Source of the DNA: an uncultured bacterium
GTDB taxonomy: Bacteria; Bacteroidota; Rhodothermia; Rhodothermales; UBA10348
Direction of reading: 5' to 3'
DNA length: 64,000 nucleotides
NCBI GenBank assembly: GCA_943788505.1
Contig: CALSQR010000002.1
Location: 186,001 to 250,000 of the forward strand
Shown here piece by piece: positions 1-64,000 of the stretch (position 1 is its first letter; each line of letters opens with the position of its first letter). The position numbers and the translations under genes were made by a program. The notes below the pieces were generated by a model. That model worked only from the letters and a program-made list of their open reading frames with translations. It did not search any database and was not told where the DNA came from.

Positions 1-1
1 G

Positions 2-946
2 CGGCTGAATAGGGGACGCTTGAAAGCGTACCACATCGTCTTCTTCATTTTTCTTGTCGCGAACGTTGGTGGTGCGCTGACGCCCATCGGAGATCCCCCT
101 CTGTTTCTGGGATTCCTTCGAGGCGTGCCATTCTTCTGGACTTTAACCCACATCTGGTATATCTGGCTGCCGGCTACAGCCATGATCTTGGGGATCTTCT
201 GGTTCATCGATGCGCGCAACAAAGAAGAGAGCCCGGATCCTGACCCCAATGAGAAAACCGTTTCAATGATCGGAACGAAGAGTTTTATCTGGGTTGCCAT
301 TATCATCGTCTCCGTTTTCATTGATCCAAATGTCTTCGATTGGGTCCCTGATCTTAACGAGCTGTGGCACGTACCCTTCGGAATCCGGGAAATCATCATG
401 CTTGGCGTGGCTTTCCTTGCCTATGCCACAGCAGATCGTGAAGCATTCAAGCGAAACGAGTTTCATTTTGAACCCATTCGCGAAGTTGGCTGGCTGTTCC
501 TTGGCATTTTTGCCACCATGCAGCCCGCATTGCAACTGATCGCCAACTTCGCCCAAGAAAATGCAGACTCCCTCGGTGTCGGCACATTCTATTGGAGCAC
601 AGGAATCCTCTCGGGGATTTTGGACAACGCACCAACCTACCTCAACTTCATGGCTGCAGCCATGGGCAAGTTTGCCTTGGATGTAAACAGCCCTGAAGCA
701 GTTGTTCTGTTTGCAAATAGTATCGAATCGACCATTTTCCTTCAGGCGATTTCGGTTGCGGCTGTGTTCTTCGGAGCCATGTCCTATATCGGAAACGCCC
801 CGAACTTTATGGTTAAAGCGATTGCAGAAGCTAACGGAGTCGAAACACCTTCCTTTATGGGGTACATCCTGAAGTATTCGATTCCGATTCTTCTGCCGGT
901 ATACGCAGTGATTTATATCATCTTCTTTAGTGGATGGGTGTTCTGA
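2..946 (+). CDS. nhaD: NhaD-type Na+/H+ antiporter, C-terminal part (5' end outside window)
   Basis: This is an inner-membrane sodium/proton antiporter of the NhaD (ArsB/NhaD) family, which exports Na+ in exchange for H+. The frame is open from base 2, so the gene starts before the window and the TTG at 20 is internal. The first visible helix ends with the family motif NVGGALTPIGDPPLFLG (bases about 56-112). At least seven further hydrophobic segments follow, and the acidic linker EESPDPDPNEK is probably cytoplasmic. A second family-like segment, GILDNAPTYLNF, lies near base 615. Perhaps a third of the protein is missing. The stop at 944-946 is one base before the ATG of the dehydratase gene, and nuoN follows, so the three are probably one transcript. 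The family assignment is firm; the transported ion is inferred from the family. Confidence 0.88.
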   Translation, partial: RLNRGRLKAYHIVFFIFLVANVGGALTPIGDPPLFLGFLRGVPFFWTLTHIWYIWLPATAMILGIFWFIDARNKEESPDPDPNEKTVSMIGTKSFIWVAIIIVSVFIDPNVFDWVPDLNELWHVPFGIREIIMLGVAFLAYATADREAFKRNEFHFEPIREVGWLFLGIFATMQPALQLIANFAQENADSLGVGTFYWSTGILSGILDNAPTYLNFMAAAMGKFALDVNSPEAVVLFANSIESTIFLQAISVAAVFFGAMSYIGNAPNFMVKAIAEANGVETPSFMGYILKYSIPILLPVYAVIYIIFFSGWVF

Positions 947-947
947 T

Positions 948-1250
948 ATGAGTGAATTCAGCAGACAGGCACTTTCTCCTCAAGCTGTTCAGGATGCTCT
1001 CCCCTCTATTCAAGGGTGGGAGTATGCTGACAACGCTATCAGTCGGATGTTCGAATTCAAATCGTTTCGTGAGGCCATGAGCTTCATTATGCGGATTGCC
1101 TTCGAAGCAGAAGAACTGGATCATCATCCTGAACTGAGCAACGTATATAACAAGGTTGGCGTGACGTTGCGCACGCACGACGCCAACAATAACGTGACAA
1201 GTCTGGACATCGAACTGGCACGTCGCATCAATCATCTTTCCTGGATCTGA
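948..1250 (+). CDS. phhB: 4a-hydroxytetrahydrobiopterin dehydratase (pterin carbinolamine dehydratase)
   Basis: A 100-residue cytosolic enzyme that dehydrates 4a-hydroxytetrahydropterin during pterin recycling. The family signature is intact: EELDHHPELSNVYNKV (residues about 57-72) with the HH-PE core, then the LRTHDANNNVTSLDIELA region. I chose the ATG at 948, one base after the antiporter stop; the same frame also has a GTG at 930, but that lies inside the antiporter gene. nuoN begins eight bases after the stop. No aromatic amino acid hydroxylase is in the window, so the physiological partner is not visible; members of this family also occur without one. Its position between two membrane genes looks like co-transcription, not shared function. 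Confidence 0.93.
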   Translation: MSEFSRQALSPQAVQDALPSIQGWEYADNAISRMFEFKSFREAMSFIMRIAFEAEELDHHPELSNVYNKVGVTLRTHDANNNVTSLDIELARRINHLSWI

Positions 1251-1258
1251 CCAAAAGC

Positions 1259-2740
1259 ATGGATCTTTCGCAAGCCTATTCAATGATGATGACCGACCTG
1301 GGAGCGACGCTGTTTCTCCTGATTGTGGCCGTCAGTGGACTCGTGCTGGTTGTATTTGACGCATTCAAGCCGCGTCATGTCGCCACTCCTTGGATTGCAG
1401 GACTAGCTCTTTCAGCTGGTTTCGTAATCGAAATGATGAGCATCGGAGCGCCCGAGGGCCTCGCCTGGTATGACATGATGCGAACGGGTGGTTCAGCGGC
1501 CTTCGTAAATAGCCTCGTGTTGGGAAGCGGCGCGTTGAGCATAATCCTGACAGTGCCCTATCTCAAGAAAATCGGCCATAACATCGGGGAAGTCTATGCA
1601 ATGATCCTCTTTGCAACGGTCGGTATGCTTGTTCTTGGTGCCGCGAATAACCTTGTGACGGTATTTGTGGGACTCGAAACCATGTCCATCTGTCTCTACA
1701 TCCTGACCGGGTTTGTACGATCGGAATCAGGATCAACAGAAAGTGCGCTTAAGTACTTCTTGCTGGGCGCCTTTTCAACAGGTTTCTTTCTGTACGGTAT
1801 TGCGCTCATTTACGGCGCCACTGGCTCTATGGAATTTGGCGCGATTCGGATTGCTGCCGAGCAAAGTGCAGGCGTCATGTTTTGGGGCGGTGTTTCCCTC
1901 TTGTTGGTAGGCTTTCTGTTTAAAGTCAGCGCTGCGCCGTTTCACATGTGGACACCAGATGTCTACCAGGGCGCACCTACAACGATTACCGGATTCATGT
2001 CTACCGCCTCCAAAGCGGCTGCCTTTGCTGCGCTGGTTGTCGTGCTGTGGAAGGCTCTCCCTGCTGAACGCTGGGCTGATGTTCTTGCGGTTTTTGCAGT
2101 GATCACCATGGTCATAGGTAATGTGATCGCTCTTTCGCAGCAGAACATCAAACGCATGCTTGCCTACTCCTCGATTGCGCATGCTGGCTATGTACTGGTT
2201 GGCCTCGCTTCTGGCTCTCAAGCAGGCTACTCGGGCGCATTGTTCTATCTGATGGTCTACACCATCATGAACATTGGAGCCTTTGGTGTCCTTGCTCTGC
2301 TTGAGTGGGATGGAAAGGAAGGCAGCGAGCAGACCTTAGAATCCTTGGCAGGCGTAGGCTATCGCAAGCCATTCTTGGGATGGACCATGGCCGTTTTCAT
2401 GTTCAGTCTGTCAGGATTCCCGCCGCTCGCCGGTTTCCTAGGAAAATGGGCTGTCTTCGCACCCGCCATCGATGCCGATCTTGTTTGGTTGGCCATCATC
2501 GGTGTGCTTACGAGCGCCGTTTCAGCTTACTATTATCTCCGCGTGCTCGTGGTCTTCTTTATGAAGCCTGAAGGAGAAAACAGCCCAATGGCAGAACACT
2601 CTTTCGACATTCCGCGCTCGTCTGCGGCAGTGCTGATTGCTTGCGTCGTTCTACTCGTAGTATTTGGTGTAACAACATTTGCATTGGATGTGACGAGCGG
2701 ATTTTTTGCCGCAGACACAGTAACCCAGTTTCTTGGTTGA
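1259..2740 (+). CDS. nuoN: NADH-quinone oxidoreductase subunit N
   Basis: Membrane-arm subunit of respiratory complex I, one of the antiporter-like subunits thought to translocate protons during NADH-to-quinone electron transfer. The 493-residue length is normal and about 14 hydrophobic helices are evident. Typical motifs are VGLETMSICLYILTGF with the conserved Glu near residue 145, and the lysine-containing TM region FKVSAAPFHMWTPDVYQGAP near residue 225. SQQNIKRMLAYSSIAHAGY and FSLSGFPPLAGFLGKW follow. In most genomes nuoN is the last gene of the nuo cluster, so the preceding nuo genes may lie upstream of the window, with the antiporter and dehydratase inserted between. A 167-bp gap to sodA follows; the only thing I note there is a TAnnTTTG-like element at 2748-2755 without a clear upstream box. 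Confidence 0.96.
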   Translation: MDLSQAYSMMMTDLGATLFLLIVAVSGLVLVVFDAFKPRHVATPWIAGLALSAGFVIEMMSIGAPEGLAWYDMMRTGGSAAFVNSLVLGSGALSIILTVPYLKKIGHNIGEVYAMILFATVGMLVLGAANNLVTVFVGLETMSICLYILTGFVRSESGSTESALKYFLLGAFSTGFFLYGIALIYGATGSMEFGAIRIAAEQSAGVMFWGGVSLLLVGFLFKVSAAPFHMWTPDVYQGAPTTITGFMSTASKAAAFAALVVVLWKALPAERWADVLAVFAVITMVIGNVIALSQQNIKRMLAYSSIAHAGYVLVGLASGSQAGYSGALFYLMVYTIMNIGAFGVLALLEWDGKEGSEQTLESLAGVGYRKPFLGWTMAVFMFSLSGFPPLAGFLGKWAVFAPAIDADLVWLAIIGVLTSAVSAYYYLRVLVVFFMKPEGENSPMAEHSFDIPRSSAAVLIACVVLLVVFGVTTFALDVTSGFFAADTVTQFLG

Positions 2741-2907
2741 GGCTTGGTATTTTTGCGATGCTGACCTGATGCTTATCGTTAAGCCTAGGAAAATGCAGCT
2801 ATTCTGATTTCCGAGTGAAATCTTTGAATGACGGGCAGTCTAAACGAACGTACCAGGTCCGTCAGCGTATAGGCACTTGAATCATCCACCTTGAATTATT
2901 GCGACCC

Positions 2908-3519
2908 ATGGCTCACACACTTCCCGATCTCGCCTACGCTCACAACGCTCTCGAACCACACATCGATGCCCGCACCATGGAGATTCACCATGGCAAGCAT
3001 CACGCTGGTTACGTAGCCAAATTGAATGCCGCTCTTGAAGGTCACGAAGCACTTACCGGCAAATCGGTAGAAGACCTTCTCGGCGACATGAACGCTGTTC
3101 CGGATGCCATTCGTGGAGCTGTTCGAAACAATGGCGGTGGTCATGCAAACCACACGCTGTTCTGGAGCATTATGTCACCAAATGGTGGCGGCACGCCTTC
3201 AGGCGATTTGGCAGCAGCTATCGATAGCGCGTTTGGATCGTTGGATGCATTCAAATCAGAATTTTCTGCTGCCGCAGGTACCCGCTTTGGATCCGGTTGG
3301 GCATGGCTCGTCGTAAAAGCTGATGGAAGTCTGGCCGTCTACTCGACCGCCAACCAGGATAGCCCGCTTATGGAGGGCCACACACCAATCCTCGGAGTGG
3401 ACGTGTGGGAGCATGCCTACTACTTAAATTACCAGAACCGCCGCCCCGACTATGTATCTGCGTTCTGGAACGTTGTCGACTGGAATGCCGTCGCAACCAA
3501 CTTTGCTGCGGCCAGCTAA
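2908..3519 (+). CDS. sodA: Superoxide dismutase, Mn-type (Fe/Mn family)
   Basis: A 203-residue cytosolic enzyme that disproportionates superoxide to oxygen and hydrogen peroxide. Metal ligands are in their usual places: His in the first helical hairpin (HHGKHHAGY), His in [11 protein letters not shown], then Asp and His in [11 protein letters not shown]. The residues that separate Mn from Fe enzymes favour manganese: Gly-Gly before HANHTLFW and Gln in TANQDSPLM, the Gln supplied by the C-terminal domain. I start at the ATG at 2908 and not the TTG at 2899, because [17 protein letters not shown] fits the family N-terminus. There is no signal peptide. A very strong hairpin terminator follows 70 bases after the stop. 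The importer near 37-41 kb could supply Mn, but that link is only inference. Confidence 0.94.
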
Positions 3520-3589
3520 GCTGACGCAGTAAACCTTCCGACTCTGGCCGAATTCCCAACCCTTTCGGCCGGGTCAGGAGGAGCTTTCC

Positions 3590-3630
3590 CGCGGGGCGGG
3601 GCTCGTAGAGCCCCGCCCCGCGCTGTTTTT
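3590..3630 (+). terminator. Intrinsic terminator after sodA
   Basis: A perfect 15-bp GC-rich stem (3590-3604 pairing with 3608-3622) with a three-base loop is followed two bases later by five T residues (3626-3630). It ends the sodA transcript before the phosphopantetheinyl transferase gene. Confidence 0.9.
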
Positions 3631-3719
3631 AGACCATTTTTCTTACCTACCAACAGTAAAAGATCCTGTTTTGGCTGGAAGCTGATCACCTTCCGACCGA
3701 AAGGCCCTATTTTGCAGGT

Positions 3720-4364
3720 ATGCCCCTGCCAGATATCCATATTCCGAGCGACGTTCTTTTTCGCACGCTCGTTTTCAGTGCCGAAGAAACGCGAGACTGG
3801 ATGAACATCCTCACTGACGAGGAAATCTCCCGCAGGGCAGGGATGAAGAATGAGCAACGCCGTCACGGCTTCACGGCAGGAAGAGTCGCATTGCGCACAC
3901 TCCTAGGCGAACGACTTGGGCAGGCCCCCGCGCACGTCAATCTTATTGTGGGGCCAACCGGACGGCTTGCATGCCCTGATTCCGGACTATACCTGTCCCT
4001 GGCGCATTCGGGAGAGGTAGCTGTTGCCGCAGCCAGCCATAGAAACGTAGGAATTGATCTGGAACACGTGCGAGATAAACCTGCCTCGTTGTTGGATTAT
4101 ATCCTTGCCGATGAAGAGAAGGAGCAGATGACCCTAATGCCGATCCACCCTACAGAAGCCCTCTTCATGTGCTGGACGCTTAAGGAAGCCGTTCTGAAAG
4201 CAAATGGAACGGGGCTGAGAAAGTCACCACGAAAAGTGAGACTCTCCATTGATCTTCCTTCGGCAAAAGCTGGAGCCATCGACCCCATGGAAAAGGTGTG
4301 GGATGCCTTTTTTGGAATCAATGATGAGTACGCAATTGCGCTCGCCATTGACCCAATAGGTTAA
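3720..4364 (+). CDS. 4'-phosphopantetheinyl transferase, Sfp type
   Basis: Transfers the 4'-phosphopantetheine arm of CoA to a carrier-protein serine, activating acyl or peptidyl carrier proteins. The 214-residue protein has the two family signatures: GIDLEHV near residue 102 and CWTLKEAVLKANGTGL near residue 142, whose acidic and lysine residues bind Mg2+ and CoA. The upstream GFTAGRVALRTLL and LSLAHSGEVAVAAAS segments also match the family. No carrier protein, ketosynthase or peptide synthetase is nearby, so it may serve fatty-acid synthesis or a distant cluster. It is monocistronic, between the sodA terminator and a 125-bp gap before icmF. In that gap the nonamer GGTTAACAC occurs twice (4359-4367 and 4373-4381). 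Confidence 0.9.
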   Translation: MPLPDIHIPSDVLFRTLVFSAEETRDWMNILTDEEISRRAGMKNEQRRHGFTAGRVALRTLLGERLGQAPAHVNLIVGPTGRLACPDSGLYLSLAHSGEVAVAAASHRNVGIDLEHVRDKPASLLDYILADEEKEQMTLMPIHPTEALFMCWTLKEAVLKANGTGLRKSPRKVRLSIDLPSAKAGAIDPMEKVWDAFFGINDEYAIALAIDPIG

Positions 4365-4489
4365 CACACTTCGGTTAACACCGTTATATTTCGCTATGCG
4401 TTCGCAAACCTGCCCCCCGCAGGAGCGTATTCTATCGCTGTAACTCTCAGAAACCGTCCATTGATCGCTGATCATCGTCAATCTGCCGT

Positions 4490-7400
4490 ATGGAAGCTTC
4501 AACAGCTAATCCCACCGTCGCATTACAAGAACCTTCTTGGCACGTCCCAGCGAACCCTATCCGCTTTGTGACAGCGGCTAGCCTGTTCGACGGTCACGAC
4601 GCGGCAATCAACATCATGCGGCGTGTTTTGCAGTCGGCTGGCGCCGAAGTGATCCACCTCGGACACAACCGCTCGGTCAAGGAGATTGTGGATACCGCCA
4701 TCCACGAAGATGTGCAAGGAATTGCCATTTCGTCGTACCAGGGTGGACACATGGAGTACTTCAAGTACATGGTGGATCTGCTCAAAGAGCACGGTGCTGA
4801 CCACATACGAGTATTTGGCGGTGGTGGTGGAGTAATCGTGCCTGAAGAGATTACTGAGCTACAAGACTATGGTGTTACCCGGATTTTTTCGCCAGAAGAT
4901 GGCCTTAAGATGGGCCTGAGGGGCATGATCGATCAGATGATGCGCGAGTGTGATTTTGATGTCACGTCCATCAAGACGGTCGAATTAAACGCCTCAGAAG
5001 GAAAACCACTTCCCTCGGACATCGCAAGGGCGCTGTCCATGATCGAAGCGTCGCACGAGGCGCTTCCGGGGCTTTCTGGAGATGGTGCAGCCGCTTCTGA
5101 ACAGATGGCCCCCACGATCGGCATCACGGGAACAGGTGGAGCTGGAAAATCCACCCTCACAGACGAACTCATCCGACGTTTTGTGACGGACTTTGACGAC
5201 CTCGATATCGCTGTTCTTTCTGTCGATCCAACGCGGCGTTCAACGGGCGGCGCCCTACTTGGAGACCGGATCCGGATGAACTCCATCTACGATGAGGCTG
5301 GAAAGCGGGTCTTCATGCGTTCATTTGCAACCAGGCAGGCTCACCGTGCCACGAGTCAAGCACTTCAAGACTCAATCGCTGTGTGCCGCGCAGCTGGCTT
5401 CAACCTGATCATCCTAGAAACAGCTGGCATCGGGCAGAGCGATACGGAAATTGCCGACATGACCGATATCACACTTTACGTGATGACCCAAGAGTTTGGC
5501 GCTCCAACCCAGCTAGAAAAAATAGGCATGCTGGATGTAGCTGACTTCGTTGCGCTCAACAAATTCGAGAAACGAGGTAGCGAGGATGCGCTTCGCGACG
5601 TCAGAAAGACCCTCCAGCGCAACCGTGCGGCCTTTGAAACTCCAACCGAGAATATGCCCGTCTTCCCTACCATGGCGTCGCATTTCAACGACCAGGGTGT
5701 AACCAACCTGTATCTCGGTTTACTTGGAGCCCTCAACCATCAATTTGGGTTTAGCCGCTCCTCTACGACCTACCAAGATCTACCCGTTGAACCTGGAACG
5801 TCAGCTGCTGAGGCGCTGATACCTGCCCGCCGGCAACGATACCTTGGTGACATTGCGGACGGAAGCCGCGATTATCGCAAAAACGCAGAAGAACAGATCT
5901 CGATCGCCCGAAAATGGGGCGAGGCCAAAGGTGCTCTCGACCAAGTAGCAGAATGGAACCCTGAAGATCGCGCCCACTTGGAAGAACGTCTGGAAAAAAT
6001 GGCTGGCCGCTGGTGGGAGCGCCTTGACCATCGCTCAAAAGCTATCCTCGAAAACTGGGACAACCTGGCGGCTCAGTACCGCGCAGATGAGATTACTTAT
6101 GAAGTGCGCGGTCGCAACTTTAACGTGCCGCTTTATACTAAGTCCCTGAGTGGTTTGAAAATCCCTCGGGTTGCCCTTCCTATGACCCAAGATCCGGGTG
6201 AGCGGCTTCGATACGCCCTGCTCGAAAATCTTCCAGGCTTCTTTCCCTTCACCGCAGGTGTCTTTCCATTTAAACGCTCCGGTGAAGACCCCACACGCAT
6301 GTTTGCGGGTGAAGGAAGTCCCGAACGTACCAACCGCCGCTTTCACTTAGTATCGGAGGGCATGCCGGCTAAGCGCCTCTCAACCGCCTTCGACTCGGTC
6401 ACACTCTACGGCTTCGATCCGCACGAAAGACCAGACATCTATGGGAAGGTGGGAAATGCTGGCGTGTCCATTTGCACCTTAGATGACATGAAGAAGCTGT
6501 ATTCAGGCTTCGACTTGTGCAATCCATCCACATCTGTTTCGATGACGATTAATGGCCCAGCTCCAATGCTGTTAGCCATGTTTTTGAATACAGCAGTCGA
6601 TCAGCAAATTGAGAAACATTTACGCGAGCTAGGTACTTGGGATGCGGTGTTTAACACCATCCGCAAGAAGCTCGGAAAGAATGCCCCAGTGTACTCCCCC
6701 ACCGGCCCTATGGGCCCCGAAGACGCGCTGCCAGAGTCACATGACGGGTTGGGACTCGGACTACTTGGAACGTATGGCGCGCAGCTCGTCGACTGGGGTC
6801 TTCTTGAAGAAGAAACCTATCAGAGGATTCGGAAAGCTACGCTCAAGATTGTGCGCGGCACCGTTCAGGCCGACATCCTCAAGGAAGATCAGGCGCAGAA
6901 CACCTGCATCTTCTCTACTGAATTCGCGCTCCGCATGATGGGCGATGTGCAGCAGTATTTCATTGATAACGGAGTACGCAATTTCTACTCTGTTTCGATT
7001 TCAGGGTATCACATCGCCGAAGCCGGCGCGAATCCAATCAGCCAGCTTGCCTTTACGCTATCCAACGGATTTACATTTGTCGAGTACTACCTAGCTCGAG
7101 GCATGAATATCGATGATTTTGCCCCGAACCTGTCCTTCTTCTTCTCAAACGGTATGGATCCCGAGTACTCGGTCATCGGACGCGTTGCGCGCAGGATTTG
7201 GGCCATAGCCATGAAGAATAGGTACGGTGGCAACGAGCGCAGTCAGAAACTCAAATACCATATCCAGACATCTGGACGCAGCCTGCACGCGCAAGAAATT
7301 CAGTTCAACGACATCCGCACTACGTTGCAGGCATTGATGGCCATCTACGATAACTGTAATTCGTTGCACACCAATGCGTACGACGAAGCCATCACCACAC

Positions 7401-7957
7401 CAACTGAGGAAAGCGTTCGGCGCGCCATCGCCATTCAGCTGATTATTAATCGTGAACTGGGATTGGCCAAAAACGAGAACCCGTTGCAGGGAGCCTATAT
7501 AATGGACGAGTTGACAGATCTGGTCGAAGAAGCTGTCCTAGTAGAATTCGAGCGAATCAATGATCGCGGTGGTGTTTTAGGCGCCATGGAGACCATGTAC
7601 CAGCGATCCAAAATCCAGGAAGAATCTCTCTTTTATGAAGGTAAAAAGCACTCTGGAGAGCTTCCTGTTATTGGAGTAAATACTTTCCGTAGCGAATCGC
7701 AAGAAACTGGTGACGAAGCTCCCATTGAGCTGATGCGGTCATCGACAGTGGAAAAAGATCGTCAAATTGAGAACCTTCGCTCCTTCCAAGGTCGTAATCC
7801 AAATGAAGGGCGCGCTTCGCTGTCCCGTCTCCAAGAGGTAGCCCGATCCGGCCATAACACGTTCGACGCGTTAATGGATGCAGTTCAGACCTGCTCATTG
7901 GGAGATATAACCCATGCCCTATTCGAGGTAGGTGGGCAGTACCGACGGAGCATGTGA
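4490..7957 (+). CDS. icmF: Fused isobutyryl-CoA mutase with built-in G-protein chaperone (IcmF)
   Basis: A 1155-residue coenzyme-B12-dependent mutase interconverting isobutyryl-CoA and n-butyryl-CoA; some family members also convert isovaleryl- and pivalyl-CoA. Domain order matches IcmF. An N-terminal B12-binding domain has [14 protein letters not shown], whose His is the cobalt ligand. A MeaB-like GTPase follows from about residue 210, with Walker [15 protein letters not shown] and the [11 protein letters not shown] segment. A linker leads to the substrate-binding TIM barrel from about residue 560. In the barrel the Phe of [20 protein letters not shown] is the residue that distinguishes isobutyryl-CoA from methylmalonyl-CoA mutases, which have Tyr. 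[14 protein letters not shown] is the conserved barrel loop. The full length is present. It probably serves branched-chain amino or fatty acid metabolism, but no acyl-CoA genes adjoin it. Confidence 0.96.
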
Positions 7958-8044
7958 TGTCTGATTGACGGGCTGTCACCTTTTTCCGGTGCCTCCGTAT
8001 AGCTCAGAAACACTCCGATTCCTTCCCTCATTCCGCTTTTTAAC

Positions 8045-8830
8045 ATGCGTGCATTTCTCGTATTGGCCGTGGTTGCCCTCTTTGTTGTGGGTATTATCGG
8101 TTGTGAAGAAGAAGTCGATCGTCGCGATGAAGACCGCAGATCAGAGCGTATCGAGCGGGACCTCGAGCGGGACTTAGATCGAGAACTCGATAAAGCTGAA
8201 GAAGAACTGGACCGGGTGCGAGAGCGCCTAGAAGACAAACTTGAAGAGGAGGACCTCAGGAAAGAGGAAATTGACCGTATTCAGCGTGAAATCGAAGAAT
8301 CAGTATTAACGGGTATTGCCCGCGTTGGCCAGGTTCTCGAAAAGATTGGCAACAAGATCCAGGAAGATTCAGATGTCGAGGTCGTCGATTTCCGCGAGTT
8401 TCGCGAGATGCTTCCCGATGAAATTATGGGAATGGACCGGGTAGATTGGGACGGTGCGAACAAAGATGCCTTAGGCATGCGTTTTTCAATACTTGAAGCC
8501 AACTACGAAGGTAGCGAATCTCACATGGAGATTGCCATCCTTGATCTAGGCACCATGAAGGGCCTAGCCGCCATGGGTTTCAATTTTATGGACCGTCAGA
8601 TTGACGAGGAGAATCGGGACGGCTTTAAACGCACTCGCTCGTTTCAGGGGTATTCAGGATTTGAATCCGTGGAGTATCACAACGGTCATGTAGAGATGCA
8701 GGGAGTAGTGATCATCGCTAAGCGCTTCGTGATTGCAGCTGACGTCGAGGGTGAAAACCTCGAAAAGGACTTTCTGGAAGACCTTTTCGAAGAGCTTCCA
8801 CTCAGACGATTGGAACGCCTTGGCAACTGA
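8045..8830 (+). CDS. Predicted lipoprotein with charged coiled coil, unknown function
   Basis: I do not recognise this 261-residue protein. It begins with a lipoprotein signal whose lipobox ends at Cys20 (VGIIGC). Residues about 22-95 are an almost uninterrupted run of Asp, Glu and Arg in heptad-like spacing, which predicts a long charged helix or coiled coil. A more globular part follows (residues about 100-250) with alternating hydrophobic residues and short strand-like segments such as MEIAILDLGTMKGLAAMGF. It is probably anchored in the inner or outer membrane facing the periplasm. The gene sits 87 bp after icmF and 3 bp before an alpha/beta-hydrolase lipoprotein, so those two are likely co-transcribed. 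Confidence 0.75.
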   Translation: MRAFLVLAVVALFVVGIIGCEEEVDRRDEDRRSERIERDLERDLDRELDKAEEELDRVRERLEDKLEEEDLRKEEIDRIQREIEESVLTGIARVGQVLEKIGNKIQEDSDVEVVDFREFREMLPDEIMGMDRVDWDGANKDALGMRFSILEANYEGSESHMEIAILDLGTMKGLAAMGFNFMDRQIDEENRDGFKRTRSFQGYSGFESVEYHNGHVEMQGVVIIAKRFVIAADVEGENLEKDFLEDLFEELPLRRLERLGN

Positions 8831-8833
8831 CCT

Positions 8834-9583
8834 ATGCGTCTGTGTTCGTTGACACTAACCATTCTTTTTTTGTCGTCCTGTTCTCCTGACGACTCACTAT
8901 CTGTTCGCTTATCCGATCTTGAGCAGGTTCGTTTCGATCCAGGATATCACTTTGACGCTGCACACCTCAGCAATGGACTAGATGTCCCGTTTGTGACCTA
9001 TCGTCCTGGCGTTTCTCCCACATCCAAGCTACCTCTGATTATCGTTCTGCATGGAGGTGGTCAATACGGAACGTACCAGGGAGAAGGCGTCCTGAAGTCG
9101 CTCTTTCGACCAGGATTACAGGATCAACGAGCCATTTTTATTGCGCCAACGGCCGTATCCGGCCATTGGGCTTCACCCAATTCGCTGGAATTGATCGATG
9201 CCTTGGTTAATGGAATCAAACGAGCTGGATGGCCCATCGACCCAGACAAGATTGTGATTGCAGGCTATAGTGCAGGCGCTATCGGGGCTTGGTATATAAC
9301 AGGAAGCGCACCTGATCTGGTAAAAGCTGGGATAGCCGTGGCCGGAGATCCAGTAGCCGGGTCATTGCAAAGCGGAGACACATTGGTCCCCCTCTTCGTG
9401 ATTCATGGCCGAGAGGATGAGGTGTTTCCGTTTGACGACGCGGAATCAGAGGTATCTGCATTGATTAATGCGGGAGCACCATATGTCTTTTATCCTATGG
9501 ATGGACTTTCTCATACTGCGTTGGCCGCCTACGTACCCGGTGTTGCAGAAGCCTCCCTCTGGCTTGCCACCATCCTGCAATAG
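8834..9583 (+). CDS. Lipoprotein alpha/beta hydrolase (LpqC/PHB-depolymerase-like esterase)
   Basis: Exported alpha/beta-hydrolase of 249 residues, probably an esterase. The signal peptide ends in a lipobox-like LFLSSC, so it should be lipid-anchored. The oxyanion-hole strand is LIIVLHGGG (about residues 68-76). The nucleophile elbow is GYSAG (about residue 144), the acid is probably in HGREDEVFPF, and the catalytic His is in DGLSHTALA near the C-terminus. The arrangement resembles polyhydroxybutyrate-depolymerase and feruloyl-esterase-like proteins, but the substrate cannot be read from sequence. It follows the coiled-coil lipoprotein by 3 bp. Confidence 0.8.
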   Translation: MRLCSLTLTILFLSSCSPDDSLSVRLSDLEQVRFDPGYHFDAAHLSNGLDVPFVTYRPGVSPTSKLPLIIVLHGGGQYGTYQGEGVLKSLFRPGLQDQRAIFIAPTAVSGHWASPNSLELIDALVNGIKRAGWPIDPDKIVIAGYSAGAIGAWYITGSAPDLVKAGIAVAGDPVAGSLQSGDTLVPLFVIHGREDEVFPFDDAESEVSALINAGAPYVFYPMDGLSHTALAAYVPGVAEASLWLATILQ

Positions 9584-9648
9584 CCCAGAAGGATCCACAG
9601 TGCACCTGCCTCGTTGCAGTCTTCCGGTTTATCCTGATTGGCTCCGGC

Positions 9649-9690
9649 GGACAAATGTCCCCGCCCGCTGACAAACCGAGACAAGTGTCC
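9649..9690. promoter_or_regulatory. Two copies of a GACA-N2-TGTC palindrome, possible operator pair
   Basis: GGACAAATGTCC (9649-9660) and AGACAAGTGTCC (9679-9690) are near-identical palindromes with centres 30 bp apart, close to three helical turns. They lie just upstream of the exported-protein gene starting at 9705. The spacing and symmetry suggest a dimeric regulator bound to one DNA face. The regulator is unknown. Confidence 0.35.
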
Positions 9691-9704
9691 TTGACCAATC
9701 TGAA

Positions 9705-10397
9705 TTGTTGCCAGCTTCCTTGATCCGTTCCGTATCCACCACCTTGACATCCCTCTTGCTGGCTGTTTGCCTGCTTACGCCTTCCTCAGACGTAGTGGCT
9801 CAGGAGCGTCCCACCATGACGGAAACGGGACCTTCGGGTGGCAAAGCGTTCGCTATGTCACTGCTTCTACCAGGTCTTGGGCACAAATATGTCAATGACG
9901 GACATTGGAGTAATTGGGCCATTACCTACGCCAGTACGGATGCTAGCCTTTGGCTGGGACTCATTGGCGGAGAATGGCATCGTAATCATCTCGTTGATTC
10001 CTACACAACGCTCGCCCGAAGTGCCGCTGGTGCCCAGGTTGCTGGAAAAGACCGAACATTTTTCTTAAACCTGGCATCGTTCGAGTCATCCGACGTGTAC
10101 CGAGAAACGATGCTGCGCAACAGATCATGGGATTTGATCGGCTATGTGGACGACCCAGCTTTTCAGTGGGAGTGGCAGAATGATACTGACTACAGTAACT
10201 ATCGTGACCTCAGGGACGATTCTGAAACTCTTCGTCGCCGCCGTTCGATCCTGATTGCGGGTTTGGTAGCCAACAGACTCATTTCAGGTGCCATATCGGC
10301 TCGCAGTGCAGGACGCTCACGACGCATGGTGGTCACCGCCGCATTTGGTGCGCCGGTTGAAACCATCCCAACTTTTTCTTTGAAGGCCCGGTTCTAA
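9705..10397 (+). CDS. Exported protein of unknown function, DUF5683-like N-terminus
   Basis: A 230-residue protein with a Sec signal peptide ending near VVAQ (about residue 33). The mature N-terminus contains FAMSLLLPGLGHKYVNDGHW, which resembles the membrane-associated DUF5683-type proteins common in Bacteroidota. It is followed by a hydrophobic segment (ASLWLGLIGG) and a tryptophan- and tyrosine-rich middle. A second hydrophobic stretch (ILIAGLVANRLISGAISA) and a strand-like tail ending in Phe suggest membrane insertion. The start is uncertain: there is no ATG before residue 37, and TTG codons at 9705, 9708 and 9720 all keep the signal peptide. Function unknown. Confidence 0.7.
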   Translation: MLPASLIRSVSTTLTSLLLAVCLLTPSSDVVAQERPTMTETGPSGGKAFAMSLLLPGLGHKYVNDGHWSNWAITYASTDASLWLGLIGGEWHRNHLVDSYTTLARSAAGAQVAGKDRTFFLNLASFESSDVYRETMLRNRSWDLIGYVDDPAFQWEWQNDTDYSNYRDLRDDSETLRRRRSILIAGLVANRLISGAISARSAGRSRRMVVTAAFGAPVETIPTFSLKARF

Positions 10398-10446
10398 AAG
10401 GCACTCTGAGCGCAAGCTGACTTCTTGGGGGATTCTAAAACGATTC

Positions 10447-10478
10447 TTGACTACCCTGTCCATACAGGGGTATATTTG
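10447..10478 (+). promoter_or_regulatory. Bacteroidota-type promoter for tRNA-Val
   Basis: TTG (10447-10449) is separated by 21 bases from TATATTTG (10471-10478), an exact match to the Bacteroidota -7 consensus TAnnTTTG. It lies 62 bases before the tRNA and no other gene intervenes. Confidence 0.65.
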
Positions 10479-10540
10479 CGGCCCTCCATTTGGTGCTTTG
10501 CACTATTCCAGGGGACGGGCAGGTGTCATTCCTGCATGAT

Positions 10541-10614
10541 GGGTCCGTAGCTCAGTTGGTTAGAGCGCTACGTTGACATCGTAGAGGTCGATAGTTCGAA
10601 TCTATTCGGACCCA
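10541..10614 (+). tRNA. tRNA-Val (anticodon GAC)
   Basis: A 74-nt cloverleaf without encoded CCA. The 7-bp acceptor stem GGGTCCG/CGGACCC is complete with discriminator A. The D arm has AGCTCAGTTGGTTAGAGC. The anticodon stem CTACG/CGTAG encloses the loop TTGACAT, giving anticodon GAC. The T arm has TTCGAAT with a 5-bp stem including one G-T pair. It stands alone between its own promoter and terminator. Confidence 0.97.
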
Positions 10615-10617
10615 CTC

Positions 10618-10658
10618 AAACCCCTTGTAAGTCGTTGGCTTGCATGGGGGTTTTTTTT
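10618..10658 (+). terminator. Intrinsic terminator after tRNA-Val
   Basis: An imperfect stem pairs the AACCCC region just after the tRNA with GGGGGTT (to 10652) and closes an inner TTGTAAG/CTTGCA helix. Eight consecutive T residues follow. Confidence 0.8.
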
Positions 10659-10795
10659 GTACAACAATCTTAGTCATTTCTTGCCTCTTGGAGCCTGCTC
10701 AGTCAAGGGGCGCGGCGTACAGGGTGCGGGGCAATTCGTACGGCGATTGATCGCCACACATCGGATGCAATTATGGGAAGTAAGCAGGAAGCCGC

Positions 10796-10993
10796 ATGAC
10801 AGAATCAGAAATCAGCGACATAATTGAAAAAGCTTGGCAGGATGACGTCAGCTTCGACGCCATCGAAGCGACCACGGGCTTGTCAGAGCCCGAAGTTATC
10901 TCCTTGATGCGGCGTGAATTGAAGCATTCAAGCTTCAAAATGTGGCGCAAGCGCGTCAGTGGTCGAAAGACGAAGCACTTGAAGCGGGACTAG
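10796..10993 (+). CDS. DUF2805 / TIGR03643 family small protein
   Basis: A 65-residue protein belonging to a small conserved family of unknown function. The N-terminal helix-turn-helix-like part (IEKAWQDDVSFDAIEATTGL, then SEPEVISLMRREL) is followed by the strongly conserved basic tail SSFKMWRKRVSGRKTKHLK. The acidic-then-basic layout suggests nucleic-acid binding, but the family's function is not established. It is monocistronic, 138 bp after the tRNA terminator. Confidence 0.85.
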   Translation: MTESEISDIIEKAWQDDVSFDAIEATTGLSEPEVISLMRRELKHSSFKMWRKRVSGRKTKHLKRD

Positions 10994-11448
10994 GTAACAA
11001 TCTGGTAAATTTGTCCTAGCGGTTCGCTGTATGCCGGGGGCTGGATCTTCTTGCTCATATTAGCCAACGGAAAGGCCCAAAATGCTAAGGATATAGGCGG
11101 GGAATACGGTGGTGAGCTGCAACAATAGAGGTGACTTACGGGCGGGTAAGGGCGCTACAGGAGGGCCAAGGCTGGACAATATGACTGCCTTGGACTCTTG
11201 GCAATACAGTCAGAGGCGATTCAAAAAAGGAATGAACATCCTCTCAAAAGACTTACTTGCGGACGGTACTGCCTCTTCATTATGGCTGACGCTAAAGCCA
11301 CACGACCATCGATCGCCGTCAAGAAATGAGGAGCTGAAGGGGATAAATAGTCGTCCAGAAAGTCGAAATGACCCCACTCTTTTCCGTGGGTGTTATTCCA
11401 GCACAACAAATCCTTAGAGGCAACTTGGGCCCACGTCCTGATTCACTC
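10994..11448. other. Stretch without a recognisable gene
   Basis: I see no gene, RNA or repeat that I can support here. A 102-codon open frame on the plus strand (11109-11417) has no recognisable protein character or signal. The region lies downstream of the DUF2805 gene and of the minus-strand small membrane genes. Confidence 0.5.
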
Positions 11449-11544
11449 TTATTTTCTAAACGCACTGCTGTAGATGATGGCAAACATAAATAGCACTGTG
11501 ACTGCCAGCGCCATTGCAGTGACTATAGTATTTTGGTCTGGCAT
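11449..11544 (-). CDS. 31-residue single-pass membrane microprotein
   Basis: A very short gene that would be missed by length cut-offs. It encodes MPDQNTIVTAMALAV and continues for 16 more residues, ending in AFRK. One hydrophobic segment runs from about residue 7 to 26, with a basic C-terminus. Its ATG overlaps the stop of the upstream 62-residue gene in a TAATG arrangement, which indicates translational coupling. This is like the small accessory subunits of membrane complexes, but no larger partner is adjacent. Function unknown. Confidence 0.55.
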   Translation of the reverse strand: MPDQNTIVTAMALAVTVLFMFAIIYSSAFRK

Positions 11545-11732
11545 TACTCTTCGCCTCTAAATTTTCTGTTTTCCTTGATCGCTGCAAAGTTCATCCAAGC
11601 CAAAATGCTTGGTACCCACAGACCTATGAAAATGGCAGCCAGTTCGAATCCCAAAAACCAGATTGCAATGGACGCCACAAGAGAAAGTATGGCAGCTAGG
11701 TTGAATAGTAATTCAGAGCGCGATAGGTTCAT
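11544..11732 (-). CDS. 62-residue two-helix membrane protein
   Basis: A small membrane protein starting MNLSRSELLFNLAAILSLVA, with two hydrophobic helices (about residues 8-28 and 30-48) and a charged tail KENRKFRGEE. The frame is open further upstream (to 11801), but the ATG at 11732 best fits a short cytoplasmic N-terminus before the first helix. It is coupled by a one-base stop/start overlap to the 31-residue gene. Upstream lies a 7-bp inverted repeat (TACGTGT at 11772-11778, ACACGTA at 11798-11804) that could mark its control region. I do not recognise the family. Confidence 0.6.
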   Translation of the reverse strand: MNLSRSELLFNLAAILSLVASIAIWFLGFELAAIFIGLWVPSILAWMNFAAIKENRKFRGEE

Positions 11733-11858
11733 TTGATCTGTGAAGTGGGTGTGGAGTGACGACTTTAGACTTACGTGTCTCAAGACCATAAAATGATACA
11801 CGTAGCGTAGTCAACGCCCGGATCAACAAGGCTTGTAGTGAAAAAGGCCGAGTCGTTT

Positions 11859-13862
11859 CTACTCTACCATGCGAGCAAATCTGACATCACGAGTACGTCC
11901 GTTCGACAGATAGAATGCGATGACCTGGCCGTTACGATCCCGTTCGAACTCGACAGGACCGTTGCCACTGGTAAACTTGTCTTCTTCACCAGACGTCAGC
12001 TCCAGGTCATTTAGACGGCGGTGCTGTAGTACCAAGGATTCAGCCTTGATGATTACAGTATAGAATGCCTCAGCTTCTTCACTGAAGTACCGGCCGGTGA
12101 AGTCTGATAGGTTTGGCTCCCACCCTTCCTCCTGGCTAGAAGCTTCATCGCCTTCTCTCTCCATTCCTAGGCGCGTTGCAGGATGCAATCCGTTCTGATT
12201 TAGGACAAGCCGGTCCACAACCCCATCTGCGTTGCGCTGAAACGTGACCGAAGCTTCCACGACGGTTAAGGCAAAGGTCGAATCGGACGTCGGGTATAGC
12301 TCGATTTTCTGCTGCCCGGTCGCCTGCGTGTAGAAGGTTGAGTCTTCCCTAGAGAAGGTCAAAATAAATGCTGGTGCCTCATTGAGTGAGTAGTCACCCA
12401 CGAACTCGTCAAAATCAGCTGGATTATACGTGGAAGGGTCAAAATCTCCTTTGGGTTCAGCATCCGGCGCGTTTTCGGGGTTCAATTCCTCGAAAAAGAA
12501 CCCGGCAATGGCGAATGCCTGATTTGAATTGAATCCCGCGTAATTACTCTGTAAAGTGATGCCGGCGTTTAGGGATGGGTAATACACCAGTTGGGATCGA
12601 TGCGCTGCATCCGCACCCCCATGATGTATCCGAGGTAGGCCGTTTTGCTTGTCGAGGAAGAGGCCAAACCCGTATCCAGTCTCTTCGCCATTATTGAGCA
12701 CGAAAGAGGTGGTCATCTGATCGAACGTATCCGGCGATCCGAGTGTGGGATTCGCCATGTTCTCAACCCATTTTTGAAGGTCTCCCAACGTGGAGTAGAT
12801 CCCGCCTGCACCTATGGCTCCACCCAAATCACGAAGTTCGATATATCCTCCAGTGCCATCGGGACCGTATCCCGCCGAGCGTCCTGGGATGATGGCGTTT
12901 GGACTGCGTCGAACCTGCGTGTGATTCATCCCGAGGGGAGCGAAAAGATGTTCCTGCATGAAATCGGGGAAGTCCTGCCCCGAGAGTCTCTCAACAAGTA
13001 CGGCAGCCAAGCCAAATGCCGTGTTGTTGTAATTAAACTCGTCTCCAGGGGTATTCTGAAGAGCTGGCTGGCGTTGAACGATCTCTATCAACTCGGATCG
13101 GTCAATGAAATCTCCTTCGTCTAACCGCCGCCCTGTTAGAATGAGCATGTTTAGAAACTCGCGATATCCTGTCGTGTGCGTAAGCAGATTTCGGACAGTG
13201 ATGGTCTGCCCAAAATCCGGAAGCTCAGGAATGTATGTGCGCACGTCATCTTCCAGCGTAAGCTTGCCTTCTTCCACCAACAACATGATGGCAAAGGCAG
13301 TGAACTGTTTGGACGTGGAGCCGATGTTCGTAGGCGTGTCCATCTCAAATGGCGCACCGTACGTAAGGCTGGCCATTCCCCACGTGTCTGAAAAAACAAT
13401 CTCCCTGTCGCGCCAAATCGATATGCCGACTCCAGGAGACGTCTCTGAGTCGAAGCGGGCCATGAGCTGAGCTACTCGTCCCTCTGGATCTGAGACTTCG
13501 GCCTCCAACATGAACAAGTGAAAGACATAGTCCCCTTCTGCTCCTTCGAATCCGCTTACCTCGATGCGATACTGACCTGCCTTTTCCGCCGCAAACTGGA
13601 ATTCTTCTGGCCCCAGCGCAGGGCCATCAAACTGCGCCAGCTGCTCCCCATCGGAATTAAATACCGTCACAACCACATCGACTGACAGCTGATTTACATG
13701 ACCACGAACCAAGAAATCATCCCCTGCCTCGATTAGATAGCGGTTAATTTCATCTCCAACAATTGTGCCCGTAACCTCCTCGCCCACAACGGGTCGCACG
13801 TCCTGAGCGAAAATTGGAAGGGTCAAAAAAGTGAGCAGAATGACTGAGAGTATCGTTCGCAT
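11859..13862 (-). CDS. Beta-lactamase-family serine hydrolase (class C / D-Ala-D-Ala peptidase-like)
   Basis: A 667-residue periplasmic protein. The signal peptide is MRTILSVILLTFLTLPIFAQ; I start there (ATG at 13862) although the frame is open 40 codons further. Residues about 25-125 form a beta-rich pre-peptidase-like domain. The serine hydrolase domain carries the S-x-x-K motif in STSKQF, the Y-x-N motif in NYNNTAFG, and HHGGAD in place of the third K-T-G motif. About 200 C-terminal residues form one or two DUF3471-like beta domains. Such proteins cleave or transfer D-amino peptides or esters; actual beta-lactamase activity is not implied. It is monocistronic. Confidence 0.88.
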   Translation of the reverse strand: MRTILSVILLTFLTLPIFAQDVRPVVGEEVTGTIVGDEINRYLIEAGDDFLVRGHVNQLSVDVVVTVFNSDGEQLAQFDGPALGPEEFQFAAEKAGQYRIEVSGFEGAEGDYVFHLFMLEAEVSDPEGRVAQLMARFDSETSPGVGISIWRDREIVFSDTWGMASLTYGAPFEMDTPTNIGSTSKQFTAFAIMLLVEEGKLTLEDDVRTYIPELPDFGQTITVRNLLTHTTGYREFLNMLILTGRRLDEGDFIDRSELIEIVQRQPALQNTPGDEFNYNNTAFGLAAVLVERLSGQDFPDFMQEHLFAPLGMNHTQVRRSPNAIIPGRSAGYGPDGTGGYIELRDLGGAIGAGGIYSTLGDLQKWVENMANPTLGSPDTFDQMTTSFVLNNGEETGYGFGLFLDKQNGLPRIHHGGADAAHRSQLVYYPSLNAGITLQSNYAGFNSNQAFAIAGFFFEELNPENAPDAEPKGDFDPSTYNPADFDEFVGDYSLNEAPAFILTFSREDSTFYTQATGQQKIELYPTSDSTFALTVVEASVTFQRNADGVVDRLVLNQNGLHPATRLGMEREGDEASSQEEGWEPNLSDFTGRYFSEEAEAFYTVIIKAESLVLQHRRLNDLELTSGEEDKFTSGNGPVEFERDRNGQVIAFYLSNGRTRDVRFARMVE

Positions 13863-14076
13863 TTGACCGGACGCTGTTTGCGTGTTTTTGGAGTATGACG
13901 CGAGAGGTATGGTGTCATTATACGGTACGATTCTGCTCTGGATACAGCAATCTATGCCATTTAAAGAAATGACCACCAACACTTTTCGTACCCGTTGACA
14001 ACCACCTAGACGTACGGGCTGTCCACCTGAGAACCGATGCTTCCAGACTCCCTCTTTGTAGAGGTACCCTCACGTC

Positions 14077-14389
14077 ATGATTCGTAATTTCGTAACAACC
14101 GCCCTTCGTAGCAGACATGGGCGGGATCTGATTTTTTGCAGGCCTCCTCCTTTCCCCTCCTTGTAGGCGATCCGACCCTGGCCCTGGATGCTCTCGAATC
14201 CGTGACATTGTCAGAAGATCTGGCGCAGCTCTTTTTTGGAGCTGACTGGCAAAACAGGAGTGACCTGATTGGCTCGCCGAATTTGCCTATCACACTGAGT
14301 TTGGTGTCGGCATCTTGGCTGTAGTAGGCATAACGACTCTAGCAAACGCGTGGATAACCGTCAGCTATCAATCAGTTCGAATTGCGGAG
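14077..14389 (+). pseudogene. Collapsed relic of a MacB/FtsX-type ABC transporter permease
   Basis: Three collinear fragments of one large permease survive in three different frames. At 14077 MIRNFVTTALRS matches the usual permease N-terminus. At about 14148-14234 SSFPLLVGDPTLALDAL, then SVTLSEDLAQLFFG, matches the MacB periplasmic core (pattern FPLL-GDP-AL-S-VLSE-A-FG). At 14264-14389 DWLAEFAYHTEFGVGIL, then ANAWITVSYQSVRIAEQ, matches the last transmembrane segment and tail. A normal gene is about 2.4 kb; here about 2.1 kb is missing through internal deletions. The 3' end abuts the SatD-like gene. It cannot make a functional protein. Confidence 0.6.
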
Positions 14390-14409
14390 CAGCAACGTTA
14401 TGGCCAGTG

Positions 14410-15024
14410 CTATGCCAGATATGCTTCGTATTTGGTACGAAAGAAATGGTCCAGCAGGGTTAACTCTTCAACGTGTGAACGACGCTTTCGGTCGCTAACT
14501 GATGACTGCCCGATACCCAGGATGCGAGATAGCCCCTCCTGATTGGCTTCTGGATAGTCCCAACGCGCATGTAGGTACTCGGCGGAGGCTTGGCTCCAGT
14601 CATCCACGACAACTAATGCAAGCGCAAGGCACACATCCATCAGCTCATCAAACGCTGGCCATGGGGTCGAGAGCGCGAGCAAGCATCTTTGTTTCACTAT
14701 CTGGTCGAACAGATACTCGGACCTTTGAAATGCATCACCATTAGATTCTGCCACAGCCTCCGACCTAAAATCTACCGTTCCAATACCGATCGCTAGTTGA
14801 AGGTCTTGACCCATTGCAACTTTGAACGCTGCGCGAATCCTGAGGGCGGTTAAAAGGGCATTTTGAGGCTCGTCAATTACAAGCTGAAAGCTATCTCCTC
14901 TAAATAATTGCCAGTCTAGTGGTTCGCTACCAAACCCATTCAAAACAGATTTGAGGGCCTGCACCCACTCTTGAGGGGTTCTGAGGCTTTTGTCGACGAT
15001 ATGTCCGGTGATCACGGCATGCAT
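14410..15024 (-). CDS. SatD-family protein (cyclase-like domain plus HTH)
   Basis: A 204-residue protein resembling the SatD family. The N-terminal part (MHAVITGHIVDKS, then WQLFRGDSFQLVI and AIGIG) resembles a nucleotidyl-cyclase-like fold, with GDS where cyclases hold a metal-binding loop. The middle carries AESNGDAFQRSE, conserved in the family. The C-terminal part contains ILGIGQSSVSDRKRR, which looks like the recognition part of a helix-turn-helix. Family members are poorly understood; a DNA-binding or nucleotide-sensing role is inference. In other genomes SatD-like genes often have a DUF3307 membrane partner, which is absent here. Three 28-bp repeats lie directly upstream and may be its own operator. 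Confidence 0.65.
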   Translation of the reverse strand: MHAVITGHIVDKSLRTPQEWVQALKSVLNGFGSEPLDWQLFRGDSFQLVIDEPQNALLTALRIRAAFKVAMGQDLQLAIGIGTVDFRSEAVAESNGDAFQRSEYLFDQIVKQRCLLALSTPWPAFDELMDVCLALALVVVDDWSQASAEYLHARWDYPEANQEGLSRILGIGQSSVSDRKRRSHVEELTLLDHFFRTKYEAYLA

Positions 15025-15031
15025 ATTACCA

Positions 15032-15115
15032 TAATCGTCTATTGGATCGATAATGTCAATTATCGTCTTAAATACCGATAAATATACTTATCGTCCGTTA
15101 TGCCGATGTGCACAA
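15032..15115. repeat. Three imperfect 28-bp direct repeats upstream of the SatD-like gene
   Basis: Units begin at 15032, 15060 and 15088. Each starts T(T/A)ATCGTC, then eight variable bases, then CGAT, usually CGATAA. This also creates two identical-geometry inverted repeats, CGATAA-N6-TTATCG, at 15048-15065 and 15076-15093. The array ends 8 bp before the SatD-like start codon (minus strand, ATG at 15024) and 16 bp past the stop of the small-subunit gene. An autoregulatory operator is the simplest reading. Confidence 0.6.
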
Positions 15116-15130
15116 AGCGATCTTAATCGC

Positions 15131-15739
15131 TCACGACGCAGGGTATTCAAGTCCTAAATGAGCCATCGCATCATGGCTGCATCCCTCCCAATACGCTTGT
15201 GGAGTGTTGCCCGCATAGCCGAGGTCATCTACTCCGATCTTGCTTGACCAAAATCCTGACGCTGTCAAGTCACGTATTAGGGTAAAAAACTCAGCTCCCT
15301 CCTCAAGACCCGGCTCCACATCGTCTGGCCATGCAATACGATCCAGAAATGCCGTCTGCTGAGAATCATCCAGTGTAATGAATGAACTGGAATGATCAGA
15401 CGTTGTCTGCTGGTCTAACCATGCCAGTCCTTCCTTCAGAGGCTCTTCTATCCCATCCGTTTCTTCCAGAATGAAATCGATGAAAGCGGGTACCCCAGCA
15501 TCTGTAGCGCTGCCACTTTGATCGTCGGCAGGAATAATCAGGTCTACCAATACCTTGACCGTTTCGTATTCGTGCCGGCTTAGAACAGTTGGTTCTCGGT
15601 CTGCTAATGGAAGCTGACCAGCCGACTTCACAACGCGATCGGTAGCTCGCTCAACATCAGATGGACCACATCCAGGGATTGTGGTGGCCAAGGCCGCCAT
15701 CGCCATCAGTTTCAATGATTCTCTTCGTGTGAGTGTCAT
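15131..15739 (-). CDS. Gluconate 2-dehydrogenase subunit 3 family protein
   Basis: A 202-residue small subunit of a periplasmic GMC-type sugar dehydrogenase. The N-terminus has a twin-arginine signal, TRRESLKLMAMAALA, with a Cys (IPGCGP) after the hydrophobic stretch. The family core follows: EYETVKVLVDLIIPADDQ near residue 55, then VPAFIDFILEE, and the C-terminal GNTPQAYWEGCSH. In this family the small subunit carries the Tat signal and exports the folded FAD subunit with it. Its ATG overlaps the stop of the large subunit by one base (TAATG), so the two are coupled. Confidence 0.9.
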   Translation of the reverse strand: MTLTRRESLKLMAMAALATTIPGCGPSDVERATDRVVKSAGQLPLADREPTVLSRHEYETVKVLVDLIIPADDQSGSATDAGVPAFIDFILEETDGIEEPLKEGLAWLDQQTTSDHSSSFITLDDSQQTAFLDRIAWPDDVEPGLEEGAEFFTLIRDLTASGFWSSKIGVDDLGYAGNTPQAYWEGCSHDAMAHLGLEYPAS

Positions 15740-17454
15740 TAAATGTTCCTCTTCTTCATTTCGTCCAGCAGGTACTCAGAGGTGCGCATTGATAGCGCGA
15801 GAATTGACCACGTTGGATTCTTGTGAGCTTGCGAGACGAATGGTCCAGCATCTGCAACAAACAGATTCTTGACCTCATGCGACTGGCAGTTTGAATTCAG
15901 TACGCTTGTTTTTGCATCAGCCCCCATTCGGGTTGTGCCCACTTCATGTATGATCTGTCCAGGCCGTGTAATGCCATAATTATCCTCTTTCGTAGGCATG
16001 TCCCAGACGGAGGTCCCTCCTGAAGCATGGATAATTTCGCGAGCAGTCTCGTGGAAATGCTTCATCTGAAGCAATTCCTCGTCGCTCCATGACACATCGA
16101 ATTTCAAGACGGGGATACCGTATTTATCGACCATATCCGGATCGATAGAGCAGTTGTTCTCATAGCGCGCGATCATCTCGCCGCGACCAGACATTCCTAC
16201 GTATGTCCCCCAAAGCCTGCGATAGTCATTTTTGAGTTGAGCCCCGAAGCCTCCTCCCCCTCGGCTACGGTCTCCATCATCGAGTTTACCGTTGATACGG
16301 TGTATGCCGCCCCCAAATCCATAACCAGGCATGCCGCGGCCGCCCCATACTTCAATGTGATAGCCGCGAGAGAATGGAAGACTACGATCTTTTTCAAGCC
16401 ACCACGGAATGTAGATGTGCATGCCACCTACCCCATCATCATTGTGCGCAGGCATATCTATTAGCTGGGGAAAGAACCCCATGGCATCTGCGCCGGTCGA
16501 ATCAGTTAGGTAACGCCCTACAACGTCGCTAGAGTTTCCAATACCGTTAGGATGCTGACGTGACTTCGAATTGAGCATCAATCGGGCAGACTCACAGGCA
16601 CTGGCGGCAAGTACGACTGCTTTGGCCCTGACCTCGTAATCCTGCATGGTCTGTGTGTCGACATAGGAGACGCCTGTTGCCAATCCTTCATCGTCGGTCA
16701 AGACTTCACGAGCCATTGCATGGGTGATTACGGTCAAGTTGCCCGTATCAAGTGCCGGTGGTAACAGAACGGACTGGGAGGAGAAGTTCGATCTCGTGGA
16801 ACAGCCCCGATTGCATTGTCCGCAGTAATGACAGGCTGGGCGATTGCCGAGCGGTTGAGTCAAGATGGAGAGTCTTGAAGGAATGACTGGAACGCCCGCC
16901 CGTTGAGCGCCGCCCTTAATCATCATCTCATAGCAGCGCGGCTTCGGGGGCGGCAGGAAGATGCCATCGGGCTCATTGTAGAAATTCTCGGCGCTTCCGA
17001 AGATGCCGACCATTCGATCAACCCGATCGTAATACGGTTTTAGGTCGTCATATCCGATGGGCCAATCATCTCCCTTCCCGTCAATGGTTTTACGCTTGAA
17101 GTCATCTGGACCAAATCGTAAAGAAATACGCCCCCAGTGGTGAGTGCGCCCCCCAACCATACGGGCGCGCCACCAATCCCAAGTGGTGCCGTCAGCAGTC
17201 GTGTAGGGCTCGCCGTCAATCTGCCATCCGCCGATGCACGCATCGAACTCACCAAATGGCCGGTCCTTTGTCGACTTCCCACGCCTCGGGGATTGGTAAT
17301 TGTACTTGAGCATGGCGCCATCGCGCACAGCATCCCAGTCCCCTCCGGCCTCGAGAAGCACCACTTTGGCTCCAGCTTCTGTGAGCGTTTTGGCGGCCAT
17401 TCCGCCGCCCGCTCCCGATCCTACTATGCAAACATCGTAGACTTCCTGTGACAT
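15739..17454 (-). CDS. GMC-family FAD oxidoreductase, large subunit
   Basis: A 571-residue flavoprotein dehydrogenase, probably oxidising a sugar or sugar alcohol in the periplasm and passing electrons to a cytochrome or quinone. The FAD-binding Rossmann motif DVCIVGSGAGGGMAAKTL begins at residue 7. The GMC C-terminal signature has the catalytic His in HEVGTTRMG and the second polar residue in AHKNPTWSI. A cysteine cluster CHYCGQCNRGC near residue 218 could bind an iron-sulfur cluster, as in bacterial FAD-glucose dehydrogenase. It has no signal of its own and probably leaves the cell with the Tat-tagged subunit 3 encoded next. The substrate cannot be told from sequence. Confidence 0.9.
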   Translation of the reverse strand: MSQEVYDVCIVGSGAGGGMAAKTLTEAGAKVVLLEAGGDWDAVRDGAMLKYNYQSPRRGKSTKDRPFGEFDACIGGWQIDGEPYTTADGTTWDWWRARMVGGRTHHWGRISLRFGPDDFKRKTIDGKGDDWPIGYDDLKPYYDRVDRMVGIFGSAENFYNEPDGIFLPPPKPRCYEMMIKGGAQRAGVPVIPSRLSILTQPLGNRPACHYCGQCNRGCSTRSNFSSQSVLLPPALDTGNLTVITHAMAREVLTDDEGLATGVSYVDTQTMQDYEVRAKAVVLAASACESARLMLNSKSRQHPNGIGNSSDVVGRYLTDSTGADAMGFFPQLIDMPAHNDDGVGGMHIYIPWWLEKDRSLPFSRGYHIEVWGGRGMPGYGFGGGIHRINGKLDDGDRSRGGGGFGAQLKNDYRRLWGTYVGMSGRGEMIARYENNCSIDPDMVDKYGIPVLKFDVSWSDEELLQMKHFHETAREIIHASGGTSVWDMPTKEDNYGITRPGQIIHEVGTTRMGADAKTSVLNSNCQSHEVKNLFVADAGPFVSQAHKNPTWSILALSMRTSEYLLDEMKKRNI

Positions 17455-17693
17455 GTGTTCGATTCCGAGATTCTTAAGGCAATTCTTGAGACTCTTCGAG
17501 TTGTAAACATGAATCCTCGAAAAATAACTCTAAGAATGTAACGGCTAGAGGTACGATTTGCGACGGGTATTGAGCAAGAAGCGCAAAACCCCACGCCTAG
17601 AGAAAATTGATCCTCTTCATCAATTTCTCCTTATAGGAGGCACCAAGAGGAATAACCTTGTTTCCCAAAACAATACTTGAGTCTTGGATGTCA

Positions 17694-20342
17694 TCATTCA
17701 CCATCAGGCGTGAGCTTGAATGGGGCAAGTTCCTTTTTGAGCTGTTGCACCAACGCCAACATTTGCTGACCTGACCTGAAGACACCTTCGTCAAATCCAT
17801 CATCTGCGAAAGTACCAATTTGTTCACACAGGACTTCGATGTCATGCGCGCCCACCATTCTCACAGATGACAGTAATTTGTGGGCAGCGAACCGCAGTCC
17901 CTTTAGATCCTGCTTCTCCAATGCTTCCTCAATGGAGACAATCTGCCCCGGTAGCTGACCAACCAAGATCCCGATAATGCGGCTTTTCAGCTCTTGGTTT
18001 GTGCCATAGTTCTCCTCGAAAAACGTCCAATCTGTAAGAGAATATGCCTCTTGAGTAGACGCTGGATCCTTAAAACTGCTGTCTGTTGAAACGAGTTTTC
18101 GGATGGCCCGATGAAGATGTCCAGGATCGAATGGTTTCATCACGAAATCATTCATTCCAGAGCTGAACGAGCGATCACGTTGTTCTCTAAGTGCTGACGC
18201 TGTCAATGCAATTATGGGGAGTTTCTCGGCCGATATGCCCAGATCATTTCTGATTCGTTCCGTGGTTTCAAAACCGTCCATATCCGGCATTTGAATGTCC
18301 ATTAGTACTACATCGAACGCTTTCCCGGACAGCTCTTCTAGTGCCTCCTCTCCACCTGACGCAATAAAGACCTCTGCGTTCCAGCTTTCTAAAATCTCCT
18401 GAGCAACAAATTGATTTACCGGATTATCCTCCACGACGAGAACCTTTACCCCCTCTAGGGTAAGATTTTGTCCCTCTGCATGATCCTCTCTTGCTTGACC
18501 TTCTGAGGCCACCTCTATTGGTAGTCGCACCGTGAATTTCGAGCCTTGATCTTCTTCTGACTCCAGTTCAATTTGTCCACCGAATAATTTTACCAACTGC
18601 CGAACAATTGGTAAACCCAGTCCACTTCCACCATACCTCCGTGTCGTCGATGACGAGGCTTGAGCAAAGGCATCGAAAATTCGGGCATGAGCGTCTTCTG
18701 GTATCCCAATCCCCGTATCCTCTACCTCGAAGCGGATACCTTCCACTGATTTGTCCCTACCATAGCAATCTACCCTCAAAACCACTTTCCCTTTGGGGGT
18801 AAATTTGATGGCATTGTTGAGCAAGTTGCTGAGGACTTGAGTCAATCGCACGGGGTCGCTCTTTATCCATTCAGGTACGGATTTAATTACTTCGAGGCTA
18901 ATTTGTAGAGGCCGTACGTCGGCGACATAGCGCGTGCGCTCGATTACTTCGTCGAGTACGTCGTGCAGGTCGAAAACCACGTGCTCTAATTGAAGAAAGC
19001 CTCTTTCGATTTTCTGAAAGTCAAGAATATTGTTGATCAAACCTAAAAGAACATTTCCTGCCTTTTGAATATCATCGACATACTTCTGCTGTTTCCGAGA
19101 CAGGTCAGTTTTGTTGATCAAATGTGAGATTCCAATAACCGCGTTCATCGGCGTCCTAATCTCATGGCTCATACTCGAAAGAAAACGAGTTTGAGCCTCG
19201 GCGTATTCTTCAGCCCGATTCGTTGCCTCCTGAAGCGCCTCTTCATTGCGTTTCTGCTCCGTAATATCCCTACAAAACGCGGTGAATCGAGACCCGTTTT
19301 CTATCTGGATCTGTGTCAATGTCAACTCGAGGGGAAACGTATGCCCCTCCTTATGAAGAGCGGGTACTTCAATACGCTTATCGATTATCCTAGACTCACC
19401 AGTTTCAAGGAGTCGCTTCATTCCGGAAATATGAGCTTCTCGCAACTCCTGAGGAATGATCAAATCGGAAAGCCGCTCTCCAAATGCCTCTTCAAATGTG
19501 TATCCAAAAATTGATTCAGCTGCTGGATTGAATTCGATTATACCACCACCATCATCAATAGATATTATCGCATCGAGAGATGCATTGACCATGGTGCGCT
19601 GGATCGCCTCGCTTCGACTAACCGCACTTTGGGCCATTCTAAGAGAGGTTATATCCCTTGCAATGGCCTGAAACTCGATAACCTTTCCCGCCTCCTTGAT
19701 CAACTGCAAATTCTGTCCGATCCAGCGAACATTCCCCGAACGCGTCCTCATCTGAAATTCGAAATAGGTTGTGCTTCGTCCGCTTCGAAATTGATCACGG
19801 TAAAAATTCTTGACCCGATCGAGGTGCTTGTCCTCCACAAGGTCGAGAAATTTCATCTCAAGTAGCTCAGCCTCTTCGTACTCAGTGAGTTGAAGAGCAA
19901 TCGGATTGACATACGTGAACCTCCCACGCAAATCAGATCTAAAAACGGTGTCTGAGGCAGATTCAACGAGTTGCTGAAAAGCGCTGCGACTCGACTCCAG
20001 TTCTTTCATAGCACGGATATGGACAATTCTTGCGGCAGCGAGAGCAGCTACGGTGGAAAGAATCGATTCATGATCGTCTGTGAAAAAACCAGCGACCGAG
20101 TGCTCTGAGTCGACGACCCCAAGACATTCCCCTTGATGAACAAGCGGAACGGATAACCCTGCACGTCTCAGCTTATCATCGATGATGTATCGAGGATCCT
20201 TGCTGACATCTCGGATGCGCTGCACTGTTCGCGTGGCGGCTGCATCACCCACTATCCCCTTCCCGAATGGAATGAGAATGGGGTTGAGAATTTCAAAGCC
20301 CTTTGGATTCTTGGGACCGAAGGCTGCTGCCTGAAAAAGCAC
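17694..20342 (-). CDS. Hybrid sensor histidine kinase/response regulator, N-terminus cut by a stop codon
   Basis: An 882-codon frame encoding most of a hybrid kinase. In order: part of a GAF domain (residues 1-105), PAS (about 120-235), PAS (about 240-355), HisKA with SHEIRTPMNAVIGISH (phosphoacceptor His), HATPase with N, G1 and G2 boxes (NLLNNAIKFT, EDTGIGIP, GGSGLGLPI), and a receiver domain with VVEDNPVNQFVAQEIL and the phospho-Asp in VVLMDIQMPDMDG. A C-terminal HPt domain has its His in FAAHKLLSSVRM. It is probably cytosolic, as no membrane segment is visible. The GTG at 20342 falls inside the GAF domain; in the same frame the family N-terminus continues upstream of a TAA at 20364-20366. 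Whether a product is made by restart at GTG is unknown. The signal sensed is unknown. Confidence 0.85.
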   Translation of the reverse strand: MLFQAAAFGPKNPKGFEILNPILIPFGKGIVGDAAATRTVQRIRDVSKDPRYIIDDKLRRAGLSVPLVHQGECLGVVDSEHSVAGFFTDDHESILSTVAALAAARIVHIRAMKELESSRSAFQQLVESASDTVFRSDLRGRFTYVNPIALQLTEYEEAELLEMKFLDLVEDKHLDRVKNFYRDQFRSGRSTTYFEFQMRTRSGNVRWIGQNLQLIKEAGKVIEFQAIARDITSLRMAQSAVSRSEAIQRTMVNASLDAIISIDDGGGIIEFNPAAESIFGYTFEEAFGERLSDLIIPQELREAHISGMKRLLETGESRIIDKRIEVPALHKEGHTFPLELTLTQIQIENGSRFTAFCRDITEQKRNEEALQEATNRAEEYAEAQTRFLSSMSHEIRTPMNAVIGISHLINKTDLSRKQQKYVDDIQKAGNVLLGLINNILDFQKIERGFLQLEHVVFDLHDVLDEVIERTRYVADVRPLQISLEVIKSVPEWIKSDPVRLTQVLSNLLNNAIKFTPKGKVVLRVDCYGRDKSVEGIRFEVEDTGIGIPEDAHARIFDAFAQASSSTTRRYGGSGLGLPIVRQLVKLFGGQIELESEEDQGSKFTVRLPIEVASEGQAREDHAEGQNLTLEGVKVLVVEDNPVNQFVAQEILESWNAEVFIASGGEEALEELSGKAFDVVLMDIQMPDMDGFETTERIRNDLGISAEKLPIIALTASALREQRDRSFSSGMNDFVMKPFDPGHLHRAIRKLVSTDSSFKDPASTQEAYSLTDWTFFEENYGTNQELKSRIIGILVGQLPGQIVSIEEALEKQDLKGLRFAAHKLLSSVRMVGAHDIEVLCEQIGTFADDGFDEGVFRSGQQMLALVQQLKKELAPFKLTPDGE

Positions 20343-20516
20343 GTCCTGCTTAGGATCCTTTAGTTAGACTACGCAATCTTCAAATTCTAAATGGGCGATC
20401 GCCTGCTTAGCGATCGACCATGCGACCGCTTCCTCCTGGTCAGCCTCTAGGAGTAACTTTGCAAATTCATTTAGGAGCTCGAGTCTGCTCCGTTCATTTG
20501 GGACGTCTAGCGGCAT
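20343..20516 (-). pseudogene. Detached N-terminal segment of the hybrid kinase, ended by in-frame TAA
   Basis: From an ATG at 20516 the frame reads MPLDVPNERSRLELLNEFAK, then IAKQAIAHLEFEDCVV, then TAA (20364-20366), then LKDPKQDVLFQAAAFGP straight into the kinase in the same frame. GAF-kinases of this type have FEDCVVYLxDP here, so one base change from a Tyr codon (TAT or TAC) to TAA explains the interruption. Codon 51 of 941 is affected. A real nonsense mutation, a sequencing error or stop readthrough are all possible. Confidence 0.7.
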
Positions 20517-20773
20517 GGAGTCGGGATTCTGTAGAACGTAGTCGCGATGAAGTTGTCTTAACCGCGCTCCTTGGCTCCAAGCTGTAGAAACGATGTTGGA
20601 GCTGTGAGAGCCGCCTTTGTTACACGACTCGGCCCGCCCGGATCCAAACAGACATCGAATTCGCGAAATAATGCCTCCTCAGGCTGACCCTAGAGGCAAC
20701 GTCTTCCTTAAGGGTGTGGTCGAGTCATCATTTGTTCGGCAGTACTTCAGAAACAGACAATCAGGCTGCATGA

Positions 20774-20810
20774 GAAAGGGTCGGGCGCGCCTTGCGCGCC
20801 CGACCCTTTC
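20774..20810. terminator. Strong hairpin downstream of the TonB receptor gene
   Basis: A perfect 17-bp stem (GAAAGGGTCGGGCGCGC at 20774-20790 with its complement at 20794-20810) has a three-base loop. It lies 48 bp beyond the stop of the receptor gene (minus strand). The flanking T tract is weak, so termination may depend on the stem or work in both directions. The rest of 20517-20773 holds no gene I can support. Confidence 0.7.
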
Positions 20811-20857
20811 TACTAAGTCGATTATGCTGAGTGCCGTCCCACTGGGACTCTATCGAG

Positions 20858-23659
20858 TCAGTCCATATGAATCATCATGCCTTTCGGTCCGGAGTCGCGA
20901 CCCGACCCCGAGAGGCGATAAATGAACTTTAACATAACGTAGCGGCCAAGTGAGTTCACTCTCTGCTCACTGATGAAGTTACCCGAATTGGAGAAACTGA
21001 TCCCTTCATTGCGATCCAGCAGGTCCAGCCCGAGAAGCTGAAGGTCGGCACGCTGATTGATCATGCTCTTGGTAATAGAAGCTTGCCATAGAGGCACATT
21101 CCGGGCTTCGCCGAATACGTCTTGCGAGTACATCTTGAGGTCTAAAGATGTCGAAAACTCCAAGGACTCACCCAGATAATAGGCAGCCCGAACTTCGTAT
21201 GAGCTGTTGATATAATTCTGATTGAACCGCTCGTTGAGTGTGTACTTGACGTCATTGAACGTGTACGATGCTGACACTGCCAGATCAAACAGATCTTTAT
21301 CCCGGTTTTCGAGAGTCGTTTTGATCGTATTCCTACGTGTCGTCGTCTTGTTTTCTTCGGCATTGATGAACTCGATTCCCTTGTTGTACATCGAGTTGAC
21401 CGACACATTGAACTTCATACCCACAGGCCGAATAGGAGACCCGAAGTTCACATTTCCGCTAAGCGTCCAATCGCCGTCCGTGTTTATAGATGTAATTTCC
21501 TGCTTTAAACCGTCCAATACCGTTCTAGACCTAGCAATCTTGTTTTCCGTGTAGGAGGCTCGCAGATTGGCGAACAAATTGACAAACGTAAACTGATCGA
21601 AATAATGGTAATTCGTAGAGATGTCATGACGGTATTCCGGCTCCAGGGACGGATTTCCCACGTAGATATTGAGAGGGTCTGAGTTGTCAGTAAATGGCTG
21701 CAACTCACTCATGGACGGCTCCCGGGTTGACGCTGCGTAGCGCACGAACAGGTTTTGCCCATCACCCACAGCCCACCGCACGTTCATGTTTGGCAGAACA
21801 TGCGTGTAACCGTTTGAAACAGAAACATCATTCTCAATGATCTTTCCTTCAAGCGTGGATTCCTGGATGACGGCACCAATTCCGAAACTGAAATCCTCCC
21901 AGTTTTTCCTCAGATTCAGCCCACCTTTGAAATAGGTATAGGTGCGATCCAGCCCGTTGGTGAGCAGATCATTCACCACCTGCTGGCCAGATACCAGGTC
22001 ATACACTGTCTGGTCCTTGTCTTCGTTGATTACCTGCCGTTCCCCCCTCACATCGATAAGCATATTGCCTGGGAAAGACTTCGAAAGGGACAGGCGCTGA
22101 GTCTGATTAAGCGTATTACCCAACGAATTCTGTATCTGGGCAATTTCTTCGTAAGTCAGAACATTGCCGCCTCCAGCGATACCCGTCAGAGAGTTCAACT
22201 CTCCCCGATTATCTGAATCGTTCAAATTCATCCTGGTATTAGCCACAAGACTGAGACCGTTTTCAGTGATGCGCTTACGCCAGGTCAGCGATGCATCTCC
22301 CGATGTCTGATCACCGTCCGTCACATAGTTCGTGGTGGCATTATTCTGGGTGAAACCTTCAAATGAGGTCGTCTCGCGGGCACCCAGGTTGTCCAAAGAA
22401 GAAGTGCTCAGAGAAAAATTACTGCGCAATTGCAGCTCGTTTCCCTTCTGGAATTCATGCTTTGCAGTCAGGCTCATTCTGTGGGCAAGGTTATCGCTAT
22501 TCTGCGTCGTGTTTTGCAGAGTCAATGCCGACAAGGCAGATCCCAATACTTGCTGCTGCTGAGTCGATCGAACCTGGTTATTTTCAATATTGGATATGAA
22601 GTAAGAGCTTCTGATTTCTGTCTTCGACCCAAAGTCATGTCCAACATTCAGACCCAAGGCCAAGGTCTCGGAAAATCCATCACTCAGATCACTACTAATC
22701 GGGATACCACCCGTAGAAAAACTCCCTCTATCCCCCATTACAGCACTCATTCCGCCCATAAAGCTCAAATAGTCTCCAAAGGAGAAGCCCTGTCGGTTAA
22801 TGTTATTCAGGTTACCGATGAATGCTAATTGAGTATTGGAACTGAACCGGTTGATGGATGCCTGACCGTCGTAACGACCTTCTGCAGCATATCCCCCACT
22901 CATATTGCCGAAATAACCCTTTTTAGCTTCTTCCTTCAGTTCAAGATTGATGGTCTTCGTTTCCTCGCCGTCGTCAACCCCTGTGAACTCGGCCATGTCA
23001 CTTTTCTTGTCATAGACCTGAACCTTATCGATTGCATTCGCCGGCAAGTTCTTCGTGGCCATTTTAGGGTCGTTGCCAAAGAACTCTTTGCCGTCAACCA
23101 GAACTTGCTGAACGTCCTCTCCTTGCGCCTTAATGTTGCCGTCCGCGTCTACTTCCACACCTGGCAACCGGCGAAGTAGGTCCTCGACGACTGCGTTCGG
23201 GCGGGTGGCAAAAGCCGCGGCGTTGTATTCCAATGTGTCTTTTTTGATCACAATCGGAATGTGCTCAGCGCTAACTACCAGTTCATCAAGTTCTGCTACA
23301 GATATGTCCAGCGTCGCCGTTCCAGCGTCAAAATCTTGCTCGGAAACCGTGATGTCTTTCCTCCATGTCTGGAATCCCACAAAGGTGATCTGGAGGATGT
23401 AGTCACCTTCAGGCACGCGGCGAAGCGTGAACGACCCATCCGATGATGACGTCGCGAATTTGGTCAAGACGGAATCAGCCCGTGTCAGAGCGACTACGGT
23501 AGCGCCCTGCAGGCCAACACCCGCGGAGTCCGTGACTACTCCAGATACATCAAATCGGCCATTCTGCGCAACCACATCCAATGGGTTCGAATAAAAGACT
23601 AGGAAGAGGAATAGAAAAGTGGCGGCGGATGACTTCCGCTGCGATAACAATGTTGACAT
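20858..23659 (-). CDS. TonB-dependent receptor-like outer-membrane protein (OMP_b-brl family)
   Basis: A 933-residue outer-membrane beta-barrel. After a signal peptide ending near VVAQ comes a carboxypeptidase-regulatory-like domain (FDVSGVVTDSAGVGLQGATV through about residue 115). The plug domain contains NAVVEDLLRRLPGVEVDADG and VLVDGKEFFGNDPKMATKNL. From about residue 250 the sequence alternates amphipathic strands rich in Asn, Ser and aromatic residues, typical of the barrel. This class is the usual companion of GLPGLI proteins, and such a gene lies 57 bp upstream on the same strand. I saw no clear TonB box, so TonB-driven import is inferred from the family. The cargo is unknown. Confidence 0.88.
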   Translation of the reverse strand: MSTLLSQRKSSAATFLFLFLVFYSNPLDVVAQNGRFDVSGVVTDSAGVGLQGATVVALTRADSVLTKFATSSSDGSFTLRRVPEGDYILQITFVGFQTWRKDITVSEQDFDAGTATLDISVAELDELVVSAEHIPIVIKKDTLEYNAAAFATRPNAVVEDLLRRLPGVEVDADGNIKAQGEDVQQVLVDGKEFFGNDPKMATKNLPANAIDKVQVYDKKSDMAEFTGVDDGEETKTINLELKEEAKKGYFGNMSGGYAAEGRYDGQASINRFSSNTQLAFIGNLNNINRQGFSFGDYLSFMGGMSAVMGDRGSFSTGGIPISSDLSDGFSETLALGLNVGHDFGSKTEIRSSYFISNIENNQVRSTQQQQVLGSALSALTLQNTTQNSDNLAHRMSLTAKHEFQKGNELQLRSNFSLSTSSLDNLGARETTSFEGFTQNNATTNYVTDGDQTSGDASLTWRKRITENGLSLVANTRMNLNDSDNRGELNSLTGIAGGGNVLTYEEIAQIQNSLGNTLNQTQRLSLSKSFPGNMLIDVRGERQVINEDKDQTVYDLVSGQQVVNDLLTNGLDRTYTYFKGGLNLRKNWEDFSFGIGAVIQESTLEGKIIENDVSVSNGYTHVLPNMNVRWAVGDGQNLFVRYAASTREPSMSELQPFTDNSDPLNIYVGNPSLEPEYRHDISTNYHYFDQFTFVNLFANLRASYTENKIARSRTVLDGLKQEITSINTDGDWTLSGNVNFGSPIRPVGMKFNVSVNSMYNKGIEFINAEENKTTTRRNTIKTTLENRDKDLFDLAVSASYTFNDVKYTLNERFNQNYINSSYEVRAAYYLGESLEFSTSLDLKMYSQDVFGEARNVPLWQASITKSMINQRADLQLLGLDLLDRNEGISFSNSGNFISEQRVNSLGRYVMLKFIYRLSGSGRDSGPKGMMIHMD

Positions 23660-23716
23660 GGAGTCGGTCTATAGTGATGAAGAATGATGCAGGAGCGGCT
23701 TCCGATGCCTTCTGCG

Positions 23717-24460
23717 TCAATTGCGTCTCATGATCACCCGGGCACCGTTGCCCCTTCTCCCAAATTGCGCTTCCATTTCTTTGCGCTTCTCTTCCATGAT
23801 TTCGTCAAACTGTTCTTGCGTCACTTTGCGGCCTTCTTTTGGCGCCACTATCGCACCTTCCGCCACAGATTCCAAGCTTATTTCAGTTGCTGAAAAGCTC
23901 AATTGACCTTCATTAACAGATAGAACTAGGATTGCACCTGGTAACCCACTGAACCGCTCCGGGCCAATGGCAACCGGAATCTGAGGAGAAAACCAGGCCT
24001 CGATAGTGGAACTGTCTCGAACAGCCGTTGCTTTTTGAACAGCATATCCTATGTACTCACTTTGCTCTCCGGTAAGCTTCCAAGCAAGCAAAGGCTGAGC
24101 GTCCTCAATCAGAAACGTACGCCCCATGAAATCCCGCTTCTCGGTGATGAGGCCTTCGTCGTGATTGACATAGGTAATGTTCTCGCCCTGTTGACCACCC
24201 ATGCGAAACATGAAGCCATTGCCCCGCACCTCGCGATCATCGCTCTCTTCTTTTGGAGCTGCTTGCATCACAGATTCAAATTCATTGAAGTGAAGCAGCA
24301 TCGCAGTCTTGTTTTCGGTAGGAATCTGGTCCCTCATAGATTCCATTTCTGGCGGCAGATCTATGTCAATCTTGACGACCCGATCATACCGGATCGTTCC
24401 TTCTTGCGCTGAAGCGCTAAATGAAACAAAAAGGAGTAAAAGTGGAAGCAGACGTTTCAT
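23717..24460 (-). CDS. GLPGLI family exported protein
   Basis: A 247-residue periplasmic protein with signal peptide MKRLLPLLLLFVSFSASAQ. The diagnostic motif appears as FSGLPGAILVL, a variant of GLPGLI, near residue 175. WKLTGEQSEYIGYAVQKATA and IEAWFSPQIPVAIGP are further family features. The C-terminus is unusually basic (MEEKRKEMEAQFGRRGNGAR). These proteins occur mainly in Bacteroidota next to outer-membrane barrels like the one encoded downstream; their biochemical role is not established. It is the first gene of a two-gene operon. Confidence 0.9.
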   Translation of the reverse strand: MKRLLPLLLLFVSFSASAQEGTIRYDRVVKIDIDLPPEMESMRDQIPTENKTAMLLHFNEFESVMQAAPKEESDDREVRGNGFMFRMGGQQGENITYVNHDEGLITEKRDFMGRTFLIEDAQPLLAWKLTGEQSEYIGYAVQKATAVRDSSTIEAWFSPQIPVAIGPERFSGLPGAILVLSVNEGQLSFSATEISLESVAEGAIVAPKEGRKVTQEQFDEIMEEKRKEMEAQFGRRGNGARVIMRRN

Positions 24461-24808
24461 AGTTGGTTGTCTGATGAAGTCGGATGCATGATTCGAAACC
24501 GCTTGGGAGGCTGTAAATAAGAGCCCTATGCGACCAGAACGAAAACGCTGGGTTAGTTATTGCCTTTGCACTACCAACCGGCCCTGTTTGACGAGTTGGA
24601 GTAGTCGGCCATTCCGTTCATAGACCCCAACATGACGGAGGAGTAACCATGTTGTTACTGTAAAGAAGGTAAAAACACCGAATACCTAGTATTTTCGAGA
24701 TCTGTAGGCTCGTTCAGGTTATATATTCGGGGTCCCGCGTGTGTACTACGTATCCACCGCTCCTTTTTTGCCGGTCCCTCCGGCGCAACATTGCAACGAT
24801 TGCAAATT
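24461..24808. other. Divergent intergenic region between the GLPGLI gene and thrS
   Basis: A 348-bp gap that must hold promoters for both directions. A TATATTCG element (near 24722) resembles the TAnnTTTG box for thrS, but I see no convincing TTG partner. I found no T-box features or paired hairpins that would suggest tRNA-dependent control. Confidence 0.4.
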
Positions 24809-26755
24809 ATGGCCAGCCAGATCACCCTTTCGTTTCCCGATGGATCCACCCGACAGTTCGACAGCGGTGTGACTGGATACGAAGTAGCCTCCAGTATTTC
24901 CGAAGGACTCGCCCGAATGGCCGTTTCTATCGGCGTAGACAGCGAAACCCGTGATCTGTCCCGTCCCATCACGACCGATGCCTCCATTCAAATTTTCACG
25001 TTGCGTAATGAGGAAGGCTGGGGCACGTACTGGCACTCATCAGCCCACCTGATGGCGGAGGCGCTTGAATCCCTATTTCCAGGTGTGAAGTTTGGCATCG
25101 GACCGGCCATCGAAAAAGGTTTCTACTACGATGTCGACCTCGGTGACCGTCAGCTCACGGCAGAGGACCTGACCGCGATTGAGAAAAAAATGGCAGAATT
25201 GGCCAAGCGAAATGTGGCCTACGAGCGGCGTGAAGTACCAAAAGAAGAGGCTATCGCTTTTTTCAAAGAGAAAGGAGACGAGTACAAGCTAGAATTGCTC
25301 GAAGACCTCGAGGACGGAACGATTACGTTCTACACCCAGGGAGACTTTACCGACCTGTGTCGCGGACCGCATGTCCCTTCGACGGGCAATCTTAAACACA
25401 CTAAGCTTCTCAATATTGCCGGAGCCTACTGGCGCGGTGATCAGGAGCGTAAGCAGCTGACTAGGCTCTACGGAATCACGTTTCCTAAGAAAAAGGAGCT
25501 CGACGAATTCCTAGAAATGCTTGAACTGGCGCGTCAGCGTGATCACCGCAAGCTTGGTAAGGAGCTAGAGTTGTTCACATTCTCTCAAAAAGTAGGCTCA
25601 GGCCTTCCCTTGTGGCTTCCAAAAGGAACCATCTTGCGGGAAACACTTGTCAACTTCTTGAAGGCCGAGCAGCTTAAACGCGGGTATGATCCGGTTATTA
25701 CCCCGCATATTGGGCGGCTGGAGCTGTATAAAACGAGCGGTCACTACCCCTATTATTCGGACAGTCAGTTCCCACCGATGATGGACGATGAGGAGGAAGG
25801 ATACCTTCTCAAGCCCATGAACTGCCCGCATCACACTCAGATTTATGATGCACGGCCTCGTTCTTATCGGGAATTGCCAGTGCGCTTGGCTGAATTTGGA
25901 ACGGTGTATCGTTACGAGCAATCCGGTGAGCTTTCTGGCCTTACGCGTGTTCGTGGATTTACGGTCGATGATGCTCACATTTTCTGCCGTCCTGATCAGG
26001 TCAAGCAAGAATTCAAAGATGTTATCGACCTGACGCTTCTGGTATTCAGCTCACTTGGGTTCGATACCTTCAAGGCTCAGGTATCCTTACGTGACAAGAC
26101 CAATAAAGAGAAGTATGTCGGTGAGGATGCGCAATGGGATGCCGCAGAGGAAGCAATCCGAGAAGCAGCCACTGAAAAAGGACTGGAGACCATCGAAATA
26201 GAAGGCGAAGCTGCCTTTTACGGACCAAAGCTGGACTTCATGGTCAAGGACGCACTTGGACGTGAGTGGCAGCTGGGTACCATCCAGATTGATTACAACT
26301 TGCCGCAGCGCTTCGATCTTTGGTTTACGGGAGAAGACAACCAGAAGCATCGTCCAGTCATGATCCACCGGGCTCCGTTCGGGTCACTCGAGCGTTTTAT
26401 TGGTGTGCTCATCGAACATTGCGGTGGAAACTTCCCGACGTGGTTGGCTCCGGTTCAAGTCCAGGTACTTCCGGTCGGGCAGACGTTCAACGAGTACGCT
26501 GAAAGCGTAACAAAGCAGCTTAAAGAAGCTGGCTATCGAGCTGAAGCGGATCTGAGACACGAAAAAGTTGGATACAAAATCAGGTCAGCAGAAATGTCCA
26601 AGGTCCCCTACATGCTTATTGTTGGTCAGCGCGAAATGGAAACGTCTTCTGTTTCAGTCCGCCGTCATGGAGATGGGGATCAGGGAAGCGAGACGATTGA
26701 AGCCTTCTTGCAACTGCTCAAAACTGAGGTAGATGGCGCCTTCAATGCCTCATAA
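24809..26755 (+). CDS. thrS: Threonyl-tRNA synthetase
   Basis: A 648-residue class II synthetase that charges tRNA-Thr. Domains in order: TGS (residues 1-65), the second-additional editing domain with HSSAHLMAEAL, the class II catalytic core, and a C-terminal anticodon-binding domain. Zinc ligands are in place: Cys in MNCPHHTQIY, His in VDDAHIFC and His in IHRAPFGSLERF. Motif 2 reads EFGTVYRYEQSGELSGLTRV. I start at the ATG at 24809 (MASQITLSFPDG) and not the in-frame TTG at 24791. It heads a block with infC, rpmI, rplT and pheST, a gene order seen in many bacteria. Confidence 0.97.
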   Translation: MASQITLSFPDGSTRQFDSGVTGYEVASSISEGLARMAVSIGVDSETRDLSRPITTDASIQIFTLRNEEGWGTYWHSSAHLMAEALESLFPGVKFGIGPAIEKGFYYDVDLGDRQLTAEDLTAIEKKMAELAKRNVAYERREVPKEEAIAFFKEKGDEYKLELLEDLEDGTITFYTQGDFTDLCRGPHVPSTGNLKHTKLLNIAGAYWRGDQERKQLTRLYGITFPKKKELDEFLEMLELARQRDHRKLGKELELFTFSQKVGSGLPLWLPKGTILRETLVNFLKAEQLKRGYDPVITPHIGRLELYKTSGHYPYYSDSQFPPMMDDEEEGYLLKPMNCPHHTQIYDARPRSYRELPVRLAEFGTVYRYEQSGELSGLTRVRGFTVDDAHIFCRPDQVKQEFKDVIDLTLLVFSSLGFDTFKAQVSLRDKTNKEKYVGEDAQWDAAEEAIREAATEKGLETIEIEGEAAFYGPKLDFMVKDALGREWQLGTIQIDYNLPQRFDLWFTGEDNQKHRPVMIHRAPFGSLERFIGVLIEHCGGNFPTWLAPVQVQVLPVGQTFNEYAESVTKQLKEAGYRAEADLRHEKVGYKIRSAEMSKVPYMLIVGQREMETSSVSVRRHGDGDQGSETIEAFLQLLKTEVDGAFNAS

Positions 26756-26889
26756 CCGAACGCTGCTATCGTGCCTTCAATCCCCTGTTAGGTTTCGAAT
26801 GACGATTTAATTGAATCAAAAGCCTACATTCAGGGTATCAATATTTTGGACCCCCTCGAGTATTTACAGTAACTAAAAAACAAACTGTC

Positions 26890-27411
26890 ATCGCTAAACA
26901 GACTATCAGGGTAAACGACCGAATTCGTGCTTCAGAGGTGCGGGTTGTAGACCCCAAGGGAAATCACGGTATTTACCCAACGGAAGTGGCCATCAAAATG
27001 GCCGAAGAACAGGAATTGGACCTGGTTGAAATCTCGCCGGATGCTGAGCCACCGGTTTGCAAAATCATGGATTTTGGCAAGTTTCGGTACGAACAGCAGA
27101 AGAAAGAGAAGGAAGCCCGTAAGAAGCAGCATACTATTGAACTGAAGGAAATCCGCTTTCGTCCACATACAGACACGCATGATTTCAATTTCAAGACCAA
27201 GCATGCTAAAGGATTCTTGGAGGCCGGCCATAAAGTTAAAGCCTATGTCCAGTTCCGCGGTCGGGATATCATCTATAAGGACCACGGCATGGAAGTGCTT
27301 GCGCGCTTTATCCAAGAGCTGGTTGACCTTGCAAAGATCGATCAGGAGCCAAAGATGGAAGGTCGTCGCATGACAACCATCCTCAGTCCAGCCAAAAAGA
27401 AAACGCCTTAG
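26890..27411 (+). CDS. infC: Translation initiation factor IF-3, probable AUC start
   Basis: IF-3 binds the 30S subunit, blocks premature 50S joining and discriminates against non-canonical start codons. The GTG at 26938 would remove the conserved N-terminal INDRIRA-like motif. In the same frame upstream I read RVNDRIRASEVRVV, and before it AKQTI preceded by an ATC codon at 26890. Starting at ATC gives MAKQTIRVNDRI and a 173-residue protein of normal length. No ATG, GTG or TTG lies in this frame at a suitable place. AUU or AUC starts are characteristic of infC and allow autoregulation. The C-terminal domain (KEIRFRPHTDTHDF, KVKAYVQFRGRD) is intact. rpmI follows after 212 bp. Confidence 0.9.
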   Translation: MAKQTIRVNDRIRASEVRVVDPKGNHGIYPTEVAIKMAEEQELDLVEISPDAEPPVCKIMDFGKFRYEQQKKEKEARKKQHTIELKEIRFRPHTDTHDFNFKTKHAKGFLEAGHKVKAYVQFRGRDIIYKDHGMEVLARFIQELVDLAKIDQEPKMEGRRMTTILSPAKKKTP

Positions 27412-27581
27412 TTCTTTCGCCTCGACTCCCATATCTGCCCCCGAGAAGGAAAGTCAGATAATCTGTCAATTCGAGAGTTCTTGACCAAATTCCCGGTTGC
27501 GGAATGCAGCCCGGATTCGTAGTTTTTAAGGCTCAGCAGTTCCCGCATTTGGCTCGTCCAAAAGCGGAGACCCACGCAACT

Positions 27582-27607
27582 AGCCCGTTTGCATTATCAA
27601 ACGAGCT
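27582..27607 (+). promoter_or_regulatory. Hairpin just upstream of rpmI, possible ribosomal-protein leader element
   Basis: AGC and CGTTTG pair with CAAACG and GCT around the loop CATTAT, with one mismatch, ending 16 bases before the rpmI ATG at 27624. L20 autoregulates this operon in other bacteria; whether this hairpin takes part is speculation. The rest of the 212-bp infC-rpmI gap shows nothing I recognise. Confidence 0.25.
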
Positions 27608-27623
27608 CATCAAGGCAGTCAAC

Positions 27624-27818
27624 ATGCCCAAAATGAAGTCCAATAGCGGTGCCAAGAAGCGCTTTACTACGACCGGAACTGGTCGTATTAGGCGCAAAAA
27701 GGCATTTGCAAGCCACATCCTGACCAAGAAATCTCCTAAGCGCAAGCGCAATTTGCGCGGTGTGACGTTGGTTGATCCGGTTGATGAGCCGCGCATGCGC
27801 AAGCTCATGAATGGCTGA
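27624..27818 (+). CDS. rpmI: 50S ribosomal protein L35
   Basis: A 64-residue basic ribosomal protein. The family pattern is clear: [20 protein letters not shown], then [21 protein letters not shown] start at the ATG at 27624; the open frame extends 40 codons further upstream, but that part has no ribosomal protein character. It lies between infC and rplT as in most bacteria, 69 bp before rplT. Confidence 0.96.
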
Positions 27819-27887
27819 TATTCGCCACCTCCGCCGCCGTTCTCGGTAGGCAAAGGGTTTTTTAAGTGCATTCAATCGTAAAACAAA

Positions 27888-28232
27888 ATGCCTCGCGCAA
27901 CTAACAGAGTAGCCTCCCGTCGTCGCCGTAAAGCGATTATGAGTATGGCTAAAGGCTATTGGGGACGACGTAAAAACGTTTACACCGTCGCCAAAAATGC
28001 CGTCGAAAAGGCCCTCACTTACCAGTATCGTGACCGCCGTACACGTAAGCGTCAATTCCGTCGCCTCTGGATCACCCGCATTAATGCAGGTGCCCGTCTC
28101 AACGGAACCACGTACTCTCAGCTGATGGGATCACTTCGTAAAGCGGACGTCCAGCTTAACCGTAAGGTTCTTGCTGATCTGGCCATGCACGATCCAGCAG
28201 CATTCTCCGCAGTTGTTAAACAGGGTTCTTGA
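27888..28232 (+). CDS. rplT: 50S ribosomal protein L20
   Basis: A 114-residue protein that binds 23S rRNA early in 50S assembly and, in well-studied bacteria, represses its own operon. The sequence is typical: the extended basic N-terminus ([20 protein letters not shown]), then [20 protein letters not shown] with [16 protein letters not shown]. It follows rpmI directly and is separated from pheS by an intrinsic terminator, so L20 levels and pheST can be set separately. Confidence 0.97.
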
Positions 28233-28340
28233 CCCTGATGAATCGATTGCCGGAAAATAGCGGACGATTTACCAGCAGCACTGCCCTCTGACGTGTAGCA
28301 GGCGGTGCGACCGGAATCTTCTGGACCGCACTCTTTCAAG

Positions 28341-28380
28341 AATCCCGCCTCCTTCTACAGGTCAGGCGGGATTTCTTTTA
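28341..28380 (+). terminator. Intrinsic terminator between rplT and pheS
   Basis: A 10-bp stem (AATCCCGCCT at 28341-28350 with AGGCGGGATT at 28364-28373) encloses a 13-base loop and is followed by TCTTTTA. It lies 108 bp after rplT and 31 bp before the pheS ATG. Its place in the pheS leader would also suit an attenuator, but I see no leader peptide rich in Phe. Confidence 0.75.
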
Positions 28381-28411
28381 TCCACCATTCATACTTGCCA
28401 ACCCGATCGCC

Positions 28412-29470
28412 ATGGGAGAGCAGACATCATCCGTAGCAGAAGCGGCCCTTGCAGCCCTAGTACACCTCAAGGAAGACATCGAAGGTGCTCTTCTTGATAC
28501 CGCTGAAGGCATCAACGAATACCGGATTCGGCATCTGAGCCGAAAGCAAGGGCAAATTACCGCCTTGCTGAAACGAATTCCGGACGTTGCGCCTGAAGAC
28601 CGCAAACGTTTCGGTCTGGAAATCAACGCTGCCAAGGATCGCGTTGAAGCGCGCATCGAGGAAGCAACCGCCGCTATTACTGGTGCAGGCACAGCTTCAG
28701 CTGCCTCTGTAGACCTGACGCTTCCCGGCAGAACACAGGCCCAAGGAAGCCTACATCCGATTACCCAGGCTCGTCGTCTCATCACCCGAGTTTTTGAGAA
28801 CTACGGATTCGATGTGGCTGAAGGCCCAGAAATCGAGGACGACTGGCACAACTTTTCTGCCCTCAATTTCCCTCCAGACCATCCCGCGCGGGATATGCAG
28901 GATACGTTCTTCATCGAAGAGCCTGGAACGGAACACGACGGCATCCTGCTGCGCACGCATACATCGCCCGTGCAGATCCGGATTATGGAGGAGGCAATGA
29001 AAGAAGGTGAGCCTCCGATTCGAGTGATCGTGCCTGGCCGCGTGTATCGCAACGAAGCAATTTCCTATAAGTCGTACTGCCTTTTTCACCAAGTCGAAGG
29101 GCTTTATGTGGACGAAGGCGTGACGATGGCTGATCTTAAGCAGATCCTGCATGCCTTTGCGCGAACGATGTTTGGCGAAGACGTTCGCATGCGATTCCGC
29201 CCTAGCTTTTTCCCTTTCACTGAACCCAGCGCGGAGGTAGACATCTGGTGGAAGGATGAAGACCTGCCTGGCGGTGGCCGTTGGATGGAAATCCTAGGAT
29301 GTGGAATGGTCGACCCCAACGTCTTAGAAGGTGTTGGAATCGATTCGGAAAAATACACGGGCTATGCCTTTGGCATGGGGATCGAGCGAATTGCCATGCT
29401 TCGGTACGGCATTGAAGACATCCGTACCCTCTACGAAAACGACGTTCGTTTCCTCGAACAGTTCAGCTGA
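28412..29470 (+). CDS. pheS: Phenylalanyl-tRNA synthetase alpha subunit
   Basis: Catalytic subunit of the alpha2-beta2 enzyme that charges tRNA-Phe. The 352-residue length is normal. An N-terminal coiled coil that contacts tRNA (about residues 1-85) precedes the class II core. The core has [20 protein letters not shown], the motif 2 region [20 protein letters not shown] in its Bacteroidota-type form, and motif 3 [18 protein letters not shown]. pheT begins 11 bp after the stop and is certainly co-transcribed. Confidence 0.97.
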
Positions 29471-29481
29471 GCACCTGAGTC

Positions 29482-31965
29482 ATGATTATCAGTACAAATT
29501 GGCTGGCCGACTATGTGGCCCACGGCCTGTCCGCAGATGACCTTTCCGAACGCCTCACCATGTGCGGCTTAGAAGTAGAGTCCGTTGACCAGATTGGAAA
29601 CGATCTGGAAGGCGTAGTTGTGGGCGAGGTCCTTACTGCAGAAAAACACCCAGACGCGGATCGTCTTTCCGTCTGCACAGTGAATGTGGGCGCTTCCGAG
29701 CCGCTCAACATTGTCTGTGGTGCTCCAAATGTAGCAGCCGGTCAAAAAGTTGCCATCGCTACTATCGGGACAGTACTTCATCTTCCCTCACGAGACAATC
29801 CGGACGAACGTGTACCCGTCCAGATGAAAAAGGCGAAGATCCGGGGTCAGGAATCTCATGGTATGATCTGTGCGGAAGATGAGCTCGGACTGGGCGATGA
29901 CCATGACGGCATCATGGTCCTTGACGCTGACACAGAAATTGGATTAAGCTTTTCGGATTACCTAACTCGTCAAGGAATACCAACTACCGACAATGCGATT
30001 GATATAGCCATCACGCCTAACCGCCCGGACGCTATCAGCCATCTGGGAATCGCCCGTGACATTGCGGCTCTGACCGGAGCTCCAGTGACACCTCCTCAGG
30101 TCTTGATACCTGAGAGTGGAGGAGCCGTAGCGCAGCGCATGTCAGTTGCAATCGAAGCAGATGACGCTTGTCACCGCTTTGTGGGAATCATGGTCGAGGG
30201 CGTGACGATTGGCGAATCGCCAAGTTGGATGAAGAGCAGACTGCAGGCTATCGGACTTAGGCCACGCAATAATGTCGTAGACATAACCAATTACGTGATG
30301 TACGAGTGCGGGCAACCGCTGCACGGATACGATGCCGATACCCTTGCGGGTGGGCGCATTATCGTTCGGAAAACAAAAGGCGAATCGACCTTTGTGACGC
30401 TTGATTCGAAAGAACGCACGCTGCCCGACGCAACGCTCATGATCTGTGATGGAGATCGTGAAGTCGGTATCGCAGGTATTATGGGAGGGGAAAACACGGA
30501 AGTCTCCGAAAAAACGACCAACGTCTTCATCGAAGCGGCCTGGTTCGACCCGTCTACCATTCGCAGAACGGCTAAGGCACTTTCTCTTCAAACAGATGCT
30601 TCCTATCGATTCGAACGCGGCGTAGATGCTGAAGGCCAAGCGTGGGCGGCAAAACGCGCAGCAGATCTGATGGTTGAACTGGCAGGAGGAACCATTGTGG
30701 ATGGCATGATTGACATCCATCCGGTCCCGTATGTCGCGCCGGTAATTTCATTGCGTGCCAAACGGGTGACGGACATCGTGGGCGCTCACATCGAGCCCAG
30801 CGAAATGGCTCGGCTACTTGAGGCGATTGGCTTCGGTGTTTCTCAAACTGGAGAATCGCCGGTTACTTGGGATATTACCGTTCCTTCTTTCCGACCTGAT
30901 GTCGAACGCGAAATCGATGTCGTCGAAGAAGTGGCTCGTTTATTCGGATTCGACAATATTCTCGAACCGACTCATTCTCGTGTTCCCAATTTCACTCCGG
31001 GGATAAAAGGAGATCGGCAACTTCGTGAACGACTGCGCGATCTTCTGCAGGGAAGCGGTTTCCGAGAGACCTGCACCAACTCCATGTTACCTATCGCTAC
31101 GGCCGATGCGTTCAATGCGCCCGCATTGCCAGGTGGCCGATTTGGTGGGGAAAGTGTTCAAACACTTAATCCCATTACCACAGAAATGGCCGCCCTACGG
31201 CCGTCCCTCCTACCTGGACTGTTGAAGGTGATGGGGCACAACCAGAATCACGGGCAGGCGGCATTACGTCTGTTTGAGTTTGGACGAGTCCACACCAAGC
31301 GAAAAACAAACCTGTCTCTTGTAGGTGATTACACAGAAGTTGAATCTCTTATCCTTGCTGCCTCCGGTGAATGGATGGCTCAAGGATGGTACGGTGAGGC
31401 GCGACCAACAGATTTACATGACGTAAAAGGAGTGGTTGATCTTGTGCTTTCAGGCTGCGGTCTTTCTGACATCCGATATAGCGAATCGAGTGCGGATGGA
31501 CCAGGTGCTTGGGGCTTAGATGTCATGATTGGTAAGCGTTGGATAGGCAGTATTCTGCGGATCGACGACGAAGTATCAAAGGCCTACGACCTGCGAGATG
31601 CAGCCTTCATTGCTGAATTGGACTTTACCGCCCTTTGTGATCTTGCTACCGCAGGACTGCGCGTTCGCTTCACACCAGTGAGCCGATTCCCAGTTGTCCA
31701 ACGGGATATTGCCGTAGTTGTAGATGCGTCCCAAGCGGCAGGCCCGATGATTAGTACCATTCGCCAGTCTGGCCAACCCTTACTTCAGGATGTGCAGGTA
31801 TTCGACCTCTACGAGGGAGAACACGTTGGCGCGGGCAACAAAAGTATAGCTTTCGGTCTTCGGCTTGGAGCAGACCGGACGTTGCGAGACAAGGACGTGG
31901 ATAAAGTCGTTTCGAGAATACTTTCAGCTCTCGACGCTGAATTTGGTGCCAAACTTAGGGGATGA
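29482..31965 (+). CDS. pheT: Phenylalanyl-tRNA synthetase beta subunit
   Basis: An 827-residue beta subunit. It opens with a tRNA-binding OB domain (VVVGEVLTAEKHPDADRLSV, residues about 40-150), then the B1 and B3/B4 domains that include the editing site (PNRPDAISHLGIARDIAALT and RNNVVDITNYVMYECGQPLH). B5 and the catalytic-like core follow, ending with the FDX-ACB anticodon-binding domain (FPVVQRDIAVVVD through the C-terminus). All parts expected of a full-length subunit are present. The coiled-coil protein gene follows after 67 bp. Confidence 0.97.
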   Translation: MIISTNWLADYVAHGLSADDLSERLTMCGLEVESVDQIGNDLEGVVVGEVLTAEKHPDADRLSVCTVNVGASEPLNIVCGAPNVAAGQKVAIATIGTVLHLPSRDNPDERVPVQMKKAKIRGQESHGMICAEDELGLGDDHDGIMVLDADTEIGLSFSDYLTRQGIPTTDNAIDIAITPNRPDAISHLGIARDIAALTGAPVTPPQVLIPESGGAVAQRMSVAIEADDACHRFVGIMVEGVTIGESPSWMKSRLQAIGLRPRNNVVDITNYVMYECGQPLHGYDADTLAGGRIIVRKTKGESTFVTLDSKERTLPDATLMICDGDREVGIAGIMGGENTEVSEKTTNVFIEAAWFDPSTIRRTAKALSLQTDASYRFERGVDAEGQAWAAKRAADLMVELAGGTIVDGMIDIHPVPYVAPVISLRAKRVTDIVGAHIEPSEMARLLEAIGFGVSQTGESPVTWDITVPSFRPDVEREIDVVEEVARLFGFDNILEPTHSRVPNFTPGIKGDRQLRERLRDLLQGSGFRETCTNSMLPIATADAFNAPALPGGRFGGESVQTLNPITTEMAALRPSLLPGLLKVMGHNQNHGQAALRLFEFGRVHTKRKTNLSLVGDYTEVESLILAASGEWMAQGWYGEARPTDLHDVKGVVDLVLSGCGLSDIRYSESSADGPGAWGLDVMIGKRWIGSILRIDDEVSKAYDLRDAAFIAELDFTALCDLATAGLRVRFTPVSRFPVVQRDIAVVVDASQAAGPMISTIRQSGQPLLQDVQVFDLYEGEHVGAGNKSIAFGLRLGADRTLRDKDVDKVVSRILSALDAEFGAKLRG

Positions 31966-32032
31966 CACTATATTCTTTGAGCGGATGCGCTGCATCCCAT
32001 ACAAGAATCGTCTGACATAGCCCCCCGACAAC

Positions 32033-32410
32033 ATGGATTCAGAGGACTTAGGACCCGAAAAGGAGGAACTGCCAGGGCAGCAGAACATGTTCTCCAAAGG
32101 CGATCCTGCTTCCAAAAAGGGAGCCCGCAAACGGCATGGACCGGCTCACCTCAAAGGTACACGTTCGCTTGAGCGGCTTCGAGATCGAATTGATCTTGCC
32201 GTCAAGGAGTTGAACCGACTGAGGGACGAGAACCAGCAATTACACAAAGAGGTCGAAGCTCTCAAGAAAGGAGCCACCTCATCTGCTGACGGTTCAGAAG
32301 TCGTCTTCAGCGAGTCAGGACCTGAATTACGCAAGACATTAGAGTCTTACATCGGAGTTCTTGACCGGTATATAGAAGAAGAAGCATCGCGCACATCATC
32401 GGCTGAGTGA
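32033..32410 (+). CDS. Small coiled-coil protein upstream of zapA
   Basis: A 125-residue soluble protein. The N-terminal 45 residues are charged and probably disordered. Residues about 48-80 (SLERLRDRIDLAVKELNRLR, DENQQLHKEVEALKKG) form a clear heptad coiled coil, and a second helix (ELRKTLESYIGVLDRYIEEE) ends the protein. It lies between pheT and zapA, 7 bp before zapA, a position where many Bacteroidota have a small coiled-coil protein of this kind. A ZapB-like role in the division ring is plausible from the coiled coil and the neighbour, but is inference. Confidence 0.7.
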   Translation: MDSEDLGPEKEELPGQQNMFSKGDPASKKGARKRHGPAHLKGTRSLERLRDRIDLAVKELNRLRDENQQLHKEVEALKKGATSSADGSEVVFSESGPELRKTLESYIGVLDRYIEEEASRTSSAE

Positions 32411-32417
32411 ACACCCC

Positions 32418-32711
32418 ATGGCAAACCTGACGCCCATCAAAATCCGATTGCTCGGCAAGGACTACACCCTCAGAGTGGCCGAGGAAGACGAACTCGCCAC
32501 ATTGGAGATGGCCGAGTATCTGGACAAGAAACTGACCACCTTCAAGAAAGCTCATCCAGAGCAATCTGATCTGACCGCCGCTGTTATTACCGGACTGGCC
32601 ATCACTGAAGAACTCTTCATTGAACGCGCCTCTAGCCTAGACCCGGGTGAACATGTAAATGGCGTCTTGACCGATCTGGAGAAGAAACTGTCAAAAGCTC
32701 TTCTCTCCTGA
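32418..32711 (+). CDS. zapA: Cell division protein ZapA
   Basis: A 97-residue FtsZ-associated protein that cross-links FtsZ protofilaments at midcell. The N-terminal strand region TPIKIRLLGKDYTLRVAEED is the family signature, followed by a long helix (ATLEMAEYLDKKLTTFKKAH and AAVITGLAITEELFIERA) that forms the coiled-coil tetramer. It sits 7 bp after the coiled-coil gene. A terminator and then a 6S RNA candidate follow, and zapA next to the 6S RNA gene is a recurrent bacterial arrangement. Confidence 0.92.
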   Translation: MANLTPIKIRLLGKDYTLRVAEEDELATLEMAEYLDKKLTTFKKAHPEQSDLTAAVITGLAITEELFIERASSLDPGEHVNGVLTDLEKKLSKALLS

Positions 32712-32750
32712 AAGCCTATCCCCCGTTCTAGTAGACTGAAACCTTGGGGC

Positions 32751-32774
32751 AAAGCCGGCATATTGGCTTTTTTG
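32751..32774 (+). terminator. Short intrinsic terminator after zapA
   Basis: AAAGCC (32751-32756) pairs with GGCTTT (32765-32770) across an 8-base loop, and the T run extends to 32773. The stem is short, so efficiency is uncertain. Confidence 0.55.
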
Positions 32775-32859
32775 ACGCCTCTAGCGGGGTTTTTGTGATC
32801 GCCCCGACACAAGAATAGGGATTGCCCTTAGGCCTAGTCGCGTCTGCCGTCCATCGATT

Positions 32860-32893
32860 TTGACTTGTCTAGGCACGCTTCCCGTCGTATCTA
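32860..32893 (+). promoter_or_regulatory. Candidate promoter of the 6S-like RNA
   Basis: TTGACT (32860-32865) and TATCTA (32888-32893) lie 22 bases apart, and the RNA's closing stem begins at 32900, where transcription from this promoter would be expected to start. The -7 element matches only part of the TAnnTTTG consensus. Confidence 0.45.
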
Positions 32894-32899
32894 GTGTTC

Positions 32900-33115
32900 A
32901 GGCACGACCTGCTTCAACTCGATAAGAATCTAACACTTTCTTGTAGGGAGCCCTCCTTCAGGCTTGGACGACAGGCCCCACCGCGCTCTGGTTCATTCCG
33001 GACCGGTCTAGCCGTTCTGCGGTTAACAGGGGAAGTCGAAAAAGACTGAGCGGTACCCATTTATGTGGGATATTGGAGATTCTTCTACCACTTGAGGCGG
33101 GACCGTGCCTTTTTT
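32900..33115 (+). ncRNA. ssrS: Probable 6S RNA
   Basis: About 216 nt that fold as one long, interrupted hairpin. The ends pair: AGGCACG (32900-32906) with CGTGCCT (33104-33110). Next, CCTGCTTCAA pairs with TTGAGGCGG including G-U pairs, then AAGAATCT (32924-32931) with AGATTCTT (33077-33084). After an open central bubble the two sides pair again near CCGCGCTC and GAGCGG. A small hairpin CCCA/TGGG lies on the 3' side of the bubble, and a T run follows the closing stem. Long stem, central bubble and 3'-side hairpin are the architecture of 6S RNA, which mimics open promoter DNA and holds RNA polymerase. Its place after zapA supports the call. No protein frame competes. Confidence 0.68.
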
Positions 33116-33197
33116 ATGTCTTGTCGTCATTTTCAAGCTCGCACATTCGTTCCTGTAAGAGTGAATTCGGCCAATAGGCGTATCTCGATGCCATCGG

Positions 33198-33221
33198 CTC
33201 CAAATTGATATGAATTTGGAG
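33198..33221 (+). promoter_or_regulatory. Perfect inverted repeat in the ccmF upstream region
   Basis: CTCCAAATT (33198-33206) and AATTTGGAG (33213-33221) form a 9-bp perfect stem with a 6-base loop, 88 bp before the ccmF start. A second pair, TAGACC and GGTCTA, follows nearer the gene. No T run follows either, so they look like leader structure or an operator and not a terminator. Confidence 0.4.
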
Positions 33222-33309
33222 AAAGTATCCGATCCTAGACCAACTCAGTGGGTTAGGGGTCTATCTTGACGCCCCACCCGGGATTAACACCGACCAGCAC
33301 GTTTTTGTC

Positions 33310-35772
33310 ATGATTGGTATTATCGGTAAGCTTCTCATACTGATTTCAATGGTCGCCGGCATTTTGTCTGGCCTAACCTTTCTGCGTTCATCCGTTCTGG
33401 ATGATCGCGTTCGGGAGTGGAGACGTATTGGTCGATATGCGTGGTGGACGCTTACAGCCTGTATTCTAGGTGCTTTTGGCATCTTGATCTATTTGAATCT
33501 CACGCATGCGTTCGAGTACGCGTATGTATACGAGAACACGGCGATGTCCCTGCGATCTGACTATCTGGTCGCAGCCGCTTGGGCAGGGCAAGAAGGGAGT
33601 TTCCTTCTCTGGATTGTGATGAACAGCCTGGTTGGACTGGCTGTCATACTGTTTGCCAAGGAATACGAAAGCCCAGTAATGGCCATCATTTGTCTGTGTC
33701 AGGTCTTTCTAATTTCTATGATTGTGGGCCTTCAAATCGGCCCCTTGCCTATTGGATCTTCCCCATTTGCCACGCTGGCTGAGAAGTTTCCAACGGCGCC
33801 GATGATCCTAGCTGGGATTATTCCGTCAGACGGTCAGGGACTCAATGATCTGCTACGCAACTACTGGATGGTGATCCACCCACCCGTTCTGTTTTCAGGA
33901 TTTGCCTCGATGATCGTGCCATTCGCGTTTGCCATTACAGCGCTCTGGAAACGACGCTATACTGAGTGGGTGCGGCCTGCGCTTCCTTGGACATTGTTTG
34001 CTGTACTTGCACTTGGCATCGGCATTGCAATGGGCGGCTACTGGGCCTATATCACGTTAAACTTTGGCGGTTATTGGGCCTGGGATCCGGTCGAAAACTC
34101 CTCCCTAGTGCCTTGGTTGATCGGCATCGCTGCAGTCCACACCATGATCGTCCAGAAACGATCGGGACACAGCCACAAGGCCTCTCTGTTTTTAGCCATC
34201 TTGGCCTATATCCTTGTTGTCTATTCAACGTTCTTAACTCGAAGCGGCATTCTCGGCGACATCTCCGTCCATTCGTTTGTAGACCTCGGTCTGTACAATC
34301 AGCTTCTCGTTTGGATTTTATCCATGGCCTTGCTCGGTTTCGGTCTGTTTTTCATTCGAATGAATGATTTACCGAAGCCAGCCAAGGAGCCAAACATGCT
34401 CTCTCGCGAGTTCATGATTTTTGCTGGAGCCATGATTATAACCGGCGTTGCCATGGTTGTCCTTCTTGGCACGAGTGCGCCCATCATAGGGCAAATTTTC
34501 AGAGACAGTCCATCTACCGTTCCGATCGCGTTCTACAACAAATGGACTCTACCGCTAACTATTATGATCCTGTTTTTGGCAGGTCTTGGACAGCTCTTTT
34601 GGTGGAATAAGATGAATATCGAAACAGTAAACAAAGTACTGTTTCGGCCTATCCTGTTGTCTTCCATCTCGACGATTGCGGTGTTCTTTATCACACCATT
34701 CCGTATCCGGGCTGCTGAAGCGACGGTATTTACACAGAATGGCGCTGGGGAAGTCATGTCATCTGCAGGCGTATTTGGGTCCCTGATGGCGTCCTGGGCC
34801 CAGCACGGACCGTACCTTCTGCTTCTGCTTCTGGTTTTCGTTGCCTTCTTTACGCTCTATGGAAATGCAGAAGTCATGTGGCGCATTGCGCGAGGCAACC
34901 TAAAACTGGCTGGCGGCGCAGCAACGCACATCGGGTTTGCCATCATGATCTTGGGCATTGTAGCCTCAAGCGGATTGAATAACCCTATTGGCCGTAACGG
35001 AGCCCAGCTTGGTGAAAGCCGAGACAACTTCATTATCACATTGGGTGAGACGCGAAATGTTCAGGGGTATGCAGTGACGTATGCTGGCCATAGTCTCAAT
35101 GAAGACGGGCACACGACGTACAATCTGGATTTTGTAGACCCTGCCGGTCGTGAATACCAGATGCAGCCTGTGGCGTACGAAAGTAACCGCGGACAGTGGA
35201 TTCAGAATCCCGACGTCAAAACGTTCATCGAAAAAGATATTTTCGTTGCCGTATCTCCGAGCATAATGTTCGGAGAAGCAAAGGAGGGCGGAGAAATAAC
35301 GCTCGCACGAGGCGAATCAGCCCAACTAGGAAATGACGAGTACACGCTAGAATTTGTTCAGTTTGATCTAAATGTCGATCACGAAATGGTAGGCGATTCT
35401 GCCGAAGTAGCCGTAGGAGCTAATCTGCTTTTGACCAAGAACGATACGGGCGAAAGTCGGGAGATGAGTCCTATTTACATTATCAAGAATGATCGTTCCA
35501 TTGAGTTTGTACAGAACACGATCACAGATTGGGAAGTCACGGTGGCCTTTACAGGAATGAATGTTGATTCCGGTTCGATCAATTTGGCGATTGATGGCGT
35601 GGAAGTGGCTCCCGAAGATTGGCTGGTGGTTCAGGCCTACGAAAAACCATTCATCAGCCTAGTCTGGTTTGGTTTTTCGCTACTCTCGCTGGGGTTTGCT
35701 ATTTCAGTCTGGAGAAGGATCTCTGATCAGCGGTTGGCAGCTGCAAGAGCGAAGGATGCACTGGTTTCGTGA
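33310..35772 (+). CDS. ccmF: Cytochrome c heme lyase subunit CcmF
   Basis: An 820-residue inner-membrane protein of the CcmF/CcsA family that attaches heme covalently to apocytochromes c. Many transmembrane helices are evident. The tryptophan-rich WWD-type heme-handling motif is GGYWAWDPVENSSLVPWLIG near residue 250, followed by the conserved HTMI and the SGILGDISVHSFVD loop. A periplasmic beta-rich segment (about residues 570-785) near the C-terminus makes the protein longer than E. coli CcmF. The last helix is near residue 790. No other ccm gene is in the window; downstream lies a damaged region, so neighbours may have been lost or lie elsewhere. Confidence 0.93.
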   Translation: MIGIIGKLLILISMVAGILSGLTFLRSSVLDDRVREWRRIGRYAWWTLTACILGAFGILIYLNLTHAFEYAYVYENTAMSLRSDYLVAAAWAGQEGSFLLWIVMNSLVGLAVILFAKEYESPVMAIICLCQVFLISMIVGLQIGPLPIGSSPFATLAEKFPTAPMILAGIIPSDGQGLNDLLRNYWMVIHPPVLFSGFASMIVPFAFAITALWKRRYTEWVRPALPWTLFAVLALGIGIAMGGYWAYITLNFGGYWAWDPVENSSLVPWLIGIAAVHTMIVQKRSGHSHKASLFLAILAYILVVYSTFLTRSGILGDISVHSFVDLGLYNQLLVWILSMALLGFGLFFIRMNDLPKPAKEPNMLSREFMIFAGAMIITGVAMVVLLGTSAPIIGQIFRDSPSTVPIAFYNKWTLPLTIMILFLAGLGQLFWWNKMNIETVNKVLFRPILLSSISTIAVFFITPFRIRAAEATVFTQNGAGEVMSSAGVFGSLMASWAQHGPYLLLLLLVFVAFFTLYGNAEVMWRIARGNLKLAGGAATHIGFAIMILGIVASSGLNNPIGRNGAQLGESRDNFIITLGETRNVQGYAVTYAGHSLNEDGHTTYNLDFVDPAGREYQMQPVAYESNRGQWIQNPDVKTFIEKDIFVAVSPSIMFGEAKEGGEITLARGESAQLGNDEYTLEFVQFDLNVDHEMVGDSAEVAVGANLLLTKNDTGESREMSPIYIIKNDRSIEFVQNTITDWEVTVAFTGMNVDSGSINLAIDGVEVAPEDWLVVQAYEKPFISLVWFGFSLLSLGFAISVWRRISDQRLAAARAKDALVS

Positions 35773-35961
35773 GCCATGCGCTCGGTCAGTGGGGTAATCG
35801 CCACTTCTTGACGACGCAGTCTGACGGCGGTGTTCATTTGAGGAGTCGAAGTGTTTCTAGAGGGATAGGGTTAATTGAACGTCCTAGTTGGTCGATAATC
35901 CAGATGAAGGCTTCTCTAGAAATGGAAAATCCTGACATCATTCCTCTACCAATGGTCTGAA

Positions 35962-36171
35962 ATGGGCTTATCCCCCCGACATATCCTCATAGCTGAGGAC
36001 AATCCTGTCAATCAGAAGGTGTTCCATCACATGCTTGCGCGCATGGGACACAAGGTGGACATGGTCGAAAACGGAGAGATGGCGGTACGTTCCGCCCTCA
36101 AGACTCCATACGACCTGATTTTCATGGATATGATGATGCCGGTCATGGAGAGCGATCCGGTCATGACCTGA
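35962..36171 (+). pseudogene. Fragment of a response-regulator receiver domain
   Basis: HILIAEDNPVNQKVFHHMLA, then YDLIFMDMMMPVME, is the first half of a receiver domain of the type found at the C-terminus of hybrid kinases. The acidic pocket and the phosphoacceptor Asp (FMDMMMP) are present. The frame then leaves the family after PVME and stops within seven codons, so the switch residues Ser/Thr and Lys are missing. Upstream, 35773-35961 shows no kinase domain. The cut lies exactly where the minus-strand beta-helix gene also ends. Confidence 0.65.
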
Positions 36172-36722
36172 GCGTCGCCGTAAATACCGTAGGAGAAGTT
36201 CGAAACTCCTGAGGCCGCAGCATAACGCGTGTCGTTAATACCGCTAATTATATTGTTTTGGATAGTCCAACGGTCCCAACCGCCTGGAAGAATCCGAATC
36301 CCGGCCCATGTGTCTTCCGTAGCGGAAGCATCAATTTCAATTCCTGAAATCGTCACGTTGTGAGCGGCAATACCAAAAATGTATTCGTAACCGGCACCAT
36401 CAAATACCGCCTCAGCTACGCGAGCTCCATCCGTGACTCCGTCAGCATGGATTAGTGCATTCGGCCCCTCAATGGTCAGGAAGTCCTTCGTGATATCGAA
36501 TTCCCCATTGGAAAGGGCACCGGTATAACTACCCGCAATAAGAATGATCGTGTCGCCAGGGCTTGCCGCCGCCAACGCTTGCGCGATATCGCATGCGGAG
36601 CCGGGTGCCAAGCAATCCGCTCCACCGACATCGGCGGGGGCTGCGTACAGAATTGCGGCAGACGCACTCGAGGCGCCAAAGACCGCAAGCAGTAAGGCTA
36701 GAAGTAGAAACTTTATTTTCAT
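36027..36722 (-). CDS. Exported parallel beta-helix protein, 3' end truncated
   Basis: The start MKIKFLLLALLLAVFGASSA is a clear signal peptide (ATG at 36722; the frame is open 26 codons further up). The mature part begins AILYAAPADVGGADCLAPGS and has the short strand-and-turn repeats of right-handed beta-helix proteins (ADGVTDGARVAEAVF, VTISGIEIDASA, WTIQNNIISGI). Recognisable sequence ends near base 36165. The remaining 46 or so codons to the stop at 36027 are the antisense of the receiver fragment and are not native. Such proteins usually run several hundred residues with a C-terminal anchor, so most of the gene is gone. Probably non-functional. Confidence 0.6.
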   Translation of the reverse strand: MKIKFLLLALLLAVFGASSASAAILYAAPADVGGADCLAPGSACDIAQALAAASPGDTIILIAGSYTGALSNGEFDITKDFLTIEGPNALIHADGVTDGARVAEAVFDGAGYEYIFGIAAHNVTISGIEIDASATEDTWAGIRILPGGWDRWTIQNNIISGINDTRYAAASGVSNFSYGIYGDAQVMTGSLSMTGIIISMKIRSYGVLRAERTAISPFSTMSTLCPMRASM

Positions 36723-36752
36723 GCGAGTATCGCTCGTAAGGGGGTAGCGCGA

Positions 36753-36828
36753 AAAGTGTACTTGGAAATCAATTACAGAATGCCACTGAACTCCTTTCAA
36801 TCTGGAATTCAGTGCATAAAGTGTACTT
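36753..36828. repeat. Repeated AAAGTGTACTT box flanking an inverted repeat
   Basis: AAAGTGTACTT occurs at 36753-36763 and 36818-36828. Between them a near-perfect inverted repeat pairs CACTGAA (36784-36790) with TTCAGTG (36808-36814), plus flanking bases. This lies just upstream of the beta-helix gene and could be its control region. The rest of the gap to 37026 shows nothing I can name. Confidence 0.35.
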
Positions 36829-37026
36829 CCTCTAAACCAACTACGAACAAGAATCAGTTTTTTGCGCTGTGAGATGATTTTTTAATCAGGACTCATCGCG
36901 AGGACACACAAATACGCCTTAAAAAAGCAATTTCGCAAGATCCATAACCGCATTACCGGCCGGCAACAGAACTAGCTCAACTACCTCCCTGGCATGCACT
37001 TTCAAAGCGACATTCGAATAAATGAC

Positions 37027-38136
37027 TCAAAGCTCAACAAGTGCCTCTCTAGCGTGATCACGACCTGCCGAGGTAAGAACCAGCAGTTCTCCCTCGCGCC
37101 GAATCCACCCTTGTGATTTGCAGGACCGGACGGCGCGGCTGGCAAAGGCATGCTCCCAGCGTAAATGGTCTTCTAGATGGTCCAAACGGCATTCTTTTTC
37201 GGCTTCAGGCAGGCCTTCGTGATGGTAGAGATGAATGACCAGCATCTTGCTGCCAAATTCGACCCGCTGTCCGCGCTGCCTGCGCGCCATCGAAATAAGA
37301 CCTCGTTCGGGCGCAAGTAATACGGCGGTTAGGAACAATAGACCGCTTACTGTGGCCATGGACCCTGCGATCGAAGCATCAAGCCACCGGGCCATCCAAT
37401 ACCCACCAATGGCAGACTGCCCTCCGATAGCGCACGAGAGCAGAATCATAGGCTTTAGTCGTCGGGTCAGCATGAAAGCTGCCGCAGGTGGCGCCACCAT
37501 GAGGGCCACCACGAGAATCGACCCCACGGCATCGAAGGCCCCAACAGCTGTCACAGAAACGAGGCCCATCAATACATAGTGCATCAAGACGGGGGCAAAC
37601 CCCAGCGTACCGGCGAGCGCCGCATCGAACGTCGTCAGCTTCAGCTCTTTGAAAAAAACCGTGATGAACACCACGTTTACCACCAGAATCGCTGACATCA
37701 CGACCAAAGCACGAGGGCCGATATCTAGCCCCCCGACCGTGAACCGGTCAAACGGCGCAAAGGCAAGTTCTCCCAATAGAACAGCGTCTACATCGAGATG
37801 CACATCGCCAGCGTACTTGGCAATTAATATGACACCAACGCTGAAGAGCGCTGGGAATACGATCCCAATGGCCGCGTCTTCTTTCAAGAGACCCGTTTTA
37901 CGCAGGGCTTCTACGAGCGCGACCGTTAACACACCGGCGGCCGCAGCCCCCACGATCATAAAGGGCGAACTCAGATCCTGGGTAATGAAAAAGGCAATCA
38001 CAATGCCGGGCAGGATAGCATGGCTGATGGCATCGCTCATCATGGCCATTCGCTGCAGGACAAGAAAGACGCCCGGCAAGGCGCAGGTCACCGCAACGAC
38101 GATGGCAATAAGCTGGATTTCAAAAGAAGGACTCAT
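37027..38136 (-). CDS. Metal ABC transporter permease with C-terminal winged-helix-like domain (second permease)
   Basis: Inner-membrane permease of an ABC-3 type Mn/Zn/Fe importer, 369 residues. The N-terminal 285 residues carry eight or nine helices with the family motifs LQRMAMMSDAISHAILPGIV and DAVGSILVVALMVAPPAAA. The ATG at 38136 overlaps the stop of the first permease gene (ATGA). Unusually, about 75 cytoplasmic residues follow the last helix: LDHLEDHLRWEHAFASRAVR, then SQGWIRREGELLVLTSAGRD. This reads like a winged helix of the DtxR/MntR type (…GWI-R-g--l-LT--GR). The first permease has a comparable extension. It could bind DNA, dimerise or gate transport; the function is inference. 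Confidence 0.88.
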   Translation of the reverse strand: MSPSFEIQLIAIVVAVTCALPGVFLVLQRMAMMSDAISHAILPGIVIAFFITQDLSSPFMIVGAAAAGVLTVALVEALRKTGLLKEDAAIGIVFPALFSVGVILIAKYAGDVHLDVDAVLLGELAFAPFDRFTVGGLDIGPRALVVMSAILVVNVVFITVFFKELKLTTFDAALAGTLGFAPVLMHYVLMGLVSVTAVGAFDAVGSILVVALMVAPPAAAFMLTRRLKPMILLSCAIGGQSAIGGYWMARWLDASIAGSMATVSGLLFLTAVLLAPERGLISMARRQRGQRVEFGSKMLVIHLYHHEGLPEAEKECRLDHLEDHLRWEHAFASRAVRSCKSQGWIRREGELLVLTSAGRDHAREALVEL

Positions 38137-39269
38137 AATGTGCCCTCCGTTCCGAATCGTTCTTTGATGACGCGCTCTGCCCGTTCGACACCTGTTGGGG
38201 TTAGGGCCCACTGGTTCTGGTCGATTTGACGAGCTAATTCAAGGGTCGAAAGCAGGTTGAGCGTCCTTCGGGCCGTACCGCTCATGCTTGACATGACGTT
38301 TAGAACACGTTCCGAGTGAGGGTATTCTTGCGATGTGTGCTGAGAGGCTAGGGTGTAGAGGTCAACCAGTACGGCATCAACTCTCAGGTTCTTGCCGGCC
38401 TTCCACTCTCTGATCCGCCGGAATACCAGCCCCCGGTTGGGCGCAAGCATGAGAGAGGCAAATACAATCAAGCTCACGAAGAGCACAATCGTGGGCCCCG
38501 TCGGCAGATTGGCGTTGCGACTACTTATAACAGCTCCTCCCACACCTGACACAGCGCCAAACAAGGCAGCAATTCCGATCATCGACCCTAGTTTGTCCGT
38601 CCATTGACGTGCAGCAGCAGCCGGCGCGATGATCATGGCGCTCATCAGCACTACGCCCACGGTCTGTAGTCCGATTACAATGGCGACGACAAAAAGGCCA
38701 GTCAGTAGGTGGTCAACCCATCGTACGGGCATTCCTATTGTTGCCGCAAAGTCTGGATCAAAGGAAACTAGCTTGAATTCTTTCCAGAACACCAGGGTTA
38801 GGAGCATAACAAGCAGCCCTATCCCCAGAATAACGAATACATCTTGCTGAACGAGGGCGGCCGCTTGACCAAATAGGTAGGATTCCAGGCCCGCTTGATT
38901 GGCATCTGGCCTTTTCTGGATATACGTCAGCAGAACGAGGCCGAATCCGAAAAACACAGATAGCATGATGCCTAGAGCGCTGTCATATTTGATCCGGGTC
39001 ATCCGCGTGAGCGACGAAATAAGCGTCGCGCCAAGCCATCCTGCCAAAGCAGCACCTGTCACTAAAACGAGAGGGGCTTTCGAGCCGGTCAGCAGAAATG
39101 CGAGCGCGATGCCCGGCAGTGCAGCGTGCGAAATAGCATCGCCCAGGAGGCTTTGACGCCGTAACAGTGCAAATCCACCAAGGGAGCCTGCTGTGATACC
39201 CAGCAGAGCCGCCCCCATCGCAACTGTGCGCAGGGTGTAGTCGGTGAACATGTCCTGAAGTAGCTCCAT
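38133..39269 (-). CDS. Metal ABC transporter permease with C-terminal winged-helix-like domain (first permease)
   Basis: A 378-residue ABC-3 family permease. Typical segments are LLRRQSLLGDAISHAALPGI near residue 36, LQTVGVVLMSAMIIAPAAAA near residue 205 and the ANLPTGPTIVLFVSLIVF helix. After the last helix about 90 residues follow, containing VLNVMSSMSGTARRTLNLLS, LELARQIDQNQWALTPTGVE and a basic end. Helix-helix-wing spacing with W-A-LT-TG-E is again reminiscent of a winged helix. Its ATG overlaps the ATPase stop (TGATG) and its own stop overlaps the next permease start, so the genes are translationally coupled. The two permeases probably form a heterodimer. Confidence 0.88.
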   Translation of the reverse strand: MELLQDMFTDYTLRTVAMGAALLGITAGSLGGFALLRRQSLLGDAISHAALPGIALAFLLTGSKAPLVLVTGAALAGWLGATLISSLTRMTRIKYDSALGIMLSVFFGFGLVLLTYIQKRPDANQAGLESYLFGQAAALVQQDVFVILGIGLLVMLLTLVFWKEFKLVSFDPDFAATIGMPVRWVDHLLTGLFVVAIVIGLQTVGVVLMSAMIIAPAAAARQWTDKLGSMIGIAALFGAVSGVGGAVISSRNANLPTGPTIVLFVSLIVFASLMLAPNRGLVFRRIREWKAGKNLRVDAVLVDLYTLASQHTSQEYPHSERVLNVMSSMSGTARRTLNLLSTLELARQIDQNQWALTPTGVERAERVIKERFGTEGTL

Positions 39270-40027
39270 CAGGATTCTTTTCTCGCGGCCACAGCTGATA
39301 CAAACGCTACGCGGCCACCATACGTGGTACGGAGGTTTTCTTCGGTGAACACCTCTTCGACCAGACCGGATGCGATGCGCCGAACATTGAGCAACATCAC
39401 CTGATCGAAGTACTCAGGCACCGTTTGAAGGTCGTGATGGACAACGACCACGGTCTTGCCATCCTCTCTGAGATTGCGCAGCAAATCCACGATGGCTTTC
39501 TCCGTCGTGGCGTCTACCCCTTGAAAGGGCTCGTCCATGAAATAGACCTCTGCTTGCTGAACGAGGGCTCTAGCGAGAAATACCCGCTGTTGCTGACCAC
39601 CTGAAAGCTGCGAAATCTGGCGATCGGCTAGCTCTTCCATTCCAACTTCGGCCAATGCACGAAGGGCCTTTTCCTTTTCTGTCTTACCTGGGCGACGTAA
39701 CCACCCTAATTGACCATAGAGGCCCATCATCACCACATCAAGGACACTGGTTGGGAAATCCCAATCAACGCTACCTCGTTGTGGCACATAGGCTACTCGC
39801 TTTCTTTTGGCCGAATAAGCCTCGCCATGAATTAAGACGGAGCCTGCTGCTGCATGGACTAGGCCCAGCACGGCTTTGATAAACGTTGTCTTACCGGCGC
39901 CGTTTGGACCGACAATGGCTAGAAGGACACCAGAGGGCACTTGCAAGTCTACGTCCCAGAGGACGGGCTTTTCTCGATACGCGACCGTGAGGTCACGCAC
40001 ATCAATGGCAGGATGCTCCTGTTTCAT
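39269..40027 (-). CDS. Metal ABC transporter ATP-binding protein
   Basis: A 252-residue nucleotide-binding subunit that powers the importer. All motifs are intact: Walker [11 protein letters not shown] near residue 38, Q-loop VPQRG, signature [15 protein letters not shown], Walker [13 protein letters not shown] with the catalytic Glu, and the H-loop His in [26 protein letters not shown] is characteristic of the Mn/Zn importer ATPases. The start overlaps the binding-protein stop (ATGA) and the stop overlaps the first permease start. Confidence 0.95.
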
Positions 40028-41013
40028 TGCCCACCTCCCAAACCAGCGACAATCATCGTCACATTCTCCCTAAACATACCGAGGTAGGTCCCTGCCTCCG
40101 TTCCTGGCGAGCCAAGAGCATCTCCGAAGAGTGTCCCTCCGATCGCAACTTCGAATCCGCGAGCACGCACCGCTTCGCGGACAGCCTCGATGCCTCGTGG
40201 AGATATAGATGATTCAACAAACATAGATGGAATTTCGTTTTCCGCGACAAACGATGCTAGATCTCGAACATCGCCCGTTCCAGCTTCTGAGGCTGTGCTG
40301 ATCCCTTGCAAACCTTTCACATCGATGCCGTACGCACGACCGAAATACCCGAAGGCGTCATGCGATGTAATAAGCACGCGTGTCTCGACAGGGATCGAAG
40401 CAATTTGAAGGCGGGTCCATGTATCTAGGCTATCGAGCTCAGAAATATAGGATTCAGTCCGTTCATTGAAGAGGGAGGCACTGTTGGGCACCGCCTGACT
40501 GAGTACATCACGAATTCGCTGAGCAGCCTTCTTCCAAAGAGAGATATCGAACCAGATGTGTGGGTCCTGACTACCTACAAAGTACTCGGAAGTCAGCAGG
40601 TCAGAGTCATCTAACCCGTCAGTTATGGCATATACTGGTAAGCCTCGCTGCTGCATCTGAGAAAAAATGTCGACCATCTTGCCTTCGAGATGGAGACCGT
40701 TGTAGAGGATCATTTCGGCATTTGTCATAGCCGCCACATCTCCCTCACTCGCTTTATAGAGGTGGGGGTCGATGCCGGGCCCCATTAACCCTTGCACACT
40801 GACGAGGTCGCCACCAATTTGAGTCGACAGATCAGCGATCATACTGGTGGTTGCAACTACATTCAGCGGCTCTTCGACCGATATGTCCCGCACTTCTGCA
40901 GGGCCCCTGTCCTGTGCGCAGCCGATGGGCAGCAACAGGGCAATGAGTGCCAGGAAGGTGACATTGCGGGCTTTCGAAGTTGGCTTGATTGGGAGGACGT
41001 TGGCTGAGAACAT
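40024..41013 (-). CDS. Metal ABC transporter substrate-binding lipoprotein (ZnuA/MntA family)
   Basis: A 329-residue periplasmic lipoprotein (lipobox LLPIGC at about residue 32) that captures a divalent metal and delivers it to the permeases. Likely ligands are His in IDPHLYK, His in SQDPHIWFD, Glu in MFVESSIS and Asp in LFGDALG. A His-His-Glu-Asp set is found in Mn- and Fe-type members, whereas zinc-type members use His at the third site and usually have a His-rich loop, which is absent here. Manganese is therefore favoured, in keeping with the Mn-type superoxide dismutase, but this is an inference. First gene of a four-gene operon. Confidence 0.92.
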
Positions 41014-41064
41014 TCTTTTACTCGCGCGGATTTGTGTGACGACCTGAACGAAACCGTCTTCACG

Positions 41065-41082
41065 TTTTAGCCTTGGCTAAAA
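41065..41082. promoter_or_regulatory. 18-bp perfect palindrome, candidate metalloregulator operator
   Basis: TTTTAGCC-TT-GGCTAAAA is perfectly symmetric and lies 52 bp upstream of the binding-protein start (minus strand). Length, symmetry and composition suit a DtxR/MntR-family operator. No separate regulator gene is in the window. Confidence 0.6.
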
Positions 41083-41225
41083 ATAAGTTCCAATCTGTAT
41101 CATTTTCATGCCTGAGATGGCGTATTCATCGATAGTGCTTACTAACGATCCAGCTGCATGACAGCAATCCTGCGGAATGATTAGAGCTTATCGTAATAGC
41201 CACCCATATTTTTGCGCGAAAACAG

Positions 41226-41259
41226 AAAGGGCGGCCGGGATTTATCCCGGCCGCCCTTT
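41226..41259. terminator. Intrinsic terminator after the beta-propeller lipoprotein gene
   Basis: A perfect 15-bp stem (41226-41240 with 41245-41259) has a four-base loop. Read on the minus strand it follows the gene ending at 41301 and leads into CTGTTTT. Confidence 0.8.
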
Positions 41260-41300
41260 AAAGCGGAATTTTTTTAACCATTCAAGCAAATCTATTTGAT

Positions 41301-42446
41301 CTAATCGACCCAGTCGGCAACAAAGACGTTGGTATCTCTTGATTCCACACGCTCCATATTCCGGTTGCTGGCAAAGACCAACTTGCTACCATCAAACGAG
41401 AACATCGGGAAGGCATCAAAGGTGCCCGAAAAGGTTACCTGCTCGAGGCCTGATCCATCCAGATTAACGAGGAAGATGTCGAAAAGACGTCCGCCTTCTT
41501 CCATGGAGTGATTATTGGACGTGAAGAGGAGCTTGTCGCCGGAAGGATGGAAAAATGGTGCCCAGTTGGCTCCTGGCAGGTCCGTAACCTGCTGAACATT
41601 GCTGCCATCGATGTCGGCGATAAACAGATTGAGCGCTGCCGGCTCAACAAATCCTTCGACCAAGAGGCTTTTGTAGACTTCCGCATCTTCTCCAGTCGGT
41701 CGAGAAGCGCGCCAGATGATCTTGCTGGAGTCTCTGGAGAAGAACGCTCCCCCATCGTAGCCGAGTTCATCAGTCAATTGCAAAGTCTCTCCCGTCTCGA
41801 TTTCGTAGCGGTAAAGCTCCAAATCGCCCGAACGAGTGGACGTAAAAATGATGTATCGACCATCAGGCGAAACAGTAGCCTCAGCATCATAGCCCTCGCC
41901 ACCAATCATTAATTCGATGTTTGATCCGTCTCTGTCGGCTACATATATATCGTACGAATCGTAGATAGGCCAGACATACCGTCCCTGCTCAAACATGGCT
42001 GTAGGCGGGCATTCTTTTGACGCGGAATGTGTGGAGCCAAACACGATGCGCCCGTCTGGCAGAAAGTAGCTACACGTGGTGCGGCCCATGCCCGTAGAGA
42101 CCAGTTTGTACGGGTCTGCCTCTCCTGCCGCAGCGGCTTTGGGATCCATTACGTAAATCTGATCACATCCTTGGTCGTTGATTTTACTCCAGTCACTTTG
42201 AAACACAAGATGGGTATCATCAAAACTCCAGTACGCTTCGGCGTTGTTACCACCGAAGGTGAGCTGGCGAATGTTGCGAAGATGTGATTCTCCCTCGAAT
42301 CGTAGGGAATCTGTTGATGCGTCATAAGAGGCATCAGCCATGTTGGTCATAGACCCATTAGAACTGTCTGATGAACCGCATGCGGCAAGCAGTCCTGAAG
42401 AAATCAGAATGAAGGCGAATCCAGCTATTCCGGAAAGTGTTCTCAT
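41301..42446 (-). CDS. TolB-like beta-propeller lipoprotein (PD40 repeats)
   Basis: A 381-residue lipoprotein; the signal ends in the lipobox LLAAC (residue 22). The body has repeated PD40/WD40-like blades: AYWSFDDTHLVFQSD, ATVSPDGRYIIFTSTRSGD, FFSRDSSKIIWRASR, FFHPSGDKLLFTSNNH and MFSFDGSKLVFASNR. Five or six blades can be counted. These resemble the TolB C-terminal propeller but the TolB N-terminal domain is missing, so it is not TolB itself. It is probably a periplasmic or surface scaffold; function unknown. Monocistronic with its own terminator; divergent from the thioredoxin gene. Confidence 0.85.
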   Translation of the reverse strand: MRTLSGIAGFAFILISSGLLAACGSSDSSNGSMTNMADASYDASTDSLRFEGESHLRNIRQLTFGGNNAEAYWSFDDTHLVFQSDWSKINDQGCDQIYVMDPKAAAAGEADPYKLVSTGMGRTTCSYFLPDGRIVFGSTHSASKECPPTAMFEQGRYVWPIYDSYDIYVADRDGSNIELMIGGEGYDAEATVSPDGRYIIFTSTRSGDLELYRYEIETGETLQLTDELGYDGGAFFSRDSSKIIWRASRPTGEDAEVYKSLLVEGFVEPAALNLFIADIDGSNVQQVTDLPGANWAPFFHPSGDKLLFTSNNHSMEEGGRLFDIFLVNLDGSGLEQVTFSGTFDAFPMFSFDGSKLVFASNRNMERVESRDTNVFVADWVD

Positions 42447-42523
42447 ATGCGTATCGATATCGTTTATGAGTGAGCCGCTAGCGTTTGCAACGCGATTGAC
42501 TCCTAAAAACGATCAGGTATGTA

Positions 42524-42531
42524 TAGTTTTG
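42524..42531 (+). promoter_or_regulatory. TAnnTTTG promoter element for the thioredoxin-TPR gene
   Basis: TAGTTTTG matches the Bacteroidota -7 consensus and lies 31 bp before the ATG at 42563. A TTG at 42496-42498 is 25 bases upstream, slightly further than usual. Confidence 0.4.
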
Positions 42532-42562
42532 CTGAGGTTTGAGAACAAAAAGTACGCACGAT

Positions 42563-43369
42563 ATGGCTTTCGACGTTCAAAACTTTGAAGAAGATATTCT
42601 AACGGCTAGCCACACGAAGCCCGTCGTGGTGGATTTCTGGGCTCCCTGGTGCGGGCCTTGCCGAGTGTTGGGACCGATCATTGAGAAAATCGCTTCAGAA
42701 GAGTCTGAAAAGTGGACTCTAGTGAAGGTCAACTCGGACGAATATCAAGCTGAAGCTGCCCAATTCGGTGTCCGTGGTATTCCGTCGGTCAAGATGTTTT
42801 ACAAAGGAGCAGTAATTGACGAGTTCACAGGTGCTCTTCCCGAGAATGCAGTAAGACAGTGGCTAGAAAAGGCGCTGCCAGGTGAAAGCAAAGACCTGCT
42901 GCGTGAAGCGCAGAACCTGCTTGATGAGGGAGATTCTGCTTCGGCGCGCCCGCTTTTAGAGTCTGTGCTTGCTTTGGAACCGACCAACCCCTCAGCAGCT
43001 GGCCATTTAGCGTCATTAGTCGTCCTTGAAGACCCTGACAAAGCTCTCGCATTGGCTGATATGGCTATGACAGGCGAACCAAGGTTCGTACATGTCGCGG
43101 AATCGGTTCGACAAATCGCCGGGGCACTTGGACAGTCTTGGAGCGCTACCGATGAGGGCGGCTCGTCTAATTTTGCCGAAGCAGTCAATGCTCTTAGAGC
43201 CGGAAACCCTGAGGAGTGCATTCAGCAACTGATAGAGGTGCTGAAAGTGAATCGGTATTATGCCGATGATGCCGCCAGAAAGTTGGGCGTAGCTTTGTTT
43301 ACACTACTGGGCCCGGCCCACGAAGTGAGCCGGGCCCATAGGCGCACGTTTGATATGTGGCTCTATTGA
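42563..43369 (+). CDS. Thioredoxin domain with TPR-like C-terminus (CnoX/YbbN-like)
   Basis: A 268-residue cytosolic protein. Residues 1-105 are a thioredoxin fold with active site WAPWCGPCRVLGP and the cis-Pro loop GVRGIPSVKMF. The rest is helical TPR-like sequence (LLREAQNLLDEGDSASARPL, NPSAAGHLASLVVLEDPDKA and a final segment IQQLIEVLKVNRYYADDAAR). The layout matches CnoX, a holdase that protects proteins from oxidation and hands them to GroEL/DnaK. The WCGPC motif is that of an active thioredoxin, unlike E. coli CnoX. I start at the ATG at 42563, giving MAFDVQNFEEDIL. Convergent with arsM, 16 bp away. Confidence 0.92.
   Translation: MAFDVQNFEEDILTASHTKPVVVDFWAPWCGPCRVLGPIIEKIASEESEKWTLVKVNSDEYQAEAAQFGVRGIPSVKMFYKGAVIDEFTGALPENAVRQWLEKALPGESKDLLREAQNLLDEGDSASARPLLESVLALEPTNPSAAGHLASLVVLEDPDKALALADMAMTGEPRFVHVAESVRQIAGALGQSWSATDEGGSSNFAEAVNALRAGNPEECIQQLIEVLKVNRYYADDAARKLGVALFTLLGPAHEVSRAHRRTFDMWLY
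43309..43337 (+). terminator. Hairpin inside the 3' end of the thioredoxin gene
   Basis: GGGCCCGGC (43309-43317) pairs perfectly with GCCGGGCCC (43329-43337); CAC and GTG can extend the stem inside the loop. It overlaps the codons for the last 20 or so residues. No T run follows, so it may slow RNA polymerase or protect the 3' end where convergent arsM transcription arrives. Confidence 0.4.
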
Positions 43370-43385
43370 GTAGTCAGAATTGAAC

Positions 43386-44243
43386 TCACGCCTTGTGACC
43401 GGTCACTGTCAGGCTAATAATGGCTGCTCCGGAGTCGCGGAACTGTTTGATCTCCTCTTTCGAGGCAAATTCTCCTAGCAATTCATTGCTTAGGTTTATC
43501 TGACGCTCGCGCTGAACCGTGACATTGGTAAACCCGACTTCTCGGACTACATCGAGATAGTTTTCACGGGTAACTGCTCCTGCAACACAGCCTGCTATCA
43601 TCTCTGCCGACGCTTTTACCGTAGGAGGCAAAACGCCCTCGAGAACAACGTCCGACACGGTGAATGACCCCTCGTGCCGTAGAACTCTGAACATGCCCTC
43701 GAATGCCTTTTTCTTGTCCGGCACAAGATTGATCACGCAATTGGACACGATCCGGTCAAACGAGCCATTGGGAAGCGGCATTTCTTCAATGTCCCCCTCA
43801 ACGAATTGCACATTCTGATAGCCTCCGTTCGCTGCATTTTTCCTTGCCAGTTCGATCATCTGCGGTGTGAAATCGAGCCCTGTCACGCTTCCTTCTGAAC
43901 CGACGATTTTCGATACGATGAAGGCGTCAATTCCGGCTCCTGAACCGAGATCTAGGACATCCTGCCCTTCTCTCAGATCAGCTAGGTCTGTGGGAATACC
44001 GCAGCCTAATGCGAGGTCAGCATCGGACTCATATCCTTCCCTTCCTTCGTACGACTCGGCCATGAACGTGCCATCCGTTTCGCTCGAGCACCCGCACCCT
44101 GATTTGCGTTCCGCATTTTTCCCGTAGGCCTGCCGGATCTGCTCCTTGACTTCGCTGCCTTTAGTAGCAGCCGTTGCTGAGCCCAACGGCCCTTCAACTT
44201 TGATTTCGGTGCAGCAACCTGACTCTGATATAGTAATTTCCAT
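43386..44243 (-). CDS. arsM: Arsenite S-adenosylmethionine methyltransferase
   Basis: A 285-residue enzyme that methylates arsenite with SAM to give mono-, di- and trimethyl arsenicals. The SAM-binding motif is VLDLGSGAGIDAFIVS. The three cysteines needed for arsenite binding are in DADLALGCGIP, RIVSNCVINLVPDKKK and AGCVAGAVTREN. Extra N-terminal Cys pairs (ESGCCTEI and RKSGCGCSS) may also hold arsenic. I start at the ATG at 44243; the frame is open 18 codons more, overlapping arsR. The arsR gene is 14 bp upstream, so the pair is an arsenic-inducible operon. Confidence 0.94.
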   Translation of the reverse strand: MEITISESGCCTEIKVEGPLGSATAATKGSEVKEQIRQAYGKNAERKSGCGCSSETDGTFMAESYEGREGYESDADLALGCGIPTDLADLREGQDVLDLGSGAGIDAFIVSKIVGSEGSVTGLDFTPQMIELARKNAANGGYQNVQFVEGDIEEMPLPNGSFDRIVSNCVINLVPDKKKAFEGMFRVLRHEGSFTVSDVVLEGVLPPTVKASAEMIAGCVAGAVTRENYLDVVREVGFTNVTVQRERQINLSNELLGEFASKEEIKQFRDSGAAIISLTVTGHKA

Positions 44244-44257
44244 GATCTTCTCTCTGT

Positions 44258-44587
44258 TCAGCAGCACTCTTGGTGCTCGGTTAGTGTTTCGAGCCATGCG
44301 TCAAGATCCTGCCGGATCTGCGTCAGACTCGTCCAGTTGATGCAATAGCACACCCGAGGACCATCCGTTTCTCCGGAAATGATATCCGCTTCTTTAAGCA
44401 CTTTAAGATGCTGAGAAACGGTTGCCTGAGACAATGGCAGTTCGGCAACCAGGTCACCGCACACGCACGCATTTTGGCTCGCTAATTCACTAACGAGCGC
44501 AATACGGGCTGGGTGGGAAAGTGCCTTAGCTATGGCCGCTATCCGTTGCTGATGGGCTGGAAAATGATCTTTCTTAGTTATAGCCAT
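44258..44587 (-). CDS. arsR: ArsR-family arsenic-responsive repressor
   Basis: A 109-residue winged-helix repressor of the ArsR/SmtB family, released from DNA when arsenite binds. The recognition region reads LPLSQATVSQHLKVLKEADI. The metal-site segment is NACVCGDLVAELP, with two Cys like the ELCVCDL motif of ArsR, and further Cys occur in VCYCINW and at the C-terminus HQECC. It heads the arsR-arsM operon. An inverted repeat 37 bp upstream is a likely operator. Confidence 0.92.
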   Translation of the reverse strand: MAITKKDHFPAHQQRIAAIAKALSHPARIALVSELASQNACVCGDLVAELPLSQATVSQHLKVLKEADIISGETDGPRVCYCINWTSLTQIRQDLDAWLETLTEHQECC

Positions 44588-44623
44588 GATCTGTCGATCT
44601 TCCGCTTGGTGTTGTTATCGGTT

Positions 44624-44639
44624 ATCGTAGATATACGAT
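44624..44639. promoter_or_regulatory. Candidate ArsR operator
   Basis: ATCGTA-GATA-TACGAT is a perfect 6-bp inverted repeat with a 4-bp centre, located 37-52 bp before the arsR start on the minus strand. The position suits autorepression. Confidence 0.5.
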
Positions 44640-44684
44640 CAATGCAGAGAAAGTTACACACTGAACCAATATTTTTCGACTGGA

Positions 44685-46478
44685 CTACACAGCTAACTCC
44701 TGATCCTTGTACTGGAGTTCGTACAACTTGCGGTAAAGTCCTTCTGCCGCAATGAGTTGCTGATGGCTGCCTCTCTCCCGGACCTGTCCGCGATGCATCA
44801 CTAAAATCTGATCTGCATGCTGCACGGTAGACAAACGATGTGCTATGGCAATGCTCGTGCGTCCCTTCATCAGTGTCTCGAGCGCTTTCTGAATGATTTC
44901 CTCCGTCTCCGTGTCAACGCTTGAGGTTGCCTCATCCAAAACCAAGATTCGCGGATCATAGACGAGCGCGCGCAGGAATGAGAGTAATTGACGCTGCCCA
45001 TGAGAAAGACTCATGCCGCGTTCTTTTACCTCTTGGTCAAAGCCATCGGACAGCTTATCGATAAACCCTGATGCCCCAATCGCTTCGGCCGCAGCGCGGA
45101 TACGTTCATCGCCCAGATCTTCATTACGAAGTATGACATTCTCCCGAACAGAGCCCGAGAAAAGAAAAACATCCTGAAGGACTAGGCCAATGTGATCTCG
45201 TAGGTTGTCAAGATCTAGCTTCCGGATATTCACGCCGTCCACTACGATTTCGCCCTTCTGAATCTCGTAGAACCGCAAAAGCAGGTTGATAATGGTGGTT
45301 TTGCCTGCCCCAGTGGCTCCAACGATGGCCAAAGATTCACCAGGATTGACAACGAAACTCACATCCTGAAGCACCCAGTCTGCTTCTAGGTCATCCGGCT
45401 TAGCAGTTGGATCATAGGAAAACCAGACGTTGCGGAATTCGATGCGCCCATCAACCTTTTCCCAGGCCGTCACTTCATCAGGGGCCGGAATGGACTCATC
45501 CGTGTCCAATAGTCCGAAAATCCTTTCCGCTCCAGCCATGGCGCTCTGCAGCAGGTTAAACTGATCAGACAGATTGCGAATTGGCTCGAAAAACCGGCGC
45601 GCATACTGAATAAAGGCTATCAATACACCAATAGTAACACCACCAGTCATCGCGGAAAGGCCACCATACCAGATGACCAGCCCTAGCGCCGCAGACGCAA
45701 CCAAATCGACCATCGGCCAGAACAGGGCGAAATAGAAAATAGTCCGAATGTGTGCCTGCCGATGATCATTATTAATGTCATCAAATCGATTCATTTCCTC
45801 TTCTTCACGTCCGAAGAGCTGAACAATCCGCATACCACTGACATGCTCTTGCATGAAAGAATTGAGGCGCGCGACCTGCTTTCGGGTGTCCCGATACGCA
45901 TCCCTGACTTTTCGCTTGAACCAGAACGTGGCATAGATCATGATCGGCATGACGGCAATCGTTACGAGCGCCAGGCGCCAGTCGAGACTGAACATGAACC
46001 ATGCGATGAAGATCAACTTGAAGAGATCTCCGAGTATCGTAACCACTCCTGCCGAGAGGACCTGCGAAAGAGATTCCACATCGCTCGTAACCCTAGTAAT
46101 GAGCTGACCGATTGGGCGCGTATCAAAAAACCGAAGAGACTGTCGCTGAATATGACGATAGAGCTTCGTTCTGAGATCGAAGATTGCTTGCTGCCCGATC
46201 CACTGTGTCAGATAAGCATTCACGAAGGAGAGGATGCCCTCGCCAGCCAAAACGATAAAAAGGATCCCGATCATGCGCCGTAATCCTTCCATGTCCCCAG
46301 AGACGATATCACGGTCTATGGTGACTTGAACGAGCTTAGGACTCAAAGGGCCTAGAAATGCCGCAATCATCACGGTCAAGAACGCCAACGTCACCCAGCC
46401 TTTATACGGCATGAGGTAGGACACAATGCGTCCGAGAAGGCGTGAGTCGATTCCTTTTTTGGTCGATTCCTTACTCAT
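44685..46478 (-). CDS. ABC exporter half-transporter, catalytically competent partner
   Basis: A 597-residue half-transporter: six transmembrane helices (about residues 1-330) and a C-terminal ATPase. Walker A is GATGAGKTTIINLLL, Walker B ILVLDEATSSVD with the catalytic Glu, and the switch His is in AIAHRLSTVQ. The signature is LSHGQRQLL, in which Ser or Gly is replaced by His. Its start overlaps the stop of the upstream half-transporter by four bases (ATGA). With that partner it should form an asymmetric heterodimer of the MdlAB/TM287-288/LmrCD type exporting lipids or drugs. The substrate is unknown. Confidence 0.92.
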   Translation of the reverse strand: MSKESTKKGIDSRLLGRIVSYLMPYKGWVTLAFLTVMIAAFLGPLSPKLVQVTIDRDIVSGDMEGLRRMIGILFIVLAGEGILSFVNAYLTQWIGQQAIFDLRTKLYRHIQRQSLRFFDTRPIGQLITRVTSDVESLSQVLSAGVVTILGDLFKLIFIAWFMFSLDWRLALVTIAVMPIMIYATFWFKRKVRDAYRDTRKQVARLNSFMQEHVSGMRIVQLFGREEEEMNRFDDINNDHRQAHIRTIFYFALFWPMVDLVASAALGLVIWYGGLSAMTGGVTIGVLIAFIQYARRFFEPIRNLSDQFNLLQSAMAGAERIFGLLDTDESIPAPDEVTAWEKVDGRIEFRNVWFSYDPTAKPDDLEADWVLQDVSFVVNPGESLAIVGATGAGKTTIINLLLRFYEIQKGEIVVDGVNIRKLDLDNLRDHIGLVLQDVFLFSGSVRENVILRNEDLGDERIRAAAEAIGASGFIDKLSDGFDQEVKERGMSLSHGQRQLLSFLRALVYDPRILVLDEATSSVDTETEEIIQKALETLMKGRTSIAIAHRLSTVQHADQILVMHRGQVRERGSHQQLIAAEGLYRKLYELQYKDQELAV

Positions 46479-48274
46479 TCGAAGGCCTCGACTTCTTGTT
46501 CCAATTGCTGTTTGGCATGCAACTCGGCATAGAAGCCAGCCTTTTTCAAGAGTTCATCGTGCGTACCTCTCTCGACAACCTTGCCCTCATCCAACACGAT
46601 GATCTGGTCTGCCTCTTGGACCGCTGACACTCTATGGCTGACGATTACGATCGTACGTTTTCCGAAATGGCTCCTCAAGTGGTTGAGAATGGTGCGCTCG
46701 GTATTCACGTCAACGGCAGAGAGAGCGTCATCTAGGATCAGGATTTTAGGATCTCGCACGAGAGCCCTAGCTATAGAGGTTCGCTGCTTCTGCCCACCAG
46801 AAAGAGTAATCCCCCGCTCCCCTACAAACGTTTCAAAACCTTTCCGAAACTCCTTCACGTTGTCGAGTAGATCAGCTTCAAGGGCTGCTCGCTCAATGTC
46901 CAATTCGTGGGCATCCATTTGCCCGAAGGAAATGTTGTTTGCCACGGTATCAGAGAACAGGAAGACATCTTGAGGAACATATCCTATGGCGTTTCGGACC
47001 GTTGATAGAGGCAGATTTTTAACATCCTCTCCGTCTATGACCACCTGACCTTCCTCCGCATCCAGCAGCCGAGGAATCATTTCTGCAAATGTGGTTTTCC
47101 CTGAACCTGTGCGCCCGACTATGGCCAACGTAGTTCCTGCGGGAATGTCTACCGAAACGTTTTTCAGCGCCATAACGCCGTTGTTGGGATGTCTAAACGA
47201 AACATTTCGAAAGGAAATGTGCCCGTCAACTTCGAAAGAAGCGCTGCCTTCCGTCCCTGATTTGATACTGGGCTGTGCATCCAGGATATCATTCAATCGA
47301 ATCATGGATGCCGATGCTCGTTGCACCATAGTGATGACGAACCCCATAGAGGCCACCGGCCAGGTCATGAGCGCCACATAGATAATGTATTCGGCGATGT
47401 TACCAATGGTGATGTCACCCGTCATGGCAAGCTTGCCCCCTACCCAGACAACAATTATGGTTGACGCGCCGGTCAGGGTCACAAAGACAGGCCGCCAAGC
47501 CGCTTCTACGAGTGCAAGCTTTAGGCTTCTGTCTCGATAGGCTGAGCTTTCCTGATCAAATGCCTCTGCCTCCGATTCTTCCCGAACATAGGCCTTCAAT
47601 ACGCGGATGCCAGAGAGCGCCTCCTGAACCCTCGATGTCAGACGCGAATACTGCTTTTGCAATTCGTCTGAGCGTGTGTGGACCAATCGTGCTACCCAGA
47701 AAACCGATACAGCCAATAAGGGCATGGGTATCAAGGTATACCACGTCAGGACTGGCGAAATCCAGAACATCACGGTGAGTGCTGTAATGATGATTACCAG
47801 TGCTCGGGTAGTATACATGATGGCCGGGCCGATATAGCGCCGAACCTGCTCAATGTCACTTGTACTCCGGGTTATTATATCGCCCGTAGCGTGCCCGAGA
47901 TAGAAATCATGAGATAGAGACTGCAGCTTGTCGAATAACTGATGACGCAGATCGTACTCAATATGGCGGGATGCTACGACGATAGTCTGACGCATCAAAA
48001 AAGAGAAAAGACCACTTCCGATACTCAGAAATAAAATTATTACGCCAAAGGTAAGCAGGGACACGAACGCGTCGGCATAGACGAACGATTCTAACGGCGT
48101 TCCCTGGAAGCCTCTGTACGTGGCGACCAATCGAGGAATACTGTCAATTGCCTGACGGACTACGATCGGCACAATGATCGCAAAGGTCGAAGAGAGGACC
48201 GCACAGAGCAGACCCGGGATAAATAATCTCCGGTATCTCCAATAATAGAAATTGAGCCGCCTCAGAGGGTGCAT
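46475..48274 (-). CDS. ABC exporter half-transporter with degenerate ATPase site
   Basis: A 599-residue half-transporter. Six helices occupy residues 1-320, starting FYYWRYRRLFIPGLLCAVLS. In the ATPase domain Walker A is GRTGSGKTTFAEMI and the signature is canonical, LSGGQKQRTSIARAL. Walker B reads ILILDDALSAVD, with Asp instead of the catalytic Glu. In heterodimeric exporters the Asp-containing domain forms the non-hydrolysing site together with a non-consensus signature in its partner, and the partner here has LSHGQ, so the pair fits exactly. First gene of the two-gene operon. Confidence 0.92.
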   Translation of the reverse strand: MHPLRRLNFYYWRYRRLFIPGLLCAVLSSTFAIIVPIVVRQAIDSIPRLVATYRGFQGTPLESFVYADAFVSLLTFGVIILFLSIGSGLFSFLMRQTIVVASRHIEYDLRHQLFDKLQSLSHDFYLGHATGDIITRSTSDIEQVRRYIGPAIMYTTRALVIIITALTVMFWISPVLTWYTLIPMPLLAVSVFWVARLVHTRSDELQKQYSRLTSRVQEALSGIRVLKAYVREESEAEAFDQESSAYRDRSLKLALVEAAWRPVFVTLTGASTIIVVWVGGKLAMTGDITIGNIAEYIIYVALMTWPVASMGFVITMVQRASASMIRLNDILDAQPSIKSGTEGSASFEVDGHISFRNVSFRHPNNGVMALKNVSVDIPAGTTLAIVGRTGSGKTTFAEMIPRLLDAEEGQVVIDGEDVKNLPLSTVRNAIGYVPQDVFLFSDTVANNISFGQMDAHELDIERAALEADLLDNVKEFRKGFETFVGERGITLSGGQKQRTSIARALVRDPKILILDDALSAVDVNTERTILNHLRSHFGKRTIVIVSHRVSAVQEADQIIVLDEGKVVERGTHDELLKKAGFYAELHAKQQLEQEVEAFE

Positions 48275-48488
48275 TCGCAGATGGGTTGCTCTTGCGGCGC
48301 TATCCGGGGCTTACGGAATGGCGCCCGTCGATATCAAAACCTAGAGTCGACAGACTAGGTGGGGTGAGCAGGCTCAACGCACAGTGGCCTTCTCTGATCC
48401 GAAGCCCGCAACTTTCAATTGGCTTCTACAAGGGGTTGTATTCGAGCTGTACAATCAAAAATTCCCCCTAATACTACACCCACGTTGA

Positions 48489-49784
48489 ATGTCAGATCAG
48501 GTTCAAATACGGCTTGACGCCCTAGAACGAGAAAACCAACAGCTTCGCCGAGCTGTTGAAGAGCTCTCTGTTCTGAATGAGCTCTCTCTTGCCATCAGTT
48601 CCTCAAGGGGAACAGATGAAGTTATTAAGACCATTATCCGCCGTTCGATCAAGGCTATTTCCGCTGAACAAGGCGTCATTACACTTGTTGGCGAGGATGC
48701 GTCAGATCCCACCAAAACACTAGTCAGGACTATGGCTAGTTCTGGTGACAGGGAAGCTTATTCCCCAGATCAGAACCTGTTGGGATGGATGTACATCAAC
48801 AGAAAACCTTTGGTCATCAATCAGCCTCGAACCGATTCTCGTTTTCAAGGAGTTAGTTGGAGTGATTCTGTTCGATCGCTCGTTTCGGTCCCTATGCAGG
48901 TTCACAGCCGGCTGATAGGCATTTTGACCCTCTACAACAAAAAGCGAGGCGGAGAATTCTCCATTGAAGATCAACGTCTTCTCTCCATTCTCGCTGGGCA
49001 GTCTGCTCAAGTCATCGAGACAGCCCGTCTGTATGAGGAAGAGAAAAAGTTGGCGACGGTCAACCAAGAATTGAACCTAGCGTACGAAATCCAAACCAAT
49101 CTGCTGCCTTCGAAGCCGCCAACAATTACTGGATATGACCTAGCGGGAGTTTCCATCCCGGCTCAAAGCGTTGGTGGTGATTATTTCGACTATATCCAGA
49201 TTGATGACTACCACTGGGGCATGTGTGTAGGCGACGTATCCGGGAAGGGCATGCCAGCCGCCTTGCTTATGTCAAACGCCCAGGCAACGATTCGCGGGCA
49301 GTGTGCTTTTGGACTGTCAGTTCATGAAACCGTTGAGCGCTCAAACAAGCTTCTTTCTAGCAGTATTCGGAGAGGCTCTTTCTTGACGCTATTCTTCGGC
49401 GTTTTGGATGTGATTTCTGGCACGTTCAAGTTCACGAATGCCGGGCATAACCGCCCGTATATACGCCGAGCTGATGGAACCCTAGAAACGCTCACACTTG
49501 GTGGCCTGGTAGTTGGGTTTGTAGGTACACAGACCTATAAGGAGGATCTTTTCAGTTTCGAGCCTGGCGATACTCTATTCGTCTTTTCGGATGGAGTAAC
49601 GGAAGCCATGAATGAAAACCACGATCAGTTCGAAGAAGATAATCTCGAACAAATTCTGCGTGATATTGGCGATGTACCGGCCGATGAGTATATAAAGGTT
49701 GTGCACGAAGCCGTTAAAAAACATGCCGGCACAGCTCCTCAGAACGATGACATCACTATCTTGGTTGTAAAGAGGGAAAAATGA
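48489..49784 (+). CDS. GAF-domain PP2C (SpoIIE/RsbU-type) serine phosphatase
   Basis: A 431-residue cytosolic protein. A short N-terminal coiled coil (LERENQQLRRAVEELSVLNE) leads into a GAF domain (about residues 30-175), then a linker coiled coil and a PPM/SpoIIE phosphatase (about residues 200-430). Phosphatase metal-site motifs are VGGDYFDYI, GMCVGDVSGKGMPAALLMS, FVFSDGVTEAMNE and NDDITILVV. In partner-switching systems such enzymes dephosphorylate a STAS-domain antagonist, and a STAS gene lies 120 bp downstream. No RsbW-like kinase or sigma factor is nearby. The GAF domain probably senses a small ligand. Confidence 0.92.
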   Translation: MSDQVQIRLDALERENQQLRRAVEELSVLNELSLAISSSRGTDEVIKTIIRRSIKAISAEQGVITLVGEDASDPTKTLVRTMASSGDREAYSPDQNLLGWMYINRKPLVINQPRTDSRFQGVSWSDSVRSLVSVPMQVHSRLIGILTLYNKKRGGEFSIEDQRLLSILAGQSAQVIETARLYEEEKKLATVNQELNLAYEIQTNLLPSKPPTITGYDLAGVSIPAQSVGGDYFDYIQIDDYHWGMCVGDVSGKGMPAALLMSNAQATIRGQCAFGLSVHETVERSNKLLSSSIRRGSFLTLFFGVLDVISGTFKFTNAGHNRPYIRRADGTLETLTLGGLVVGFVGTQTYKEDLFSFEPGDTLFVFSDGVTEAMNENHDQFEEDNLEQILRDIGDVPADEYIKVVHEAVKKHAGTAPQNDDITILVVKREK

Positions 49785-49904
49785 GCACTCCCCTCTTTTT
49801 TGACTAATTAATCCGCTAAATCTTTTGTCGGGTCTTGATTATTGTTCTCGGGCGGGGTAGCGTCCGTCTGCTATAGCTGAACGCTCCATTAATTAACTAT
49901 TATC

Positions 49905-50246
49905 ATGCCTTTCTCGACTAGCGAACAGTACCAGGTGGTTGTCATTTCCATCAAAGGTAAATTTCTTGGCAGCATTGAAGGTCCTGCCTTCAAAGACAAA
50001 ATCGAAGAGTTGCGAGACGCTGGGAAAACCAAGATCGTTATCGATCTTGCCAAAGCTGATTTCATGGACTCCTCAGGCATCGGGGCGCTGATTGGTGCCT
50101 TCACTACCATCAAGAAGGTAGATGGCGATGTGAAACTGGCTGGCATGAAAGAGCGCATTAAAAACCTCTTCTTGCTAACCCGTCTGCTCGGCCCAGTGTT
50201 TGAAGATTTCGACACAGTCGAAGAAGCAGCCGCATCCATGCGCTAG
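49905..50246 (+). CDS. STAS-domain anti-sigma-factor antagonist
   Basis: A 113-residue protein of the SpoIIAA/RsbV type. The phosphorylatable serine region reads DFMDSSGIGALIGAFTTIKK, with the usual D-S-S-G-I-G arrangement. It would bind and inhibit an anti-sigma kinase when unphosphorylated, and be reset by that kinase. It starts at the ATG at 49905, 120 bp after the phosphatase gene, and ends before a strong terminator. The kinase partner is not in the window. Confidence 0.9.
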   Translation: MPFSTSEQYQVVVISIKGKFLGSIEGPAFKDKIEELRDAGKTKIVIDLAKADFMDSSGIGALIGAFTTIKKVDGDVKLAGMKERIKNLFLLTRLLGPVFEDFDTVEEAAASMR

Positions 50247-50293
50247 TTGCTTTGATTATTGATCGTCGGAATTCATTTAACTTCCGGCTATTA

Positions 50294-50326
50294 GGGGCGC
50301 GAATCGCAGATTCGCGCCCCTTTTTT
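50294..50326 (+). terminator. Intrinsic terminator after the STAS gene
   Basis: GGGGCGCGAATC (50294-50305) and its exact complement (50309-50320) form a 12-bp stem with a three-base loop, followed by six T residues. Confidence 0.92.
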
Positions 50327-50489
50327 ATAGTTAGACCCTTTGCAATGCGCTCATGCACCTGGCCACTTCGCTACTATGAACGATTATCTTTCGTTACAAA
50401 CAGTAGCGATTTGCCATTGAGATTGCGGACGTAGACGTTTATCCTTTCTTCACGGGAGAATTCTTTCACGCCCCCACCAGAGCCCACGC

Positions 50490-50681
50490 ATGACAGGACA
50501 GACCATCGGACAGTATGAAATCCACGAACAACTCGGTTCGGGTGGCATGGGTGTGGTCTACAAAGCGACAGATACCCGCTTGGACCGAACCGTTGCATTA
50601 AAATTCCTTCCTCCGCACATGAATGCGGATGAGGGGGCGAAAGCCCGGTTCGTGCAAGAGGCCAAAGCAGCATCGGCATAG
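50490..50681 (+). pseudogene. N-terminal fragment of a Ser/Thr protein kinase
   Basis: The 63 codons read GQYEIHEQLGSGGMGVVYKA, then RTVALKFLPPHMN and KARFVQEAKAASA, the start of a PknB-like kinase: glycine-rich loop, ATP-binding Lys and the helix-C Glu. The normal continuation (LDHPNI…, catalytic loop) is missing and TAG follows at once. The cut coincides with the end of the convergent outer-membrane protein gene. No activity is possible. Confidence 0.75.
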
Positions 50682-51043
50682 GGACGCACTGTTGTCTTAG
50701 CGGGCTGAAAGCGGAGGAAAAGGTGACCATTGACCAGATTATTGTCGGTAGTTACATCCACAGTAACATCTGGAATAGTTGTCGAAAACGGTTCTGAGCG
50801 GCGCTCATGGCCATAAATCAAGTAGCCCACGTCAATTCCAACCTTGATAGGGGATCCTGCAAACCCAAGGGCTCCAAAGAGGTGCCCCCCGGCGCCAGTT
50901 GCATCCGTTTGATCAGCGAAATCACCTTGTGGAGCACCAATAGCAAACGTGATTCCACCTTCCGCTGTAGTCTGAGCAAAGGATGTTGTTGCCAGTGGAA
51001 GTATCAGAAAGGCTGCGAGCAGTGCGGTAGAGAGTCGTTTCAT
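50558..51043 (-). CDS. Outer-membrane beta-barrel protein, 3' end truncated
   Basis: A signal peptide MKRLSTALLAAFLILPLATT ending near SFAQ is followed by barrel-like strands (GGITFAIGAPQGDFADQT, GGHLFGALGFAGSPIKVGID, VNGHLFLRFQPAKTTVRPYA). Native sequence ends near base 50675 at PYADA. The last 40 or so codons to the stop at 50558 are the antisense of the kinase fragment. The barrel has lost its C-terminal strands and the final aromatic residue needed for assembly, so it is probably non-functional. I start at the ATG at 51043. Confidence 0.6.
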   Translation of the reverse strand: MKRLSTALLAAFLILPLATTSFAQTTAEGGITFAIGAPQGDFADQTDATGAGGHLFGALGFAGSPIKVGIDVGYLIYGHERRSEPFSTTIPDVTVDVTTDNNLVNGHLFLRFQPAKTTVRPYADAALASCTNRAFAPSSAFMCGGRNFNATVRSKRVSVAL

Positions 51044-51275
51044 AACCAAGTGGGGTAAAAGCGCTGGGCTGTCTCTTTGGGATAGCCTTCGCTTTACCCA
51101 TCAAAAGGTTTCAAATCACAAGCGAGTAATCTTCTGTTTCTAGGGATCCACACGCGAGAACATTCGACGGCAAGGTCAGCTGCCTTCTAGGATATTCGTG
51201 GTCTCGTTGAAAAGAAAGGATGATTTTGTGACCCGCCTGCTTACAATTGCCCGCTGGGCGACGACAGGAATCGAC

Positions 51276-51305
51276 GTTTCAGACACCGGCGTTTCAGACA
51301 CCGGC
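51276..51305. repeat. 15-bp perfect tandem duplication over the amidase stop codon
   Basis: GTTTCAGACACCGGC occurs twice without a gap. On the minus strand the unit contains the stop codon, so the gene reads …AGV-stop-NAGV-stop. Readthrough of the first stop would add only four residues. Confidence 0.8.
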
Positions 51306-52283
51306 GCCGAGGGCACTATTTACTAGGCCGTCTTTGATCCATTCTGCTAGGGTCTGCCTGTTCGATGGTTTGACCAATCTATGTTGGTCCCCTTTATGGC
51401 GGATGTTACCCAGCTCAATTAGAATGGCCGTGGGTTTCGTTTCCCGGAGAATCATCAGATTCCGAGATGCGATTTCTCCCTTGTATCCGCGGTCTGGCTG
51501 GTACGTAGCGTACTTGGCTTCCACCGTAGACCGGATACTATTCGCCAATTCACGACCGCTGTTGCTGCCTACGATGAAGTGGACATCGACCTGTGGTTCG
51601 ACTCGGTAACCGTATGAATCGACATGAAGCGAAATGACTTGCTGACTTTTGGCCGTCTTGCTATGTTTGTCATAGAGGTCATTGATGACCTTCGCGCGCG
51701 TCCGTAACCGATTTGCCTGGTTCAGAACGATTTTCTTATTCCCGATGTACGTTTCATCGTGATCAACGGGCAGATAAGTAGCATCACGAATACCATCGTT
51801 GGGATCCTGAACAATAAGATGCACAGTGGCACTTTCCTTCATCAGTTCGCGAGCCAACCGTAGCGCCGTGTCATATGCAATTTCGTCTTCGGCAATCTGT
51901 TTGCCGGCATACGTGCCCAACGTCCCAGGATCTGGGCCTCCATGTCCACCCACGATGTAGTAAACGTGGCCTTCAAGGCGATTACTTTCGATTTTTACTG
52001 TAGCTAGCTTGGCGCCAAACAGTGGCTCTGTAACCGAGCGAACCGGGATCCGATATTTTACATCCCGGCGGAGCTCATTATTGCGGCTCAGCAGGTCAGC
52101 ATTCACTTCCTTGAATTCTTTGACCGTTCCAGTCGTGGGCTCCACGCCAGATCGTCTAAGTAGGCTCCAGATACCTTCGCCTTGACGCGGGACTACTTCA
52201 GCAAAATGCTGCGCATATGCCGTCATTGACGATAGCATCAACAACAGCAGAAGCGGTCCTGTACAACGTAAAAAACGGTTCAT
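51294..52283 (-). CDS. N-acetylmuramoyl-L-alanine amidase (amidase_3 family)
   Basis: A 329-residue periplasmic peptidoglycan hydrolase. After the signal peptide (ending near AYAQ) comes a LysM-like segment (VPRQGEGIWSLLRRSGV) of about 70 residues. The zinc-amidase domain has YIVGGHGGPDPGT (first His), EDEIAYD (Glu), VISLHVDSYG (second His) and ILIELGNIRHKGD with the catalytic Glu. It cleaves the bond between MurNAc and L-Ala. In related bacteria such amidases are activated by EnvC-type proteins, and one is encoded at 60.2 kb, but a direct link here is untested. The 3' end carries the 15-bp duplication. Confidence 0.92.
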   Translation of the reverse strand: MNRFLRCTGPLLLLLMLSSMTAYAQHFAEVVPRQGEGIWSLLRRSGVEPTTGTVKEFKEVNADLLSRNNELRRDVKYRIPVRSVTEPLFGAKLATVKIESNRLEGHVYYIVGGHGGPDPGTLGTYAGKQIAEDEIAYDTALRLARELMKESATVHLIVQDPNDGIRDATYLPVDHDETYIGNKKIVLNQANRLRTRAKVINDLYDKHSKTAKSQQVISLHVDSYGYRVEPQVDVHFIVGSNSGRELANSIRSTVEAKYATYQPDRGYKGEIASRNLMILRETKPTAILIELGNIRHKGDQHRLVKPSNRQTLAEWIKDGLVNSALGAGV

Positions 52284-52385
52284 AGGATATAAAAAGGTCT
52301 TTCCTGTTCAGTATCTCCATTATCGGCGATAATAGGGTCTACTTAACAAGTCAATTTCATCTCCAGACGGACCTGGACTTGAACG

Positions 52386-53789
52386 CTAGCGTGGAAGCCG
52401 CTGATCCATGTCAGCCACGGAGAAAGCCATCACAGCCATGGTCGCAACGGCCCGAGCTACGTGGTCTGGGTCCAATTTATCAACGTAGTCTGCGTTGGTG
52501 TGGTGGTACCAGAAATAGCGTTCTCCTTCAACATTCAAACCCATGCCAGGAACGCCTTCCTGCATGATTGGCCCGATGTCCGCACCGCCGCCGCCGCGAG
52601 TCATCTTACCTGATCCGACACCATCTAGCAGCGTACCGATCTGCGTGATGATATCGAAGGCCGCGTCGCTTCCCGTAAAGCCGAATCCTACCGGCTTGAA
52701 GACACCTGCATCAGACTCCATCGCCAGAATGTGATTGTCAACTTCGTCGATGTGGGCGTCACGATAGGCATTACCACCGCGAAGGCCGTTCTCCTCGTTC
52801 GTCCACATCACTACACGAATAGTCCGTTTAGGCTGCAATCCCAGCTCCTTCATGAGCCGCAAAGCTTCCCATGCGACGACACATCCGCCGGCGTCATCCA
52901 TCGCTCCCGTTCCAACATCCCAGGAGTCAATGTGGCCTCCCATCACAATGATTTCTTCCGGATACTCACTGCCGACCAGCTCGCCCACCACGTTATGCGA
53001 GTCCGCATCGGGCAACCAATAGTCCTGCATCTCTAGTCGAACTCTAATCGTGTGTCCCCGGTCCTGCATGCGCTGCATCATCATAGCGTCTTCGACAGTG
53101 ACTGCTGCGTGCGGAATCTTGGGGACACTTTCGTCATACCGCGAATTGCCAGTGTGAGGTGTATACATCGAATAGGGACCAACGCTGCGAACAAGGCTCG
53201 CTATAGCGCCCGCTTCGGCCGCTCGTACTGCGCCATTCGAACGATACGTAACGGTCGCACCATACGAGGTGAAAGGCACGTTCCACAGAACGACCTTTCC
53301 CTTGGCCTCATCGCCGCGCGAAGCCAGATCATCAAATGAGTTGACGACGAGCACCTCCCCGGTCACGCCGCCGGGGCCCGTTCCAACACTTCCGCCCAGT
53401 CCGAGAATCTCCAATCTTCTTTCGTGGGGCTCCAACAGAACTAACGTTTCTTCCCCTCTCACCCAATGTGGGACTTTTACTGGCTCTCCCCTGACGTTTT
53501 GGAGGCCGTCATGGACCATCTCCTCCAGAATCCAATCGATGGCAAGCTCAAGATTCTTCGATCCCGAAAACCTAGGCCCAAATGTATCTGTCAAATAGGC
53601 CAGGCGGTCCCAAGCAGCCGAATCGGCCATTGCTGCCTCGATTAGGAGTTCGGCAGACGCTCGAAGCTCTGATATCTGATCTGAAATATCTGTTTGCTCG
53701 GATTCGGGCTCTGCTTGGCGTGCATTTGCTGACGGAACCAGCAGAAGGAGAGCTAGGATCAAGCTCGGAAGGCAGAATAGGCGGCTCAT
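52386..53789 (-). CDS. Exported M28-family metallopeptidase with PA domain
   Basis: A 467-residue zinc aminopeptidase or carboxypeptidase, exported by a signal peptide ending near ANARQA. A protease-associated insert lies at about residues 130-245. The di-zinc site is complete: MGGHIDSWDVG (His and Asp), GAMDDAGGCV (bridging Asp), WTNEENGLRGG (catalytic Glu and ligand Glu), MESDAGVF (Asp) and FWYHHTNADYVDKLD (His). The layout resembles glutamate carboxypeptidase and plasma glutamate carboxypeptidase-like enzymes. It probably digests peptides in the periplasm. Monocistronic. Confidence 0.93.
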   Translation of the reverse strand: MSRLFCLPSLILALLLLVPSANARQAEPESEQTDISDQISELRASAELLIEAAMADSAAWDRLAYLTDTFGPRFSGSKNLELAIDWILEEMVHDGLQNVRGEPVKVPHWVRGEETLVLLEPHERRLEILGLGGSVGTGPGGVTGEVLVVNSFDDLASRGDEAKGKVVLWNVPFTSYGATVTYRSNGAVRAAEAGAIASLVRSVGPYSMYTPHTGNSRYDESVPKIPHAAVTVEDAMMMQRMQDRGHTIRVRLEMQDYWLPDADSHNVVGELVGSEYPEEIIVMGGHIDSWDVGTGAMDDAGGCVVAWEALRLMKELGLQPKRTIRVVMWTNEENGLRGGNAYRDAHIDEVDNHILAMESDAGVFKPVGFGFTGSDAAFDIITQIGTLLDGVGSGKMTRGGGGADIGPIMQEGVPGMGLNVEGERYFWYHHTNADYVDKLDPDHVARAVATMAVMAFSVADMDQRLPR

Positions 53790-53990
53790 TGGGCATCGGG
53801 GAATTGTTGAACCAATCGCGAGTCAGGAATCTACGGGTTCGATGTTTTGCATACGACACCAAGGAACCGAAATCAGGCATCGTCCTTAAGACTGGACACG
53901 AGATCTCTCCCCTCTACTTCAAATGGCGCTTCATCGGGCTACTCCTGAGACGCCTCTAATTGCCGACGAAAAATCCACTTTAAGAGCCGA

Positions 53991-54524
53991 ATGCAAAATT
54001 ACCTGACCTCAATGGCCTGCCTAGCGTTTCTGGCCCTTCTTATGATTTCATCGGATCATGCCAACGCACAAGGAATCGAACTCCAGGTCTACCCTGCCGG
54101 AGTCGTTGGCGTGCTTTTTCATCAGTTCAGTACGGGCGATGGCATTGAAGGCAGGCTTCACGCTGGGGTCAACGTGACGAATCGCAGAGACTGGGGGGTG
54201 CAAGATGATGAATCAGGCCACGGTTTCGGAGGCGGCGTGGAGGTGGATTGGTTTCTGCGCCGTTTTTCTGACCGTCTCTTTGCAGGTGGGCGAATCGACA
54301 TGTGGTCGATGAAAATCGATTGGCGAAATGACACCGTAGGAATTGAGGCAGATTCCAGAATCCTGGTCTTCCAGCCAACCATTCGCATGGGCTATCGAGT
54401 GGGATCAGTCAACCTGCCCATCGACCTGACTCTCGGGTTTGGCCTGGAAAAGAATATTGCCACACACGGTGAACCGGTAGGTGAAGGCGCAATCCTGCTG
54501 GCAGGATTGCGCCTTTCCCGATAA
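53991..54524 (+). CDS. Small outer-membrane beta-barrel-like protein
   Basis: A 177-residue exported protein with a signal peptide ending SDHANAQ. The mature sequence alternates polar and aromatic residues in strand-like fashion (IELQVYPAGVVGVLFHQF, GFGGGVEVDWFLRR, LVFQPTIRMGYRVG, VNLPIDLTLGFGLEK), typical of an eight-strand barrel, though it ends in Arg and not an aromatic residue. Family not recognised. A terminator hairpin overlaps its last codons; the amidohydrolase gene converges on it, 69 bp away. Confidence 0.7.
   Translation: MQNYLTSMACLAFLALLMISSDHANAQGIELQVYPAGVVGVLFHQFSTGDGIEGRLHAGVNVTNRRDWGVQDDESGHGFGGGVEVDWFLRRFSDRLFAGGRIDMWSMKIDWRNDTVGIEADSRILVFQPTIRMGYRVGSVNLPIDLTLGFGLEKNIATHGEPVGEGAILLAGLRLSR
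54484..54516 (+). terminator. Terminator hairpin overlapping the end of the barrel gene
   Basis: AAGGCGCAATCCTGC (54484-54498) is an inverted copy of the sequence at 54501-54515, giving a 14- to 15-bp perfect stem followed by a short T run. The whole hairpin lies inside the last 15 codons, so coding and termination signals share sequence. Confidence 0.65.
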
Positions 54525-54593
54525 CCGTCAATAGCATTGGGCTGGGTGTAAAACTAACTGAGCTGCGATCGCTGCTCGAGCAGGCCCGCCGAT

Positions 54594-55919
54594 TTATCTC
54601 TTGCGCCAGCCGTAGGCGGGGCCGTTGTGGAAGAAATCGAGAGATGAAACGACACCGTCTTTTTTGAAAACCATCCCGTTTTTCATCACAAAACGAACAT
54701 CGCGTAGTGCGTTGATGTCATCGAGTGGATTCTCAGCAGTCGCGATGATGTCGGCAGCAAAACCCACTTTTAGGGGTCCACGCTCATCTTCTAACTCGCT
54801 TATTTCATACCCATTTGTCGTCAAGACTTTCAGGATCTCTGCATCCGGAATATCGGCAGCCTTCCAGGTACGAAGAAATTCGATTGTGAGCTCTCCCCGA
54901 TTAAAGCCTGGAATGAAATAGTCTGCATCCGTTGAAAAGGCGAGCTTTACCCCTTGGTCGTACGCATCGCGCAGCATGCGGACGCGGCGCTCCCAGCGTT
55001 CATCGCTCATTGGACGCATGAAGTCTGCCTTCGGTGTTTCAGTACCGACCCGCCAGATGCCTCGCTCAGCCATCATAGAATGCAGCTCCTCGTCCAACGC
55101 GCCATCATGATCTAATGACCAAAGACCTGCTTCAATTGCACGGCGAGCGCCTTCGCGCGTCTGAACGTGTCCTGACACTTTTTGACCTGCATTAGCTGCT
55201 TCGCTCACGAACAGCTTTAGTTGATCGATGGTGTATGGATAGGCCTGACAGTCTACGCACACTTTAATGACCTTGGCTCCGTAGTGAATATTGCGGCGGA
55301 TAGCCTTGACGATTTCGTCGTTGGTGTCCGCATTCAGGTATTCCGGATAGACCGTGTCTTCCCTTTCCGGCGTCTCATAGAACTGACCTCCGAACGCACC
55401 GATGATAATCCCTGAGTTAATCATGGTTGGGCCAGGTACCCAGCCCATTTCGATAGCTTGTCTGAGAGCAGTGTCCGCGTACAAACCATTGTTGCCCAGA
55501 TCGCGCACAATGGTAAAGCCTGAGGCCAACTTCTGAAAACCGGTACTCATGGACTGAATAGCTCGTAATGGCGTTGAATCCTGAATAACGGTATAGTAGT
55601 AATTCCAGTTTTCGGGCTCTTCCTTATAGGTGATGCCAAGATGGTCATGGGCATCGACCAGCCCGCCCATCACCCATTGATCGGACAAATCTATGACTGT
55701 TGCATCATCCGGAATGGTTACGTTTGAACCGATTTCGAGAATGGTACTTCGGCCATTTGCTGGATTATGCTCTACCAGAATGATTTGGTTGGCTGTTGCG
55801 GTACCCGTTGATGAATCAATAAGGTGTCCGGCGAGAATGGCTGATTTTTGAGCCTGTGCTGACTGAAGCAGCATGGCTAAAAAAACAAACGCCATGATAA
55901 ATGTGACGATGCGTTTCAT
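54594..55919 (-). CDS. Exported amidohydrolase-family metal-dependent hydrolase
   Basis: A 441-residue periplasmic enzyme of the amidohydrolase superfamily (imidazolonepropionase/prolidase-like branch). A signal peptide ends near AQAQ. The metal-site motifs are in order: GGLVDAHDHLG (His-x-His), GAKVIKVCVDCQ (Lys, possibly carboxylated), KVSGHVQTREG (His), WSLDHDGALD (His) and LAFSTDADYF (Asp). Related exported enzymes cleave dipeptides, especially Xaa-Pro, or lactones; the substrate here is uncertain. Monocistronic. Confidence 0.9.
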   Translation of the reverse strand: MKRIVTFIMAFVFLAMLLQSAQAQKSAILAGHLIDSSTGTATANQIILVEHNPANGRSTILEIGSNVTIPDDATVIDLSDQWVMGGLVDAHDHLGITYKEEPENWNYYYTVIQDSTPLRAIQSMSTGFQKLASGFTIVRDLGNNGLYADTALRQAIEMGWVPGPTMINSGIIIGAFGGQFYETPEREDTVYPEYLNADTNDEIVKAIRRNIHYGAKVIKVCVDCQAYPYTIDQLKLFVSEAANAGQKVSGHVQTREGARRAIEAGLWSLDHDGALDEELHSMMAERGIWRVGTETPKADFMRPMSDERWERRVRMLRDAYDQGVKLAFSTDADYFIPGFNRGELTIEFLRTWKAADIPDAEILKVLTTNGYEISELEDERGPLKVGFAADIIATAENPLDDINALRDVRFVMKNGMVFKKDGVVSSLDFFHNGPAYGWRKR

Positions 55920-55991
55920 GATAGTGGGGTTTTATAGGGGGTTATGTCGACTCGACTAATCAAGCTGGGGAATCCGGGATTTCTCCCGGAA

Positions 55992-57929
55992 TCAGGCATC
56001 CGGTAGCAGGCTACTTCCTGATGCAGTGTCTTCAAACAAGCGGGCCGCAAGCAGATTGAAATCCGTCTCCGTAATAATACCAACCAACTGCCCGTCAAGA
56101 ACCACGGGTAGCGCGCCCACATTGTTTTCTCTCATCAACCGTACTGCGTCGATGGTGGCTGTTTCAGGGGTCACGGACAATGGATCCTTAACCATGATCT
56201 GGCCGACGGGCATATCCGAATCACCTTGCGCATCTTTGTGGTCTGTTAGATAGCGCAAAATGGAGCGGTGTGTGACCAAACCGACTAAACGATGACTCTC
56301 GTCTTCAACAAGAACGTGACGAATATGCCTCCAGCCCATCAGGACAGCGACAAATTCGATCAGTTCGTCTTCGCGAACGGTGAATAGATCCGTCGTCATG
56401 AAATGCTCAACACGCGTTCCATGGATCGTGTTCAGAGGACGCTGGTTGATTTCAGCTGGCGACCAGGTATGACCCGGATTCCCTTCTTTCTGCTGCTTGA
56501 TCATACATGCGACCAAGGCATCAAGACGTTCCGCCCTAGAGGCATTAGAATTCTTTTTCATGGCGGCCACGGACGATAACTGCCACTGAGCACCCGTTTG
56601 TTTACTCTCAACTCGCTCATCGATGATGGATAGATATCGCTGGATGTCATCGTCATTGACGCCCCTCGACTGCAGACCTTTTCGGGCTACGTCCAAAAGC
56701 TGTCCTCTGATCAGTTCAGGGGCGCTATAGCGATTGCCGTCAATCCAGTCAATTTCTGAGGCTAGACCACGGCGCGCAGCACCGATGAAATTGCTTTTCG
56801 CGTCATCAAATGGAAGCAAGTCTCTAACATCTGAAATTTCGAGAGCCAGACCATGAATAAGACCTGTCCAAAAGGCTGCGTTTGCCACTTCGTCAACAAC
56901 GGTAGGGCCCGAAGGAAATAACCTGTTCTCAATCCTCAGATGCGGTTGGCTCTTGCTGATCCCATAACAGGCACGATTCCATCGGTAAACAGTCCCATTA
57001 TGTAATTGAAGCGCCCTCAGTTTGGGTACTTCGCCGCGTTCTAGTGCCTCAAAAGGATCCTCATACTCGCTTGTCATGATGACTCGGAATCGAGCAATGT
57101 CTTCTTGGAAGATTTCCAATACTGACTCATCAACCCACTCGGTTCCAAAATGAACGCGTGGACTCATATCCCTCAAGTAAAGATTGCTGCTTCGTGTATC
57201 TACAGCCTGTTGAAAAAGAGCGATCCGCGTTTCTCTCCAAAGCCGTTTCCCAAAGAGAATGGGGGAATTAGCGGAAGCTGCCAAAACAGGGCCAGAGACG
57301 AGCTGCGCGAGATTGTAGTAATGAGCAAAATTATCAGGCGTAACCTGAAGGTGCACCTGGAAACTGGTATTACATCCTTCCACCATAATATTGTCATGTT
57401 GGAAGAACAACTCATCCGTCCCACGAATGTGATACTGCGCCCGACCGCCCTTCAACGACATGATGGTATCATTGAGCGTGAAGTAGCGCGGTTTAGGCGC
57501 CATATTATCCAGCCGGAGATCCCAAGCATGGATCGTCGGCAGAATTCCCGCCATTACCACGTCAACATCCAGCTTCCCAGATAGGGAACGAACGTAATCC
57601 ATGAGCCGGTCGAGATCGGCTTCCATCGCGGAGAAGCAGTTCCCTGCGAATTCCAGCGGATCGAGGTTGATCTCTAGATTGAACCGAGTCAGCTCATTGA
57701 CCAACCGCTCATTGGTACTTAGCTCTAGAATTTCTTCAGCCAGAGGAGCCGGTTGGGAATTGCGATCGACCAGAAAAAGCTCCTGCTCAGCGCCAATGCG
57801 CTGAATATCAGTTTCAAACATGTCATTCTGGAGCATGTGCTCCAGTGCACGCATGTCTTGCATTATATGCCGGGTGAAACGCCTTATTTCAGCAGCATTT
57901 CCAGCTTTATTGACATCGTGTACGCCCAT
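55992..57929 (-). CDS. Glutamate-cysteine ligase family (GCS2) enzyme fused to a CBS pair
   Basis: A 645-residue fusion. Residues about 20-480 are a GCS2-type ATP-dependent ligase with RIGAEQELFLVDRNSQPAPL, FNLEINLDPLEFAGNCFSAM, VHLQVTP and QPHLRIENRLFPSGPTVVDE. Members make gamma-glutamylcysteine or related gamma-glutamyl amides. Residues about 505-640 are two CBS motifs (VEHFMTTDLFTVREDELIEF, VGQIMVKDPLSVTPETATID and VLDGQLVGIITETDFNLLAA), which in other proteins bind adenosine nucleotides and adjust activity. Adenylate control of thiol synthesis is therefore a reasonable inference. Divergent from the TPR gene. Confidence 0.88.
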   Translation of the reverse strand: MGVHDVNKAGNAAEIRRFTRHIMQDMRALEHMLQNDMFETDIQRIGAEQELFLVDRNSQPAPLAEEILELSTNERLVNELTRFNLEINLDPLEFAGNCFSAMEADLDRLMDYVRSLSGKLDVDVVMAGILPTIHAWDLRLDNMAPKPRYFTLNDTIMSLKGGRAQYHIRGTDELFFQHDNIMVEGCNTSFQVHLQVTPDNFAHYYNLAQLVSGPVLAASANSPILFGKRLWRETRIALFQQAVDTRSSNLYLRDMSPRVHFGTEWVDESVLEIFQEDIARFRVIMTSEYEDPFEALERGEVPKLRALQLHNGTVYRWNRACYGISKSQPHLRIENRLFPSGPTVVDEVANAAFWTGLIHGLALEISDVRDLLPFDDAKSNFIGAARRGLASEIDWIDGNRYSAPELIRGQLLDVARKGLQSRGVNDDDIQRYLSIIDERVESKQTGAQWQLSSVAAMKKNSNASRAERLDALVACMIKQQKEGNPGHTWSPAEINQRPLNTIHGTRVEHFMTTDLFTVREDELIEFVAVLMGWRHIRHVLVEDESHRLVGLVTHRSILRYLTDHKDAQGDSDMPVGQIMVKDPLSVTPETATIDAVRLMRENNVGALPVVLDGQLVGIITETDFNLLAARLFEDTASGSSLLPDA

Positions 57930-58023
57930 CTTGACGAATCGGGTTTACGCGATGCACCACAGGCAGATCGCGGTTTTCAAGTCGGTTCGAGTCAGTGTAA
58001 ACAGGGGGGGCAAAAGATACAAC

Positions 58024-58077
58024 CTTAATAGAGCTGTGAATCTTAATAGAGCTGTGAATCTTAATAGAGCTGTGAAT
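58024..58077. repeat. Three perfect tandem 18-bp repeats between divergent genes
   Basis: CTTAATAGAGCTGTGAAT occurs three times head to tail (58024, 58042, 58060) without a mismatch. They lie between the GCS2-CBS gene (start 57929, minus) and the TPR gene (start 58092 or 58116, plus). Copy number could alter promoter spacing or regulator occupancy. Confidence 0.9.
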
Positions 58078-58091
58078 CAACCGAAACCTGC

Positions 58092-59384
58092 ATGCATTCA
58101 TTCCGTTTTCGAGGAATGATGCATAAAGCTACCATCCTATCGAGGCTAGTACTTCTACTTTTGCTCTTCGGGAGTACTAGTGAAACAGCTGTATCCAGAC
58201 AAAGTCAGGAGCAACTGCAAGTACACGCTGAGCGAGTCTTGATCAGGGGCCTGACATTTATGCAGACGGGATACCCTGATAAAGCAGTAGCAACTTTTGC
58301 AGAGGGACTAAAGGTTCATCCAGAGAATCCGGTTTTATTGGCATCTATGGCTTCGGCGCAAGAGGCGGTGGGCGATCCAGGAAGTGCGGTATTCTATATT
58401 GATCAGGCGATTCAGCACGATCCAGGAAACAGCGACCTCCTTTCGCAAGCGCTCGGACTGAGCCTTTCTACCGGTGACCAGAACCGTTCCCGTGAGCTGA
58501 TTGATCTACTATTGAGTCTGGACTCTGCTGATGCGGACCTCCTGTTGCACCAAATTATTATGCTCTCTTCCGCTGGTGCATCCCAACTTTCTGTCGACGT
58601 AGCTTCAGAGGCTATTGTGCTTTTTCCAAACGACGTGAATCTGCTACACGTCAGTGCTCAAACATTCGAGAATGCAGGACATCTAGATCGCGCCATAAAT
58701 ACCGTCAGAATGATTGCAGCCCTTTCCAATGATCCCAATAATGACCATTGGTTAGCACGATTGTTAGTTCAAGTCGGCGAATTTGATGATGCCGCAGATT
58801 TATTTGTAGCCCTACTTGTACGAGATCCAGATGATGATGAGGCACTGGTCACACTGGGTTCTATTCAATCGGCGCTTCCAGAGCGCAATTTGGCTCATGA
58901 GGCAGGAATCAAAGCTGATAGCGGGTTTGTGCTAGGTGATGCCGATGTTCAACCGACTGGCAACACACCGCCTGATTCGCTGAATGTACTTAGGGCGCGT
59001 TGGAATGCGACGCCAGACGATGAGAGTGCAGCACGTACCCTCACCCGATTCTTACTTCGCAACAATGAAGCTGATGAAGCTGCGCGTTTTGCAAAGGAGC
59101 ATGTTGAAGCAAATCCTCGTCATATCGATATGTGGATTCTTGCCGTCAAAGCTTTTCGAGAAGCGGGTAGCCCGACTCAATCTGTAGCGGTTGCCGAAGA
59201 TGCCTTGCTACTCTACCCAGGATTCCAGCCGTTGACTATGGAATGGATTCTTTCGTTAGCTGCCGATAATCAGAGCGCAGAAGCGATGCAGGCCGGCCGG
59301 GAGCTTCTCGATAAGATGGATCCCACTGATGTACTTCGAGGCACTTTGGAGACCATCCTCTCGGATCTGAGTCCACCACAATAG
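58092..59384 (+). CDS. Exported TPR-repeat protein
   Basis: A protein of up to 430 residues. The N-terminus has a hydrophobic segment (LSRLVLLLLLFGSTSE) that is probably a signal or anchor. The rest is tandem TPR-like helices (RGLTFMQTGYPDKAVATFAE, LLASMASAQEAVGDPGSAVF and at least six more pairs). Starts at 58092, 58116 and 58119 are all possible; the later two give a more usual signal length. It is the first gene of a run with DUF4292 and EnvC-type genes, an order typical of Bacteroidota. A role in envelope or cell-wall assembly follows from the neighbours only. Confidence 0.85.
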   Translation: MHSFRFRGMMHKATILSRLVLLLLLFGSTSETAVSRQSQEQLQVHAERVLIRGLTFMQTGYPDKAVATFAEGLKVHPENPVLLASMASAQEAVGDPGSAVFYIDQAIQHDPGNSDLLSQALGLSLSTGDQNRSRELIDLLLSLDSADADLLLHQIIMLSSAGASQLSVDVASEAIVLFPNDVNLLHVSAQTFENAGHLDRAINTVRMIAALSNDPNNDHWLARLLVQVGEFDDAADLFVALLVRDPDDDEALVTLGSIQSALPERNLAHEAGIKADSGFVLGDADVQPTGNTPPDSLNVLRARWNATPDDESAARTLTRFLLRNNEADEAARFAKEHVEANPRHIDMWILAVKAFREAGSPTQSVAVAEDALLLYPGFQPLTMEWILSLAADNQSAEAMQAGRELLDKMDPTDVLRGTLETILSDLSPPQ

Positions 59385-59385
59385 C

Positions 59386-60180
59386 ATGACCAAACGTCTC
59401 TTCAATCGAACAGTCGCGCCTCTTTTCCTCATAGGCATCTTGGCCTTGGCAGGGTGCACCGGCGGTCAGCGCCTCACGGTATCTGACACCGAGTTACCAG
59501 ATGGATTCCCACATCATACAGTCGATGAGATAATCGCTGCCCTTCCTGCCTTTCCTGAGGCATTACACCGCGTAGACGTAGAGTCGCAGGTAGCCCTCTC
59601 GTCTCCGCAGGAAAGCGGTCGATTCTCAGCGCGTACCGAATATGTCCATCCGGACTCCATGTTCGTGCGCGTTACGTTTCCACTTGGTATTGAAGGGGCA
59701 CGCGTGATGACCGTAGGAGATTCTGCTTGGGTCTATGACCGCCTAGAAAACGTGGTGTATGCAGGCACACAAGAGCGCATTGCTTCCTTTCTACCTGGAG
59801 CAATTGCCGGGACCCGTTTGATTGAAATGGCCACCGGGTTCCTCATTCCTGACTCCGATACGGCTTGGACATTGGACACTGATTCCACTCTGTACTTGCT
59901 TCATTCACCGGATGGTATGATCCGATTTACCATTGATCCTCTTCGGTGGCGAGTGGTGGGCATACGATGGAGTGATAGAGCAGGCGCCATACTTGAACAA
60001 CGGTGGTACACGGATTTCATCACGGTGGAAAACGAAGTACTACCTCGACGCATGAGCCTTTCCCGGCCCATTGACGATGTACGTATCAGTATGGCCATTC
60101 GGAAAATTGACCTCCATCCAGGCCCGTTTTCTTTCGATTTGGATGTTAGGGACGATACCAGAGTGACTGTCCTTGAATAA
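59386..60180 (+). CDS. DUF4292 lipoprotein, LolA/LppX-like fold
   Basis: A 264-residue lipoprotein (lipobox ALAGC at about residue 24). The body follows the DUF4292 pattern: RVDVESQVALSSPQESGRFS and RTEYVHPDSMFVRVTFPLGI, then VMTVGDSAWVYDRLENVVYA and a final strand set with EVLPRRMSLSR. The family is thought to have a LolA-like half-barrel for lipophilic ligands, suggesting outer-membrane lipoprotein or lipid trafficking; this is family-level inference. It starts one base after the TPR stop and ends 8 bp before the EnvC-type gene. Confidence 0.85.
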   Translation: MTKRLFNRTVAPLFLIGILALAGCTGGQRLTVSDTELPDGFPHHTVDEIIAALPAFPEALHRVDVESQVALSSPQESGRFSARTEYVHPDSMFVRVTFPLGIEGARVMTVGDSAWVYDRLENVVYAGTQERIASFLPGAIAGTRLIEMATGFLIPDSDTAWTLDTDSTLYLLHSPDGMIRFTIDPLRWRVVGIRWSDRAGAILEQRWYTDFITVENEVLPRRMSLSRPIDDVRISMAIRKIDLHPGPFSFDLDVRDDTRVTVLE

Positions 60181-60188
60181 ACGCTAGA

Positions 60189-61292
60189 ATGACTCTTTCG
60201 AACATCAGCCATACCATTTTATTTGCTCTGCTGTTATTGTGCCCCTTTGCGGCGCCAGTCATGGCACAGCAAGTCTCTGTAACCGAACAGAAACTGGATC
60301 AGCTTCGGCAAGAAATTGCAGAGGAAGAACGGCTGCTGACTATGGCTGAAAACGAGGAGCGAGTCTCTCTAACCCGTCTTTCCGATCTAAACAGACAGCT
60401 TTCTCTGCGTGAAGAACTGGTCCGAACGTATAATCACCGGATTGAGCAGCTGATCTTCGAGCGTGATTCCTTGCAAACGGCCATTTCGGGCTTGAACGGG
60501 CAACTAGACGATCTCAGGTCTGAATATCAAGATCGGGCGACACACGCGTACAAGTATGGGAGACAACACGATGCAGCCCTGATCCTTTCTGCCTCCTCGA
60601 TCAATCAGATGCTGGTTCGGGTGGGCTATCTGAGGCGCTTTTCGAAGAAACGTCGGTCGCAATTGGATGGACTGAAGGTGACTACGGGACTGTTGACAGA
60701 AAAGCGGGCTGAGATGCAGCGCAAGCTTGTCGACACCGAAATAATGCTCAACTCGGTAGACCGCGAACAGACTAATCTTGCGGACTTGCTCAATGATGTA
60801 CGAAGCGAAATCCGAACCATTCGAGAAGAAAAGGAGACACGAACTGAGGCACTGGACGAGAAGCGAACCATGGAACAGGAACTGGTTCAGCAGATCCAGA
60901 ATCTGATCGCTTCAGATAATCGTCCAACGAGCTCAAGTGCGTTGGCACGACTTAGTGAATTAACCACCTCTTTCGAAGGAGCACGCTCTCTTCTCCCTTG
61001 GCCGGCTCAAGGTGGCGTTGTAGAACCATTCGGAGACATCGTTCATCCAGAATTTGGGACGCGAACGCCCAATCCCGGTATTTTGATTGAAACTGGCGCT
61101 TCAGAAGAAGTCATCTCCGTGTTCAAGGGACGAGTGTCGACCATAGACATCATTCCAGATATGGGCCGTTTTGCCGTCATTGAGCATGGTGGCTTCCACA
61201 CAGTGTATGGCAATCTGTCTCTCTTTTACGTGAGTGAAGGAGATGTCAGTAGAGACCGGACAATTAATTGGACGATCTGGCACAGATGCTGA
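60189..61292 (+). CDS. EnvC-type murein hydrolase activator, 3' end frameshifted
   Basis: A 367-codon frame. A signal peptide (ending near VMAQ) is followed by long coiled coils (residues about 30-250), then a degenerate LytM/M23 domain beginning LLPWPAQGGVVEPFGDIVHP. EnvC proteins have no peptidase activity and instead activate amidases. The domain runs normally to HTVYGNLSLFYVSEGDV, then an extra base near 61248 shifts the frame and the ORF ends 15 codons later. The correct continuation, VETGQLIGRSGTDAEP, is in the next frame. Without it the last strands of the domain are lost. See the following entry. Confidence 0.85.
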   Translation: MTLSNISHTILFALLLLCPFAAPVMAQQVSVTEQKLDQLRQEIAEEERLLTMAENEERVSLTRLSDLNRQLSLREELVRTYNHRIEQLIFERDSLQTAISGLNGQLDDLRSEYQDRATHAYKYGRQHDAALILSASSINQMLVRVGYLRRFSKKRRSQLDGLKVTTGLLTEKRAEMQRKLVDTEIMLNSVDREQTNLADLLNDVRSEIRTIREEKETRTEALDEKRTMEQELVQQIQNLIASDNRPTSSSALARLSELTTSFEGARSLLPWPAQGGVVEPFGDIVHPEFGTRTPNPGILIETGASEEVISVFKGRVSTIDIIPDMGRFAVIEHGGFHTVYGNLSLFYVSEGDVSRDRTINWTIWHRC

Positions 61293-61420
61293 ACCCCGCG
61301 GTGAGACGGTGTTCTTTGCTGTTTTCAGGGGATGGGCAGCCAGAAAATCCGAGTCGGTTGCCTCGAGCCTCGTTAGTGACCTTCACAAAATGGATTGCAA
61401 ACCCCTTGGTCGAACCGTAG
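61249..61420 (+). pseudogene. Out-of-frame 3' end of the EnvC-type gene (two single-base insertions)
   Basis: From 61249 the +1 frame reads VETGQLIGRSGTDAEPRGET, then VFFAVFR, the expected end of the LytM domain. Within the run AGGGG at 61327-61331 a second extra base moves the frame again, to DGQPENPSRLPRAS and on to TAG at 61418-61420. Removing one base at each site restores a protein of about 410 codons, normal for the family. The second site is a homopolymer, so sequencing error is a real possibility. Confidence 0.75.
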
Positions 61421-61429
61421 CTTCGATTC

Positions 61430-62074
61430 ATGGGTGGAAGAAAGGTCATAAGCGAACAAACAATCCGGGAAGCGGCCAGGGCAGGACAGTCCTCGTTTCA
61501 CGCACCCCCGGGTGCCATCGTGACGCCGCTTGCCGCGGATTTCGCGCGCAGTGCCGGAATCAATATCCTGTTCTCTCCTGCGCCAGAAGCGAACCAAAGA
61601 GAGGGCGATTCTACCTCTAATCCTGTCATTTGTATTGGATCTGATCATGGAGGATACGCCCTCAAGTCGGATATCATTGAGTGGCTGAAAGCTGACGGTC
61701 ATCAGGTTGTAGACCTCGGAACAGACACACCAAAAAGCTGTGATTACCCAGACTTTGCTTATGCAGTAGCGGCAATGGTCGCCGAGGGCAGGGCTGGTCG
61801 AGGTATCATGATTGATGGTGTCGGTGTTGGAAGTGCCATTGTCTGTAACAAGGTGCCTGGAATCAGGGCTGCTTGTGCCTACAACGAGTTTGCCGCTTGG
61901 AATGCCCGAGCCCATAACGACTGCAACGTTTTGACGTTGGGCAGCCGAAGTATGGGAATTGAGGTTGTCAGACGCATTGTAAATGTGTTTCTCGATTCAG
62001 AATTCGAAGGTGGCCGTCACGCTCGGCGTGTTGACAAGATGACGGATATCGAAGAGCGATTCTCACGCCGCTAG
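61430..62074 (+). CDS. RpiB/LacAB-family sugar-phosphate isomerase-like protein with N-terminal extension
   Basis: A 214-residue protein. Residues about 65-205 match ribose-5-phosphate isomerase B: VICIGSDHGGYALKSDIIEW, VVDLGTDTPKSCDYPDFA, VCNKVPGIRAACAYNEFAAW and HNDCNVLTLGSRSMGIEVVR. The catalytic Cys of the usual CGTGIG loop is replaced: the loop reads IDGVGVGSA, with Asp. Some RpiB proteins use an acidic base elsewhere, so activity is not excluded but is uncertain. The first 55 residues are extra and include APPGAIVTPLAADFARSAGI, a segment I associate with some RpiB subfamilies in other phyla. It starts 10 bp after the repaired EnvC stop. Confidence 0.85.
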   Translation: MGGRKVISEQTIREAARAGQSSFHAPPGAIVTPLAADFARSAGINILFSPAPEANQREGDSTSNPVICIGSDHGGYALKSDIIEWLKADGHQVVDLGTDTPKSCDYPDFAYAVAAMVAEGRAGRGIMIDGVGVGSAIVCNKVPGIRAACAYNEFAAWNARAHNDCNVLTLGSRSMGIEVVRRIVNVFLDSEFEGGRHARRVDKMTDIEERFSRR

Positions 62075-62183
62075 CCCACCGCCACTCCTGACTGATATTC
62101 ACCCTGTCTCAATAGCAGGCAGGATCAGGTGATGTATTTTTCAGTTTCACAGATCTTTTCCAGCAATATTTTGTCATTCCGCA

Positions 62184-63605
62184 ATGGCTGCAGCATCCTA
62201 CGACGTCCTCATTATCGGTACCGGCCCTGGTGGCTATGAAACCGCTATCCGTGCCACACAGCTTGGCCTGAAAACGGCCGTCATCGAGAAGAACAAGCTC
62301 GGTGGAGTCTGTCTGAACATCGGTTGTATTCCGACGAAAGCACTCCTGAAGAGTGCAGAGATCATGGAATACACATCCCATTTGGACGCGTATGGTCTTT
62401 CCTCCGATGGAACGATCAAAGCAGAATTCGATAAAGTCATCGGGCGCAGCCGTGGTGTTGCTGACAAGATGAACAAGGGCGTAGCCTACCTGATGAACAA
62501 GAACAAGATTGATGTTCTTTTCGGGCATGCGCGTCTTGCAGGGAATGGCAAAGTTGACATCGAACCGTCAACGGATATGGACGGCAAGAAGGTCGGAGAA
62601 AAGCAGACCGTTTCGGCAAAGCACATTATTGTCGCTACCGGTGCTCGTCCTCGTGAATTGCCATCACTTCCTTTCGATGGCAAGAAGATCATCTCTTCGA
62701 AAGAAGCCTTGATGCAAACCACGCGCCCAAATCGCCTCATTATTTGTGGCGCAGGAGCTATCGGCGTAGAGTTTGCCTACTTCTACCATCACATGGGAAC
62801 GGAAGTAACGATTGTTGAGCTTCAGGACCGCATGGTACCTGTCGAAGATAAGGACGTCAGCCGCGAGCTGGCTCGTGCCTTCAAAAAAGCTGGCATCAAT
62901 GTGATGACCGGCGCAATGGTCAAGAATGTCGACACCAAGGGCAAGACGCTCAAAGTGACCATTGAGACCAAAAAAGGAGAGGAAGTGATCGAAACAGATC
63001 AGGTTCTCTCAGCTGTTGGCGTAGCCGGCAACATCGAAGATATCGGGCTTGAAGAAGCAGGCGTGAAGACGGAAAAAGGAGCCATCGTTATTGATGAGTT
63101 TTGCCGTACCAACGTCTCGGGTGTGTATGCCATTGGTGACGTCGCCGGACCACCTTGGCTTGCTCACAAAGCTAGCCACGAAGGTGTCATTTGCGTCGAG
63201 AAAATCGCTGGCGAAAATGTTCATCCGATGAACAAGTTGAATATCCCTGGATGTACGTATTGCCAGCCACAAGTGGCCTCTGTAGGCTACACGGAAGAAG
63301 CAGCCAAAGCAGCAGGCTACGACCTGAAGGTCGGAAAATTCCCATTCACGGCCAGTGGAAAGGCTTCGGCGATGGGCCACAATGAGGGCTTTGTCAAAGT
63401 TGTTTTTGACGCCAAGTACGGTGAACTATTGGGATGTCACATCATCGGATATGATGCGACCGAATTGATTGCAGAAATCGTGACCGCCAGAACGCTGGAG
63501 ACAACGGCTCATGAAATCATGGAGTCCATCCACCCTCACCCGACGCTTTCGGAAGCCGTATTGGAAGCCACCCGCGCTGCGTATGGCGTTTCGATCAATA
63601 TCTAA
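62184..63605 (+). CDS. lpdA: Dihydrolipoyl dehydrogenase (E3)
   Basis: A 473-residue FAD enzyme that reoxidises lipoyl groups of pyruvate, 2-oxoglutarate or branched-chain dehydrogenases and the glycine cleavage system. FAD motif IIGTGPGGYETAIRA, redox disulfide GGVCLNIGCIPTKALL, NAD motif ICGAGAIGVEFAYFYHHMG, second FAD segment GVYAIGDVAGPPWLAHKA, and the active-site His-Glu region SIHPHPTLSEAVLEA are all present. The start at 62184 is well placed. No other dehydrogenase subunit is in the window. A weak inverted sequence precedes it, with no clear promoter. Confidence 0.96.
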   Translation: MAAASYDVLIIGTGPGGYETAIRATQLGLKTAVIEKNKLGGVCLNIGCIPTKALLKSAEIMEYTSHLDAYGLSSDGTIKAEFDKVIGRSRGVADKMNKGVAYLMNKNKIDVLFGHARLAGNGKVDIEPSTDMDGKKVGEKQTVSAKHIIVATGARPRELPSLPFDGKKIISSKEALMQTTRPNRLIICGAGAIGVEFAYFYHHMGTEVTIVELQDRMVPVEDKDVSRELARAFKKAGINVMTGAMVKNVDTKGKTLKVTIETKKGEEVIETDQVLSAVGVAGNIEDIGLEEAGVKTEKGAIVIDEFCRTNVSGVYAIGDVAGPPWLAHKASHEGVICVEKIAGENVHPMNKLNIPGCTYCQPQVASVGYTEEAAKAAGYDLKVGKFPFTASGKASAMGHNEGFVKVVFDAKYGELLGCHIIGYDATELIAEIVTARTLETTAHEIMESIHPHPTLSEAVLEATRAAYGVSINI

Positions 63606-63671
63606 TCGGCTGCTCAGGGCAACCGACCTCCATTCCATGGAGAACCGGTAATTAAATCTTCTGACTCTGCC

Positions 63672-63998
63672 CTACTTGATGATGGAGCCGTTCTCCCCGT
63701 CAGAGCCCATAAGGAATAGACTGCCCTCACGATCTTCGGCCATGAGAATCATTCCCTGACTTTCCAGCCCCATCATTTTCCGAGGAGCAAGGTTAGCCAC
63801 AACGGCGACCCGGCGTCCTACAAGATCGGCCGGTTCAAAGTGCTCAGCGGCACCTGCTAGAATCTGGCGTGTCTCAAATCCAAGATCTACGATCGTCCGA
63901 ATCAACTTCTTCGACTTTGGAAGCGCTTCAGCTTCTATAATTGTACCCATCCGAAAATCGAGCTTGGCAAAATCATCATACGTGATGGTTTCATTCAC
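63672..63998 (-). CDS. metG: tRNA-binding OB domain, probably the C-terminus of methionyl-tRNA synthetase (5' end outside window)
   Basis: The 108 residues match the C-terminal tRNA-binding domain of MetG: ETITYDDFAKLDFRMGTIIE, KSKKLIRTIVDLGFETRQIL, VGRRVAVVANLAPRKMMGLE and SQGMILMAEDREGSLFLM. The GTG at 63998 is only two bases from the window edge, so it is probably an internal codon and the synthetase continues beyond it. A free-standing protein of this kind (Trbp111 or CsaA-like) is the alternative. Convergent with lpdA. Confidence 0.8.
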   Translation of the reverse strand: MNETITYDDFAKLDFRMGTIIEAEALPKSKKLIRTIVDLGFETRQILAGAAEHFEPADLVGRRVAVVANLAPRKMMGLESQGMILMAEDREGSLFLMGSDGENGSIIK

Positions 63999-64000
63999 AG

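Follow-up and report, generated by a model that had tools for sequence, protein, structure and literature searches.

The window, by which we mean the whole 64,000-nucleotide stretch of DNA analysed, contains three units with an exact period of 28 bp at 15032–15059, 15060–15087 and 15088–15115. They lie in the interval that separates the stop codon of a same-strand upstream gene (15131) from the minus-strand ATG, at 15024, of a gene encoding a 204-aa SatD-like protein (Table 1). This periodicity agrees with the original prediction for the locus, which had also placed TTATCGTC-N8-CGAT in each unit; units 2 and 3 carry this pattern exactly, but unit 1 reads TAATCGTC, with one mismatch. Two inverted repeats of identical geometry had been described as well. 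The inverted half-sites are real, but the geometry is richer, as six half-sites of alternating ATCG and CGAT start at 15034, 15048, 15062, 15076, 15090 and 15104 and form a lattice with a strict 14-bp step (ATCG-N10-CGAT-N10 three times, 15034–15107) in which all 24 of 24 bases are exact.

Table 1. Positions of the genes, predicted promoter and palindromic units at the SatD-like locus.
Feature	Position in window	Strand	Remarks
SatD-like gene, 204 aa	14410..15024	minus	N-terminal palm (cyclase-like) domain and C-terminal HTH
Recognition helix of the HTH, residues 173-183 (QSSVSDRKRRS)	14476..14508	minus	first residues covary with half-site
Codon of residue 8	15001..15003	minus	His here, Asp in 156/159 relatives
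Predicted promoter, TTGACA-N17-GATTAT	15031..15059 (-35 15059-15054, -10 15036-15031)	minus	10/12 consensus bases
Palindromic unit 1, gene-proximal	15033..15052 (half-sites 15033-15038, 15047-15052)		overlaps predicted -10 box and spacer
Palindromic unit 2	15061..15080 (half-sites 15061-15066, 15075-15080)		
Palindromic unit 3, gene-distal	15089..15108 (half-sites 15089-15094, 15103-15108)		
Gluconate-2-dehydrogenase-subunit-3-like gene, upstream neighbour	15739-15131	minus	

When all spacer combinations from 2 to 14 were scored, the array was the top three-unit lattice of the 64-kb window (score 5.22), followed at 5.00 by a perfect tandem repeat of 18 bp at 58024. With both spacers fixed at 8, the observed score was 4.89, versus a maximum of 3.89 among 20 block-shuffled windows. 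The array is also private to the satD promoter. A 16-base pattern spanning two units occurs exactly at the array and nowhere else in the 2.75-Mb genome; no other site has 0 or 1 mismatch, and a single place has 2. This two-unit lattice was used instead of a looser palindrome search allowing 2 mismatches, which returned 160 matches per strand in the same genome versus 119 in a reversed control. The 18-bp tandem repeat itself extends from 58024 to 58078 and comprises 3.1 perfect copies of CTTAATAGAGCTGTGAAT (score 110); a perfect 15-bp tandem repeat with 2.1 copies lies at 51275–51306.

Unit 1 falls within the spacer of the predicted promoter and over its −10 box, and the ATG follows six bases further on. 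Because the start codon is so close to the −10 box, the transcript is probably leaderless. Taken alone, the promoter prediction is near chance (2 found versus 1.2 expected); the same layout is seen before orthologues.

An AlphaFold model of the encoded protein (pLDDT 95.9, pTM 0.91) bears out the cyclase-like domain and the helix-turn-helix (HTH) of the original prediction. Residues 1–122 adopt a palm fold of the cyclase, GGDEF or Y-family polymerase kind, and VIA-align superposed about 100–117 residues on the palms of GGDEF proteins, cyclases, GTP cyclohydrolase III and Y-family polymerases with Z of 9–10 and rmsd of about 2–3. In a Foldseek comparison with the PDB the top matches were mycobacterial adenylyl cyclases (best E 3.3e-3). 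The C-terminal HTH helices comprise residues 162–169 and 173–183 of the model, and at E up to 1 the profiles for sigma-70 region 4 and HTH_24 match 23 and 21, respectively, of the 28 aligned proteins. Assignment to the SatD family, which had also been proposed, holds for the orthologues, 21 of 28 of which match Pfam SatD (PF16264) at E up to 1 (best 1e-10), but not for the window protein, which has no match to this profile even at E 10 and none in Pfam and NCBIfam scans at E 0.001. We therefore use the name SatD-like; the family takes its name from Streptococcus mutans. Two palm aspartates, which we take from other palm enzymes to be metal-binding, are conserved in relatives (D8 in 156/159, D44 in 158/159). 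The window protein keeps D44 and has lost D8 (now H8), S12, R76 and G103. Any effect of nucleotides may consequently be absent in this copy, and nucleotide control of the window protein is doubtful.

We collected orthologous loci from three sources: 195 relatives queried with the window protein (36 with a match, 30 loci), named genomes (80 loci, the best 80 of 588) and a set of 394 genomes from the phylum, of which 111 had a match (79 loci). The last set excludes HTH-only partial matches and one gene too near its contig start (G458). Removal of 30 loci sharing an upstream 25-mer reduced the 189 loci to 159 non-redundant 150-bp upstream regions, and the regions upstream of 288 other long reading frames at the same loci served as controls. 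In a motif-free comparison, 132 of 159 orthologue promoters had their best self-match at a lag of 28 or 29 bp, versus 27 of 288 controls. A fixed lattice, consisting of a 6-bp half-site, a spacer of 8, a second 6-bp half-site and 8 or 9 bp between units, scored above the 99th percentile of controls in 127/159 promoters and above all 288 controls in 122. The lag was absent from 27 of the 159 and the lattice fell below threshold in 32, among them L177, a locus considered further below. Nearly all members of family f28 are also among the promoters without the array; upstream of four genes of this family (L193–L196) there is no 28-bp array, and several of these regions share a different inverted repeat, CTTTTGC ... 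GCAAAAG.

A hold-out set of 33 genes from 396 genomes of another class was tested after the rules had been fixed; it represents 33 of 34 new genomes fetched, with G458 left out, and 2 of the 33 promoters share a 25-mer with earlier ones. The 28/29-bp lag was present in 32/33 and the lattice in 29/33. Hence the suggestion that the repeats would recur upstream of other SatD-like genes survived an attempt to refute it. Four of five plasmid records (Segatella, Vibrio and two near-identical Pseudoalteromonas, not Sphingomonas) have a lag of 28, and a Kangiella locus (L062) carries the array as well; the architecture therefore extends outside the Bacteroidota. Seven pattern matches in viral contigs included no relative, and phage records gave no match.

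The letters of the half-sites differ between lineages and include TATCGG, TATCTG, TATTAC, TATTAG and TATAAG, among others; the outer TAT is nearly constant and the inner three bases vary. Particular sequences at the start of the recognition helix accompany particular half-sites: QSSVSER is found with TATCGG, QSNISE and QGRVSER with TATCTG, QGNISQG with TATTAG, QAAVSRR with TATTAC and ESSASERR with ATTCGG, and QNAVS or QNAIS mostly with TATCAC or TATCAT. For the 127 of 159 promoters above the lattice threshold, half-site distance correlated with distance over residues 173–179 after correction for palm distance (partial Mantel r 0.463, 0/2000 permutations). The reverse partials were 0.121 for the palm given the helix (40/2000) and 0.080 for the middle region (69/2000). 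In a blind scan of the aligned residues, four of the top five were helix positions (Q173 at rank 1, D178 at rank 2, S174 at rank 4 and S175 at rank 5); rank 3 went to a palm residue, L75, which counts against the operator reading. When half-sites in the hold-out set were predicted from the nearest relatives, mismatches out of 6 averaged 1.00 by helix, 1.66 by palm and 2.42 at random, and the exact half-site was obtained for 13 (helix) versus 10 (palm) of 29, a modest gap. Such covariation is expected of a protein and its own operator, and is unexpected of an unrelated regulator or of RNA hairpins. The half-site letters follow the recognition helix more closely than they follow overall relatedness, which makes it very probable that the HTH encoded by the adjacent SatD-like gene uses the array as its operator. 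The original idea that the array may show what SatD-like proteins bind is thus supported both by arrays at orthologues and by half-site/helix covariation, and from these comparisons we strongly infer that the window protein binds its array. The lineages amount to a natural library, in which a few helix residues change together with the half-site on an unchanged scaffold, and should be useful for learning HTH specificity.

The reading we consider probable is that the array is the SatD-like protein's own operator and mediates negative autoregulation, with the window copy representing an orphan autoregulator whose usual partner gene is missing, as described below. Each subunit would read one 6-bp half-site through its C-terminal HTH. 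Since the half-sites alternate in orientation every 14 bp, three dimers (six subunits) could sit side by side on the array, and their spacing suggests that binding is cooperative. With unit 1 placed across the region of the −35 and −10 boxes, its occupation would shut off the protein's own promoter. The lack of a second site in the genome is consistent with a local autoregulator. A step of 14 bp corresponds to roughly 1⅓ turns of the helix and would rotate successive half-sites by about 120 degrees; on geometric grounds, the bound protein could conceivably form a coat that winds round the DNA.

The position of the array in relatives bears on the sign of regulation. The last unit sits on the core promoter in the window and in 20 of 23 members of the Rhodothermia set, whose arrays end 7–12 bp (mostly 7–9) short of the start codon, and protein bound there should block the promoter. 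An activator site, from which the array-bound SatD-like protein recruits RNA polymerase in positive autoregulation, would instead suit those relatives, including some Flavobacteriaceae, in which the array ends 20–70 bp upstream of the start codon. TAnnTTTG boxes are present in 53 of the 127 promoters; they lie 2–4 bp inside the array end in 19 and 25–27 bp beyond it in 11, about one period apart, and the latter position would also accommodate activation. From the promoter overlap we infer repression rather than activation in the window, and the upstream positions leave room for activation in some relatives; as a general account of the array, activation is unlikely.

Binding by a different host regulator has in its favour that binding by the encoded protein is deduced from sequence. 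The half-site letters nevertheless follow the recognition helix of the adjacent gene product beyond what relatedness explains, and the array is found at no other promoter of the genome; we regard an outside regulator as very improbable. A further reading takes the palindromes as hairpins of a leader RNA, as each unit is an inverted repeat and foldable. Given a start codon about six bases past the predicted −10 box, the bulk of the array precedes the transcript in the window and its class, and hairpins need neither an exact 28/29-bp period nor half-sites that follow an HTH, so this reading deserves almost no weight. The original label "iteron-like" captures a mere resemblance, in that the repeats are short, direct and regularly spaced, and does not point to replication: true iterons of a replication origin are highly improbable for an array that lies within a 1.35-Mb contig before a palm-HTH gene, with the same architecture before SatD-like genes across genomes and nowhere else in its own.

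Autorepression by the SatD-like protein would acquire a wider role in relatives, where satD is followed by a gene for a multi-helix membrane-type protein (by model) that matches Pfam DUF3307 in 33 of 36 tested cases at E up to 0.01. This gene overlaps or abuts satD, the commonest start, in 58 of the 142 genes with the N-terminal motif, being 4 bp inside the end of satD. By profile, DUF3307 is found beside satD in 155/159 loci, and in two of the four exceptions (L027, L206) the locus is truncated by a contig end; among 396 genomes of one class, it is present in 67 of the 68 with a full-length SatD-like gene. The same promoter would therefore also drive the DUF3307 gene in nearly all relatives, and autorepression of the SatD-DUF3307 operon is the likeliest role of the array there. 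Comparison of DUF3307 with PDB folds gave no match at E up to 0.001.

The window locus has no DUF3307 partner. It and L177 are the clear orphans, and profile searches find DUF3307 nowhere in either genome. The L177 palm has lost D8, S12, R76, G103 and also D44. Among the 159 proteins, at least two of these five palm residues are missing in the window and in L177 only, save for L197, in which the palm N-terminus is out of frame and the state of D8 is not assessable; both aspartates are kept in 33/33 hold-out genes. Joint loss of the partner and of palm residues in the two clear orphans hints at the purpose of the palm, which seems to serve the DUF3307 partner. In the window, the array and the HTH persist without that partner, and with the palm site eroded, what remains would be an orphan autoregulator with an intact operator. 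Since the L177 array is below threshold, such persistence is no rule. Two further loci show the pair in other states. In a genome of the window's family (G016, L214), a DUF3307 gene with an in-frame mid-gene stop adjoins an intact SatD-like gene that has D8; this may be a partner loss in progress or an assembly error. In the window's genus (G005, L215, 1492–2190) there is a DUF3307-like gene with no SatD match by profile, and the partner may persist alone there.

Class III cyclase domains fused to LuxR-type HTHs are known, for example Rv0386, and share with the SatD-like proteins the combination of a cyclase-like domain and an HTH in one protein. SatD-like proteins differ in being much smaller, in an HTH that is of the sigma-70 region 4 or winged type by profile, in their tight pairing with DUF3307 and in their conserved operator array. 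In defence modules of the Pycsar and Panoptes-like kind, a cyclase-type protein is encoded with a multi-helix membrane protein. The membrane-type partner is a point of likeness, as is the persistence of SatD palm residues where DUF3307 persists; on the other side, there is no known defence phenotype, no fold match for DUF3307 in the PDB and no convincing PADLOC match, in that PADLOC models matched neither two DUF3307 proteins nor the window protein, and one orthologue gave a weak match to PDC-S05 (E 0.028).

The system most alike in its working is NrdR, a repressor of ribonucleotide reductase genes that is described as often controlling its own gene (PMC9110341). Like the protein proposed here, it acts as a repressor on spaced palindromes: PMC12051234 describes palindromic boxes read half per subunit, with two boxes required for high affinity, a box spacing tied to helix turns and an oligomeric state set by nucleotides. 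NrdR combines a Zn ribbon with an ATP-cone and uses two boxes whole turns apart, whereas the window has a palm, an HTH and six half-sites at 14 bp (PMC12051234). The window protein was rejected as an NrdR-type protein, as neither Zn ribbon nor ATP-cone matched in Pfam at E 10 and the model is of the palm-HTH kind.

SatD annotation appears in a Fusobacterium study (PMC10326533), and satD is reported to be the one accessory gene that is essential in S. pyogenes (PMC11323703). Such essentiality would fit a guard that silences a harmful partner, if a partner exists there. The original prediction held that SatD-like proteins have no defined operator, and we found none in the open-access literature, a scope outside which most subscription papers lie. 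On sequence grounds, the array would thus be an operator array of an HTH autoregulator in a family with no operator found described. As a speculation in which we place limited confidence, SatD-DUF3307 could be an undescribed two-part nucleotide-signalling module: the palm would make or sense a nucleotide that governs DUF3307, the HTH would fill the 14-bp lattice and restrain the operon, the palm would decay once the partner had gone, and the half that binds DNA and regulates itself could survive alone, as in the window.

A widespread and essentially unstudied pair, SatD-like and DUF3307, which occur together in 67 of 396 genomes sampled from one class, thereby gains a candidate operator, and with this defined, binding by SatD-like proteins and the effect of nucleotides on it become directly testable. 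In a single case, on a plasmid of Sphingomonas insulae (L254, 7192–14682), a SatD-like/DUF3307 pair has neighbouring genes whose annotations are nucleotide cyclase, E2-associated protein, Pycsar effector and TIR protein.
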